Below are positions 1 through 42,737 of a stretch of DNA of 42,737 bases, piece by piece. The notes under the pieces are model-generated. The model saw only the letters and a program-made list of their open reading frames with translations. It was not told where the DNA came from and made no database searches. The stretch is from a virus, in the IMG/VR virus record IMGVR_UViG_3300034082_002367, positions 1-42,737 of that record. One strand, written 5' to 3'. The position numbers and the translations under genes are program-made. Each line of letters starts with the position of its first letter. Position 1 is the stretch's first letter.

Positions 1-366
1 TTGGCAGAGGAGCTTTTATCCTTACCGACTGAATTAAGAGACCTGCAGATCGCAATCTCAAATCATCAGACTTCCATTGAATCGGCTCAACGTCAAATAT
101 CCATTCTTGAATCCGATTTAAAATCTAAAATTAACGATGCAACTGATCCAGTAACCGGGAAGAAACTCTTTTCGAATGAAGATGCCAGAAAGACAGCCCT
201 GATCAAGGAAGCATCTGAAGATCTTGAAATCCTTAGCACCAAGGAGAAAATTCAGGACTTAAATTATTTACTCAACTTGAATAAGTTTGAATTTGAATAT
301 CATTCCAATCGTCAAAGAAATATCAGATCAATACTTGCTTTCTTCAGCAATTCAGATCGGAATTAA
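1..366 (+). CDS. Coiled-coil protein of unknown function, 5'-truncated by the window
   Basis: The frame is open from the first base and codes for 121 residues before a TAA. The TTG at base 1 is probably an internal codon, so this is the C-terminal part of a longer gene. Residues 10-95 are rich in Glu, Lys, Leu and Ile in a heptad-like pattern, suggesting a coiled coil, with a short break around DPVTGKKLFSN. Several phage recombination or ssDNA-associated proteins have a similar short helical layout, but nothing specific is recognised. A terminator hairpin follows 19 bases downstream. Confidence 0.6.
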   Translation: MAEELLSLPTELRDLQIAISNHQTSIESAQRQISILESDLKSKINDATDPVTGKKLFSNEDARKTALIKEASEDLEILSTKEKIQDLNYLLNLNKFEFEYHSNRQRNIRSILAFFSNSDRN

Positions 367-384
367 TAAATTATAGAAAAGTGT

Positions 385-415
385 AAAACCCTGGTGATTC
401 TATTGCTAGGGTTTT
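385..415. terminator. Bidirectional hairpin terminator
   Basis: AAAACCCT (385-392) pairs perfectly with AGGGTTTT (408-415) around a 15-base loop, with a T-run on the plus strand and an A-run before the stem giving a U-run on the minus strand. It lies between two genes that end towards each other and probably stops both transcripts. Confidence 0.7.
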
Positions 416-688
416 TTATTTTTTAGATCTTTGATAAGATTCAAAGGTTTGAACAAAAGTCTCCTCAGCTGACTCTTCTTCAGTTTCTCCCATCATGTTA
501 ATAAAGAAATTGGCTACTTCTTCAATATCGTCTTTAGAGGTTGCAATATGATCTGATGCCCAATCATGTCCTTCATTTAAGATCCTGTCTAATTGCTCAG
601 GATTCATTTCTAACAACATATTAGAACATCTAATTATCGTCTCTAAGTTACTAAAGAACATATATCTTGATTCATTCTGGTGTGACAT
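416..688 (-). CDS. Small acidic protein of unknown function
   Basis: Ninety residues, starting at an ATG and ending in the terminator region. The protein is helical in character, with an acidic stretch near the C-terminus (GETEEESAEET). It has no capsid-targeting-like leader, no signal peptide and no recognised motif. It is the last gene of a minus-strand run (2811 down to 416), one base after its neighbour, so it is probably co-transcribed with the late genes upstream. Confidence 0.6.
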   Translation of the reverse strand: MSHQNESRYMFFSNLETIIRCSNMLLEMNPEQLDRILNEGHDWASDHIATSKDDIEEVANFFINMMGETEEESAEETFVQTFESYQRSKK

Positions 689-689
689 A

Positions 690-1028
690 TTACATCTGTT
701 TTTTTCTGCCTTGATCCATGGTTCTGAGATAGATTTCTCTTACCGATCGATAGGCTTTATCTATTTCTCTAGCTATGTAGGGATTTACTCCATCTTCTCG
801 ATTTATAGCTGTTAAGGTAGCATCAACTAGAGCCTGAACCTTTTCCAACTTTAAAATTGGGTCCTCTTCTCGGGATCCTACTTCTGGTCTTCTTTCAAAA
901 TTAAAAGGTAACATTTCCTCTTCATCCGGATTGGCTCCATAAGTGTAATAGTCTGCCGCACTGCCGGATTGATGCATCTCAGCTGAGCTTATAAAATCTC
1001 TAAAATTTTCTTGAACTCTGCCTTTCAT
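690..1028 (-). CDS. Leader-bearing small protein, candidate capsid internal protein
   Basis: A 112-residue protein. Residues 8-17 (NFRDFISSAE) fit the recurrent F-x-x-F...E leader seen at the N-termini of many proteins here and in T4 internal proteins, although this copy sits a few residues further in. The rest is helical and charged with no domain I recognise. The start ATG overlaps the last base of the upstream membrane-anchored gene, indicating translational coupling. The role as an internal or core protein is inferred from the leader and the late-operon context. Confidence 0.55.
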   Translation of the reverse strand: MKGRVQENFRDFISSAEMHQSGSAADYYTYGANPDEEEMLPFNFERRPEVGSREEDPILKLEKVQALVDATLTAINREDGVNPYIAREIDKAYRSVREIYLRTMDQGRKKQM

Positions 1029-1666
1029 TATTTGTTTGCTTGATTTTGTCGGTATAGGTATTCAGATAGAAGGGCCCCGATCGCTCCAACCTTTTGACGT
1101 ATGTAGATCCATTCTTCTCGTTCAAGTTTCTTCTCGGCAACATATGAAATTCCTAGAACCCCGATCAGGTGGTTATCTAGGCTTTTTAAACCTATTAGGC
1201 AAACTGACTTGGTTTGAAACTGAGAAGTAAGAGCATCTAGAGCAAAAGTGTTTCCGTCCTCATCTTCTTTTCCAACGATGTGTAATTCGCTGTCTGTGTA
1301 TACTTTGGAAAGCGCCTTAGTAAAGAGAGAAACTGGTATGTTTTGAAATGTTGTTTGAATTGCAGAGACTTTAGGTGAGCATTTCTCGTAAAAAATAGAG
1401 AACTTTTGAATCGATTTTCCAGTTGGATAAAAATGTCCGCCGTTGTGAAACTGAGCAACCCAAACTCGATCGCATTCTAATTCTTCAATTATATCCTCTA
1501 ACTGAGAATCTATAAGAGAACTATATTCTAGGGCCTCTGCCATCGGAGTAGAATCCGATTCTCCCCGTTTTTCCAGTTTAGATTTGGCCCAGGTTACAAT
1601 TATAGGTCCAACAACAGCAGTTATTAAAGCCACTGTTATAGTGGTTATTACCGTAAGCATCTCCAT
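1028..1666 (-). CDS. Membrane-anchored protein with a GAF-like domain
   Basis: From the ATG at 1666 this is 212 residues; an earlier ATG at 1702 would overlap the upstream gene by 19 bases. Residues 1-25 form one strongly hydrophobic segment (LTVITTITVALITAVVGPII), followed by a basic patch (KSKLEKR), so the N-terminus is probably membrane-inserted with the bulk in the cytoplasm. The remaining part, with VWVAQFHNGGHFYPTGKS and a C-terminal IGVLGISY strand, resembles the GAF-like sensor-type proteins found in many large phages. No catalytic residues are apparent. Function is unknown; a membrane-associated role is the only solid inference. Confidence 0.55.
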   Translation of the reverse strand: MEMLTVITTITVALITAVVGPIIVTWAKSKLEKRGESDSTPMAEALEYSSLIDSQLEDIIEELECDRVWVAQFHNGGHFYPTGKSIQKFSIFYEKCSPKVSAIQTTFQNIPVSLFTKALSKVYTDSELHIVGKEDEDGNTFALDALTSQFQTKSVCLIGLKSLDNHLIGVLGISYVAEKKLEREEWIYIRQKVGAIGALLSEYLYRQNQANK

Positions 1667-1683
1667 TCTAATTTCAATATTTT

Positions 1684-2811
1684 TTACATATTGCAGCCAC
1701 ACTGCATTCCCATTTCATGACCTTTCCACCATTCATCCTTAAAAGGAGCATTTCCAGCATCAATCATCTTCTTCTCTCCACAAGATTTGCATTTTACAAA
1801 ATCTTCCATTTCATCTGAATATCCTTCTTCGTCTTCAATATTGAAATCGAATCCTGCAATTGGCTTACTCTTTTCTCTTTCGCTAGGTCTTTTAGTTGGA
1901 ACTGGCCTCCATGGTCTAGTACCTGGAGTTGTAGTTGGAGGAGCAGTAGTCGGTTTAATCTTGGTGTCTCCACCCATGATTAAATTGTAAAGATCCTCGT
2001 CGTATCCTTCCTCTTCCTCTTCTCCAAAATAATCTTCCAATTCAATTTCTTCTTCCTCTGCATAAGGATTAGCTCCAAATTCAGAATAATCGATGTCTTC
2101 CCATCCTTCTTCGCTCCATTCTTCCTCTTCTCCTTCTTCTTCTCCTTCCCATCCTTCCTCTTCAATTTCGTCCATGAATGACTCGAGAATTAATTTCGCA
2201 TTATATTTTTTCCAGAATAAAGATTCATTAGGTGTTTCTTTACCTTCTTCTTCCTCTTCTTCAGTCTCTTCTTCCTCTTCCTCTCCTTCTTCTTCTTCTT
2301 CCTCTCCTTCTTCAGTCTCTTCTTCCTCTCCTTCTTCTTCTTCTCCTTCTTCAGGATTTCCACCATCTTCATCCCAACTTGTAGTAGGGGTAGGAGTAGG
2401 TTCAGCTGCTTCCTCTTCTCCTTCTTCGTACTCTCCTTCTTCTCCTTCCTCCTCTTCTCCTTCTACATCTGGATATTCAGTTCCAGCATCAAAGGAACCA
2501 TTAGATCCTCCGCCTGAAAAAGATTGAAAGCTAGTATCTGCACCTGCAGCTCCAAATTTCATGTCTCCAGATGGACTAGAAGTAAAAGCAGGGGCTCCTT
2601 CTGCTCCAGGTTGAGCTGGAGTCGTTCCATTTCCACCTGCAACTGGTCTTTTTGGTCCTAGTTGAGGTTGATCGTATGTTGTTTCGTCAAAAGCATCAGT
2701 AAATTTATCAGATGATTTAGAAAATTCAGAATAACCTGCTGAAGCATCTGTTTCTGAATCCTGAGAATATTTTCCAGCGAACTCGGAAAAATTTAAAACT
2801 CTATCTGCCAT
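1684..2811 (-). CDS. Glu-rich acidic leader-bearing protein with a C-terminal Cys cluster, possible prohead core/scaffold
   Basis: A 375-residue protein that opens with VLNFSEFAGKYSQDSE, a member of the recurrent leader family. About residues 115-265 are a low-complexity run dominated by Glu and Gly, giving a very acidic protein. Residues near 340-375 carry CKSCGEKK and a terminal CGC, possibly a small zinc site. T4 has an acidic, protease-cleaved prohead core protein (gp67), and an acidic scaffold role is the closest analogy, but this is inference. The ATG lies 20 bases after an ATAAATAA late-type promoter. An opposite-frame Ser-rich reading of the same repeat is an artefact of the polypyrimidine strand. 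Confidence 0.65.
   Translation of the reverse strand: MADRVLNFSEFAGKYSQDSETDASAGYSEFSKSSDKFTDAFDETTYDQPQLGPKRPVAGGNGTTPAQPGAEGAPAFTSSPSGDMKFGAAGADTSFQSFSGGGSNGSFDAGTEYPDVEGEEEEGEEGEYEEGEEEAAEPTPTPTTSWDEDGGNPEEGEEEEGEEEETEEGEEEEEEGEEEEEETEEEEEEGKETPNESLFWKKYNAKLILESFMDEIEEEGWEGEEEGEEEEWSEEGWEDIDYSEFGANPYAEEEEIELEDYFGEEEEEGYDEDLYNLIMGGDTKIKPTTAPPTTTPGTRPWRPVPTKRPSEREKSKPIAGFDFNIEDEEGYSDEMEDFVKCKSCGEKKMIDAGNAPFKDEWWKGHEMGMQCGCNM
2239..2356. repeat. Polypyrimidine/polypurine low-complexity tract
   Basis: The plus strand is almost purely C and T for over 100 bases, with CTTCTTCAGTCTCTTC occurring twice about 45 bases apart, so the tract looks as if it grew by slippage or unequal duplication. It codes for the Glu run of the acidic protein on the minus strand. 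Shorter similar tracts flank it between roughly 2005 and 2465. Confidence 0.7.
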
Positions 2812-2831
2812 TTTAAAATAAGTATTTTTAG

Positions 2832-2839
2832 TTATTTAT
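2832..2839 (-). promoter_or_regulatory. Late-type promoter ATAAATAA
   Basis: The minus strand reads ATAAATAA 20 bases before the ATG of the acidic leader-bearing gene. The motif resembles the T4 late promoter TATAAATA and recurs at similar distance before other leader-bearing genes. Confidence 0.6.
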
Positions 2840-2868
2840 CTCCGGATCTTCAATAAAGATTATAAATC

Positions 2869-4275
2869 TTACCCTAGGGTTAAATTATATGCTGGATCCC
2901 GATGAAGATTCACTTGTTTCAGATATTTTTTATAATATCCATCTATTTTTTTGGCCGGAATTCCAGTTTCTTCAGATTTTTTATTAACGGATTTAGCATA
3001 GGCCATCTTTCTGGTTTTTAAATCGTTAACTCCAGTCTTTGCTGACTCTATTTTAGCGTATGCATTGAACAGATTAAACAGATCCACTCCGATTCTAGAA
3101 ACGTTGACAGCTTCAGTTTCCTCCTTTTTTAAGGTCTTCTCGGCATATTTAGGAGCAAGTTCCTGTCCTCGAATAAAGTTTTTAAAATCGTTTACAATTT
3201 CAGCGTCTGCTGAGAATCGATTAGCAGTCTTTCCACTCTTCGTAAGATAGTAAAAATCCCCTCTGCTCTCCCGATGCTGCATCTGATAGAGCACATAGAA
3301 TAGAAAGTTGGAAGAGTATTTAGAAATTACCTTGTTATCGGATTGTAGAGTAGAATCTTTTTGATAGGTTAATATCATCTTCTCGATCTGATTTTTAATG
3401 GTCTTGAAATCCTCTCCGGAATTTTGATTATCGTCAATTATTATCATTTTAGATCGGTTAGTAGCACAGTCAACAATTGCATCATATAGTTCTGAATTGT
3501 CAAATTGATATTTAGGCTTCCACATTTTTCTGTATCCTCCAAAATTTCTACCACTGCTTCTTACTATAAACGGAAGCAGACTCTTTCCATCGATGTCCTT
3601 GTCCTTCCATTTTATATCTAGTGTCGTCACTTTATCTTTTAATGATTCAACGTCTTGAGTTCCTCTCAGTTCTTTGATCACTTCTGGATCAGTTCCTCTA
3701 ACGTCTGCATAGGTACTAATGAGCATCTTTTTAAATCCTTCAAATGAAGCTGCCACCATTCCTTCCTTGCTCTGTCTCAAAACCTGCGACTGATATTCAA
3801 GCCAATCAACAGCATCACCCGCATTTAAGTATTGGGCCTTCTCTAAGTTAATTATTCTGGCATTAAACTTTGAAGCCAAGATCTCGGCCATATCCTGTAC
3901 CAGGCCATAAGTAGATCCGACTGCTACCACATATCTGATCGGTTTATCCATGATTCCTAATCGATCGAAGGATTGCATCATAAAACCGGAGAGGGAATCC
4001 CTGCCTCCTTCTATGTTTCCTCCTTTCAATTGATCCATTGTGTATTTAAATCGACCTTCATGATCTACTTTTCCTCTGAATCCAGTTACTGATAGGCTCC
4101 AATATACTGGCCATTCTGATTTTTCTCGATCTAGAAATTCTTTTCCATAGAGATCAGTTTTCAGGACCTCATCATTGTTGTTAGGGTCGTTCTTATAGTT
4201 TAGAACAACCGTGCCCTCTCTATTAACATAGGCCCCTTCAGTTATGAATTGTTTAAAGTCATTGAGATATCTCAC
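2869..4275 (-). CDS. Leader-bearing protein with a phosphoribosyltransferase-like motif
   Basis: A 468-residue protein starting at GTG. The N-terminus MRYLNDFKQFITE is one of the best matches to the T4 capsid-targeting sequence, with predicted cleavage after Glu13. At residues 277-290, MIIIDDNQNSGEDF (hydrophobic strand, two Asp, then NSG) matches the PRPP-binding loop of type I phosphoribosyltransferases, and residues 114-140 (a VVAVGSTYGLVQDMAEIL segment) could form a nucleotide-fold strand-helix unit. T4 packages the NAD-consuming enzyme Alt by means of the same kind of leader, so a packaged enzyme is plausible. The PRTase call rests on this one motif; substrate and activity are unknown. 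Confidence 0.6.
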   Translation of the reverse strand: MRYLNDFKQFITEGAYVNREGTVVLNYKNDPNNNDEVLKTDLYGKEFLDREKSEWPVYWSLSVTGFRGKVDHEGRFKYTMDQLKGGNIEGGRDSLSGFMMQSFDRLGIMDKPIRYVVAVGSTYGLVQDMAEILASKFNARIINLEKAQYLNAGDAVDWLEYQSQVLRQSKEGMVAASFEGFKKMLISTYADVRGTDPEVIKELRGTQDVESLKDKVTTLDIKWKDKDIDGKSLLPFIVRSSGRNFGGYRKMWKPKYQFDNSELYDAIVDCATNRSKMIIIDDNQNSGEDFKTIKNQIEKMILTYQKDSTLQSDNKVISKYSSNFLFYVLYQMQHRESRGDFYYLTKSGKTANRFSADAEIVNDFKNFIRGQELAPKYAEKTLKKEETEAVNVSRIGVDLFNLFNAYAKIESAKTGVNDLKTRKMAYAKSVNKKSEETGIPAKKIDGYYKKYLKQVNLHRDPAYNLTLG

Positions 4276-4295
4276 TTATACTGTTTTAATTTATA

Positions 4296-4303
4296 TTATT
4301 TAT
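4296..4303 (-). promoter_or_regulatory. Late-type promoter ATAAATAA
   Basis: ATAAATAA on the minus strand, 20 bases before the GTG start of the leader-bearing gene at 4275. It sits back to back with the early-type GTATAAT of the NADAR gene inside a 42-base gap. Confidence 0.6.
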
Positions 4304-4305
4304 TA

Positions 4306-4312
4306 GTATAAT
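4306..4312 (+). promoter_or_regulatory. Early-type promoter GTATAAT, leaderless spacing
   Basis: GTATAAT is followed by five bases and the ATG at 4318. If transcription starts 6-7 bases after the -10 element, the mRNA begins at or next to the start codon. The same spacing occurs at 20366, 24352 and 36638. Confidence 0.5.
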
Positions 4313-4317
4313 AGATT

Positions 4318-4779
4318 ATGAAAGCAATAGGATTTACTAAAGTAGCTCTTCCTTATGGATGGTTAGGAAACATGTCTCCTCATCCAGTTCAGTTTGAAGG
4401 TCAAGAATGGAGAACAGCTGAAGCCCTTTTTCAGGCCTTAAGATTCCAGGATCCAGAAATAAAAGAGGAGATCCGGTCTCAAAAGAGTCCAATGGCTGCT
4501 AAATTTGTAGCCAAGAAATATAAGTCTCAGATGCAAGTTGAGCCTATTTCTGATCAGGATCTAGAGAATATGATGATGTGCGTCCGTTTGAAATTAAAAT
4601 CCAATCCTCAATTGATCGACGAACTTAAATCTACCGGAGACCTTTTAATCTATGAAGATGTTTCAAGTCGAATGCGAGGCAATAATCTTTTCTGGGGTGC
4701 CTCCTTTCAAGAAGGAGAATTAATTGGAGAAAATCAATTGGGTAAAATTTGGATGCGGATCCGATCGTCTATACTTTAA
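4318..4779 (+). CDS. NADAR family protein (YbiA/RibX-like ADP-ribose/N-glycoside hydrolase)
   Basis: A full-length 153-residue NADAR domain. Recognisable blocks are GWLGNMSPHPVQFEG near residue 14, the EALFQALRF helix near 36, SPMAAKFVAKK near 57, and the C-terminal NLFWGA with GENQLGKIWMRIR. NADAR enzymes act on N-glycosidic bonds of riboflavin intermediates, and some remove ADP-ribose from guanine in DNA, which counters DarT-type toxins. For a phage an anti-defence or NAD-salvage role is likely, but not shown. The gene stands alone on the plus strand between two late minus-strand genes, with its own leaderless-type promoter, and ends with an 11-base convergent overlap. Confidence 0.85.
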   Translation: MKAIGFTKVALPYGWLGNMSPHPVQFEGQEWRTAEALFQALRFQDPEIKEEIRSQKSPMAAKFVAKKYKSQMQVEPISDQDLENMMMCVRLKLKSNPQLIDELKSTGDLLIYEDVSSRMRGNNLFWGASFQEGELIGENQLGKIWMRIRSSIL

Positions 4780-5245
4780 AACTTTTAACTGCTCTTACTC
4801 TACACTTTTCATCCATGTGTTTAGCAAAAGTTAATCCTTTTCCAAAGGACATGGTCCAAGGATAATATGGACTCTCCTTATCGCTTGACCAATAGTATTG
4901 AATAGCGTTTTTTCCATTTACAACTTCATATGCCTTCAATTGAAATCCGGATATCAAATCTAATGCTGAATTTATTTTGTCGATATTAGCATAAATCTGC
5001 TCAAGCTCCAATTTAGTAGGCAGTCTCCAATCACCAGTGACGCGCTTAACTGCTTCATTCCAAGTCATATAAGGATTAGTATTATCGTCATCTATAAACC
5101 GATCTTGAGTTCCAATAACAAGACCTTTTTTCTTTTCTAAAGAAATTATCATTCCACCTTCATGCCGAGTTCCCCACTGCAGCGGTGTCTTATTTTCAAG
5201 TATGCGATCCCAGTATCCTCTATAGTCTAATAATTTATACATCAT
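4769..5245 (-). CDS. DUF1566 (Lcl C-terminal-like) protein with a possible capsid leader
   Basis: The second of two tandem ATGs (5245) gives an ATGA overlap with the upstream gene and a 158-residue product; an ATG at 5263 is less likely. The segments TWNEAVKRVTGDWRLPTKLEL and YYWSSDKES, followed by a terminal CRVRAVKSF, are the hallmark of DUF1566, a fold related to the C-type-lectin-like FGE proteins, usually extracellular or ligand-binding. The N-terminus LLDYRGYWDRILE fits the leader pattern with aromatic residues other than Phe and parallels FYNRIFE in the upstream gene. A packaged or virion-associated protein is inferred. Confidence 0.7.
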   Translation of the reverse strand: MMYKLLDYRGYWDRILENKTPLQWGTRHEGGMIISLEKKKGLVIGTQDRFIDDDNTNPYMTWNEAVKRVTGDWRLPTKLELEQIYANIDKINSALDLISGFQLKAYEVVNGKNAIQYYWSSDKESPYYPWTMSFGKGLTFAKHMDEKCRVRAVKSFKV

Positions 5246-5967
5246 CTTATTCTTTTTATCCAATAATAGCTATTATTGGATTCTTTTAGTTCAGTCGAAG
5301 ATTTTCCGATTCCAGCTGAAGTGCCAGGAGCAGCTAACTGTTGTGACCAGTCTATTTTGACTTCTTTAGTGGCATCTCCAGTTCCTACTGAAGCTGCGGT
5401 TGGATCAGACTTTCGATTAGGATCTTTCCAAAACTCCAAACTATGTTCAATTTTAGATCCCTTACTTAGAAGAGGAGTTTGAACTCCAACTCTAATACTA
5501 TTAGTGATGTCGGTAGCTCGATCTAACATGGATTTTAAGGATTGAGAATTAGTATCCATTAATACATATATTCGATCCGCCATTTCCAATTCTACTGGCT
5601 GGCTTTTTCTATCTTCTTTACTTCTGGTTAATCTGATTTTGAGATAAACCGGTTTGTTTGCGATCATTGCAGGTTCTCCTGACTTTCCGTCCTTCATCAG
5701 TTTTAAAGGAGCATCTGAATTCCATTCTCCTTCTCCTCTTTCAATCAGAGTGTTTATATCCTTTAAAGAATTTATATTCATTGGAAATCCATAAGTCGTG
5801 CCTGATCTTTTAATATCTTTTGCAATTTCTTCACTCTGCACAGGTTCTTCCATCGGTTGGTCCTTTAGTAGGTTCATTGCTTCAGCGTTAGAAACGTCAA
5901 GATTAGAATCTGCGGGATCTGCCGCATCTTCAAAAATACGATTATAGAAATTTTTAGAATATAACAT
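5242..5967 (-). CDS. Leader-bearing protein of unknown function
   Basis: A 241-residue protein starting MLYSKNFYNRIFE, a clear leader of the F-x-x-hydrophobic-E type with predicted cleavage after Glu13. The next 40 residues are acidic and disordered-looking. The middle (about 85-175) has alternating hydrophobic residues suggesting a beta-rich domain. The tail is Ser/Ala/Gly-rich. No enzyme motif is visible. It is followed by the DUF1566 gene with ATGA coupling. Upstream the minus strand reads TATAAAATA, a weaker version of the late promoter. Confidence 0.6.
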   Translation of the reverse strand: MLYSKNFYNRIFEDAADPADSNLDVSNAEAMNLLKDQPMEEPVQSEEIAKDIKRSGTTYGFPMNINSLKDINTLIERGEGEWNSDAPLKLMKDGKSGEPAMIANKPVYLKIRLTRSKEDRKSQPVELEMADRIYVLMDTNSQSLKSMLDRATDITNSIRVGVQTPLLSKGSKIEHSLEFWKDPNRKSDPTAASVGTGDATKEVKIDWSQQLAAPGTSAGIGKSSTELKESNNSYYWIKRIR

Positions 5968-6002
5968 GTTTGAAGTATTTTATAATATTATATATCTGCC
6001 AA

Positions 6003-6010
6003 ATAAATAA
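6003..6010 (+). promoter_or_regulatory. Late-type promoter ATAAATAA
   Basis: ATAAATAA lies 4 bases before the ATG at 6015 and 16 bases before a second in-frame ATG at 6027. The usual 14-21 base spacing favours the second ATG as the translated start. Confidence 0.5.
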
Positions 6011-6014
6011 ATTT

Positions 6015-7328
6015 ATGAAGCACTTAATGTCTTTTTCAGAACTAAATGAATCTATCGGGAGAGGATCAGTGCTCCTGATTAAAGGCCGGGAACGAGAAGA
6101 TGGCCGCCCACTCTATGTTACTACGGTAGACGGTTGGGCTGAGATCCGTCCCGGACTAAAGATGGTTTTCATCAGCGATAAAGTCTATCGAGTGATCTAT
6201 CGAGAAGGTAAAGGTTTTTCTGGAGTTCCGGTCTCATATTATGACGAAGCAGGACTAAAGGGAATATTTAACATGCGTAATCAGGGAAAACCCAGCATTG
6301 TTCTAAATCACAACAAGACCCCTTTCCACTGGGTAACATTAAAATATCAAGATATTGGATCAGCTCTACGTGCGATTGGTCCAAATCTTTTTGCTCATGA
6401 TCTGATCTTTGAATCTCAACAGATTCCTAAAAAGATCAATACTCATTCAGAGGCTGAAAATTTTATAATCCGAGAATTTATTTCCATCTTAAGTGGTGGC
6501 TCTTCTGATATTGCCTCGATCAAGAAATTTGAATTTGAAGGCATTGAAGGATTCGAGTCTGACTCAGATCCATCTGGAGACACAACAAACGAATTTGAAT
6601 GGAGCATGTCAATTGACTTAGAGTTTAAATCGACTGACATCACAGTCGAGACCTATAACACTCTTCTTAAATTAGGAATAATTTATGATATTGATCCTGC
6701 TATAAAAGAGAATCCTGAGATTCTAGAAATAACCGGACTGAATCCATATACTACCCTAAAGATTGATTTAATCAGCAAGGTATCCTGGAATAGTACATGG
6801 GATGGTGGCGGATACGACAGGGCCCCTGAAGGAGATAGCCAAATAAGGTCATGTGAAACTGACTTTATGAATATTGTCTACTTAAATGGCATGCAAGTAG
6901 AGCTAGAAGAGGAGACCGAATCTGTAATGGATCAATTTATTAAAGATTCAAGCGAATATACTGTGTGGGATTTCGAAAAAGATTTTAATGTAATCATTAA
7001 TTCTGAAAAATCCGAAGACCAGAGGTGGAGAAGCCAGATGATCCGACTAGCTTATGATCTTAGAAGGGATCTAGATCTAATTGTGAAATCCAAAATCACA
7101 GAAGAGGAGAGAGAAGAATTCGAGCAGTACCGTAAAAAATCGAGAAAATTCTATGATCATGAGATCGTACATCTTAAATCCAATATCAGGAGGCTTGAAC
7201 ATCTATATGAATTGGCGATGATTTCACCTGATCGATCTATTTCTCAGGTCAAGGCTCAGCAGTCTCGACAAAAATTAATGGATAAATTATCTAAAGATCT
7301 AGAACTTGATGCAATGGGAATAGTATAA
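6015..7328 (+). CDS. Large leader-bearing protein of unknown function
   Basis: About 437 residues from the ATG at 6015; the in-frame TTG at 5970 lies upstream of the promoter and is rejected, and an ATG at 6027 is possible from promoter spacing. The start MKHLMSFSELNES fits the leader family, with a Glu at residue 11. Residues 150-300 are acidic and beta-rich. The last 110 residues are a charged helix with many Arg and Glu (EEREEFEQYRKKSRKF), probably a coiled coil. No catalytic motif was found. It is the only strong leader gene on the plus strand. Confidence 0.6.
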   Translation: MKHLMSFSELNESIGRGSVLLIKGREREDGRPLYVTTVDGWAEIRPGLKMVFISDKVYRVIYREGKGFSGVPVSYYDEAGLKGIFNMRNQGKPSIVLNHNKTPFHWVTLKYQDIGSALRAIGPNLFAHDLIFESQQIPKKINTHSEAENFIIREFISILSGGSSDIASIKKFEFEGIEGFESDSDPSGDTTNEFEWSMSIDLEFKSTDITVETYNTLLKLGIIYDIDPAIKENPEILEITGLNPYTTLKIDLISKVSWNSTWDGGGYDRAPEGDSQIRSCETDFMNIVYLNGMQVELEEETESVMDQFIKDSSEYTVWDFEKDFNVIINSEKSEDQRWRSQMIRLAYDLRRDLDLIVKSKITEEEREEFEQYRKKSRKFYDHEIVHLKSNIRRLEHLYELAMISPDRSISQVKAQQSRQKLMDKLSKDLELDAMGIV

Positions 7329-7340
7329 ATTCCTAAAAAC

Positions 7341-8231
7341 ATGAAAAACCCAAAAATTTTAGTAACTGGAGGAGCAGGATTTATCGGCTCCAACTTAATT
7401 AAGAGAATACGTAAAGAATGGCCAGAGTCCCATATCACGGTCATCGACAATCTATTCACAGGAAAGCACTCGAGAGTCTCAGATATTGTCGATCGCTTTG
7501 ATGCATTAGATACTATGCATATCGATCTGATTTATCCTAAGACTCCTGGAACCTTTGATATTGTATATCACTTTGGAGAATATTCTCGTATTGTAAAATC
7601 TTTTGAAGACATTGAATATGTAATGTCCACTAATCTAAATGGAACTTCAAAAGTATTAGAAATGTGTAAGATATGGGGAGCCAAGCTGATCTATTCAGCC
7701 TCAAGTTCTACTTTTGGAAACGGAGGTGAAGATCAACATCTAAGTCCCTACGCCTGGGCAAAAGCCAAAATGGTGGAACTGATCCAAAACTATAATAAAT
7801 GGTTTGGATTACAGTACGAAATCTGTTACTTCTTTAATGTGTACGGTCCAGATCAGATTCAAACCGGAGACTATGCTACTGTCGTTGGCATATTTGAGAG
7901 ACAGTATGCAGCAGGAGAACCTTTAACGGTAGTAGAGCCTGGGACTCAGACTCGAGACTTTACTCATGTTGACGATATCGTAGAAGGAGTAATCCGAGCG
8001 ACTCATATAGAAAAAAATGGCCACTGGCATTTAAGATCTGGTAAAACTATTAGTATATTAGATCTGGCATCGATGTTTGATCATGCGCACATGATGATTC
8101 CAGAGAGGCCAGGTGAAAGATTTAAAGCCGAGGACATTCCCACCGATACTAGAGAAGTTTTAGGTTGGGAGCCCAAGCATCTAATAAGCGAATATATTAA
8201 CTCTATAAAAACAAAAATCAATGGCAAGTAA
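7341..8231 (+). CDS. NAD-dependent sugar-nucleotide epimerase/dehydratase (extended SDR)
   Basis: 296 residues with the hallmark features of the extended short-chain dehydrogenase family: the NAD-binding TGGAGFIGS at residues 9-17, an acidic strand end VIDNLF, the catalytic serine region SASSSTFG, and YAWAK supplying the Tyr-x-x-x-Lys pair. NVYGPDQ and the late RDFTHVDDIVEG are typical of UDP-glucose 4-epimerase or related GDP-sugar enzymes. It probably modifies a nucleotide sugar in the cytoplasm, either for glycosylating phage DNA or virion, or for altering host surface polysaccharide; the substrate cannot be told from sequence. Slightly shorter than most GalE proteins. Confidence 0.88.
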   Translation: MKNPKILVTGGAGFIGSNLIKRIRKEWPESHITVIDNLFTGKHSRVSDIVDRFDALDTMHIDLIYPKTPGTFDIVYHFGEYSRIVKSFEDIEYVMSTNLNGTSKVLEMCKIWGAKLIYSASSSTFGNGGEDQHLSPYAWAKAKMVELIQNYNKWFGLQYEICYFFNVYGPDQIQTGDYATVVGIFERQYAAGEPLTVVEPGTQTRDFTHVDDIVEGVIRATHIEKNGHWHLRSGKTISILDLASMFDHAHMMIPERPGERFKAEDIPTDTREVLGWEPKHLISEYINSIKTKINGK

Positions 8232-8472
8232 ATTTAAAGTATCGCCCAATTTTAGAACTAACGAATTGGCAAATCATGCAGCTAGTCGAGTAGCTGAAGT
8301 TCATTATCGAAATAATGAAATCAGAATCTACGACAATATCCATTATCCTAAATCTTTTTGTAAAAAGATATTTGAGGGAGAATCATCAGGTTTGGTTTCT
8401 CATATCGTAATCAAGGATAGCAGTGATCAATCAGTTGAAACCGTCTATAATCCAACGAATGGGGTTCAATAA
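8221..8472 (+). CDS. Small protein of unknown function
   Basis: 83 residues, overlapping the end of the epimerase gene by 11 bases. The middle segment (VAEVHYRNNEIRIYDNIHYPKS) looks like a short beta-sheet followed by a helix, a little like KTSC-type domains, but the match is too weak to name. Coupling to the epimerase suggests co-expression only. Confidence 0.5.
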   Translation: MASKFKVSPNFRTNELANHAASRVAEVHYRNNEIRIYDNIHYPKSFCKKIFEGESSGLVSHIVIKDSSDQSVETVYNPTNGVQ

Positions 8473-8479
8473 GAGATAC

Positions 8480-8746
8480 ATGAAACCTGATGGTATCATC
8501 CATGCCTACAACTCGGATGGAATCCAAGGACTTGACTCCTATTTTGGAGTGGATGCCTTAATGGGAGGTCAAGGCTGGTGCCAACAGGTTTATGCTGCTT
8601 ATTGTAAATCAGATTATGAACGGTTAGATAAATTGATACAGGATGAAATCAAAAATAGAGCAGGAAAGATCCAAGATGATTCAAGAAATCTATCAGAAGG
8701 ATCCTTGGAAAATGATGATCTGCTGCATCTTTCTAAACCAAACTAG
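8480..8746 (+). CDS. Small protein of unknown function
   Basis: 88 residues from the ATG at 8480, seven bases after the preceding stop; ATGs at 8423 and 8459 would overlap the neighbour. Gly- and Tyr-rich in the first half (HAYNSDGIQGLDSYFGVDALMGGQG), charged and helical in the second. The last 70 bases overlap the start of the DNA glycosylase in another frame, and the C-terminal 20 residues look less protein-like, so the true end or the neighbour's true start may differ. No function recognised. Confidence 0.5.
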   Translation: MKPDGIIHAYNSDGIQGLDSYFGVDALMGGQGWCQQVYAAYCKSDYERLDKLIQDEIKNRAGKIQDDSRNLSEGSLENDDLLHLSKPN

Positions 8747-9053
8747 TCGAGATCAAGTGGACAGAATCAGGGATAGATTTTTTAGTCTCTATCCCGATCC
8801 TGGATCTGCATCCGTAGCCGACTCAATTGAAATGTCCGAGACTATCGCAATCTTAGGATTTAAAAATCGACGCACTCAAACAGTCAAAAGATTTTCTCAG
8901 GACTGGATCGAAAAAGATTGGAAGGATCCAATTGAACTTTATGGGATAGGAAGATATGGACAGGATTCCTGGGAAATATTTCAACTTGGTAAATTAGATA
9001 TTGTCCCGACTGATGGCGCCCTTGTTTCCTATTTAAAAAAGATTAATAAATAA
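8676..9053 (+). CDS. MBD4-like HhH-GPD DNA glycosylase
   Basis: A compact glycosylase domain of 125 residues from the ATG at 8676 (8643 is an alternative). DPWKMMICCIFLNQTS near residue 9, PIELYGIGRYGQDSWEIF near 85 (the helix-hairpin-helix), and IVPTDGALVSYL with Asp113 as the likely catalytic aspartate line up block by block with the catalytic domain of mammalian MBD4, which removes T or U from G mismatches. It lacks the methyl-CpG-binding part, as bacterial and phage versions do. A role in DNA repair, in handling modified bases or in damaging host DNA is possible. It overlaps the upstream gene out of frame. Confidence 0.8.
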   Translation: MIQEIYQKDPWKMMICCIFLNQTSRDQVDRIRDRFFSLYPDPGSASVADSIEMSETIAILGFKNRRTQTVKRFSQDWIEKDWKDPIELYGIGRYGQDSWEIFQLGKLDIVPTDGALVSYLKKINK

Positions 9054-9058
9054 TAAAA

Positions 9059-9322
9059 ATGGAAATAGATCTGAATAGTAAAATGGACCGAAACCTGGAT
9101 TTAGAGTCTCAAATACAAAATGCTCAATCCGTTAAGGAATTGACAATCAAGGCATTAGTGTCCGAAGGTCTGATTTCTAAAGAGGAAGGTTTAATGTTTA
9201 GTGGACAGTATCAGATCATCGTTACCAAGAAGAATCTATTCAAACAGATGTTTGACACCATTTTTAAGGGTAGAAAGGAGGGAATTTATTATTACGACGT
9301 TGTTAAAATAATCAAGCTTTGA
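9059..9322 (+). CDS. Small helical protein of unknown function
   Basis: 87 residues, starting five bases after the glycosylase stop, so probably in the same transcript. The first half is acidic and helical; the C-terminal half is basic and aromatic (KGRKEGIYYYDVVKI). No motif recognised. It ends four bases before the convergent minus-strand gene. Confidence 0.55.
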   Translation: MEIDLNSKMDRNLDLESQIQNAQSVKELTIKALVSEGLISKEEGLMFSGQYQIIVTKKNLFKQMFDTIFKGRKEGIYYYDVVKIIKL

Positions 9323-9326
9323 AATC

Positions 9327-9860
9327 TTATAATCTTGAATCCAACATTTTAAATTCTCTGATCAATTGTTCAGCGTCAGGATTATCATTTAAAACGCAAA
9401 TATCTCCTAGTTTTCCGCGAACGCATGTAAATTCAGGAATAGATGCAAGTCCTTTCCAGATTCGATTTACCACTGGATTATGTCGACGGCCTTTACCTGA
9501 ATATAGGTGCCCAAAATTAAAGACCAAGCTTGCGTATATTTTGGATCCTAGTCCTATTCCTTGTAAGCTCTCTGCGAGACCAATATGTATCTGATAGAAA
9601 ATATCTCTAACTATTTGTATGTCAACCACAATCCCATCAGATAAATCAGCTTCAAAAGTAAAAACTGGTTTTAACCAGATTATATTGCGGCCGTTGTCTC
9701 CGATCTGGTCCCAACCTATGTCCTTGAAATTTACAGTCCTCAATTCTTCTAAAATTTCTGAATCAGGTTCAATTTGTCCTGGATATCTTAATCCCCCAAA
9801 GCTGCCTAAGTCAGCAACATCAGACTCAAATAGAGCAAAGGATTTTACAAAATCTTTCAA
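9327..9860 (-). CDS. Leader-bearing GNAT-like acetyltransferase
   Basis: 177 residues starting at TTG, with no nearby ATG. The N-terminus MKDFVKSFALFES fits the capsid-targeting leader. The segment LAESLQGIGLGSKIYASLVF (from about residue 95) resembles GNAT motif A, in which a Q/R-x-x-G-x-G/A loop binds acetyl-CoA pyrophosphate and is followed by a helix; beta-strands precede it as expected. The usual C-terminal part of the fold is short. A packaged acyltransferase is inferred; substrate unknown. The gene is alone between two plus-strand genes with its own late-type promoter. Confidence 0.6.
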   Translation of the reverse strand: MKDFVKSFALFESDVADLGSFGGLRYPGQIEPDSEILEELRTVNFKDIGWDQIGDNGRNIIWLKPVFTFEADLSDGIVVDIQIVRDIFYQIHIGLAESLQGIGLGSKIYASLVFNFGHLYSGKGRRHNPVVNRIWKGLASIPEFTCVRGKLGDICVLNDNPDAEQLIREFKMLDSRL

Positions 9861-9875
9861 AATAAGTATTTTTAA

Positions 9876-9883
9876 TTATTTAT
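9876..9883 (-). promoter_or_regulatory. Late-type promoter ATAAATAA
   Basis: ATAAATAA on the minus strand, 15 bases before the TTG start of the GNAT-like gene. The correct spacing supports the TTG as the real start. Confidence 0.6.
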
Positions 9884-9902
9884 CAAAATAATCTACAGTA
9901 AG

Positions 9903-10184
9903 ATGGAAAAAGAAAAAATGGTAATCTACAAAAAAACAACTGACAGGGAACACGATAATGTGAAGACTGAGAACATAGCAATCATTTATGAAGACTATTC
10001 TCATATTGCGTACGATGTCCTAAATAAGATGGTGGAAGCAGTTAGAGAGGAATCCAACGTTGAGATCAAAGTAATAGACCACATGGATATTACTCAATTG
10101 GAGATAGAAGAATTGGTCAAGCAGTATCCTAATGATCTAGAATTAGGCCGAGCAATCAGACAGAGAATACATTTTAAAAATTAA
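9903..10184 (+). CDS. Small acidic protein of unknown function
   Basis: 93 residues, charged, with predicted alpha/beta alternation (ENIAIIYEDYSHIAYDVLNKMVEAVREESNVEIKVIDH). A second ATG six codons in is possible. No recognised domain, no leader. Divergent from the GNAT-like gene. Confidence 0.55.
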   Translation: MEKEKMVIYKKTTDREHDNVKTENIAIIYEDYSHIAYDVLNKMVEAVREESNVEIKVIDHMDITQLEIEELVKQYPNDLELGRAIRQRIHFKN

Positions 10185-10190
10185 TTTAAA

Positions 10191-10265
10191 GTGAGTATAA
10201 TAAAAAAGATAAGAGATTTTATTTGGATACTAATCGTGTCTTTTTTATACCGTAAACTACCTTAA
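10191..10265 (+). CDS. Possible 24-residue membrane peptide
   Basis: A GTG-started frame of 24 codons containing one hydrophobic stretch (FIWILIVSFLY) flanked by Lys/Arg. It lies between two genes with no other reading frame and ends just before the next start. A GTATAAT element overlaps its first codons, so the region may be a promoter rather than a gene. Confidence 0.25.
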   Translation: MSIIKKIRDFIWILIVSFLYRKLP

Positions 10266-10266
10266 T

Positions 10267-11136
10267 ATGAATAATGAATCTAAAGTTGCGACTGATTTTA
10301 CTATTAAAGACAGTCCATTCATCCGAACTGCTAACAGATTAGAAGCAGATCGCAGCCCGTTTTTAATCAGATACTCAGAAATGGACAGGCACCGAGTTAC
10401 CTTTAAAGAAGAACTCAAACGCCTTTCATCTGATCGCTTCAATTCAGAAAGATCTAGCCTGCTTGATAATCATCTTAAAAAAGAGCTTGGACTTGATTCA
10501 ACGCAATTGACAGTCCAATCTCTTATAAACGAAGCAACTAATGCATTTGATCTTAGACTCTTTAACGAATACTCCAAATCGGCAAAAAAGACAAGAGACT
10601 TGATAAAATTAAAGACCAGATGGTCTAGATTTCTTCATAACTTTCTTAAGATCCCAATGATCGATTATTCTAATAATCCGGTAAAACATATAAGATTTCA
10701 AATTGCAAGGTTACAAAGTTTGTCCTATAAATCAGAAGACTGCTTCTTTGTGGTGACGAATATTTCTATGGCTTCCTTATTATTGGGTCAAACCTGTTTT
10801 CAATATTGTAGCAGTTCAGAATCCGAATCAAGCTTGATTTTTCCGTATGGAATAGTGGATCAGAAGATTAAAATTTTCGTCAATCCAAATCTTGGTTGGG
10901 ATGATAACTCAATGATAGTAGGAAGTATGCCTTCTCCTGATAGAGATGGTATGTATTATTCTATCATAAACCCTAAATTTGAGGAAAGGGTCGATTACAT
11001 GACTGAAAATATAATCACCTCTCTTTCTGCTGAAACTTTTATCGGAGAAGTAGGAGATGACGGCCATCTTAATTATATCTATTCTAATCTAGAAATCGGT
11101 GAAAGGCCGTGGTGGAGAAAATTAATAGGAGCATAA
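10267..11136 (+). CDS. Protein of unknown function, possibly virion-related
   Basis: 289 residues. The first 110 are helical and highly charged; the rest is globular with an aromatic-rich C-terminus. The stretch KIFVNPNLGWDDNSMIVGS followed by a tyrosine-rich segment has the flavour of the C-terminal strands of HK97-fold capsid proteins (strand, D, GS loop, GxYY), but the similarity is too vague to assign. No leader, signal peptide or enzyme motif. It ends one base before thyA. Confidence 0.5.
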   Translation: MNNESKVATDFTIKDSPFIRTANRLEADRSPFLIRYSEMDRHRVTFKEELKRLSSDRFNSERSSLLDNHLKKELGLDSTQLTVQSLINEATNAFDLRLFNEYSKSAKKTRDLIKLKTRWSRFLHNFLKIPMIDYSNNPVKHIRFQIARLQSLSYKSEDCFFVVTNISMASLLLGQTCFQYCSSSESESSLIFPYGIVDQKIKIFVNPNLGWDDNSMIVGSMPSPDRDGMYYSIINPKFEERVDYMTENIITSLSAETFIGEVGDDGHLNYIYSNLEIGERPWWRKLIGA

Positions 11137-11137
11137 T

Positions 11138-12049
11138 ATGAATCAACTCGACAGGCAATATCAGAATTTGTTATTTGAAATTCTTGAAACTGGAATTAAG
11201 AAAGAAGATCGCACCGGAACTGGAACTCTTTCCGTATTCGGAAGACAGATCAGACACAAGATGAGTGATGGGTTTCCATTACTCACAACAAAGAAGATGG
11301 CTTGGAAAACTATGGTAACAGAATTGTTATGGTTCTTACGTGGTGATACAAACATCGAATTCCTACATGATAATGATTGTCATATATGGGATGGTGATTA
11401 TGCTAAGTCAGGTAGAAAAGATGGTGATTTAGGACCAATTTATGGAAAGCAATGGAGAAGTTGGGACTCTTATAATTTTGTTGATGATGAAGTTCATACA
11501 ATTAAAATAGACCAAATCACAAACTCAATCCACTTACTTAAAACAGACCCAGATTCAAGACGTAATAGGGTTAATTCTTGGAATGTTGGTGAATTGGACC
11601 AAATGACACTTCCACCTTGTCATACAGATTTTCAATTTTATACTCGACCTTCAACTCGAGAAGAAAAAATAACTAATCCTGGAAAATATCGAACAGTTTC
11701 ATTGATGTTTAATATGAGAAGTAGTGATGTTTTTCTAGGTCTCCCCTTTAATCTTGCTTCGTATGGATTACTACTTCAAATTATTGCCAACGAGGTTGGC
11801 ATGATTCCTGACGAATTGATCTGTAATTTAGGTGATACTCATCTGTATTTAAATCACTTACAACAGGCTCGACTTCAAATGACTAGAGAGCCTTATGAAC
11901 TTCCAAGTCTAATATGTAAAGACGAGTATTGGTATTTAAAAGACACTGACATCTCATTTAGTGAAAAAATAGAAAAATTTCAACCCGATTTTTTTAAAAT
12001 TGAAGGATATCAGTCACATCCTGCAATTAAAGCACCTCTATCCAATTAA
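11138..12049 (+). CDS. thyA: Thymidylate synthase
   Basis: 303 residues, a complete ThyA, making dTMP from dUMP with methylene-tetrahydrofolate. RTGTGTLSVFG and FPLLTTKK are the usual N-terminal blocks, LPPCHTDFQFY carries the catalytic Cys161, LPFNLASYGLLLQIIA the conserved Asn/Ser region, and GDTHLYLNHLQQA the nucleotide-binding His-Tyr segment. Phages carry it to feed DNA synthesis. Codon use and GATC density (about 3 in 912 bases) differ from the flanking genes, suggesting recent acquisition, probably from a bacterium or another phage lineage. Confidence 0.96.
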   Translation: MNQLDRQYQNLLFEILETGIKKEDRTGTGTLSVFGRQIRHKMSDGFPLLTTKKMAWKTMVTELLWFLRGDTNIEFLHDNDCHIWDGDYAKSGRKDGDLGPIYGKQWRSWDSYNFVDDEVHTIKIDQITNSIHLLKTDPDSRRNRVNSWNVGELDQMTLPPCHTDFQFYTRPSTREEKITNPGKYRTVSLMFNMRSSDVFLGLPFNLASYGLLLQIIANEVGMIPDELICNLGDTHLYLNHLQQARLQMTREPYELPSLICKDEYWYLKDTDISFSEKIEKFQPDFFKIEGYQSHPAIKAPLSN

Positions 12050-12058
12050 AAATAAAAT

Positions 12059-12358
12059 ATGGTACATTATCTAAGAACTTCTGAAAGGAGAACGATTATC
12101 AGCTGTGAGACTTCTAAATTAGATATGAGCTCTTCAGTTAACATTCAAGCATATTCGAGAATGCTCTTGAATTTGATGGAAGCAAATAAAGGCTATGCTA
12201 AATCTTTTTTAGACGAAATATCAGATCTCTCAGAGATTAGAGAGACATGGTGGGAATTTGCAGAAAGCACCGGAAAATTTGAATCTATTAATGATTTTGT
12301 GGCTTCCAGATTTAAAGAGGTAGCTTCAAAATGGGGATTAACCTATATAACTGGCTAA
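12059..12358 (+). CDS. Small protein of unknown function
   Basis: 99 residues, mostly helical, with Trp-rich motif ETWWEFAESTGKF in the second half. Nine bases after thyA. No recognised family. Confidence 0.5.
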   Translation: MVHYLRTSERRTIISCETSKLDMSSSVNIQAYSRMLLNLMEANKGYAKSFLDEISDLSEIRETWWEFAESTGKFESINDFVASRFKEVASKWGLTYITG

Positions 12359-12360
12359 TC

Positions 12361-12789
12361 ATGGGCTTCACATATGTCGCATATCACGTGGAACACAGTC
12401 TTCCTATTGCCTCTTCTAAAGACTGGAATCTTTTAAAGTCTTTGATCGAAGACTGGATGGGAGGGCCGGCTATTGAGTTCCATCAATATGACTCAAAATA
12501 TCCAGATGATTATCAAGGCTATTATGAATTCCAAGTAGAGTATGAAGGTAAACCTGAAGTGGAAAAGGTAAAAGTCTATGTAGTGGACAGCATAGAACGT
12601 GGACCTAAGTTTTTGATTGGATATGTAGATACTGATCCTGATACTGGGAATCGGCAGCCTTTTGTTGAGATGTGTAAATGCGAACATGAATGGGCAGCTA
12701 ATTGGATTGTGAGCACTTTGACCCGGGATCTTGCTGAACATTCAGACGAACCTAACCGAGAAATAAAAATAAAGCATGAAAATTCTTAG
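12361..12789 (+). CDS. Small protein of unknown function
   Basis: 142 residues from the ATG at 12361, two bases after the previous stop; an ATG at 12331 overlaps the neighbour. Alpha/beta mixture with acidic character; the segment EFQVEYEGKPEVEKVKVYVV looks like a beta-hairpin, and a CKCEHEWAANWIVSTL stretch near the end has two Cys and one His, possibly a partial metal site. Function unknown. Confidence 0.55.
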   Translation: MGFTYVAYHVEHSLPIASSKDWNLLKSLIEDWMGGPAIEFHQYDSKYPDDYQGYYEFQVEYEGKPEVEKVKVYVVDSIERGPKFLIGYVDTDPDTGNRQPFVEMCKCEHEWAANWIVSTLTRDLAEHSDEPNREIKIKHENS

Positions 12790-13045
12790 ACCCGAAGTCG
12801 CATCTTCTCTTATAACGAATGGTGGAATTGACGATATGATTGACAATTTAGTAAAACACCTTTATAATATTACTGATGCGGAATACGACTTTATTATCGG
12901 GTGTGCATCAGATCTTGAGCTTGATGTCTTTGTGTCGGCACTTGGAACAGATGATGGGTCTGCTGATTTTAAAACTCGACGTCAAGCCGTCTTGATTAGG
13001 GATAAATATTTGGCTGAATTTAATCAGGATTCTGAAACCGTTTAG
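12776..13045 (+). CDS. Small protein of unknown function
   Basis: 89 residues, overlapping the previous gene by 14 bases. Helical and acidic, with DLVKHLYNITDAEYDF-like helix followed by ASDLELDVFVSALG. The short overlap and the same strand suggest translational coupling. No family recognised. Confidence 0.5.
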   Translation: MKILRPEVASSLITNGGIDDMIDNLVKHLYNITDAEYDFIIGCASDLELDVFVSALGTDDGSADFKTRRQAVLIRDKYLAEFNQDSETV

Positions 13046-13054
13046 AGTTTTCAA

Positions 13055-13061
13055 GTATAAA
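13055..13061 (+). promoter_or_regulatory. Early-type promoter GTATAAA, near-leaderless spacing
   Basis: GTATAAA lies six bases before the ATG of the metallophosphoesterase gene at 13068, a close variant of the GTATAAT-N5-ATG arrangement. Confidence 0.35.
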
Positions 13062-13067
13062 ATCAAT

Positions 13068-13763
13068 ATGAAAATCACTTTAATCTCAGATACCCACGGC
13101 AAGCATAAACAGATTGAAAAGGATCTTCCGGGTGGAGACCTTATCATTCACGCTGGCGACTTTATGAACTCAGGATACGATGAAACCGAAGCCTTTCAAT
13201 TCTTAAGCTGGTTCGATCAATTAGAAGGATACGACACCAAAGTATTTATTGCAGGTAACCATGATCGTCTATTTGAAATTGACCAGGAGTGGGCAACCGG
13301 TATCATCACTGGCTACAAAAATATCGACTACTTGATCGATGAAAGAATGGAGACGTGGGATCAGGAAGACCAGCAAGTAGCATTCTATGGATCTCCTTGG
13401 CAGCCTGAGTTCTACAACTGGGCATTCAATCTTCCAAGAAATGGAGAAGAGATGAAAGGCAAATGGGACGCAATTCCTTCCGATACCGATATTCTTATAA
13501 CTCATGGCCCTCCATTTGGACATCTGGATACACCAGGTGGACAGAATATTCAAGTAGGATGTGAAATGTTAAGATACCGAGTGGATGAAATCAGGCCAAA
13601 GATACACGTGTTTGGTCATATCCATGGAGGACATGGATATTATTTTAACGGCCATACTCACTTTTTCAATGCCTCTGTCTTGAATGAAAGATATCAGTAT
13701 GCCAATTTACCCTTCAGTTTTGAATGGGATCCGATTACTAACGAAATCACCTTTAATAACTAA
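13068..13763 (+). CDS. Calcineurin-like metallophosphoesterase
   Basis: 231 residues with the full two-metal signature: ISDTHG (D-x-H) at residue 7, HAGDFM (G-D) near 28, AGNHDRLF (G-N-H-D) near 63, THGPP near 145, and FGHIHGGHGYYF (G-H-x-H) near 184. The overall arrangement resembles MPPED1/2-type cyclic-nucleotide or small-molecule phosphodiesterases. It probably cleaves a nucleotide, RNA end or signalling molecule in the cytoplasm; possible anti-signalling activity is inference. Its close neighbour downstream is of unknown function. A second, dissimilar metallophosphoesterase occurs at 33756. Confidence 0.9.
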   Translation: MKITLISDTHGKHKQIEKDLPGGDLIIHAGDFMNSGYDETEAFQFLSWFDQLEGYDTKVFIAGNHDRLFEIDQEWATGIITGYKNIDYLIDERMETWDQEDQQVAFYGSPWQPEFYNWAFNLPRNGEEMKGKWDAIPSDTDILITHGPPFGHLDTPGGQNIQVGCEMLRYRVDEIRPKIHVFGHIHGGHGYYFNGHTHFFNASVLNERYQYANLPFSFEWDPITNEITFNN

Positions 13764-13766
13764 ATC

Positions 13767-14549
13767 ATGAAAGAAACATTAACACTGGCCCAAGCTCAGG
13801 AGAAATACGGAAAGTCGGAGGGAGCACCGTTTCAAAGATTACACAAGATCTTTGATGTAGCGATAGACGGAAAACTATATCCAGTATATTCCATTCCTGG
13901 ATACGAGCATGAACTTGGAAAATCTAACGGGTGCCCAGATACCTGGTGGTTAGATTGGTCAGACTATGAAGCTCATTCCGATGAGGATGGAGATATTCAC
14001 GAACCGTACATAAGAGAGCTGATTCCTTATATAGATAAAGGAGCTCATAGAATATGCTGGGAAATCCGATATCGTCAATACAACATCATGAAGTATAAAT
14101 GGGATGAATGGGATATGAGAAATGGAGGAAAATGTGAGATGTATGCAAACGGAAAATTGGTATACTCATTCTTTTCTAGAGAAATAGGATATGCTCTTTC
14201 CAGAGCCCAATCTTTGGAGACAATTCTAATAGAACATCCGTTTGATTTCTTAAACCAAGAAAGTATGAACGGCAGAAAGATCTGGTACTATGGCTTGCCT
14301 GCAACTGTTAGACTCAATGATTCTTATCCCGGAGAAATAGGAATAGTTCCTGATTATTCTTATATTGATAAAAAAGATTGGTGGGATGAATTAAAAAGGA
14401 AGAAAGAAAGGATAACTCCTAAGGATCATAGAAAAGATGAAGATGATATATTGGATGAAGATGAATTCAATGAAGATATGAGAATGGACACATGGATCAA
14501 TCACGGAGATGCCCTTTGGGATGGAATGATAGGATGGTTTAGAGATTAA
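13767..14549 (+). CDS. Protein of unknown function
   Basis: 260 residues, starting three bases after the metallophosphoesterase stop. Trp- and Tyr-rich with many acidic residues (PDTWWLDWSDYEAHSDEDGD, then an acidic C-terminus DEDDILDEDEFNEDM). Looks like a single soluble globular domain followed by a flexible acidic tail. No motif recognised; similar Trp-rich proteins are frequent in large phages without known role. Confidence 0.6.
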   Translation: MKETLTLAQAQEKYGKSEGAPFQRLHKIFDVAIDGKLYPVYSIPGYEHELGKSNGCPDTWWLDWSDYEAHSDEDGDIHEPYIRELIPYIDKGAHRICWEIRYRQYNIMKYKWDEWDMRNGGKCEMYANGKLVYSFFSREIGYALSRAQSLETILIEHPFDFLNQESMNGRKIWYYGLPATVRLNDSYPGEIGIVPDYSYIDKKDWWDELKRKKERITPKDHRKDEDDILDEDEFNEDMRMDTWINHGDALWDGMIGWFRD

Positions 14550-14555
14550 AAATAA

Positions 14556-14918
14556 ATGACTAATTGGGATAAATTAAATAAAGAACTAGATTCTGCTTTA
14601 GATTCAATGTCTAAAGAGGATTGGGTAAATTGGAAAAATAAAAATAACAAGATGAATTACACAAATCCAAACGATCCTGATTATCAGGACGAACCTGAAG
14701 ACTGGTTAAACTCGGCTCTAATTTTCGCTCGAGCTCTTTCTTTAATTTTAAATGAAAAAGAAGGTATAGTGGTAGACATTAAAGGAGATGTACAATTTCA
14801 AATGGATCCAGAAGTAAAACGGGTCATAGTATTCAAAGAGGATCGAATGATCAGAATCATAGAATGCCATGCCGACTTAGAAGAAGGACAATATGTAAAA
14901 CTTGAAGCTGAATCCTAA
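14556..14918 (+). CDS. Small acidic protein of unknown function
   Basis: 120 residues: a charged, Asn/Asp-rich N-terminal half and a beta-rich C-terminal half (GIVVDIKGDVQFQM, VKRVIVFKEDRMIRIIE). Seven bases after the preceding gene, likely same transcript. No family recognised. Confidence 0.55.
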   Translation: MTNWDKLNKELDSALDSMSKEDWVNWKNKNNKMNYTNPNDPDYQDEPEDWLNSALIFARALSLILNEKEGIVVDIKGDVQFQMDPEVKRVIVFKEDRMIRIIECHADLEEGQYVKLEAES

Positions 14919-14923
14919 TTAAA

Positions 14924-15136
14924 ATGCAGACTGATTTAAGTATTATAATTCATGAGAAGAGGAAATTGATTTCAGAAATCACAGTTTCTCCTCTAGGATT
15001 CTTGATGTTAAAACTGGATAATTTAGATGGAACTTATTCCACCTATAATTGCGGAAAGTACAATGAATCTGATAATTTATTCATAGATATATTAATGCAT
15101 ACCCAAAATGAAACAAGTTTTTTTAATAGACATTGA
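14924..15136 (+). CDS. Small protein of unknown function
   Basis: 70 residues, beta-rich, overlapping the HAD phosphatase gene by 29 bases. The last residues may be an artefact of the overlap, but the frame has a normal start and spacing. Confidence 0.45.
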   Translation: MQTDLSIIIHEKRKLISEITVSPLGFLMLKLDNLDGTYSTYNCGKYNESDNLFIDILMHTQNETSFFNRH

Positions 15137-15473
15137 TGGCACAATATGTGAAGACATCAAGAACGAGGATTCACATCTCTATATCGCGGCAGAGCCTATT
15201 CCTGGAGCCAAAGAAATGATTGATAAATGGTTTAGAGAAGGAAATACGATTACCTTTTTTACGGCAAGAGAGGAAAAGGATCGTAGAGTTACTGAAGCCT
15301 GGCTAGGAGCTTATGGATTTAAATATCACAAGCTGATAATGGATAAGCCCAGGATCCAAGACGGTCAAGAGTATGTATGGATTGACAATCGAAAAGTTAG
15401 AGCAATAACTTATAACGGTGTATGGTCGGAACTGGTTGAAACTGAAGCCAAAATAAAAGTTTTTGAGAATTAA
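15108..15473 (+). CDS. HAD-superfamily phosphatase
   Basis: 121 residues. The motif I sequence LIDIDGTICE (nucleophile Asp8, acid/base Asp10) is followed by motif II FFTAREEKDR near residue 48, and a late VWIDNR that may supply the metal-binding Asp. The size and lack of a cap domain resemble the minimal HAD phosphatases of phages, including the phosphatase halves of polynucleotide kinase. The substrate could be a nucleotide or a nucleic-acid 3' end. It is the first of three HAD genes in the window (also 20378 and 28189). Confidence 0.8.
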   Translation: MKQVFLIDIDGTICEDIKNEDSHLYIAAEPIPGAKEMIDKWFREGNTITFFTAREEKDRRVTEAWLGAYGFKYHKLIMDKPRIQDGQEYVWIDNRKVRAITYNGVWSELVETEAKIKVFEN

Positions 15474-15492
15474 AACCTTATTCCTCAATCAG

Positions 15493-15499
15493 GTATAAA
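15493..15499 (+). promoter_or_regulatory. Possible promoter GTATAAA
   Basis: GTATAAA lies 24 bases before the lipoprotein start, in the gap after the HAD gene. It matches the early-type -10 element except at the last base. Confidence 0.3.
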
Positions 15500-15523
15500 A
15501 TATTAAAATAAGTTCATTTAAAC

Positions 15524-15808
15524 ATGAAATTAATATATTCTATCACCTCTATTCTTATTCTAGCATCTTGTAGTTCAGCCAGACCTGTTATATGTACAGA
15601 TAGAAAGGAAGTAACCTTAACTTGGAAAGATTCAAAATCTGAATCTATCGATGTGTATATTGAAAATTCATTATCAATTCCTAATATTCCATGTAAAGGA
15701 GAAACCCGATTTACCATGTACGATGCTTCTCCTGGAGATTATACGTTCGTGTTTAAATCAGATGGAAAAGTGATTGAAAAGAAGAGAATTATCGTAGTCG
15801 ATAAATAA
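15524..15808 (+). CDS. Small lipoprotein
   Basis: 94 residues. Residues 1-15 are a lipoprotein signal peptide ending in the lipobox LASC, with Cys16 as the lipidated residue, followed by Ser-Ser. The mature part is a small beta-rich domain (VTLTWKDSKSESIDVYIENS) of about 78 residues. It is likely anchored in the inner or outer membrane of the Gram-negative host. Phage lipoproteins of this kind often act in superinfection exclusion or lysis; no direct evidence here. It has its own promoter-like element. Confidence 0.8.
   Translation: MKLIYSITSILILASCSSARPVICTDRKEVTLTWKDSKSESIDVYIENSLSIPNIPCKGETRFTMYDASPGDYTFVFKSDGKVIEKKRIIVVDK
15801..15808 (+). promoter_or_regulatory. Late-type promoter ATAAATAA
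   Basis: ATAAATAA overlaps the end of the lipoprotein gene. If used, it starts an RNA near 15814 with a leader of about 100 bases in front of the zinc-ribbon gene, the only long leader seen. Confidence 0.45.
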
Positions 15809-15821
15809 TAAAAATAAGTCT

Positions 15822-15895
15822 GGGGAGCCAAACTTACGTTTGCATCGGGTCCAAGCCCTTGAGTGTTTAAGTAACACGAAGATGTAAGCTTAATT
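15822..15895 (+). ncRNA. Candidate structured 5' leader RNA
   Basis: The leader before the zinc-ribbon gene can fold: CTTAC (15833-15837) and CATC (15843-15846) pair with GATGTAAG (15881-15888), enclosing GGG/CCC (15847-15858) and a perfect GTGTT/AACAC hairpin with a 5-base loop (15863-15877). GGGGAGCCA (15822-15830) is the exact complement of TGGCTCCCC after the gene (16671-16679). It is not a tRNA: acceptor pairing and T-loop are missing. Confidence 0.4.
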
Positions 15896-15912
15896 AAAAA
15901 AACCAGAAAATT

Positions 15913-16662
15913 ATGTACAATGCAACATGCTTTGACCCTACTGCTCACATTGCAGTAAACAGAAATCGCCTTAAAAAATACGGCGAAACAGTCTATCTAA
16001 AGAGCGGAACTCATTTTGAGATCGAGCTCTTTAATCCCAAAACAACAAAGGTCCTTGCTAAGATCTACCTCGATGGAGTCTCAATCTCCGATGCAGGAAT
16101 AGTGATCAAACCAGGACAAAGAGCCTTCCTAGAGAGATGGATCGATGAACCTAAAAAGTTCTTATTTGAGACCTATGAAGTTGATAAAACCTACAAGCTA
16201 GTCGCGGAAGCAATTAAACTCAATGGCCGAGTACGAGTCGAGTTTTATGATCAAGTGATTCCATCATCGAGTTTGACGGTTTTTCCAATTAACTCAACAT
16301 GGACGTATGATCCTATGAGTCAACCGGTTTATGGAGGAACAACTCAAAACCAAATTTATTTTACGTCGTCGGTCGGAGGATCTAATGATATCATTGGACA
16401 GAATAGTTCAATCAATGCAAATCTAAACATGAATTTCATGGAGACAGGTCGCTCTGAAAAGGGAGAAAGATCCGACCAAGGATTCACGACTGATGATTCT
16501 TCCTTCAATGGGTGGACCTGTAATACAGTTCACTTGCAGATCTTACCAGAATCTCAAAAACCAGTAGAAGTAAAAGAGATCAGAAACTACTGCACTGATT
16601 GTGGATCTCGTCTTAAAAAATCAAGTTGGAAGTTCTGTCCATCGTGCGGAACTAAGATTTAA
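15913..16662 (+). CDS. Zinc-ribbon protein, abundant virion-protein-like
   Basis: 249 residues. Residues 1-110 form a beta-rich domain with regular, high-quality codon use (MYNATCFDPTAHIAVNRNRL). The middle is rich in Ser, Asn, Gly and Thr, like a flexible linker or fibre segment. The C-terminus has CTDCGSRLKKSSWKFCPSCG, a four-Cys zinc ribbon (CxxC-x13-CxxC). Related large-phage proteins with the same N-terminal domain and zinc ribbon are known only as unknowns. Late promoter, structured leader and flanking inverted repeat point to a strongly regulated late product. No capsid leader. Confidence 0.6.
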   Translation: MYNATCFDPTAHIAVNRNRLKKYGETVYLKSGTHFEIELFNPKTTKVLAKIYLDGVSISDAGIVIKPGQRAFLERWIDEPKKFLFETYEVDKTYKLVAEAIKLNGRVRVEFYDQVIPSSSLTVFPINSTWTYDPMSQPVYGGTTQNQIYFTSSVGGSNDIIGQNSSINANLNMNFMETGRSEKGERSDQGFTTDDSSFNGWTCNTVHLQILPESQKPVEVKEIRNYCTDCGSRLKKSSWKFCPSCGTKI

Positions 16663-16667
16663 AACAA

Positions 16668-16688
16668 GGGTGGCTCCCCGGATTTTTA
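16668..16688. terminator. Possible weak bidirectional terminator
   Basis: GGG-tggct-CCC is followed by ATTTTT on the plus strand and, read from the minus strand, by TTGTTTT. It lies between two convergent genes. The stem is only three to four pairs, so the call is tentative; the same bases can instead pair with 15822-15830. Confidence 0.3.
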
Positions 16689-17060
16689 ATCATATAAGAT
16701 AGCAAAAGGAGTTTTTTGTTCGTCTACTAATATCTGAAGTATATAAATTTTGCGATCCTTATCATCTGTTATGTAACCAGGAGAGAGTGAAAGCGCTCTT
16801 TTTCTAGCTTCTGATACATAAGTTTGAACTTGAGAATTGGCATCCTCTGCTAATCCAAATGGATCCATTTCAAATTCAAATAGGTATTTTTCTATATCTA
16901 ATCCAAAATTAAGTTCGCCTAAAACTTCTCCTTTTTTAGTTAAAAGCGTTAATTTAACTTGATTGATCGCGGCTTCTAAGTCATTATATACTTCCGCTTG
17001 ATCTGGAACAAAATCCGGATCTAGATCATCTACCATATAAAAATCTCTAATGTTTCCCAT
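16686..17060 (-). CDS. T4 gp25-like baseplate wedge protein
   Basis: 124 residues, the usual length of the gp25/GpW-like family. KKGEVLGELNFGLDIEKYLFE carries the conserved T-x-x-GE...FG-hydrophobic core, and the following EDANSQVQTYVSEARKRAL helix and the final beta-strands match the family layout. In T4 gp25 sits in the baseplate wedge near the sheath and helps start sheath polymerisation, so the phage should have a contractile tail. It is the last gene of a late minus-strand operon starting at 19734 and is one base from its upstream neighbour. Confidence 0.8.
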   Translation of the reverse strand: MGNIRDFYMVDDLDPDFVPDQAEVYNDLEAAINQVKLTLLTKKGEVLGELNFGLDIEKYLFEFEMDPFGLAEDANSQVQTYVSEARKRALSLSPGYITDDKDRKIYILQILVDEQKTPFAILYD

Positions 17061-17061
17061 A

Positions 17062-17547
17062 TTATGCCCAAGGGTTTATATTTATTCCAAGCTCTCTTAA
17101 AGTCTTCATAGCATCCTGTTCTTCAGCAGAAAGCGGGCTCATCTGACTTTCAGTCTTGATTTTTCCTTCCTCTTTAAGCCGATCAAAATGTCTAATCAAC
17201 GCAGTATCAGTTAGCACCCATCTGCCAATATCATTCCTTTTACAATATTGAGTAAGTATCCCAAGCCTTGATCTTCCCATTCCTTGTAAGAACGTTGCGT
17301 ATCTTCCTCTGTGCTCAGTCGCCTGATACTTTTCTCCTAAAACATCTTCGATCATGTATTTTAAAATATCGCTATACGACCTTCCGTGATCTTCTGAAGC
17401 ATATATGTATTTTAAGATTTTATATTTTAAAGTGTCTCCACTTATTCTTACTCGAGAAGGTCCAGTTAATCTAAAATCAACTGGATCAGTTTTGACCCAT
17501 TTCTCTTCTGATTCTGCTATAAACTGAGTAAAAGATCTGGCTTTCAT
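17062..17547 (-). CDS. Leader-bearing winged-helix-like protein
   Basis: 161 residues. The N-terminus MKARSFTQFIAES contains FTQFIAE, nearly identical to the T4 capsid-targeting YQEFIAE; cleavage is expected after Glu12. Residues 40-130 are helical and basic with RGRYATFLQGMGRSRLGIL and a terminal GRWVLTD that looks like the wing of a winged-helix DNA-binding fold. The tail is a short acidic helix. A DNA-binding protein packaged with the genome is a reasonable but unproven reading. A poorly spaced ATAAATAA (17553-17560) is just upstream. Confidence 0.65.
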   Translation of the reverse strand: MKARSFTQFIAESEEKWVKTDPVDFRLTGPSRVRISGDTLKYKILKYIYASEDHGRSYSDILKYMIEDVLGEKYQATEHRGRYATFLQGMGRSRLGILTQYCKRNDIGRWVLTDTALIRHFDRLKEEGKIKTESQMSPLSAEEQDAMKTLRELGININPWA

Positions 17548-17559
17548 ATTTATTATTTA

Positions 17560-18294
17560 TTATTGACGATGCATCCACATCCAGTCGGTGGTATTTTCTC
17601 CTTTCATCATAGTATTAACAGCTTCCATCTCTTTTTCAGCGGTTGCAACAATGCTTTGATAATTTAAGGTGATGTCTCCAGGTAATTGATAATTAAAGGT
17701 CTGTAGCATATGAGCCAGTCTTACTTTAGCATGGGCTCTCACATATCTTTGAAACATCTCATCTTCGTATAATTTATCCCGGTCTATCTTTTTAAGTATC
17801 TTCGCTACTGCGTTCACTCTAGGGGTTCTTCCTACCACTCCTAAGAGATTGGTATTTCTATTGTAGTCATATGCAATAGTATCTAAGATAAGCCCTCGGG
17901 TTAAATCTAGGAATGAAAATATTACGGTTCGATACATGATCGACTCTCCCATGAATGGAGTCAAATAGACTTCGGATCCGATGAACTTGCTCTCAGCAAA
18001 ATCCCGGTCCATTGTGGCAAAGATAGAGGCGCCTTTTGCCTCTTTTAGATCAGTTACGAACTGTACGCATTCAGGCAATTGTATCTGTCTGAATTTTTTA
18101 AACTGAGGATTATCAAAGAGTTCAACTGGTAATAGAAGATATCGGGGTTCAACTGCATGTCTCCAGTTATCGTAGAAAAATCTGGAATCTATCTCCAGGA
18201 TCCTCTTTAACTCTTTCTCAGGCAGCGAATAGGGAAGGGCTCCAGAAAAGGTAACCTCATCATTTATGTCCTGTATCAATTCTAACTCGGTCAT
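17560..18294 (-). CDS. Probable virion structural protein, unassigned
   Basis: 244 residues, no leader. Mixed alpha/beta with a conserved-looking LTRGLILDTIAYDYNRNTNLLG segment and a C-terminal helical third. Position in the late operon directly before a leader gene and the baseplate wedge gene suggests a head-tail or baseplate component, but I cannot match it to a named T4 protein. Confidence 0.55.
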   Translation of the reverse strand: MTELELIQDINDEVTFSGALPYSLPEKELKRILEIDSRFFYDNWRHAVEPRYLLLPVELFDNPQFKKFRQIQLPECVQFVTDLKEAKGASIFATMDRDFAESKFIGSEVYLTPFMGESIMYRTVIFSFLDLTRGLILDTIAYDYNRNTNLLGVVGRTPRVNAVAKILKKIDRDKLYEDEMFQRYVRAHAKVRLAHMLQTFNYQLPGDITLNYQSIVATAEKEMEAVNTMMKGENTTDWMWMHRQ

Positions 18295-18307
18295 CTCTTT
18301 AATTATT

Positions 18308-18748
18308 TTATAATTCCGCTCTGCTGAATCCCATTTTACCTAGATCCATTGAATAGCTATCCTTCTTCTCTTTATTCATCGATCTAAGAGCACGCTGATT
18401 CTTTTTATTGGATCGGTCATCGTGCTTGTTTGCACGCTCAATGCTTTCTCTTGCCCATCCTCTGATATCTTGAACTTTCATCTTTTTCTTCCAATCACTA
18501 TGAAAGAGTAGATTAATCGCTCTAGCAATATCTACTTCTTGAACGTTTCCGATCTTAACACTTGAATCTGAATAACGATAAGGGTTTCTTGCCCGCTTTT
18601 CATTTGCCAATTCCTGTGCGATTGCAAGTATCTGGCTGTGAATGTTTGCAACTGCTCCTCTTACCATGCCTGCAAAATTAGTAGGATAAACCACTTTTTG
18701 CTCGGTCTCATTCAGAGAAAATTGATCATATGTAGATAAGTACTTCAA
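18308..18748 (-). CDS. Leader-bearing basic protein
   Basis: 146 residues. MKYLSTYDQFSLNE fits the leader with Tyr-x-x-Phe. The mature part is basic (many Arg and Lys, with RSNKKNQRALRSMNKEKKDS near the end) and helical, which suits a nucleic-acid-binding internal protein. It follows the coiled-coil gene by two bases. Function otherwise unknown. Confidence 0.6.
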   Translation of the reverse strand: MKYLSTYDQFSLNETEQKVVYPTNFAGMVRGAVANIHSQILAIAQELANEKRARNPYRYSDSSVKIGNVQEVDIARAINLLFHSDWKKKMKVQDIRGWARESIERANKHDDRSNKKNQRALRSMNKEKKDSYSMDLGKMGFSRAEL

Positions 18749-18750
18749 AA

Positions 18751-19071
18751 TTATTGTTCTTCCGCGGTTAAAGGCTCAGCCGTTTTTACTGCATTTTTAG
18801 CCTCTTCTTCCGCCTTTATTTGTTCTTCTTTGAGCTTAACTGCATTCTCAAGGGATATAACCTTAGTATTAAGTTCATTCTTTTTCTGAACAAGATCATT
18901 TTCCATCTTGTTGATAGAAGATCTTAAGAGTCTAATCTCATCTTGTTGATTCTTGAACTGAGGATCGTCGCCTCCTAAAGTTAGTCCAGTGTCTTGTTCT
19001 TCAATTTTTCGAGTCTTAACTGCTTTACCTGCATCATTGTTAAAACTCTTAAACGATTTAACGTATCCCAT
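18751..19071 (-). CDS. Leader-bearing coiled-coil protein
   Basis: 106 residues. VKSFKSFNND is a weaker leader in which an Asn/Asp pair replaces the usual Glu. Residues 35-95 form a long heptad coiled coil (IRLLRSSINKMENDLVQKK...). A short helical rod in a late operon of leader proteins could be prohead core material, by analogy to T4 core proteins. The gene overlaps its upstream neighbour by 14 bases. Confidence 0.55.
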   Translation of the reverse strand: MGYVKSFKSFNNDAGKAVKTRKIEEQDTGLTLGGDDPQFKNQQDEIRLLRSSINKMENDLVQKKNELNTKVISLENAVKLKEEQIKAEEEAKNAVKTAEPLTAEEQ

Positions 19072-19345
19072 TTTTCTTGGTTTTTTTCTTTTTATTAAAA
19101 TCTTTATATTTTAAAATAGATCTTTTTTTCTTTTTCTTCTCTTCAGGATTAGCTCCATAATATCCTCCAGACATAAACGGAGAATTGTTCCAATGCTTAG
19201 GAACAGATGATGCTCTTCCAGTATTGATCAGACTTGGGACCGGATTTGCAACGTCAGGCTCATTTAACTGCCCTACTGGCTTTCTAACGATTGTTATTGC
19301 GCCAAATGATTCGGTCACGAACTGATCAAAATTAAATAGATTCAT
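19058..19345 (-). CDS. Leader-bearing protein with very basic C-terminus
   Basis: 95 residues. MNLFNFDQFVTES is a very good leader match (FDQFVTE). The middle is Pro/Gly/Ser/Asn-rich without fold. The last 30 residues are almost a third Lys (EEKKKKKRS, KKKKTKK), giving a polycation that could neutralise packaged DNA, as small T4 internal proteins may do. A YYGANPEEK motif resembles the YGANPDEEE and FGANPYAEE strings in two other leader genes (690 and 1684). Confidence 0.6.
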   Translation of the reverse strand: MNLFNFDQFVTESFGAITIVRKPVGQLNEPDVANPVPSLINTGRASSVPKHWNNSPFMSGGYYGANPEEKKKKKRSILKYKDFNKKKKTKKNGIR

Positions 19346-19734
19346 TAGAAATTAAAATTTTCTAAATCGTCGTCTGTTGTAGAATCAGTTGACGCGAAAT
19401 CAACCGCTGGCATTTCTGAGTCTGCAGCTGCGGCCATTGAATTAGCTGCCTGGTCTTCTGGACTAATTTGAGTTGAGCTAGTTACTGTAGGTTCCATTGC
19501 TGTTCCAGTCGGAACGTCTGAAGCCGGTGCAACATATCCAGTTCCAGCTAAAACATCTCCCGTCACTTTAGTTAAAAGAGTTCCAAGACTTTCATAGTCA
19601 GTGCTACTCATTGAATCCATAGATTCCATCTTGTCTAAAAGATCACCAACCGTCATGCTTAAGAGTTCAGGTGGATAGTTATTCATCGTATCCTGCATCT
19701 CATATATTCTTCCAATCTTCTTAAAGTTTTTCAT
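19345..19734 (-). CDS. Leader-bearing acidic protein, first gene of a late operon
   Basis: 129 residues. MKNFKKIGRIYE fits the leader, although Phe and Ile/Tyr are spaced slightly differently. The rest is Ser/Thr/Ala-rich, acidic and probably disordered, ending DDDLENFNF. A small scaffold or core role is possible. A late-type promoter lies 16 bases upstream of its ATG, and the downstream gene overlaps its final base. Confidence 0.6.
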   Translation of the reverse strand: MKNFKKIGRIYEMQDTMNNYPPELLSMTVGDLLDKMESMDSMSSTDYESLGTLLTKVTGDVLAGTGYVAPASDVPTGTAMEPTVTSSTQISPEDQAANSMAAAADSEMPAVDFASTDSTTDDDLENFNF

Positions 19735-19750
19735 AATTTATGCTTTTATT

Positions 19751-19758
19751 TTATTTAT
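19751..19758 (-). promoter_or_regulatory. Late-type promoter ATAAATAA
   Basis: ATAAATAA on the minus strand, 16 bases before the first gene of the seven-gene late operon 19734-16686. Confidence 0.6.
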
Positions 19759-19783
19759 TCTTAAAACTCAATAAATTATTCTA

Positions 19784-19790
19784 GTATAAT
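19784..19790 (+). promoter_or_regulatory. Early-type promoter GTATAAT
   Basis: GTATAAT, 16 bases before the ATG at 19807. It faces away from the late promoter at 19751-19758 inside a 72-base divergent gap. Confidence 0.5.
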
Positions 19791-19806
19791 AGTAAAAAAT
19801 CAATAA

Positions 19807-20022
19807 ATGGAACAAGACATTAAAAAATATCTTGATAATCTAGAAAGAGAGACCCTTGATAAATTAGAGCAGATTAAATATAATGTTTCAAGATTGCCTT
19901 ATAAAGATCCAAGAGTTAGAATTTCAATCTTAAATCTGGTCAATGAGGAATTGGGAGATGTTTTATTAAATTGGGAAGATCAAAATGTTCCAGACTTTGA
20001 CTTTAATGATGATTTAGACTAA
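19807..20022 (+). CDS. Small acidic helical protein
   Basis: 71 residues with a helical first half (LDNLERETLDKLEQIKYNVSRL) and an acidic tail DFDFNDDLD. Directly behind a GTATAAT promoter; its stop overlaps the next start by one base. No family recognised. Confidence 0.55.
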   Translation: MEQDIKKYLDNLERETLDKLEQIKYNVSRLPYKDPRVRISILNLVNEELGDVLLNWEDQNVPDFDFNDDLD

Positions 20023-20231
20023 TGAAAAAGAGCATAATAGACTGGGACTTGCATCAAATGCTGATGTCTAAAAAGAAAACTTTCACCTTCTGTATAGGAA
20101 TAGGATTAAATCAATTTTTTCCTGAGTATATTACTCTAGAATTTAAAAAGGCGAATCAAGTAGAGGAAATAATTTCCTATTCTGATTTTATCAGTAAATA
20201 TGGAGAATTAAAATCAAAAAGAAGTAAATAA
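20022..20231 (+). CDS. Small protein of unknown function
   Basis: 69 residues, overlapping the previous stop by one base. Alpha/beta, basic C-terminus (KSKRSK). No motif recognised. Confidence 0.5.
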   Translation: MKKSIIDWDLHQMLMSKKKTFTFCIGIGLNQFFPEYITLEFKKANQVEEIISYSDFISKYGELKSKRSK

Positions 20232-20244
20232 TAAAAAAATTAAA

Positions 20245-20400
20245 ATGAAAAAGATAATTATTCTTATTATTATATCTTCGATATTAATTTCCTGTAAATC
20301 TTCTAAGGCCGGATGCGATGCTTATGGATCGGTAAAGTCTCAAGAAAACCAAGTAACGGATTTTTGTATAATAAATTATGATAATAGCAGTAGATTTTGA
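20245..20400 (+). CDS. Very small lipoprotein (51 residues)
   Basis: Residues 1-15 are a Lys-Lys start, an Ile/Leu-rich hydrophobic core and the lipobox LISC, so Cys16 is probably lipidated. The mature peptide of about 36 residues (CKSSKAGCDAYGSVKSQ) has a second Cys. Its end overlaps the HAD gene by 23 bases. The lipobox, position between co-oriented genes and A-rich upstream region make it convincing. Located three genes before the endolysin, so a spanin-like role is conceivable but unsupported. Confidence 0.6.
   Translation: MKKIIILIIISSILISCKSSKAGCDAYGSVKSQENQVTDFCIINYDNSSRF
20366..20372 (+). promoter_or_regulatory. Early-type promoter GTATAAT, leaderless spacing
   Basis: GTATAAT, five bases, then ATG at 20378: the same arrangement as at 4306. 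It lies inside the end of the small lipoprotein gene. Confidence 0.5.
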
Positions 20401-20752
20401 CGGAACCTGCGTGACTCATGATTTTCCTCATGTAGGAAAAGATATCGGAGCAGTTCCAGTATTAAAAGAATTAGTAGAAGCAGGCAATCAATTGATTCTG
20501 TGGACGATGAGAGACGAAAAGTATTTAGCTGCCGCTCTTAGATGGTGCTCAGAAAATGAGATTCGCCTCTATTCATATCAAAGAAATCCAACTCAGGATC
20601 GATGGACCAGATCTCCAAAATGCTATGCTGAGCTCTATATTGATGATGCTGCATTAGGATGCCCTCTGAAGATTGATCCTAAATTATCAGACCGTCCATT
20701 TGTAGATTGGGAACAAGTAAGAGAAGAACTTGTAAACATTGGAGCTCTATGA
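20378..20752 (+). CDS. HAD-like hydrolase
   Basis: 124 residues. Motif I is AVDFDGTCV (Asp6 and Asp8), motif II LWTMRDEK near residue 41, and a late ELYIDDAALG provides the acidic metal-binding motif IV. Related single-domain HAD proteins are frequent in Bacteroidota phages. Likely a small-molecule or nucleotide phosphatase in the cytoplasm. It is followed by a gene with ATGA overlap. Confidence 0.8.
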   Translation: MIIAVDFDGTCVTHDFPHVGKDIGAVPVLKELVEAGNQLILWTMRDEKYLAAALRWCSENEIRLYSYQRNPTQDRWTRSPKCYAELYIDDAALGCPLKIDPKLSDRPFVDWEQVREELVNIGAL

Positions 20753-21144
20753 CCTATGCTAATTTTATCGAACTGATGCTCACTTATAAGAAGTTAAATG
20801 AGGATCTATCTGAACTCTATAATATGGGGTTCGACCTGATGGAGGGCAAATATAAAGTATCTGAATTGACTTCTAAACTCTTTCTCAGTTCTTTTAAATC
20901 ACATTATACTGAGGCTGGGATCGAATGGATCGACTGGTTTATCTGGGAAAATGATTGGGGACAACGTGACTGGTCTAAAATCAGAACTTTTGATCCTGCA
21001 ACTGGCAAAATTCAGGATAGAGGGGACCTGGATCCTCTAGGCAATTACGGTGCAAAGGACGAGAATGGCAATCCAATATGCTATTCTCATGAAACCCTTT
21101 GGGAACATCTTCAAGCAAACCACTTAATTAAAAATAACCTATAA
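20749..21144 (+). CDS. Small protein of unknown function
   Basis: 131 residues from the ATG at 20749, which gives a four-base ATGA overlap with the HAD gene; an upstream ATG at 20707 is rejected for its 46-base overlap. Acidic and aromatic, Trp-rich middle (EWIDWFIWENDWGQRDW). Phage proteins of this look are common (about 130 residues, ending HETLWEHL) without known function. Confidence 0.55.
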   Translation: MTYANFIELMLTYKKLNEDLSELYNMGFDLMEGKYKVSELTSKLFLSSFKSHYTEAGIEWIDWFIWENDWGQRDWSKIRTFDPATGKIQDRGDLDPLGNYGAKDENGNPICYSHETLWEHLQANHLIKNNL

Positions 21145-21147
21145 ATT

Positions 21148-22023
21148 ATGGTACTAAAAAAAGGAAGCAAGGGTCCAGCTGTCGTAACCCTTCAAGAGTT
21201 TTTAAAAATCACAGCAGATGGGGATTTCGGTCCTAAAACTGAATCAGCAGTAAAAAGCTATCAGAAAAAACACGGTTTAACGGTAGATGGTGTGGTAGGT
21301 CCTAGAACATGGGCCCACATGGGAATACTAAACACTGACAATTCAGAAAACATTGAAGTTGGAAGTGCCCTTCAGATTAAAAAGCACTACATGCCTCCTG
21401 GAACCTATTTCGCAGGGCCTGTTAAAAAGCAATGGATCTTCTTACATCACACTGCAGGTTGGGAAAATCCTTATCAAGTAGCTGATATGTGGGCCAGAGA
21501 CAGTCGCGGTAATGTCGCTACTGAATTTATATTAGGAGGACCTTCAGTTAGAAACGGAGATACTAAATTCGACGGAGATCTGGTTCAATGTTTTCCAGAA
21601 GGAGGATACGGCTGGCATACTGGAACTGGAAACTCAGTAATGCATCGAAACTCAGTAGCAATCGAAGTCTGTAACATGGGTCAAATTGTTAACGGTAAGA
21701 CCTACGTAAACAGTCCAGCAGATCCTAATCAGGTAGTAAAATTAGCAAAGCCTTTCAGAGGATTCCAGTCTTGGCACCGATATTCAGACGAGCAGATCCG
21801 AGTTTTAAAGAATTGGATTCTATACTGTGCTAACAAGTACAACATCGATCCTAGAGTAGGTTTAATAGAATATGTAAGAGCTAAAGGTGCTGATGGTTTT
21901 GATGTATTGGATCTAGCTAGAGCTGAAAAAACTCCAGGAATGTATTCTCATACTAATGTTATCAGAGGTAAAGTGGATATGTTTCCTCAACAGGAGTTAA
22001 TCGATATGTTATTATCAATCTAA
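21148..22023 (+). CDS. Endolysin: N-acetylmuramoyl-L-alanine amidase with PG-binding domain
   Basis: 291 residues. Residues 4-58 are a peptidoglycan-binding module (LKKGSKGPAVVTLQEFL, DGDFGPKTESAVKSYQKKHG, DGVVGPRTW). Residues about 90-235 are an Amidase_2 (type 2 zinc amidase) domain: FLHHTAGW (zinc His at 100), GWHTGTGN and a late SWHRYSDEQ. The enzyme cuts the bond between MurNAc and the peptide stem and releases progeny from the Gram-negative host. No signal peptide, so a holin is expected elsewhere. The small secreted protein downstream may take part in lysis. Confidence 0.93.
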   Translation: MVLKKGSKGPAVVTLQEFLKITADGDFGPKTESAVKSYQKKHGLTVDGVVGPRTWAHMGILNTDNSENIEVGSALQIKKHYMPPGTYFAGPVKKQWIFLHHTAGWENPYQVADMWARDSRGNVATEFILGGPSVRNGDTKFDGDLVQCFPEGGYGWHTGTGNSVMHRNSVAIEVCNMGQIVNGKTYVNSPADPNQVVKLAKPFRGFQSWHRYSDEQIRVLKNWILYCANKYNIDPRVGLIEYVRAKGADGFDVLDLARAEKTPGMYSHTNVIRGKVDMFPQQELIDMLLSI

Positions 22024-22028
22024 ATTAT

Positions 22029-22265
22029 ATGAAACGTCTAGTATTTTTAATTGGAATGTTAGGATCCACCTGCTTTTCTCAAAGCATAGAGACTAATATT
22101 TCACTCTCTTCGGAAAATAGAGATACTCTGTGGCTAATTAATGATGACCTGGGAAAGTCTATAGCCTTGTCATGGGAAATTGGAATGCAGAGTTCACATC
22201 CAAAACCGGTAATTATATTGGTAGATAATCTGCCTTATAGAAGAAGAAAAAAAAGGGATCATTAG
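22029..22265 (+). CDS. Small exported protein downstream of the endolysin
   Basis: 78 residues. The first 18 form a signal peptide (basic start, hydrophobic core, Cys/Phe/Ser before a probable cut at CFS-QS). The mature part is a short beta-rich chain ending in RRRKKRDH. It begins five bases after the endolysin and ends in the terminator, so it is part of the lysis transcript; spanin or inhibitor functions are possible but not shown. Confidence 0.6.
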   Translation: MKRLVFLIGMLGSTCFSQSIETNISLSSENRDTLWLINDDLGKSIALSWEIGMQSSHPKPVIILVDNLPYRRRKKRDH

Positions 22266-22276
22266 ATCCCTTTTTT
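22249..22276. terminator. Strong bidirectional terminator
   Basis: AAAAAAGGGATC (22249-22260) pairs with GATCCCTTTTTT (22265-22276) over 12 perfect pairs around ATTA. It overlaps the last codons of the plus-strand exported gene and the stop of the minus-strand basic gene, and can stop both. Confidence 0.85.
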
Positions 22277-22421
22277 ATTTTCCCTGTCCTTTATAGAACT
22301 TGGTATAATTCTTACTTGACTTTAATTTTGAACTTTTAGACTTGGCATGAACTCCAGGTCTTTTCTTTTTGGTGCTGATTTTGATCTGAGAAACCGAAGA
22401 TCCTATTTTTACTTTTGCCAT
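22275..22421 (-). CDS. Small very basic protein (48 residues)
   Basis: A 48-residue frame from the ATG at 22421, ending in the terminator. It is packed with Lys, Ser and Arg (KKKRPGVHAKSKSSKLKSSKN) and ends YKGQGK. The pattern VHAK..SK.K.SKNY...Y.GQG is a widespread short protein of T4-like and other large phages, whose function is not established; nucleic-acid binding is plausible from charge. It is in the late minus-strand orientation. Confidence 0.7.
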   Translation of the reverse strand: MAKVKIGSSVSQIKISTKKKRPGVHAKSKSSKLKSSKNYTKFYKGQGK

Positions 22422-22453
22422 CTAATTATATTTTTTTAATTATATATTAGATT

Positions 22454-23896
22454 TTAATTGATGATTCCCCTCTTTTTTGCTTGATTTTTTAAGAAAGATT
22501 TAACAGTTTTAGGTTCCTCCTTTTTAGGTTTTCCAGTTCTTTCTATTTGTGAATCTACACTTGGACCTGGATCCTCTTCTGTCTCACCTGATCCACGTTT
22601 GTTTTTTCCTTTTTTTCCAACCATCGTAAAGTCTGAAAAATCCTTAGTATCATCCGTCTTTTGAATTTTAGATTTATCTTCTTTCTTTTCTTCTTTAGGT
22701 TTCGGACTCTCTCCTAGTTTAATGCCATCACACATTGCAATGATTTTATCCAGTTCTGCGATTATTTCTCCAATCTTTTTCTTATCTATATCTAAAGCAG
22801 TCTTGAGCTTCCGATATTCGCTATTCTGTTTGCCTCCTTTGGTATTCGCTTTATAATATTGATTAGCGTATATTTTAGTATCGTTTCCATTTTCTGCGGT
22901 AGGATTTATTTTAGAATCTAAATATTTTCTCTTTACCTTCCAAAATTCTGTATACTTTAAATCACATGCAAGCTTATCTGGCATTTGTTCTAGAGTCTTG
23001 CTTAATCCTTCTACACTTTTGACTAGTCTCTTTTCAGAGAGTTCATTGTATTCCTTGATTAATTCTTCAATTGATAGTCTAATTGGTGCGATTCCACTTA
23101 TAATTTGATTGTATTCAGCTTCTCCAAATTTTTCAGATTTGGCAACTGATTTTCCGATTCCTTCGACATATCTTGAAATATCATTGATCCAATCCCTGGC
23201 CTTTTCTCCTTTATATGTTTTAGTTAACTTAACTTTATAGGAATTATCAGATAATTCAACTATTTTTACAGTTGGATATCCTGCTACATTGAAAGTCTTA
23301 GCAAATCCTTCGTATTCTTTTATCAAATCGATTTTAGATTTAGCAGCTTCATCTGACGGAATTGTTGCAACATACGGAATAACATCAACACCTACCCATT
23401 CTTTGAATTCTGGCGTTTTAAATAATTCGTTTTCCATCCTTTTACATGCTTCGCAAGAATCTCCAGATGTAAAATACGCTAATATAAATTTTTTCCTATC
23501 AACGGCCAGTTTCTGTTTGACTCCTGCCATGCTATCGTACCAGCCTAACCCAGATAAATTGCTAGGAACATTGCTCTGTCCTATCCCTTTAATTGGATCC
23601 GCCTCCTTTTTTTCAGTCTTTTTACTTATTTCATCTAAATAAACTTTACCGTATTGATTCCATGCCTTTTCAGTGTTTCCTCCTTTTGTCATTACTCCGT
23701 CTACTCCGTCCCCTTTAGGTCCGCTTTTCCCTAGTATTGTTGTATCGTTTTTAGTGTAGACTACCCAGGTTTGAAACGCCTTGATTTCGGCTGCAGTCTT
23801 AGGCGGATCTGCGCTTTCATAGATAGAATCGAATCCTGATTTTTTGGATTCATTTACTGATCTCCATTTATTGAAATTTAAAATAGGTCCTGGCAT
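22454..23896 (-). CDS. Leader-bearing protein with PG-binding-like and thioredoxin-like domains
   Basis: 480 residues. ILNFNKWRSVNES (residues 5-17) is a leader. Residues 41-88 hold the motif LGKSGPKGDGVDGV...TEKAWNQYG, resembling a peptidoglycan-binding-type repeat and shared with the gene at 24368. Residues about 125-235 look like a thioredoxin fold: SGDSCEACKRM supplies the CxxC (148-151) and NVAGYPTVKI the cis-proline strand (Pro208). The C-terminal 240 residues are Lys/Glu-rich helices. A redox-active or disulfide-handling protein packed in the capsid is the inference. Preceded by a late-type promoter. Confidence 0.7.
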   Translation of the reverse strand: MPGPILNFNKWRSVNESKKSGFDSIYESADPPKTAAEIKAFQTWVVYTKNDTTILGKSGPKGDGVDGVMTKGGNTEKAWNQYGKVYLDEISKKTEKKEADPIKGIGQSNVPSNLSGLGWYDSMAGVKQKLAVDRKKFILAYFTSGDSCEACKRMENELFKTPEFKEWVGVDVIPYVATIPSDEAAKSKIDLIKEYEGFAKTFNVAGYPTVKIVELSDNSYKVKLTKTYKGEKARDWINDISRYVEGIGKSVAKSEKFGEAEYNQIISGIAPIRLSIEELIKEYNELSEKRLVKSVEGLSKTLEQMPDKLACDLKYTEFWKVKRKYLDSKINPTAENGNDTKIYANQYYKANTKGGKQNSEYRKLKTALDIDKKKIGEIIAELDKIIAMCDGIKLGESPKPKEEKKEDKSKIQKTDDTKDFSDFTMVGKKGKNKRGSGETEEDPGPSVDSQIERTGKPKKEEPKTVKSFLKNQAKKRGIIN

Positions 23897-23917
23897 GCTT
23901 TGGATTAATATATAGGA

Positions 23918-23925
23918 TTATTTAT
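23918..23925 (-). promoter_or_regulatory. Late-type promoter ATAAATAA
   Basis: ATAAATAA on the minus strand, 21 bases before the ATG at 23896. It overlaps the stop codon of the small membrane gene upstream. Confidence 0.6.
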
Positions 23926-24107
23926 CTCTCTAATTGTTCAGAATCTACCAATTCTAAGCATAAATTCCAGAGTAGCCAAATAATTTCTAATGAAACCACT
24001 CCTAAAATTAAGTATCTAATTGTTTCATTGAACCAAATCATCCAGACCATTCCTAAAATGACAGAGATCATAAACATCATTAAGGTTGCGGCTTTTAAAA
24101 TCTTCAT
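23922..24107 (-). CDS. Small two-helix membrane protein
   Basis: 61 residues with two hydrophobic segments, about residues 5-26 (AATLMMFMISVILGMVWMIW) and 31-52 (RYLILGVVSLEIIWLLWNL), and a charged tail. Overlaps the upstream gene by ATGA, so the two are co-translated. Holin-like size and layout, though no direct evidence of lysis function and it is not next to the endolysin. Confidence 0.6.
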   Translation of the reverse strand: MKILKAATLMMFMISVILGMVWMIWFNETIRYLILGVVSLEIIWLLWNLCLELVDSEQLER

Positions 24108-24346
24108 CCTTTAAATTTTTTATTAAAGTGATCCCAAACCTCTTCTTCAGTCCAGTACCAATGCATTCGGGATTGAGCTATGCCTGTAGTAATCTTCCAA
24201 ATATTAGAGCATCTTAAACTAAAAGTTGATCCTAACTCAGATCCATTCTTTGAAAGGAGAAATTTTAAAAACCAAAAGGGCCTCATCAGATACCATCTGT
24301 ATCTGATCATCTTGATCCATCTACTTGATTCTTGAAATCTCTTCAT
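24104..24346 (-). CDS. Small basic aromatic protein
   Basis: 80 residues from the ATG at 24346. It is rich in Trp, Tyr, Arg and Phe (RYRWYLMRPFWFLKFLL), and may sit on or in the membrane, fitting its coupling to the two-helix protein. Its ATG is preceded by GTATATT and five bases. No family recognised. Confidence 0.5.
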   Translation of the reverse strand: MKRFQESSRWIKMIRYRWYLMRPFWFLKFLLSKNGSELGSTFSLRCSNIWKITTGIAQSRMHWYWTEEEVWDHFNKKFKG

Positions 24347-24351
24347 ATACA

Positions 24352-24358
24352 AATATAC
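24352..24358 (-). promoter_or_regulatory. Early-type promoter GTATATT, leaderless spacing
   Basis: GTATATT on the minus strand, five bases before the ATG at 24346. This is the same spacing as at 4306, 20366 and 36638 and favours 24346 over the TTG at 24352 as start. Confidence 0.45.
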
Positions 24359-24367
24359 TCTAAAAGT

Positions 24368-25792
24368 TTAAGCCAACTGATCTAGTCCAGAAAAACCTTG
24401 AGTTTTAGATCTTTCACGTTTAGCGTACTCGTCTGGAAACTTTTCTCTGGCTGGCATGTCCGCATATACCGGAATGAAATATCTATGAAAATTAATTAGG
24501 CCGCCAGTCCAACCTCTTCCATAAGTTGCAGCATTTTTATAAGAAAGATAAAGTTTTACTTGTTCAACCAGCATGATCTCAGTTACTATCTTATCCCCTA
24601 TCTTTTGAATTGCGTCGTCCAGCCCTGAATATCCCAATCCATTGAGTGCGTTTATAGTGTTAGCAATTGTTTTTTCTGCATGTGTAGGCGATCCCCATGA
24701 CGCCGTTCCTATGCAATGATTCACTAAAGTACTTAGTGTTTCCCTTCCCGCATCTCTTACCGTCTTATTATAAAATGTAAGTTCATATACTCTTTTGGCG
24801 TATTCGTCCTTCATTTCAAAAAATCCCTTTGCTACTTCTAATGGATTGCTTATTCCCATATCAGCAGCTGCGGCTTTCCAAGTTGGCCAGATAACTCCTC
24901 TAGATGTGTGCCATCTATTGGACTTAGTGGTTCCAGTTGTCAAGCTTTTACTGTTCTGTAAATGAGGATTGATACTTAACTGGTACGTCATCCCGTTATA
25001 GGTTAACTTTCCAGTTGCAGAATCAAATTCATAGGGACATGCAAGAGCTGCGGGTCCAGTATCCCGAGGATCGTCTGATAGTCCTCCCTCTTTTATACTA
25101 TTAAATTTATACATATCCTCTAAAATATCTCCAGTTAAATTCATTTTTCCTTCAGCATTGTAATCTCTTCCTCCACCTTCAACCCATTGTTGTTCATAAT
25201 AGGGACGCATTAATCCAGTGTCAATATAGTCTTTTAACTCGGGTTTTTTAGCCAGTATCGCTTGATCCCTCTCAGTTATTAAACTTTTATTAAAACCAGG
25301 CGCCAAAACCTCTTCTCGATTTACCCAGCTTTTAACAAAAGTGGTCATTGATTCCGGGTTTGAAAAATCGATCTGATCTAATCCGCATAGGGACATTAGA
25401 GCTGCTTCAGTTTCCCCATTAAAATAACAAGTGACTCCGTCTCCAAGCGGTCCTGCTTTAGATTTTAGAACCCCTAACTTCTTTAAAAGGGTTTGAAGAT
25501 GAGCGTTACCTCTTAAGTTAATCACATTTTTACCTAGATTAAATCCACCTGCTGCTTCTTTAAGATCTTTGATGACCCTATTTGATCGGATCTGTTCATC
25601 ATCTTGTACTGCTTTATTCATCAAATTCTTTCCTTGATCCTGTGCCCATTTATTAAGTTCAGCTCGAGATTTTTCTTCAGGAGACATCTTATCAACTGGA
25701 GATTGAGATGTTGGCAGGATTACATTTTCGCCTGGATCCCCTTCAGCTTCGTTTAATTTAAACCAGTGTTTGAAATTTAAAATGTGAGACAT
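24368..25792 (-). CDS. Leader-bearing muramidase-like protein (GH108-type)
   Basis: 474 residues. ILNFKHWFKLNE (residues 4-15) is a leader. Residues 98-135 hold LQTLLKKLGVLKSKAGPLGDGV, a peptidoglycan-binding-like module shared with the gene at 22454. From residue 235, EGGLSDDPRDTGPAAL matches the GH108 start (EGGY-x-x-x-P-x-D-x-G), with the catalytic Glu at 235; the later TLVNHCIGTASWG and GRGWTGGLINFHRY correspond to the second half and the C-terminal PG-binding block. GGxTxxG of typical GH108 is altered to GPAALAC, so activity must be confirmed. A lysozyme carried in the capsid would suit entry or lysis. Late-type promoter upstream. Confidence 0.7.
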   Translation of the reverse strand: MSHILNFKHWFKLNEAEGDPGENVILPTSQSPVDKMSPEEKSRAELNKWAQDQGKNLMNKAVQDDEQIRSNRVIKDLKEAAGGFNLGKNVINLRGNAHLQTLLKKLGVLKSKAGPLGDGVTCYFNGETEAALMSLCGLDQIDFSNPESMTTFVKSWVNREEVLAPGFNKSLITERDQAILAKKPELKDYIDTGLMRPYYEQQWVEGGGRDYNAEGKMNLTGDILEDMYKFNSIKEGGLSDDPRDTGPAALACPYEFDSATGKLTYNGMTYQLSINPHLQNSKSLTTGTTKSNRWHTSRGVIWPTWKAAAADMGISNPLEVAKGFFEMKDEYAKRVYELTFYNKTVRDAGRETLSTLVNHCIGTASWGSPTHAEKTIANTINALNGLGYSGLDDAIQKIGDKIVTEIMLVEQVKLYLSYKNAATYGRGWTGGLINFHRYFIPVYADMPAREKFPDEYAKRERSKTQGFSGLDQLA

Positions 25793-25806
25793 GAAATGGT
25801 TTTTTA

Positions 25807-25814
25807 TTATTTAT
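25807..25814 (-). promoter_or_regulatory. Late-type promoter ATAAATAA
   Basis: ATAAATAA on the minus strand, 14 bases before the ATG at 25792. Confidence 0.6.
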
Positions 25815-25821
25815 TTTCTAG

Positions 25822-25829
25822 TTAAATAA
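25822..25829 (+). promoter_or_regulatory. Possible late promoter variant TTAAATAA
   Basis: TTAAATAA differs from the late motif at its first base and lies 16 bases before the ATG at 25846, the normal spacing, divergent from the promoter at 25807-25814. Confidence 0.35.
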
Positions 25830-25845
25830 TAAAAACAGATTTAAA

Positions 25846-27141
25846 ATGAAGAAGTTCTTACTAATTATCAGTTATGTGATCGGAATGATTTCATTGGTAC
25901 AATCTCAGTGTTCGGTATATCAAATCTATGAAAGTTTTACCTCGGCATTGCCTACACAGGGAGGCACTTGGACTGCAAATTCTATGATTGTAGTAACATC
26001 ACCTGTCAGGACAGGTACTCACTCAATCGGATTCAATGGATCTGGAGACTGGGTCAGAACTCCACAGATCTCTAATCCGTCGATACTCTCTTTTTGGTAC
26101 AGAAGAAGTTCAAATTCTACCGCCTGGACTTTAAACATACAGACTTCTCCGGACGGAACGACTTGGACGACTAGAGGATCGATCACTACTGTTACTACCA
26201 CTTACCAACAGTATACATTAAACATTGGAGCACTCAGCCTAACCAACGTCTTTATTAGACTAATCGATGCTCGATCTTCTGGGGCTCATGAACGATACGT
26301 TGACGATCTGTCAATAACTTCGACTCAGTCTGCTCAGAACAGCCTGCTTCCTCTGCTTTCTAATTGCTCCTATACTCTAAATTACGGGCAGACTTATCGT
26401 CTGTGTGACAATGGAGGCCCAGCTGGGCCAATTGCAGGCGGATATTCTAATAACTTGGATCGAACTGTTACAATTTTGCCGTCTGACGCTACCAAAAAAC
26501 TCTTTATTGAATTCTTACAGATGGATTTAGAGACTGATTATGATTCTCTATATGTTTATAATGGTCCCAACATCTCGTCTCCTCTTATTTTAGCAGCAAC
26601 TGGCACCGCTATTCCTTCCTCTTTAACTTCTTCAGCAACGGGAGGAGAACTTACTATCAGATGGAAGACTGACGTCTCTAATGTTGGAGCATGGGGAGGA
26701 TTCCTAATAGAGGCTTCTGAAATCACAGCTCTCCCTGTTGAATTGACCCTATTTGAAGCCATTACTTATCCTCAGTGGCATGTAATAAAGTGGACCACTG
26801 CATCTGAGCATAACTCTTCCTATTTCGATCTACAATCTAGCTTGACCGGGGATCTATGGAGAAGCCTAACCACCAAGCCAGCAGCAGGCAACAGTACTTC
26901 AGACGTGAAATATTCCTGGATCGATTATAATCTGGAAGAATACACCTATTATAAACTGATTCAATTTGATATTGACGGCAAGTATCGTGAATACGGTCCG
27001 ATACTTGCAAAACGTAATTCAGGACCGAAACTGATAATTCGATATCTAAATCTGATGGGGCAAGAAGTGGACCCGCTAACTTCAACCGGGATTCTAATCG
27101 AAATCTACGATGACGGATCAATGAGGAGAACAATCCGATAA
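25846..27141 (+). CDS. Secreted CUB-domain protein with T9SS-like C-terminal region
   Basis: 431 residues. Residues 1-21 are a signal peptide. Residues 28-160 form a beta-sandwich resembling MAM/jelly-roll domains (SFWYRRSS, ERYVDDLSIT). About 175-290 is CUB-like (TDYDSLYVYNG, GAWGGFLIEAS). From 294, LPVELTLFEA...WTTASEHNSSYFDLQSS...YYKLIQFDIDGK is the typical region before Bacteroidota type IX secretion sorting domains, and the end (LNLMGQEVD...ILIEIYDDGSMRR) resembles the sorting domain itself. A cell-surface or released product is likely, or a tail adhesin of host origin. No such domain mix is expected in ordinary T4 relatives. Confidence 0.75.
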   Translation: MKKFLLIISYVIGMISLVQSQCSVYQIYESFTSALPTQGGTWTANSMIVVTSPVRTGTHSIGFNGSGDWVRTPQISNPSILSFWYRRSSNSTAWTLNIQTSPDGTTWTTRGSITTVTTTYQQYTLNIGALSLTNVFIRLIDARSSGAHERYVDDLSITSTQSAQNSLLPLLSNCSYTLNYGQTYRLCDNGGPAGPIAGGYSNNLDRTVTILPSDATKKLFIEFLQMDLETDYDSLYVYNGPNISSPLILAATGTAIPSSLTSSATGGELTIRWKTDVSNVGAWGGFLIEASEITALPVELTLFEAITYPQWHVIKWTTASEHNSSYFDLQSSLTGDLWRSLTTKPAAGNSTSDVKYSWIDYNLEEYTYYKLIQFDIDGKYREYGPILAKRNSGPKLIIRYLNLMGQEVDPLTSTGILIEIYDDGSMRRTIR

Positions 27142-27180
27142 TTAATTTTTCTAAGGATTTTAAAAGTTTCAGGGTTTAAG

Positions 27181-27187
27181 GTATAAT
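27181..27187 (+). promoter_or_regulatory. Early-type promoter GTATAAT
   Basis: GTATAAT lies 21 bases before the ATG of the AAA+ gene at 27209. No clear -35 hexamer is visible upstream. Confidence 0.45.
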
Positions 27188-27208
27188 TAGATCCAGAAAA
27201 ATTCAATT

Positions 27209-28183
27209 ATGGAAGAAGAAGAAATATGCCCAGAGCCTACACCTGAAATTTATACGCACAGATCTCGATCTATCGACGATTCCCTAGACGAAGATCATAA
27301 GTACTCAGATCAAGATCAGCCCAGCTGTTGGAATCGAATGAAGAATGATATTTATTCTCCTTCTTTTCCTTCGGTCGAATCAGTTCCAGCTGGCGTCTAT
27401 GAAATCGAATGGAGCAGTTCATTGAGTTCATTTGTCCTGAAAAAACAGCCCTTTAAGACTGATGAACTTTATCATCTGCCTTCTCCGGAAATCATGGATA
27501 TTGTTCATGACATCGAGACCTTTTGGAATCAAGCAGGCCGATACAAGGAGTACAGATTCGTTCACAAACGTGGCATCTTAATGTTCGGAGATCCAGGGTG
27601 CGGAAAGTCTGGAATCATTCAACTGATCTCTCAGGCCCTGATAGATCGTGACGGCATAGTGATCAATGTCAAGGACGCAGAAGATGTGGTATCCTTTGGT
27701 AGTTTCATTCCGACATTTAGAAAGATTGAACCTGATCGACCAATCATCGTTCTCTTAGAGGATATCGATTCAATCGCAGGTGATGGTAATAATACCACCA
27801 ATCGACTCCTGAACATCTTGGATGGAGTAAAACAGATCGAAGGTGTAGTCTATATCGCGACTACTAACTATCCAGAGAGATTGCAAGAACGTATTACTAA
27901 TCGACCTTCCAGATTTGATCGTCGATATCGAATTGAAGTGCCAGATCGAGAAATCAGAAGGGCCTATATTCAGAATAAGCTGACTTCTTCTGATCTTGAA
28001 AGGATCAACATTGAAGACTGGCTGGATTGTACCGATGGAATGTCTCTTTCTCATTTAAAAGAATTAGTAATCTCAGTTATCGTGATGGATAAAGATTTTA
28101 ACGAGACAATAGAAAACCTGGAAGGACTTAAAAAATCACCTAGAATCAAAGGATCTGGCCAAGTAGGATTCTCCTCTAAATAA
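27209..28183 (+). CDS. AAA+ ATPase
   Basis: 324 residues. The N-terminal 115 residues are acidic then mixed and may bind a partner. The ATPase core has Walker A GDPGCGKS (127-134), Walker B VLLEDID (181-187), sensor-1 TTN (218-220) and a candidate arginine finger in RPSRFDRR (232-239), in the style of BCS1/CDC48-type AAA proteins. The C-terminal helices (240-300) are the lid. It probably remodels proteins or nucleoprotein complexes during infection; partners unknown. Its GATC content is the highest I counted (about 15 in 975 bases). Confidence 0.9.
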   Translation: MEEEEICPEPTPEIYTHRSRSIDDSLDEDHKYSDQDQPSCWNRMKNDIYSPSFPSVESVPAGVYEIEWSSSLSSFVLKKQPFKTDELYHLPSPEIMDIVHDIETFWNQAGRYKEYRFVHKRGILMFGDPGCGKSGIIQLISQALIDRDGIVINVKDAEDVVSFGSFIPTFRKIEPDRPIIVLLEDIDSIAGDGNNTTNRLLNILDGVKQIEGVVYIATTNYPERLQERITNRPSRFDRRYRIEVPDREIRRAYIQNKLTSSDLERINIEDWLDCTDGMSLSHLKELVISVIVMDKDFNETIENLEGLKKSPRIKGSGQVGFSSK

Positions 28184-28188
28184 CGAAT

Positions 28189-28737
28189 ATGAAAATAATA
28201 TTTTTAGATCATGACGGGGTCATCTGCCTCGCTTCACAATGGGGAGGAAGATATAAGAAACCAGGATTTGATTCTAATCCTGAGACTTCTTTAGATATCC
28301 GCATGGATAGCTTTGACTCTAAAGCAGTTAAAGTTCTAAATGAGATCATAGAAATAACTGGATGTGAATTAGTGATCTCTTCAGATTGGAAGAAGTGGGG
28401 AACCTTAGAACAGATGCAGGAAATGTACAGGATTCGAGGAATCAAGCCGCCGATTGATCTAACCCCTTTCATACAGGATTGTGAAAACTTTGTTAACGAA
28501 CACGAATGGATGGGGAGATGGGAATTGGAGCATTCGCGAGCGGTTGAGATAAAGAATTGGCTACATGATCATCCTGAAGTAACACACTGGGTTGCAGTTG
28601 ATGATCTTGATATGAGTAGGGATGGATCAGCTTGGAAACTGTGGGGGCTCGATAATTTTGTGCACTGCAAGCGACCCTACAATGAAGGCATCAAGCAGTC
28701 AGGTATCAAAGAAAAAATCATAAAATTTTTAGAATGA
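28189..28737 (+). CDS. HAD-family phosphatase
   Basis: 182 residues. Motif I FLDHDGVI (Asp6 and Asp8), motif II LVISSDWKKWG (Ser near residue 64), and motif IV WVAVDDLDM (about 129-137). This layout matches the HAD domains found in RNA-repair proteins and in phage phosphatases. It starts five bases after the AAA+ gene and overlaps a polynucleotide kinase-like gene by four bases (ATGA), so the pair may act as a split version of T4 polynucleotide kinase-phosphatase, which heals RNA ends. Confidence 0.8.
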   Translation: MKIIFLDHDGVICLASQWGGRYKKPGFDSNPETSLDIRMDSFDSKAVKVLNEIIEITGCELVISSDWKKWGTLEQMQEMYRIRGIKPPIDLTPFIQDCENFVNEHEWMGRWELEHSRAVEIKNWLHDHPEVTHWVAVDDLDMSRDGSAWKLWGLDNFVHCKRPYNEGIKQSGIKEKIIKFLE

Positions 28738-29135
28738 AAGAATTAATCCTATTAAGAGGTCTGCCTGGAAGCGGTAAGTCCACCGTCGCATCTATAATCG
28801 AACCTGCGTTTCATTATGAAGCGGACATGTACTTTATAGATGAGAATGGAGACTATCATTTCGATGGATCCAAACTAAAAGAAGCTCACCAGTGGTGTAA
28901 GCAGAAAGTTGAGTCTGCCATGAATGCAGTCTATGGATCTCCTCCACATAAAATTGTAGTGTCAAATACATTTACTCAGGAATGGGAAATGGAGGCATAC
29001 TACAAGTTAGCTGAGAAGTATGGTTATCGAGTATCATCATTGATTGTAGAAAACCGTCATGGATGTACAAATGTTCACGGAGTTCCAGAGGAAAAGATAG
29101 ACGAAATGTTCAATCGATTCGAACTTAAACTTTAA
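28734..29135 (+). CDS. P-loop kinase, polynucleotide-kinase-like
   Basis: 133 residues. LRGLPGSGKSTVA (residues 7-19) is the Walker A loop; EADMYFID and VSNTFTQEWEMEAY supply the expected acidic and R/T motifs, and the end of the fold (HGCTNVHGVPEEKIDEM) matches NEDD4BP2/T4-PNK-like kinases. It likely phosphorylates 5'-OH ends of RNA or DNA. Coupled by ATGA to the HAD phosphatase and two to four kilobases from an RNA ligase and a CCA-type enzyme, it probably belongs to an RNA-repair set. Confidence 0.8.
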   Translation: MKELILLRGLPGSGKSTVASIIEPAFHYEADMYFIDENGDYHFDGSKLKEAHQWCKQKVESAMNAVYGSPPHKIVVSNTFTQEWEMEAYYKLAEKYGYRVSSLIVENRHGCTNVHGVPEEKIDEMFNRFELKL

Positions 29136-29152
29136 AATTTTAATCCGATTAA

Positions 29153-29159
29153 GTATAAT
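29153..29159 (+). promoter_or_regulatory. Early-type promoter GTATAAT
   Basis: GTATAAT, 15 bases before the ATG at 29175. Confidence 0.45.
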
Positions 29160-29174
29160 TAAAATAAAAATAAA

Positions 29175-29729
29175 ATGGAACTAAATTTAAACGGAGTATC
29201 GGCTCGACTATACCGATGGTTTTATGTAACTGACAGAATGCCAGAATCACTTTGTCCGTACTTTTGGAAACTTGTAATTGCTTACATTCTTGTAACACCG
29301 GTTGCAGTGTTAATTTTACCAATCTTCTTATTTAAGCAACAAGATTCAGTAGAAACACCATCTCATAGATTTTTTATTGGAGCACTCCTGTGGGTTGTGC
29401 TATCACTTGCGATTATGATGATAGTCGGTCCGTTAAGCACACTCTTTACAGGATTTCTGCACGACGGTTCATTTCTCGCTATTATTCAATCCATGGGATT
29501 CCTTACATTGTTTGTTGTAGTTACTATATCTTTGGTCGCTGGAATCATTTACCTAGCATCTAAAATAAAAGAAGAAAACAGAAGACGAAGATCAGAATGG
29601 ATTTGGGACGAATATGGAGACTATATTAAAAATCCAGATTATAGTCCTTATGCAGCAAAACCAAATATCATCATTGAATTCATCAAGGCAACATACCATA
29701 AATACTGTCCTAAAATAGATTGGAAATAA
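29175..29729 (+). CDS. Membrane protein with three transmembrane segments
   Basis: 184 residues. Three hydrophobic segments lie near residues 34-53, 67-90 and 103-127, and the C-terminal 55 residues are soluble with a charged start (KIKEENRRRRSEW). Phage proteins with the WFYxTDxMPxxLCPYFWK opening occur in several large phages without known role. GATC is nearly absent in this gene, unlike the ATPase upstream, pointing to a different origin. Confidence 0.7.
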   Translation: MELNLNGVSARLYRWFYVTDRMPESLCPYFWKLVIAYILVTPVAVLILPIFLFKQQDSVETPSHRFFIGALLWVVLSLAIMMIVGPLSTLFTGFLHDGSFLAIIQSMGFLTLFVVVTISLVAGIIYLASKIKEENRRRRSEWIWDEYGDYIKNPDYSPYAAKPNIIIEFIKATYHKYCPKIDWK

Positions 29730-30268
29730 TGAAAGCAAAATTACATAAAATGGTATCTGGTTACATTCTATCTTTGAATGGTGACATAGATGATCCATAT
29801 GCTATTGTAAATGAAGAACTTGCTAAGGATCATGAGTGGTATAAACTGTCTATCAAAAACTGCCAAGCAATAGAACATGGCTATGATTTGGATGAGTTGG
29901 CTAAAATAGAATATCCTATTTGTGAAGTATGGAATGATGAAGAAGCACTTATTAGAGAACTTGCTTTTAAAAAAGGTTTCCAAAAAGCACTTGAAATACT
30001 TGGTGATAAGAGGTTTAGTGAGAAGGATATGAGTAAAGCGTGGAGTGAAGGTTATCACAGAAAAGTAGATGAACTTAATGGAAATGGATTGAGATATTTT
30101 GACAAATTCATCCAATCACTACAACAAACTGAATGGGATGTTGAGGTTGTCATGGACGAAGAAAAGGAATTTATTTTTGATCCTGCAATGGGAATATCTC
30201 AAGGTCACTACTTAGATAAACCAAAACTTGATGTAAATGGATGTTTAATACTTAAAAGAATAAAATGA
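29729..30268 (+). CDS. Protein of unknown function
   Basis: 179 residues from the ATG at 29729, whose A is the last base of the preceding stop; an ATG at 29720 is also possible. Acidic, alpha/beta, with a helical part LAFKKGFQKALEIL and a C-terminal beta-strand GCLILKRIK. It overlaps the next gene by ATGA. No family recognised. Confidence 0.55.
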   Translation: MKAKLHKMVSGYILSLNGDIDDPYAIVNEELAKDHEWYKLSIKNCQAIEHGYDLDELAKIEYPICEVWNDEEALIRELAFKKGFQKALEILGDKRFSEKDMSKAWSEGYHRKVDELNGNGLRYFDKFIQSLQQTEWDVEVVMDEEKEFIFDPAMGISQGHYLDKPKLDVNGCLILKRIK

Positions 30269-30471
30269 ATCCAGCTAAATCTGAAAATTTAGTCATCACT
30301 CGAATTGAGCACTTATCATTTGAAATCGGTGGTACCTATATGGACGTTGAATTACGTTATGGTTACGTTGATATTACGATCGGAGGAGTTGAAAATGAAA
30401 AGCTTAGTGTGACTCTGGAGCAATGGCAAGAGATAAATGCAGAAATAGTTAAAATGCTAAATCAGAAATAA
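30265..30471 (+). CDS. Small beta-rich protein
   Basis: 68 residues, ATGA overlap with the previous gene. Alternating hydrophobic strands (MDVELRYGYVDITIGG) then a helix. No motif recognised. Confidence 0.5.
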   Translation: MNPAKSENLVITRIEHLSFEIGGTYMDVELRYGYVDITIGGVENEKLSVTLEQWQEINAEIVKMLNQK

Positions 30472-30496
30472 TATTTTAATCTTTAATCTTTTTTAA

Positions 30497-30503
30497 GTAT
30501 ATT
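30497..30503 (+). promoter_or_regulatory. Possible early-type promoter GTATATT
   Basis: GTATATT lies 11 bases before the ATG at 30515. Confidence 0.35.
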
Positions 30504-30514
30504 TAAAATAAAAA

Positions 30515-31258
30515 ATGCCAGAAATATTCAAAGTTGGAGGATGCGTAAGAGATGAAATCATTGGAATAGAGTCTAAGGATATTGATTTCACATTTGTCCT
30601 AGATAACCTGGATCGAACAGTAGAGGAAGGATTTGAAATAATGACCCAGTGGCTAGAACACAAAGAATTTACTATATTTCTTTCTACCCCAGAAATGTTT
30701 ACTATCAGAGCCAAATTTCCCAAGGGAGATCTTAACGAAGGAATGGTAGCTGACTTCGTCCTTGCTAGAAAAGAGGTAGGATACAAGGAAGGAACCCGAC
30801 AACCCATCCTTGAGCTAGGAACTCTTGAAGATGATCTAATCAGAAGGGATTTTACCCTTAATGCAATGGCAGTTGACTACGATGGTAATCTAATAGATTT
30901 ATTCGGGGGTAAGGAAGATTTGGAAAAAGGTATACTAAGAACACCTTTGGATGCTCACATCACTATGATGGATGATCCTTTGAGAATTCTAAGAGCTTTA
31001 AGATTTAGTATTACAAAAGGATTCACAATAGACGATTCAATCTGGATAGCTATACACAGAAAACGTAATCCACAAATCCTAGAAAAATTAGAAAAGGTGG
31101 TTTCTGCCGAAAGAATTAGAGAAGAGGTTTTCAAAATGATGAACGCTGATACTGTTAAAGCATTGGAGTTGTTCAGAGAAGTTGAAAATACCCTACCAGG
31201 ATTTACCGCCTTGGTATTCGGTAGAGGACTCTGGCTAAAACCTACATTTGAACAGTAA
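30515..31258 (+). CDS. tRNA nucleotidyltransferase (CCA-adding/poly(A) polymerase-type), catalytic half
   Basis: 247 residues. KVGGCVRDE with KDIDF near residue 20 gives the G-G-x-x-R-D and D-x-D catalytic pattern of class II enzymes; DDLIRRDFTLNAMA (about 105-118) and DPLRILRALRF (about 150-160) are the ribose/template motifs. The protein stops after the neck helices; the body and tail domains of the full bacterial enzyme (about 400 residues) are missing. In phages this form may add or repair CCA ends on host or phage tRNAs cut during defence. It stands near the RNA ligase and kinase-phosphatase pair. Confidence 0.88.
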   Translation: MPEIFKVGGCVRDEIIGIESKDIDFTFVLDNLDRTVEEGFEIMTQWLEHKEFTIFLSTPEMFTIRAKFPKGDLNEGMVADFVLARKEVGYKEGTRQPILELGTLEDDLIRRDFTLNAMAVDYDGNLIDLFGGKEDLEKGILRTPLDAHITMMDDPLRILRALRFSITKGFTIDDSIWIAIHRKRNPQILEKLEKVVSAERIREEVFKMMNADTVKALELFREVENTLPGFTALVFGRGLWLKPTFEQ

Positions 31259-31275
31259 ACAGTAAATAGTAAGAT

Positions 31276-31869
31276 ATGAAAATAGTTTTTGCGGACTCAT
31301 TCTTTAAATCCCTAAAGAAGACGATCAACAGACAGAAATGGTACTGGAAGATCTGGGATTTTTTCCGGTATGATCTCTCCCATGGAATCAGAAACATCAT
31401 CTTCTTCTTTCCTGTCGTTTGGAGATTTCGCTCTTGGGATTCTAATTTTCAATTAAAAATCTTTAAAAGATCTCTTGAACCTCTTCGAGACAGTCTTGAA
31501 TCTGGCAGAGAGGTTGACGTCACACGTAAAAAGAAAGTTGCAGCTATCTCCAGGGCGATTGAGATCTTAAACAACATCACTGAAGATACTTACATCGAAC
31601 TTGCTGAAAAGGAGCTGGGATACGAAGTAAATTTAACCTATTCTTTTAATGATGAGCCTGAAGAAGTGGCGGCCTTAAATTCTAAACTCTTCAAACGAGC
31701 AAGTGAGATCGAAGAAAAAGAATGGAATGAGATGTGGAAGATTTTTGAAGGTCAGAAGCATTCCCAATTTGAAATGTTTAAGGACAAGGCTAAATCTGAA
31801 GGAGTCAGTCCAGAAGATGCCTGGTATAAATGGTTTAATGGCTCAGATATAAGAGGATGGTGGAATTAA
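31276..31869 (+). CDS. Conserved phage protein of unknown function
   Basis: 197 residues. The opening MKIVFADSFFKSLKK, the FFRYDLSHGIRNIIFFFPVVWRFR segment and the helix around RAIEILNNITEDTYIELAE recall a protein family common in large T4-related phages, without assigned function. The N-terminal third is aromatic and basic and may be membrane-associated; the rest is charged helix. Preceded by a short CAGTAAACAGTAAATAGTAAG direct-repeat string. Confidence 0.65.
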   Translation: MKIVFADSFFKSLKKTINRQKWYWKIWDFFRYDLSHGIRNIIFFFPVVWRFRSWDSNFQLKIFKRSLEPLRDSLESGREVDVTRKKKVAAISRAIEILNNITEDTYIELAEKELGYEVNLTYSFNDEPEEVAALNSKLFKRASEIEEKEWNEMWKIFEGQKHSQFEMFKDKAKSEGVSPEDAWYKWFNGSDIRGWWN

Positions 31870-31880
31870 TTTTTAAATAC

Positions 31881-32003
31881 ATGAAGAACAAAAAGAAAAA
31901 AGTTATTCCCCCTCCGCCAATTACAATAGGTCCGTTTAGTCCTAGAATTGGAAAATTATTTCAAGAACAAATTAATAAAGAAAAAAATGGAAAATCAAAA
32001 TAG
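31881..32003 (+). CDS. Small basic proline-rich peptide (40 residues)
   Basis: A 40-residue frame starting 11 bases after the previous stop. MKNKKKKVIPPPPITIGPFSPRIGK shows a Lys-rich start and a Pro run, then a charged helix. The end overlaps the RNA ligase start by 17 bases. Credible because it fills the gap in normal spacing, but it is short and has no recognised relative. Confidence 0.45.
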   Translation: MKNKKKKVIPPPPITIGPFSPRIGKLFQEQINKEKNGKSK

Positions 32004-33123
32004 TGTATGTTACGTTGGAATCGTAACTGAAGTAAAAACAATTGAAGGTGCTGACAATATAGAATTAGTAACTGTTGGCGGTTGGAATGCTATAACTAAA
32101 AAAAGTGAATATAAAGTTGATGATAGCGTTATCGTTGCGACTACCGATGCGGTAATACCACAAAAATTATCCGATGATTTAGGTGTAACTAATTACCTTC
32201 GTAAAGGACAAAGAGTTAGAACAGTAAAACTTCGTGGTGTTTATAGTGAGTGTTTAATTATTCCAATGACTTCCTTGTCGGGTAAAGGTGCTAAAAACAT
32301 TCCGGGTACTGATTTAATGCAAACACTGGGTATAACTAAATATGAGCCACCAGTTAAAACCGTTCAGTTGAGTGCAGGTGGACGCAAAATAAAGTACCAT
32401 CAAAATCCAAACTTTGGGGTATACTACAAGTTCCCTAACTTGAAAAACGTAACAGGGATGTTTACAGAGGATGATATAGTTCAAATTACTCGTAAATTAC
32501 ACGGTACCAATGCTCGTTATGGGTTTGTAAAGAAACGTAAATTGTCTTTCATGGATCGAGTAAAAAAATTCTTCCGTGTAGCAGATGAATTGGTTGATTA
32601 TGAATATGTTTATGGTTCACACAACGTTGAAAAAGGCAGTGATTCACAAGGTTTCTATGATACAGATGTTTGGAGAACCGTAGCTGAAAAATATGATATT
32701 AAATCAAAGTTAAAGGAATTTGCGCTGACCTTACATAAAGAAAAAAGATTGGGCGCAGGAGCTGTATTATATGGAGAAATCTACGGAGCAGGTATTCAAA
32801 AGAACTATGATTATGGATTAAAAGATATTGAATTTGCTGGATTTGATTTGGTAATCGACGGGAGTTACGAAGGGACTATTTATACGGAATGGGTGTTTGG
32901 TATAATAATAAAGTTACCACACGTTCCTATTTTATATGTAGGTCCATGGTCTCAAACGATTCAAGACCAGTTCGTATTTAACAATTTCATTGAAGGGACT
33001 AAAGTGCCTCATGAAGGCATCGTAATCAAACATGTAAGCGGTGAACGTAAAAAGGTCGCCAAGGTAATCAATCCCGACTACCTCATTTATGGAGAAAAAC
33101 ATAACGTGGGAGACTCTCATTAA
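31987..33123 (+). CDS. RNA ligase, Rnl5 (DraRnl)-like
   Basis: 378 residues from the ATG at 31987 (31948 extends into the small gene upstream). The N-terminal 120 residues are an OB-like domain, as in Deinococcus RNA ligase. The nucleotidyltransferase core has motif I TRKLHGTNAR, with Lys170 as adenylation site, motif IIIa in EYVYGSHNVE, motif IV HEGIVIKH, and motif V KVAKVINPDY. Such enzymes seal nicked RNA with a 3'-OH. Probable partner of the kinase, phosphatase and CCA-type genes upstream. Its codon use and almost complete lack of GATC (one in 1137 bases) mark it as foreign to its neighbours. Confidence 0.9.
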   Translation: MENQNSVCYVGIVTEVKTIEGADNIELVTVGGWNAITKKSEYKVDDSVIVATTDAVIPQKLSDDLGVTNYLRKGQRVRTVKLRGVYSECLIIPMTSLSGKGAKNIPGTDLMQTLGITKYEPPVKTVQLSAGGRKIKYHQNPNFGVYYKFPNLKNVTGMFTEDDIVQITRKLHGTNARYGFVKKRKLSFMDRVKKFFRVADELVDYEYVYGSHNVEKGSDSQGFYDTDVWRTVAEKYDIKSKLKEFALTLHKEKRLGAGAVLYGEIYGAGIQKNYDYGLKDIEFAGFDLVIDGSYEGTIYTEWVFGIIIKLPHVPILYVGPWSQTIQDQFVFNNFIEGTKVPHEGIVIKHVSGERKKVAKVINPDYLIYGEKHNVGDSH

Positions 33124-33153
33124 AAACCTGCAAAAATATAGTATTATTATCTT

Positions 33154-33759
33154 ATGATAGATAACTTAGAACTTATTAAGCCTCTTTTAAACTTTTCTAG
33201 CGACGGTGATTTTTACATGCTCTATGTTTTTAAACGTAAGAAGGACCAGCCAGAAGGAGAACGTGACAATCATCAATCAGTTCGTACGATCAAGACCTAT
33301 TGTATCGAATCAGTTGAACACTTGGAAAAGAGATATGAGGAGATCAAACAGCTTTGTGAAATGTTTGGGGCCCGGGCCTACCTTCACATACAGAAGCAGA
33401 ATCATCGAGACGTTTCTCTTCACATGATGTCAGCACTTGCGAAAAGAATTCAAGACGGAAACATGAAGCAGCAGGGTCTCTTTGATTCAGTTGTTGGACA
33501 GATCAAAGTTTACGAAAAACGTTGGATCATTGATATCGATATAAAGGATATAGAATATGTTAACGGTGTAGTAGCCAAATTCATTAATGGCCTTCGACCT
33601 GCCGGTCCAAAATGTGAAGCACTTATTCCTACTAAGAACGGATATCATCTCATTACCGGAAGATTTGATGTCATTGAATTTAAAAAACAATTTCCGGAAA
33701 TCGACATACAGAAGAAAAATCCTACCCTATTGTATTACCCAAATAGTTTAGAACCATGA
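33154..33759 (+). CDS. Unknown protein, possible primase-like (AEP) fold
   Basis: 201 residues. The second half has KRWIIDIDIKD, then PTKNGYHLITGRFD and IQKKNPTLLYYP; an Asp-x-Asp strand followed by T-x-x-G-x-H is reminiscent of archaeo-eukaryotic primase cores found in phages. The first half has a helix and a Lys/Arg-rich strand. This is a pattern impression only. It overlaps the metallophosphoesterase by ATGA and follows GTATTAT six bases before the start. Confidence 0.5.
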   Translation: MIDNLELIKPLLNFSSDGDFYMLYVFKRKKDQPEGERDNHQSVRTIKTYCIESVEHLEKRYEEIKQLCEMFGARAYLHIQKQNHRDVSLHMMSALAKRIQDGNMKQQGLFDSVVGQIKVYEKRWIIDIDIKDIEYVNGVVAKFINGLRPAGPKCEALIPTKNGYHLITGRFDVIEFKKQFPEIDIQKKNPTLLYYPNSLEP

Positions 33760-34415
33760 AAATAGTATTAGAAAAAGGACAAAGATTATTTTTTACGAGT
33801 GATACTCATTATTCTCATGCCAATATCTGTTCAGCAACTACTGAATGGAAAGGAGCTGATAACCTGACTCGTAAATTCAATTCTCTCGATCACATGAATC
33901 GAACCTTGGTTGACAACATTAATAAAAAAGTAGGACCCGACGATATTCTAGTTCACTTAGGAGACTGGAGCTTTGGAGGATTTGAAAAGATCGCAGAGTT
34001 TAGGAATCAGATCCTATGTAAGAACATACATCTTACTTACGGTAACCACGACCATCACATTCGTCGAGACCGAGATGACATACAGGAGATCTTTACTACA
34101 ACTCAAGACTATCTCTTTTTAGAGGTTCGTCGACCTTCAATTGAAGGCAAAGGCCGAGTTGAGAAATACTCCTTTGCTTGCATGCATTATCCAATTGCGA
34201 GCTGGGATGGAATGAACGACGGAGTGATCCATCTACATGGACACGTGCATCTGCCTCCAAATTTAAGAATCGCTGAAGGTAAAGCGATGGATGTAGGAGT
34301 AGATGGTAACGGATTGAAACCGATTTCTATGGATCAGATCTTGGAAATCATGCGACCTCGTCCTCATTTAAAGTTGACCTTGCCTAAAGATCACCATGAA
34401 AAAAGATTAATATGA
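33756..34415 (+). CDS. Metallophosphoesterase
   Basis: 219 residues. FFTSDTHYSH (D-x-H) near residue 13, HLGDWSFGG (G-D) near 67, LTYGNHDHHI (G-N-H-D) near 93 and HLHGHVHLPP (G-H-x-H) near 159 give a complete two-metal site. This longer-loop type is common in phages and resembles 2',3'-cyclic or bis-nucleotide phosphodiesterases. Coupled by ATGA on both sides, it belongs to the 33154-35008 transcript. Dissimilar from the enzyme at 13068. Confidence 0.88.
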   Translation: MKIVLEKGQRLFFTSDTHYSHANICSATTEWKGADNLTRKFNSLDHMNRTLVDNINKKVGPDDILVHLGDWSFGGFEKIAEFRNQILCKNIHLTYGNHDHHIRRDRDDIQEIFTTTQDYLFLEVRRPSIEGKGRVEKYSFACMHYPIASWDGMNDGVIHLHGHVHLPPNLRIAEGKAMDVGVDGNGLKPISMDQILEIMRPRPHLKLTLPKDHHEKRLI

Positions 34416-35008
34416 ATACTTTACACTTAACTAATGAACAGCTGTGGCTAGTAGAACGAGCCCTTGATTTTTACTCCCGTATAGGTATTGGTCAATTTGG
34501 AGAAATCAAAGACCATCCTACATTCGAACGACATTTAGAAGATTATTGTCGTCCTAAACGAGATCCTCAAGTCGGAGACCGTACACCTCAAGGAGAAATA
34601 CTTGAAATCAAAAACGGAAAGGCGCTAATCGACGGTTCAGTTGATAAGAAAACCGGCTATTGGTGCAAGAAACAAGAATGGAAAAAACTAAAAGATGTCA
34701 AACTATCTACCGACTATAGTAGATATCATCGAATTAGAGATAACGTTGATCAGTGTTTAATTCAACCAAGAAACATGTTGATTACCGACACTACTATGAA
34801 TCAACATGGTTCATGGGGTATTCATCACTCTTCGGTTGATGACACCTGTAGACAGGCATTTGATATTGTTCAAGTAATCCGACACGAGCGTTGGAAACTT
34901 GACCCTAATCGAAGCCATTCAACTGTTGATTCTCATATTCACTTTTCTCATCGTAAGGACGGATCTTCTGATCAGATTAAATGCGAACTTAACACTGAAT
35001 CTAAATGA
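34412..35008 (+). CDS. Conserved phage-type protein of unknown function
   Basis: 198 residues, ATGA overlap on both sides. The opening LHLTNEQLWLVERALDFYSRIGIGQFGEI is a recognisable opening of a protein found in several large phages. The rest is charged with several His. No catalytic site identified. Confidence 0.6.
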   Translation: MNTLHLTNEQLWLVERALDFYSRIGIGQFGEIKDHPTFERHLEDYCRPKRDPQVGDRTPQGEILEIKNGKALIDGSVDKKTGYWCKKQEWKKLKDVKLSTDYSRYHRIRDNVDQCLIQPRNMLITDTTMNQHGSWGIHHSSVDDTCRQAFDIVQVIRHERWKLDPNRSHSTVDSHIHFSHRKDGSSDQIKCELNTESK

Positions 35009-35262
35009 AAAGGGCGGCTCTGATCCTAGCTCTAGGGCTAACCTCTTGTTCTAAATGGACAACAGTAATGTTAGTGTCTGAGGAGACGAAAGAATTGGAT
35101 CCAATTCATGTTCACTTGTACCATCATCAAGATCGAGAATGGTCCTGTTTAAATCTTCCGGATACCTCGATTCAGGTTCCAGATACTCTGATTATTAGAT
35201 ATCGAAAAACACTATTTGGCAAAACTCAAATACAAATAAAAAATGAAAACAGACAAGATTAA
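35005..35262 (+). CDS. Small lipoprotein
   Basis: 85 residues. A Lys-Arg start, an Ala/Leu hydrophobic core and lipobox GLTSC with Cys15 identify a lipoprotein. The mature part is a small domain (HVHLYHHQDREW, ending in beta-strands and a polar tail). Coupled by ATGA to the upstream gene and overlapping the next by 20 bases. Function unknown. Confidence 0.75.
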   Translation: MKRAALILALGLTSCSKWTTVMLVSEETKELDPIHVHLYHHQDREWSCLNLPDTSIQVPDTLIIRYRKTLFGKTQIQIKNENRQD

Positions 35263-35461
35263 AAAATCCAAACTAACCAAGGAGGAATATTTTGCATCTC
35301 TTGCAATGCCTGTAATGCTAAAGTATGCCCTAGAAAATGGGATTGGTAACATTTTTGAAACCGTAGCTATTGACTCCATGAACATGGCAAAAGCCATGAT
35401 CCAAAGATCTGAATTGAATAAAAAATCTGAAGATGAGAAAAATATTTTACCACTTAATTAG
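35243..35461 (+). CDS. Small helical protein
   Basis: 72 residues. Helical throughout (YFASLAMPVMLKYALENGIGN...), with a basic start. Overlaps both neighbours. Similar short proteins appear in other large phages without known function. Confidence 0.5.
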   Translation: MKTDKIKKSKLTKEEYFASLAMPVMLKYALENGIGNIFETVAIDSMNMAKAMIQRSELNKKSEDEKNILPLN

Positions 35462-35561
35462 ATCAGCATCCGTTCTTCTTATTATCATTCCTCTGTTATT
35501 GTCTATACCGGGATTGATACTATTTATGGTGTCTGAATTGTTAGATGATCCTGAATTTTAA
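35433..35561 (+). CDS. Small membrane peptide (42 residues)
   Basis: A 42-residue frame overlapping the previous gene by 29 bases. A basic start (RKIFYHLIR) is followed by one strong transmembrane stretch (VLLIIIPLLLSIPGLILF) and an acidic end. Fits a single-pass inner-membrane peptide. The hydrophobic run in frame and position between genes support it. Confidence 0.5.
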   Translation: MRKIFYHLIRSASVLLIIIPLLLSIPGLILFMVSELLDDPEF

Positions 35562-35573
35562 AATTAAAAAGCC

Positions 35574-35762
35574 ATGTCACAATATCAAGAATATTTAGAA
35601 TATTGTAAAACAATAGAGGAACCTGATTATCGGTTCCTAGTCGATGATCCTAATCAAAACTGTGTTAGATGCTTGACTGAAGAAGAATTTAAGAATCAGA
35701 TATCGAAATCGAATCCAGGTTCAGATTCTGATTGGTTAAATATATTATCAAGTCTGTTCTGA
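35574..35762 (+). CDS. Small acidic protein
   Basis: 62 residues with two Cys and many Glu/Asp (YLEYCKTIEEPDYRFL). The last 67 bases overlap the convergent gene on the other strand, unusual in this compact but mostly overlap-free convergent layout. No family recognised. Confidence 0.45.
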   Translation: MSQYQEYLEYCKTIEEPDYRFLVDDPNQNCVRCLTEEEFKNQISKSNPGSDSDWLNILSSLF

Positions 35763-35977
35763 ATCCGGTCCTTTAAGTCCTTTATCTCGATGTCGGTCGC
35801 ATTGATCGCATTGAAACATTCAAATCTAACATTAGATATCTGGGATTCAACTAGAGTAATCACGTGGTAGTCACCCGTTAATTCCCCTTTAAGATTTACA
35901 AGCTGGGCCTGATATTTTTCAGGTGAACTTGAATACGCCTTCTCAGGTATTCGGATTATAAAAATAGGTTTGCTCAT
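35696..35977 (-). CDS. Small protein of unknown function
   Basis: 93 residues. MSKPIFIIRIPEKAY suggests a first beta-strand; DYHVITLVES suggests another. Coupled by ATGA to the upstream gene, with a convergent overlap of 67 bases against the plus-strand gene; the last residues (QSESEPGFDFDI) may be non-essential. Confidence 0.5.
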   Translation of the reverse strand: MSKPIFIIRIPEKAYSSSPEKYQAQLVNLKGELTGDYHVITLVESQISNVRFECFNAINATDIEIKDLKDRIQNRLDNIFNQSESEPGFDFDI

Positions 35978-36327
35978 TCGTCAATAAGTTTTTTTACGTC
36001 TAAATATTTATCTAGATCCTTCATTCGGTTTTGTAGTTGATGCACGTATTCCAAATCCAGATCATCTCCTTCAATCTGGTACACATCATCAACTGATCTA
36101 ATTAATCTAATATCTTTTAATTTAAAATGATTCTCGGATTGCCGAGTGAACCCTAGATCTAATAGGATGTCTTGATCTAGAGGTATAGGTTCCAGATATT
36201 CTACTCGATGTACAGATAGAACATGATTGACCATCACTTGGATCTGATTGGGAATCTTTTCGACCTCTACCCAGTTTCCATGAGGATCCTGAACCAGATT
36301 TCCAGGCTTTAATTCTGATGTTTTCAT
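35974..36327 (-). CDS. Small protein of the Bacteroidota-phage YVHQLQN type
   Basis: 117 residues. The opening MKTSELKPGNLVQD resembles ELRIGNYVxD, and IPLDQDILLDLGF plus LEYVHQLQN near the end match a protein common in Bacteroidota phages and prophages (IPLTEE..LLKFGF, YVHQLQN). Its function there is unknown. It helps place the host. ATGA overlap on both sides. Confidence 0.75.
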   Translation of the reverse strand: MKTSELKPGNLVQDPHGNWVEVEKIPNQIQVMVNHVLSVHRVEYLEPIPLDQDILLDLGFTRQSENHFKLKDIRLIRSVDDVYQIEGDDLDLEYVHQLQNRMKDLDKYLDVKKLIDE

Positions 36328-36632
36328 GTCTCCTTAAACATTTCCTCCAACTCCTCTTTGGATTCAAAACTGTAGTCTCCAGCCAGCATTCTAGAATAGG
36401 CACAGTATTCAGGCCAACAGTCACAAATGATGCATTCACCGTTATGGTCGAATCTACATGGAGCCGATAATTTTTTAAATTGAACTGATTCGCCTAAAGA
36501 ACTGACCATCTGATTAAGCTCGTCCTGAATTTTAGGATCATTGATCAATTTAGCATCTTCCCATGCTTCACGCCAGTCTCCCCATTTAATCCATAAACGA
36601 AAGAAATCCCAGATCCTCTTCAGTCTTCTCAT
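36324..36632 (-). CDS. Small protein with Cys cluster
   Basis: 102 residues. Basic aromatic start (RRLKRIWDFFRLWIKW), then a cluster CRFDHNGECIICDCWPEYC with five Cys and one His that may bind metal or an Fe-S cluster. ATGA overlap with the next gene. GTATAAT sits five bases before its ATG, a leaderless-type promoter. Confidence 0.55.
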   Translation of the reverse strand: MRRLKRIWDFFRLWIKWGDWREAWEDAKLINDPKIQDELNQMVSSLGESVQFKKLSAPCRFDHNGECIICDCWPEYCAYSRMLAGDYSFESKEELEEMFKET

Positions 36633-36637
36633 ATTTT

Positions 36638-36644
36638 ATTATAC
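36638..36644 (-). promoter_or_regulatory. Early-type promoter GTATAAT, leaderless spacing
   Basis: GTATAAT on the minus strand, five bases before the ATG at 36632, the same arrangement as at 4306 and 20366. An ATAAATAA (36663-36670) lies further upstream inside the previous gene's end. Confidence 0.5.
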
Positions 36645-36666
36645 TGAGTTCTCTAAAAAGGTTTAT

Positions 36667-37068
36667 TTATTTTAGGCTTTCAGCTATTTTCTGCTTGAAT
36701 AGAGTAGTCGACCACCCATGATCTCGATTTAAATAATGAATTGGAATATTGAGATCATCCCCTGTAAAAGGCCTACCGATATAATCATCTCCTAAGAAAC
36801 GAACATCATAGTTGCCATGCTTAAGAAGTTCATACAGTTGAGCTTCAGTATCATAGGGTATCACACCATCAATATCCAGTGCAAATAGGATCTCCCGCCT
36901 CTCTTCTACTGAAAGTATCGGCTTGATCTTTTCAGGACGCTCAACGCTTGGATCGCCATGTAACAGAACTATGAAGTACTCGCAGTTCTCTCTGCATTCT
37001 TTAAACATCTTGATATATCCTGGATGGATCACATCAAAGTTTCCAGCTATTACTCCTGTCCTAATCAT
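36667..37068 (-). CDS. Cytidylyltransferase-like nucleotidyltransferase
   Basis: 133 residues, the size of glycerol-3-phosphate cytidylyltransferase. GVIAGNFDVIHPGYIKMF gives the opening motif, where the usual H-x-G-H is H-P-G-Y, so the second His is lost. KIKPILSVEERREIL and a late DHGWSTTLFKQKI replace the R-x-x-x-ISTS block. The fold is well supported; activity may be altered. Possible links are activation of an alcohol phosphate for surface or DNA modification. ATGA overlap with the upstream gene. Confidence 0.8.
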   Translation of the reverse strand: MIRTGVIAGNFDVIHPGYIKMFKECRENCEYFIVLLHGDPSVERPEKIKPILSVEERREILFALDIDGVIPYDTEAQLYELLKHGNYDVRFLGDDYIGRPFTGDDLNIPIHYLNRDHGWSTTLFKQKIAESLK

Positions 37069-37331
37069 AATCGATCTGCTATCTTTTTGATAAGAGCCTC
37101 TTCCTCATCGCTTAATCGATGATACGAATTCCAAATCTTGGTTAGATTGGTTCTTAATTCTCGCTCTCCCCAAGATTCGTCATTAGTTCGTGGAGTAGAG
37201 CCCCCAATGTCAAAGGAATCAGATTTTATAATCTCGTCTTCAATAAGCCATTCGGCCATTGTTGCCTTGTCTCTTTGATCCATTTCATCATAGATCTCAT
37301 CTAAATCTACATCAATTCTTATGTACGGCAT
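37065..37331 (-). CDS. Small acidic phage protein
   Basis: 88 residues. MPYIRIDVDLDEIYDEMDQRDKATMAEWLIEDE resembles a short phage protein with an IRI(D/E)VDLD start, of unknown function. Couples by ATGA to the cytidylyltransferase. Confidence 0.6.
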   Translation of the reverse strand: MPYIRIDVDLDEIYDEMDQRDKATMAEWLIEDEIIKSDSFDIGGSTPRTNDESWGERELRTNLTKIWNSYHRLSDEEEALIKKIADRL

Positions 37332-37337
37332 AATTTA

Positions 37338-37640
37338 TTATTTTTTTAATTTTTCGTATAATTCTTTTAATTTATCTCCGAAAACCATCATCACTAACTC
37401 CTCAGCCAGTAGGTGTCCGATCGGATTTAGCATATCTTCGCAATGCTGGTATCCTAAGAAAACATTCTCTTCAATACCTAATAGAGTCATTTTAGTTGAA
37501 ACCCCTAATTGACCAATCGGATAATGCTCTGATGGTTCTCCTCTTTTCATTTCTCCAATAAACTCTACTTCTAAACCTTCATTAACTCTTTTCATTAGGT
37601 CTACCGCAGATATAATTACAGGACTAATTTCTTTACTCAT
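37338..37640 (-). CDS. Small protein of unknown function
   Basis: 100 residues, acidic. Start overlaps the previous gene's end by eight bases at a repeated junction (see the junction repeat). It has a helical end (MVFGDKLKELYEKLKK). No family recognised. Confidence 0.5.
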   Translation of the reverse strand: MSKEISPVIISAVDLMKRVNEGLEVEFIGEMKRGEPSEHYPIGQLGVSTKMTLLGIEENVFLGYQHCEDMLNPIGHLLAEELVMMVFGDKLKELYEKLKK

Positions 37641-37995
37641 AATTTTCTATTGTTTCGTTGTTGTATGTTAGTGTGATTAGTTTGGTTGGGATGTTAAAGT
37701 TATCCATCTGTTTATTCATATTTTCATGTACCAACCTAAATTCGGGGTTTAATTTAAAATATAAGTTCTGTCTTTCTTCCAAACTCAACTCTCTTTCCTC
37801 AATCTTAACAAAAACACCCCAACCCCATTCTGATCGGTAAAATACTTCGTTATCTTCTAACTTATCAGTCCTCCACAAACTTTCGTTTGATGTTACTGTT
37901 TTTCCATAATATTTAATTTCTCTTTTTCCAGTTAAAGAAAACTCAATTTCTTCTCCGTGAATTGTTAATTTAATATTTTGTGGTAAGTTACTCAT
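37633..37995 (-). CDS. Paralogous small protein, copy A
   Basis: 120 residues from the ATG at 37995, which gives the eight-base junction overlap; an ATG at 38025 is less likely. The segment KIEERELSLEERQNLY and the end NIPTKLITLTYNNETIENYE recur in the next gene upstream, showing that they are paralogues or share modules. The first half is beta-rich. Function unknown. Confidence 0.6.
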   Translation of the reverse strand: MSNLPQNIKLTIHGEEIEFSLTGKREIKYYGKTVTSNESLWRTDKLEDNEVFYRSEWGWGVFVKIEERELSLEERQNLYFKLNPEFRLVHENMNKQMDNFNIPTKLITLTYNNETIENYE

Positions 37996-38368
37996 AATAA
38001 TATGTTTTTTCGTTATTATATTCAAGTGTTATTTTTTTAGTTGGAATGTTTCTTGTTTTTAGTTTAGATTCTAACCAATGATTATTTTCAACTTCTATGT
38101 CATTTGTATATTCTATTTCATAGATTCTTTTTCTTTCTTCCAAACTCAACTCTCTTTCCTCAATCTTTAATCCCCATGTTTCAGAGAACTCATTGTCAGT
38201 TTTACATTTGTTGATGAACTCTTCTTGTGATAATAATCTAGGGGTTGCATGGTAAATAGGTCCTTCTACAACTATAATGTCTTTATTGATTTCTAAATTA
38301 AGATTTAATCCTTTGGTTTTATCAATAAAATTCTCATACACCTCATCAATAATCTGTTCCTTATTCAT
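37988..38368 (-). CDS. Paralogous small protein, copy B
   Basis: 126 residues. The first 75 residues are unlike copy A, but KIEERELSLEERKRIY and NIPTKKITLEYNNEKTYYYE at the C-terminus match it closely. This points to module exchange: a shared C-terminal half on different N-terminal halves. Function unknown. The overlap with copy A is eight bases. Confidence 0.6.
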   Translation of the reverse strand: MNKEQIIDEVYENFIDKTKGLNLNLEINKDIIVVEGPIYHATPRLLSQEEFINKCKTDNEFSETWGLKIEERELSLEERKRIYEIEYTNDIEVENNHWLESKLKTRNIPTKKITLEYNNEKTYYYE

Positions 38369-38568
38369 AACTTTCTATTTTCCCTTTTAAATTGTTGATA
38401 TATTTCTTCTTGAATTTCTTTAGACATAAAAACAAAGTCATTGAATGTGGTATCATTTGTGATAAACTTAGCAAAAGCTATTGCTTCCGATTTTATAAGA
38501 TAGTCAATCCTTTCATTTTCCATCAATTGTTGGATTTCAGGATCATTCTGTATACTGTGTTTACTCAT
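38365..38568 (-). CDS. Small helical protein
   Basis: 67 residues, helical and charged, ending FKRENRKL. ATGA overlap with copy B; the DNA of this junction is the same AATAGAAAGTTATGA as at the other junctions but read in another frame. Confidence 0.5.
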   Translation of the reverse strand: MSKHSIQNDPEIQQLMENERIDYLIKSEAIAFAKFITNDTTFNDFVFMSKEIQEEIYQQFKRENRKL

Positions 38569-38764
38569 AACTTTCTATTGTTTCGTTATTTAATAATCCT
38601 CTTAATCGAATCAGTTCAGCAATAACGTCATCACCTAATTCTATTTTTGACATCATGCTGAGGTCAACCACCTGATTATGCAATAGGTCAATCAATTGCT
38701 CTTGAATTCCAGACTTCTCTTCAAGAGCTTCAATCTTTTCTAATAAATGCGCAATATAGTTCAT
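38561..38764 (-). CDS. Small helical protein, first gene of the array
   Basis: 67 residues, helical (LEKIEALEEKSGIQEQLIDLLHN), ending in NNETIESYE as copy A does (NNETIENYE). Upstream is a 334-base gap with no coding frame I trust. Confidence 0.5.
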   Translation of the reverse strand: MNYIAHLLEKIEALEEKSGIQEQLIDLLHNQVVDLSMMSKIELGDDVIAELIRLRGLLNNETIESYE

Positions 38765-39098
38765 AACTTTTTAATTTAAAATATAAGTTGCCAAAAGGGT
38801 AGAACAAAGAGTCTAAACCAAAAACCAAATCTAGGACAAAGACCCTTCTTACTTCAAGGGCAAAGTCAAAATCCAAGTTAGTCGTGTTAGCCAATTATCT
38901 CAAGGAGTAACCTGTCTAATATTGAGTTCTATCTCAGTTTTTTAGTCTGTAAGAAGGCGGTTCCATGATTATGCCCCTGACGAATCAGGGACAAGAAGTT
39001 GTTCGTTAGGTTATCAACCGATTGTATAAAGATTCCACCCTCTTGGCATAAAAGCTGATGAATCCAGACTCCGGTCCGACTCATCAGCTACCTTAATA
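38765..39098. other. 334-base gap without a convincing gene
   Basis: No plausible frame on either strand. It holds a perfect CCCTGA-CGAA-TCAGGG hairpin (38975-38990) and, at its right edge, the terminator hairpin 39053-39089. No tRNA fold was found on either strand. It may carry a small RNA or the upstream control region of the array. Confidence 0.6.
39053..39089 (-). terminator. Probable terminator after the coiled-coil gene
   Basis: AGCTGATGA(G)TC pairs with GA(T)TCATCAGCT over 12 positions with one G-U pair on the minus strand, with an inner GAC/GTC. A short T-run follows. It lies just past the stop of the gene 39099-40028. On the plus strand the same position is an A-C mismatch, so the minus-strand RNA folds better. 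Confidence 0.55.
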
Positions 39099-40028
39099 TT
39101 AGTCTTCTAATTGATTCATAAAAGTATCAATCACCGCTTTGAATCTAGGATCAACCGCGATTCTTAAAGCTGCAGTTTCTGAAATCTCCTTCTGCCTGGC
39201 TTCTTCAAATTCCATCGAGGCTTTGGATCTTTCAGCGTGCCAAGCATCGAACAGAACACGATAATCATTTCTCAGCTTGGAGTTTAATTCCTCGTGTTGG
39301 CTCATCAAATCGGCCAAGGCTCTGGCTCTGCGTGCCTGCTCTTCGGTCACCAAGTTCTTCACTTTGGCCTTGAAATAGTTTACTCTCTGTTCATGCTGGC
39401 GATGTATCGCTGCTAACTGATCATGAATCTCAGCCAGTTGATCGATAGTATGATGTACGTTCACATTTAACGGAGTCTTTTTACCGGTCTCAACTTCAAA
39501 CCATTCTAGGGTTTTAATGTTAGGCAGCTCAGTTCTAAGTCGGTCTAGTTTTCCTCCTCGGTGGATGAATTGTCCGACATGAGAAGCAAAGGCTTCAGCC
39601 TCCAAGTACTCATTGTATTCTGCACTAGACAACTGGGCCCATCCCCAGTCTTCTCTCACTTCAAGAAGATCCTCTTGATCCTCATCTACGGAGTGAAATT
39701 TAGGATATTCAATTTCAGGTGTATCCCACTTAAATGCTCTGTTTTTGATCTCAAACAGAAGCTCCTCCTTTGCCTTGATGTTCTCCATCAAGAAGGCTTG
39801 AGCTGCATGCAGCCGAGACTTTTCATTTAGCAAGTCGATAATATTTTCTGGGATCGGATTCCCAGGGGTCTCAATATAGAGATTGCTATCCACAGTCAAG
39901 CTGCGAGCTGAATTGTTAACCACTGAAATCTTGGCCTCGATATTTCTGCTGGCCTGATTACAAAGATTAGAGATAGACTGAGCCTGAGAAAGCGAGAGTC
40001 CATTGGTTGAGAGTGAGTGTTTTTTCAT
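39099..40028 (-). CDS. Coiled-coil protein of unknown function
   Basis: 309 residues. MKKHSLSTNGLSLSQAQSISNLCNQ is followed by a long helical region with HAAQAFLMENIKAKEELL and a C-terminal coiled coil (LAEIHDQLAAIHRQHEQRV...). No leader motif, no membrane segment. It ends in a strong hairpin terminator. Its G+C looks higher than in the left half of the window. Similar proteins appear in some other large phages with no known function. Confidence 0.6.
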   Translation of the reverse strand: MKKHSLSTNGLSLSQAQSISNLCNQASRNIEAKISVVNNSARSLTVDSNLYIETPGNPIPENIIDLLNEKSRLHAAQAFLMENIKAKEELLFEIKNRAFKWDTPEIEYPKFHSVDEDQEDLLEVREDWGWAQLSSAEYNEYLEAEAFASHVGQFIHRGGKLDRLRTELPNIKTLEWFEVETGKKTPLNVNVHHTIDQLAEIHDQLAAIHRQHEQRVNYFKAKVKNLVTEEQARRARALADLMSQHEELNSKLRNDYRVLFDAWHAERSKASMEFEEARQKEISETAALRIAVDPRFKAVIDTFMNQLED

Positions 40029-40046
40029 ATCTGTTCTTTTTTTAAT

Positions 40047-40130
40047 TTAATAAAGTCCTCGGCCAGTATGGATCATGGCCTGAATTCGTTGCTCCTCTAA
40101 CCAGAGCAGGAATCTAAAAATCTTTTTCAT
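40047..40130 (-). CDS. Very small basic peptide (27 residues)
   Basis: A 27-residue frame, MKKIFRFLLWLEEQRIQAM..., that overlaps the next upstream gene by ATGA. It is amphipathic, with a hydrophobic face and Arg/Glu. The coupling and lack of any other frame in the gap make it plausible. Confidence 0.45.
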   Translation of the reverse strand: MKKIFRFLLWLEEQRIQAMIHTGRGLY

Positions 40131-40372
40131 TGGTTTCTCTTTATGTATTCTAAAACTTCAGGGGAGGCCTGCTGCGCAAATCTTTGCTGGTTCCAATGGT
40201 CGAAACCTCTCCACATTACCATTGCATTGTCCTGGATATTGGAGATGGAATTGATGTAATTCAGTTTCTCATCCACGTATCCATAGGTGTTATCGTAGGT
40301 CTGCCAGATCTGAGTGGCAATCCTTCTCATTTCCTCAAATATCTCCTGACTCGGTGTCTCTCTTTGATTCAT
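40127..40372 (-). CDS. Small helical protein
   Basis: 81 residues. Acidic start, aromatic-rich middle (YDNTYGYVDEKLNYINS, MVMWRGFDHWNQQRF), helical end. The ATG at 40372 overlaps the next gene by 38 bases; an ATG at 40330 avoids this. No family recognised. Confidence 0.45.
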   Translation of the reverse strand: MNQRETPSQEIFEEMRRIATQIWQTYDNTYGYVDEKLNYINSISNIQDNAMVMWRGFDHWNQQRFAQQASPEVLEYIKRNQ

Positions 40373-40514
40373 TTTCAGTTTCTGTTGATTTAATACTAAT
40401 AGCTGGCATGAGAACTAGGGCCCATAGACAGTATGCGCTGTTGGTGAAATAGATGGCCGCTCCGATAAGAGTGAAGAAGCCTAAATAAACCAAACTTGTA
40501 TCTAAATGTTTCAT
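40335..40514 (-). CDS. Small two-helix membrane protein
   Basis: 59 residues from the ATG at 40514. Residues 8-24 and 28-42 are hydrophobic (VYLGFFTLIGAAIYF, LWALVLMPAI), followed by a charged tail. The ATG at 40562 is rejected: GTATAAT lies 12 bases before 40514, inside the longer frame. Confidence 0.6.
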   Translation of the reverse strand: MKHLDTSLVYLGFFTLIGAAIYFTNSAYCLWALVLMPAISIKSTETENESKRDTESGDI

Positions 40515-40526
40515 CTTTTTACTTAT

Positions 40527-40533
40527 ATTATAC
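40527..40533 (-). promoter_or_regulatory. Early-type promoter GTATAAT
   Basis: GTATAAT on the minus strand, 12 bases before the membrane-protein start at 40514, overlapping the stop of the M28 peptidase gene. Confidence 0.45.
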
Positions 40534-41319
40534 CCTATTTGATTCCTTGGTTTCGTCCCCACAGATCGGAACCAGCACTTTTTCTACGTATTCCTGCATT
40601 TCCACTGGACTGATCCGATCTACGGAGTCAGCCGGTGTATGACATCGATAAAGAATCTCCAGATCCAGGGCCTCACCTAGATATTCCACCACCGGTCCAG
40701 GTCCTACTTGATCCAACGGGATCCCAGGTACCGGATTGATCACACAGGAATCGATCCCGTTCCTTCTAAATATCACTGCATCGTTAAATGGAGTCTCTAC
40801 TACCGGGCAGCCGAACTGTTGCAAGATCCGTTCCTGTAGAGGGCCGGGATAATTGCCCACAAAGAATCGTTGACCGCCGATGCCGGAGAGCTCCAGATTG
40901 AGAACCCAGTCGATCTGACCCAGCTCTCCCTCTAGAACAAGATCCGAACATCTTTGAGATCCGATGCCACCTACTTCCTCCCCATCTACAAGCCATACTG
41001 ACACATGAGGCAGCAACAGCTTAAGGGCAACAGCACAAATCACAGAGGCTGAATTATCGTTGGCGTTGTCCAGGTCAGGGCGTACGATATCGTGATGAGC
41101 CACTACTGCCCGGGTCCCCTCTCCTGGCAGATAGATATTATAGAACCAGCCTCCAGAGCGGGCTCCCCTCTCGACCCACCACCTGTCCAATTTCCATTGA
41201 ATTCCAAGCTCGTTCAGGAGCCCGATTAGGAACTGAACCCGAGGCGGGGCCTCTTCTCCGTTTTGCCAGGCAGTTCCGTGGTTTCGAACCCGACAAAAAT
41301 CGTAAATTTTATGGTACAT
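40528..41319 (-). CDS. M28-type zinc aminopeptidase
   Basis: 263 residues. The zinc ligands line up as AHHDIVRP with NANDNSASV (His and Asp), then GEEVGG (catalytic Glu) and the terminal His in CHTPADSVDRIS. The whole layout matches M28 aminopeptidases, which trim N-terminal residues from peptides. No signal peptide, so it acts in the host cytoplasm. The gene is visibly richer in G+C (roughly half to 55 percent) than the rest, so it is a recent import. A role in processing peptides or defence proteins is open. Confidence 0.85.
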   Translation of the reverse strand: MYHKIYDFCRVRNHGTAWQNGEEAPPRVQFLIGLLNELGIQWKLDRWWVERGARSGGWFYNIYLPGEGTRAVVAHHDIVRPDLDNANDNSASVICAVALKLLLPHVSVWLVDGEEVGGIGSQRCSDLVLEGELGQIDWVLNLELSGIGGQRFFVGNYPGPLQERILQQFGCPVVETPFNDAVIFRRNGIDSCVINPVPGIPLDQVGPGPVVEYLGEALDLEILYRCHTPADSVDRISPVEMQEYVEKVLVPICGDETKESNRV

Positions 41320-41338
41320 ATGGTCTTGCTATTAATGA

Positions 41339-41428
41339 TCACACTACAAAAAGTGCTAGAAGAGTGATTACTATAAACCAAGAGATGACTAGTATAATAG
41401 CAATTCTACTGTTTTGAGAGTTCTTCAT
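41339..41428 (-). CDS. Single-pass membrane peptide (29 residues)
   Basis: A 29-residue frame: a polar start (MKNSQNSR), then one hydrophobic helix (IAIILVISWFIVITLLALFVV) to the end. It lies in the gap before the peptidase, with GTATAAT (41490-41496) further upstream. The clean transmembrane composition supports it; no relative known to me. Confidence 0.4.
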   Translation of the reverse strand: MKNSQNSRIAIILVISWFIVITLLALFVV

Positions 41429-41489
41429 TTTTAAGGATTTAATGATTGTATATTTAGTTTACACTGCTGCTCAACCTGCTCTATAATCT

Positions 41490-41496
41490 ATTATAC
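41490..41496 (-). promoter_or_regulatory. Early-type promoter GTATAAT
   Basis: GTATAAT on the minus strand in the gap downstream of the recombinase gene, reading towards the small membrane peptide and the peptidase; the run GTATAATAGATTAT matches the bases around the NADAR promoter at 4306. Confidence 0.4.
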
Positions 41497-41505
41497 TACA
41501 TTTTA

Positions 41506-42309
41506 TTAAATAGGTAAATTAACTTTAGCGAGAATTTGATTTGAGACATGCGTATAGATCTCAGTTGTCTTAGAAGAAGAGTGTCCAGCAATCTTTTGGA
41601 TTATTCTTAGATCTGTTCCATTCTCCAAAAGACTAGTAAAAGAAGAATGTCTCAAAGTATGGATGGAAGAATCTTGATCTATGTATTTCTTATAGATTTT
41701 CTGACAGCTTCCTATTGAATAATTAGTAGAAGACTGTCCATTGAATAGGTATTCATTTGGTCTATACTCTTTCCAATATTCCCTTAGAAGTTCCAGAACC
41801 TTTTGGGATAGGGGAACTATTCTGTCCTTCTTTCCTTTTGCATTCTTGATATGAATAAGCATTCTCTTAGAATCAATATCAGAAATCCTTAAATTAACTA
41901 CTTCCGAAACCCGTAGTCCTACTGAAAATGTTAGGGTTAAGATTGACTTATGTTTGATATTCTCTATCTTTTCAAGTCGTTCTCTTATAAAATCAGAATC
42001 TATAACTTTAGGAAGTTTCTTCTCTGATCTAGGTCTTTTAAAAGAAACTTTATCATATTTTTTACCTAGTACTTCTTTGTATAAAAACCTAATTGAGTTA
42101 ATGACCTGATTCTGTTGAGAGACCGACAAGAATTTATAAGAATCTAAATAATTTTGAAAATCACTTGAATTACAATGAATTATCTGCTTTTCCCCGAGAC
42201 TTTCTAGAAATCTTTTAATATGTGACATATAATTTTCTCTAGTCCTTGGAGAATAGTTTAAATATATAAACTTTTCTTCGCAAATCTTTATAATTTTTTG
42301 ATTTTTCAA
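41506..42309 (-). CDS. Tyrosine recombinase (XerC/D-like integrase)
   Basis: 267 residues starting at TTG (an internal ATG at residue 28 would cut the N-terminal domain). Residues 10-85 form the SAM-like core-binding domain. Catalytic residues: Arg133 in GLRVSEV, Lys near 160 in NAKGKKDR, His217-x-x-Arg220 in HTLRHS, His243 in AGHSSSKTTEIYTH and nucleophile Tyr252. All are intact. It may integrate the phage, resolve multimers or flip a segment. The inverted repeat 53 bases upstream is a candidate target. It has few GATC sites, unlike most genes. Confidence 0.93.
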   Translation of the reverse strand: MKNQKIIKICEEKFIYLNYSPRTRENYMSHIKRFLESLGEKQIIHCNSSDFQNYLDSYKFLSVSQQNQVINSIRFLYKEVLGKKYDKVSFKRPRSEKKLPKVIDSDFIRERLEKIENIKHKSILTLTFSVGLRVSEVVNLRISDIDSKRMLIHIKNAKGKKDRIVPLSQKVLELLREYWKEYRPNEYLFNGQSSTNYSIGSCQKIYKKYIDQDSSIHTLRHSSFTSLLENGTDLRIIQKIAGHSSSKTTEIYTHVSNQILAKVNLPI

Positions 42310-42361
42310 ATCTTAACTGTTTAATAATTAATAAGTTACATGAAGGTAATTATATATAATA

Positions 42362-42390
42362 GTTATGTTCCATTAAAACGAGAACATAAC
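42362..42390. repeat. Perfect inverted repeat near the recombinase
   Basis: GTTATGTTC (42362-42370) and GAACATAAC (42382-42390) are exact reverse complements, separated by 11 bases, in the gap upstream of the tyrosine recombinase. Arm length is close to Xer-type half-sites, although the spacer is longer than the usual 6-8 bases. It may be a recombination site or an operator. Confidence 0.5.
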
Positions 42391-42405
42391 AAAGTATAAA
42401 TTCAA

Positions 42406-42582
42406 TTAAATATTTTTAACTATTTCTCTAACCTTATCAATCAAAAAATTAGTTTCTTCAATATGATGTTGTTCTAAAAGTCTATATCTTTCTTCCCAAG
42501 ATAATGTATCATCATCCTTGTATTTTTTGATTTTAATCCACTTGTATGTTTCAAGTATTTCTTTCTTTTCTAATTCTTCCAT
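42406..42582 (-). CDS. Small helical protein (58 residues)
   Basis: 58 residues: MEELEKKEILETYKWIKIKK followed by DDTLSWEERYRLLEQHHIEETNFLIDKVREIV. It is one long amphipathic helix pattern that I recall from small proteins of Bacteroidota phages. It sits upstream of the recombinase on the same strand. Function unknown. Confidence 0.6.
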   Translation of the reverse strand: MEELEKKEILETYKWIKIKKYKDDDTLSWEERYRLLEQHHIEETNFLIDKVREIVKNI

Positions 42583-42612
42583 AAAATATTTAACTAAATT
42601 TATACCCAGCCG

Positions 42613-42735
42613 TTAGCAGCCATTAAATGACCGCCACAATTCGACAAACTCTTCCCTTTTCATTTGTCTTAATTCTCTATTGTCGGCATATTTTCTTTCG
42701 TGGTAAATTTCAATTTCGCTCCCACCAGTGAAGTA
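42613..42735 (-). CDS. Unknown protein, truncated at the window edge
   Basis: The frame is open at the right edge of the window and stops at 42613, giving the last 40 residues. YADNRELRQMKREEFVELWR is a typical end of a short phage protein. The start lies outside the window. Confidence 0.5.
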   Translation of the reverse strand, partial: YFTGGSEIEIYHERKYADNRELRQMKREEFVELWRSFNGC

Positions 42736-42737
42736 AA

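Follow-up and report, generated by a model that had tools for sequence, protein, structure and literature searches.

Two leader proteins with a shared GPxGDGV module as predicted capsid cargo of a huge T4-like phage

Two leader genes and their enzyme-like domains

What would a thioredoxin-like and a muramidase-like protein that share a GPxGDGV segment do inside the head of a phage? The question is raised by two genes in a viral DNA fragment of 42,737 nucleotides (i.e., the whole stretch that was analyzed, referred to here as the window). Both minus-strand ORFs were confirmed at exactly the positions assigned to them by an initial sequence-only reading. The ORF at 22454..23896 encodes a 480-aa protein (leader, GPxGDGV module, DsbH/Thioredoxin_2-like domain with a CEAC motif, and helical, lysine-rich C-terminal half), and that at 24368..25792 encodes a 474-aa protein (leader, GPxGDGV module, GH108-like domain, and helical C-terminal region). 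Two small minus-strand ORFs lie between them, and both had been taken for membrane genes; the 61-aa product (23922..24107) is clearly membrane-like, while the membrane character of the 82-aa ORF (24104..24352; TTG start; kept in the related record L003) is not clear. On the plus strand, an endolysin without a leader (21148..22023; PG_binding_1, 57.8 bits; Amidase_2, 41.4 bits) is an ordinary lysis enzyme that serves as a contrast to the leader proteins.

Neither leader protein had distant relatives detectable by tblastn against 50,697 phage records or by genome-contig and further viral scans, and their full-length profiles matched nothing among 30 clade records. AlphaFold models, for which 2 to 3 sequences were available per protein, reached pLDDT values of 33.4 and 35.0 and supported no fold.

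The CEAC thioredoxin-like domain proposed for the 480-aa protein is supported by its sequence. The CEAC motif (residues 148 to 151) falls within a match to Thioredoxin_2 (PF13098; residues 134 to 213; 23258..23497, minus strand) that scored 36.6 bits, above the curated cutoff of 27. The L003 homologue is 48% identical and scored 23.3 bits in a protein scan and 27.7 bits in a genome scan; it has CPTC where CEAC stands here, so that the CxxC active site is kept, as judged from two distinct sequences only. A sequence search of the PDB returned a sole convincing match, 2JU5 (E = 0.012 with the single sequence; E = 0.0017 with a profile). With 30.8 bits against an equivalog cutoff of 190 for the DsbH NCBIfam model (NF043050), the protein is, by sequence comparison, only a distant relative of the DsbH disulfide reductase. 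It shares with DsbH (2JU5) and the Thioredoxin_2 family a thioredoxin-type domain with CxxC, but it has no Sec signal, and a capsid-type leader and a PG_binding-like module precede the domain in the same chain. The gene was seen in this lineage and one close relative only and was absent from the relative G001 (176 kb, possibly incomplete).

The 474-aa protein is plausibly a GH108-like muramidase, as had been suggested, on the basis of a subthreshold profile match and a homologue alignment (residues 234 to 347; 24752..25093, minus strand). The GH108 family motif consists of a catalytic glutamate in EGG, followed by D-x-x-D. Across the three homologues (the L003 and L005 orthologues are 90% and 68% identical, respectively), K234-E235-G236-G237-L238, D240, D241, D244, and G246 are invariant. 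The scores for Glycosyl hydrolase 108 (PF05838) were 13.8 bits here and 13.8 and 17.6 bits in the homologues, all below the cutoff of 21.2, and sequence and profile searches gave no match to PDB, NCBIfam, or annotated phage proteins. These shortfalls would fit a structural cargo protein in which the EGG motif and the weak GH108 match are coincidental. We regard that explanation as somewhat unlikely: all three homologues give the same GH108 alignment with E235, G236, G237, D240, D241, D244, and G246 unchanged, the low score may stem from an insertion of ~45 residues, and an EGGY domain of similar layout occurs in two other leader proteins.

The shared GPxGDGV module

Both proteins carry the (S/A)GPxGDGV segment that had been read in them, as SGPKGDGV at residues 58 to 65 of the 480-aa protein and as AGPLGDGV at residues 113 to 120 of the 474-aa protein. 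Among 1066 ORFs (285,070 residues) from five related records, the GPxGDGV motif was otherwise found only in the orthologue of the 474-aa protein, with a chance expectation of ~0.01. The surrounding modules span residues 34 to 92 (23621..23797, minus strand) and residues 89 to 146 (25355..25528, minus strand), respectively. The latter is 80% identical to its counterpart in the L005 orthologue and is the best-kept part of the protein. Aligned against each other by hhalign, the two modules gave an E value of 0.0016 and a probability of 16%.

The resemblance to a peptidoglycan-binding repeat proposed for both segments held for the 480-aa protein and only weakly for the 474-aa protein. A profile of the thioredoxin-linked module detected L113:12605 (E = 3.8e-4), which is itself a PG_binding_1 protein (33.1 bits); a profile of the 474-aa protein's segment alone detected no endolysin modules. 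Neither protein matched PF01471 (PG_binding_1) in a profile scan at the curated cutoff. When a PG_binding_1 profile was built from leaderless endolysins only, leader proteins were the next best matches. A profile built from seven module segments was dropped as circular because the segments had been picked by eye, and the one-sided profiles were used instead. A common peptidoglycan-binding module is plausible, with a weak match between the two modules and a PG_binding_1 link for the thioredoxin-like protein only. We consider it probable that the segment is a helical module of the peptidoglycan-binding type in degenerate form.

A T4-type leader in related phages

The predicted capsid-targeting leaders are MPGPILNFNKWRSVNE (residues 1 to 16 of the 480-aa protein; 23849..23896, minus strand; predicted cut after E16) and MSHILNFKHWFKLNE (residues 1 to 15 of the 474-aa protein; 25748..25792, minus strand; predicted cut after E15). 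Between the 480-aa protein and its L003 homologue, the first 17 residues are identical and the body is ~40% identical. Both leaders fit a T4-type pattern derived from this clade (i.e., an N-terminal F/Y/L-xx-F/W-x(0-2)-L/I/V-x-E). The strict pattern matched 83 of the 1066 ORFs, compared with a mean of 5.4 and a maximum of 11 for shuffled N termini (200 shuffles) and with 6.0 expected from internal segments, an enrichment of ~15-fold in the clade. A portion of the matches is chance: orthologues of RecA-like proteins and DNA ligase also fit the pattern and, being replication proteins, were set aside as chance matches; the excess remains large without them. Outside the clade, two other huge phages gave 4, 4, and 7 matching ORFs in the stretches scanned (0.26, 0.38, and 0.24 expected), and none matched in one 49-kb stretch of Lak-A2 with TAG read as Q. 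In T4, the pattern recovered IpII, IpIII, and two other proteins, the latter two taken as chance matches (1.3 expected). One of these two is the tail lysozyme gp5 (77959-79686), for which we know of no targeting leader, and this match slightly weakens the pattern. The leaders are not Sec signals because no hydrophobic run exceeds 4 residues in any of them; a Sec signal peptide, which has a hydrophobic core, was ruled out on this ground. The glutamate lies at residues 10 to 22, and the capsid-targeting propeptides of T4 are 10 to 20 residues long (PMC5694885).

The assignment of both proteins to the capsid is well supported indirectly, by the match of their leaders to the T4 capsid-targeting pattern and by the presence, in a relative, of a prohead protease and a capsid protein of the T4 type. 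Genes for a Peptidase_S77 (gp21-type prohead) protease and a gp23-type capsid protein are present in the relatives G001 and G002; neither was found in the window, a fragment of 42.7 kb. The leader-tagged proteins of relatives include cell-wall enzymes, namely, Phage_lysozyme2 (79 bits), VanY (49.7 bits) with a GH19-like part, PG_binding_1 (62 bits), CHAP, and GH24 lysozyme. In unbiased family searches (PF01471, PF05257, and PF00959), 5 of the 11 proteins detected had the strict leader (P = 8e-4); a Fisher test on hand-picked cell-wall proteins (P = 7e-6) was biased and was replaced by this version. That related phages tag many other cell-wall-cutting enzymes with the leader suggests that their entry enzymes are carried in the head. 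The gp5-like hub is 226 to 266 aa long in four records, and the one scanned had an OB domain only and no lysozyme domain.

Head cargo and passage of the host envelope

We moderately favor the reading that both proteins are capsid cargo of a huge T4-like phage, ejected with the DNA, with the wall and periplasm of the host as their site of action. The genes, the leader statistics, the thioredoxin profile match, and the domains of the leader proteins are observations; packaging, cleavage, ejection, enzymatic activity, and peptidoglycan binding are what we infer from them. The leader (residues 1 to 15 or 16) would act like a T4 capsid-targeting sequence, as a short amphipathic helix docking in the scaffold core. 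A gp21-type phage protease would cut it after the glutamate of L/I/V-x-E, and the mature protein would stay amid the packaged DNA. During infection, both cargo proteins would be ejected down the tail along with the DNA. The muramidase-like protein would then cut peptidoglycan, the DsbH-like thioredoxin would act on periplasmic disulfides or co-ejected proteins, and the GPxGDGV module would hold both at the wall. The same role may be played in related phages by the leader-tagged proteins of the GH24, CHAP, VanY (with its GH19-like part), and tail-lysozyme types. Both proteins may in this way aid envelope passage, a proposal made stronger because relatives have other leader-tagged cell-wall hydrolases and no lysozyme domain in their gp5-like hub. 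The relatives of the phage point to Bacteroidota hosts.

The leader could instead sort proteins to the tail, the baseplate, or another late assembly site, the hydrolases being ordinary tail-associated lysins. Leader genes in the window do adjoin gp25-like and head-tail connector genes, and one leader protein has matches to Phage_lysozyme2 (typical of tails) and to PHROG tape-measure proteins. We nevertheless consider tail sorting quite improbable, given that the pattern fits the T4 head cargo IpII and IpIII and ends in L/I/V-x-E, that a relative has T4-type protease and capsid genes, and that NUDIX and other non-tail enzymes are among the leader proteins. The NUDIX enzymes also fit another explanation, which we judge unlikely, that of head cargo without a wall role in entry. 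The GPxGDGV segment would then be structural or scaffold binding, and the thioredoxin would serve virion disulfides, host takeover, or counter-defence. The T4 head cargo IPI* indeed works intracellularly, against a restriction enzyme (PMC3012670), and no profile directly links the 474-aa protein's module to PG_binding_1. Against this stand the unambiguous cell-wall hydrolase or PG_binding_1 domains of many leader proteins and the detection of leader proteins as next best matches by the leaderless-endolysin profile.

Capsid cargo of the kind favored here has partial precedents. As in T4 IpI, IpII, IpIII, and Alt, a short N-terminal aromatic leader ends in L/I/V-x-E, a gp21-type protease and a gp23-type capsid protein are encoded (here in relatives), and a common leader precedes highly diverse cargo (PMC3012670). 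Unlike in T4, cell-wall hydrolases, proteins with PG-binding modules, and a Dsb-like thioredoxin are among the cargo; the longer leader form F-xx-W-xx-L-x-E is common; and each large genome has ~13 to 23 pattern matches, compared with only a few in T4. The proposed arrangement shares with T4 gp5 a T4-like virion that brings a cell-wall lysozyme, but the hub is short, and the enzymes are separate leader-tagged proteins. To our knowledge, the podovirus inner-core protein T7 gp16 has no cleaved leader. T7 gp16 and other virion-associated lysins of the inner capsid cut peptidoglycan and are ejected from the head, in which the virion stores them (PMC6116005). The same is proposed here for a contractile-tail T4-like phage with several unrelated hydrolase families. 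A literature search found no virion proteome with cleavage sites for a Bacteroidota jumbo phage.

It is possible, and we suggest it tentatively, that a widespread group of huge T4-like phages has shifted wall penetration from a tail-tip lysozyme to the head, in the form of leader-sorted hydrolases, wall-binding proteins, and, here, an envelope-type disulfide enzyme, all ejected with the genome. Head cargo would explain how contractile-tail phages with a gp5-like hub lacking a lysozyme domain pass the peptidoglycan. Huge phages encode hundreds of proteins without a known role. With a leader readable from sequence, those carried in the head could be told from the rest, and the cargo of uncultured phages, entry enzymes and possible counter-defence enzymes among it, could be predicted and put to the test.

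Leader sequences within and outside the clade

The sequence-only reading described two neighboring genes in this 42,737-base fragment of a virus record, encoding a thioredoxin-like protein (480 aa; positions 22454 to 23896) and a muramidase-like protein (474 aa; 24368 to 25792). Both proved to be intact open reading frames (ORFs) on the minus strand at exactly these coordinates; between them lie genes for a membrane protein of 61 aa and a second small ORF of 82 aa. Their N-termini carry similar leaders (MPGPILNFNKWRSVNES and MSHILNFKHWFKLNEAE). A strict leader pattern (i.e., M, 1 to 12 residues, F/Y/L-xx-F/W-x(0-2)-L/I/V-x-E) matched 83 of the 1066 ORFs counted across the window plus four large relatives, compared with a mean of 5.4 in shuffled N-termini (maximum, 11 in 200) and 6.0 expected from internal segments. 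The hydrophobic run of the leaders never exceeded 4 residues, and the glutamate lay at residues 10 to 22. T4 capsid-targeting propeptides comprise 10 to 20 residues and are cut off by the prohead protease (PMC5694885; PMC3012670). By analogy, we strongly infer that the leaders of this clade work like these propeptides.

Given that the strict pattern was drawn from the clade itself, by inspection, we also tested it outside the clade. It matched four T4 proteins (1.3 expected), i.e., the capsid-targeted internal proteins IpII and IpIII and two others, including gp5. Stretches of two other huge phages had 4, 4, and 7 matches (versus 0.26, 0.38, and 0.24 expected), and one Lak stretch had no match. 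The leader-bearing stretches, L171 and L172 (LR756500) and L174 (LR756501), belong to 462-kb and 735-kb huge phages. This sorting tag may thus be common to huge T4-like phages in general.

Domains behind the leader

Family scans of all 83 leader proteins detected cell-wall domains, including Phage_lysozyme2 (79 bits) in the 176-kb relative G001, PG_binding_1 (62 bits) with an EGGY muramidase-like domain in G004, CHAP in G007, and GH24 in G005 (all related phage records). A VanY protein with a GH19-like part in G007 has a leader-like start outside the strict pattern, and its G005 homologue has a leader at a later ATG. Leader or leader-like starts were also found on small PG_binding_1 proteins in G001, G004, G005, and G007 and on a 518-aa PG_binding_1 protein in record G013. 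A small leader-like PG_binding_1 protein followed by the leader-bearing VanY/GH19-like enzyme forms a conserved gene pair (L127:4758-5132 with L127:5125-6372 in G007; L114:351-716 with the ORF starting at L114:673 in G005).

For an unbiased count that excluded choices made by eye, three families were searched genome-wide in five records. The 11 proteins obtained included 5 with a strict leader (hypergeometric P = 8e-4), 2 with a variant, and 3 leaderless endolysins. No leader is present on the clade's PG_binding_1 endolysins, among them the one at 21148 to 22023 of the window.

Among other leader proteins, L016:8632-9975 (G001) has M15 peptidase-like motifs and an EGGY muramidase-like domain, and the protein had no Pfam match. 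Three matched NUDIX hydrolase in the family scan (loci assigned by looking at the sequences), two of which directly adjoin a leader-tagged muramidase-like protein (L016:8117-8611 next to L016:8632-9975 in G001; L123:10051-10542 next to L123:10558-11823 in G004); the third is L101:3515-3985 (G005). If they are head cargo, the NUDIX proteins could destroy nucleotide signals of host defense upon entry. Several small leader or leader-like proteins also lie among gp25-like and head-tail connector genes of the window (17062 to 17547 and 18308 to 19734), and that at 18308 to 18748 has orthologues in G001 and G004.

The two proteins and their GPxGDGV segments

The thioredoxin-like domain proposed for the first protein was borne out by PF13098 (Thioredoxin_2; residues 134 to 213; 36.6 bits versus a cut-off of 27). 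Its best solved relative was 2JU5, annotated as Thioredoxin Disulfide Isomerase (profile E value, 0.0017), and its top NCBIfam model was DsbH (30.8 bits, far under the equivalog cut-off). The homologue in the related locus L003 is 48% identical overall, with CPTC replacing CEAC. Columns 1 to 84 of this alignment are 86 to 100% identical and the remainder 31 to 49%; thus, the leader and module were kept while the body diverged. Separate short thioredoxin-type ORFs occur in G005 and G007, the former with WCGPC and no leader. T4 itself encodes a thioredoxin (NrdC) and a glutaredoxin (NrdH). The leader-tagged protein is of another type, nearer to Dsb-like proteins. In the weakest step of the proposal, its targets would be disulfides in the host envelope or in proteins ejected along with it.

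For the second protein, a GH108 muramidase match was present as proposed but fell under the cut-off of 21.2 bits in all three homologues (13.8, 13.8, and 17.6 bits). Residues E235-G236-G237, D240, D241, D244, and G246 are invariant among the three, and the protein is probably, not certainly, a muramidase. Besides one near-identical contig, its relatives were found in only three other viral contigs; the loci L004 and L005 are identical across the stretch compared. AlphaFold models of both proteins, from alignments of only 2 to 3 sequences, had pLDDT values of 33 to 35 and support no fold.

Each protein has one GPxGDGV segment, and among the 1066 ORFs of five related records the motif was limited to these two proteins and an orthologue of the second (approximately 0.01 expected). 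The region is the most conserved part of the second protein (80% versus 39% in the preceding stretch). A PG_binding_1 profile built from three leaderless endolysins only had leader proteins as its next matches (E values, 2e-10, 1.3e-5, 1.1e-4, and 5e-3). When the segment of the thioredoxin protein served as the profile, it retrieved L113:12605 (E value, 3.8e-4), itself PG_binding_1 over the cut-off (33.1 bits), which places this segment one step from PG_binding_1. The bridging protein (L113:12605-13318; G005) is a leaderless DUF2589 protein with an internal PG_binding_1 repeat. The muramidase-like protein's segment was linked solely to the thioredoxin segment, and weakly (hhalign E value, 0.0016; probability, 16%). 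Thus, a shared module, as originally proposed, is likely; the one-step profile link to PG_binding_1 was found for the thioredoxin segment only, and peptidoglycan binding by the module is putative.

Phage group and candidate virion lysins

G001 encodes a T4-type prohead protease (PF03420, over the cut-off) and a major capsid protein (PF07068). By capsid protein, its clade is large in IMG/VR (126 loci), on contigs of up to 271 kb. Among named records, the closest are huge phages (462 to 735 kb) and Prevotella Lak phages, at approximately 30 to 37% identity. These relationships place the window in a T4-like huge-phage group, probably with Bacteroidota hosts.

The gp5-like hub protein has 226 to 266 aa in four records; the match of the G001 copy to the hub-and-lysozyme family is confined to the first 100 of 868 positions, and its sole Pfam match is the OB domain. 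A Pfam scan, which can miss divergent tail enzymes, detected no peptidoglycan hydrolase in ten other large G001 proteins, mostly candidate structural ones. These results make the leader proteins the obvious candidate virion lysins. There is precedent for lysins that are stored inside the capsid and ejected at infection, with T7 gp16 as the standard example (PMC6116005). In the literature searched, we found no description of leader-sorted lysins from several hydrolase families in T4-like phages.
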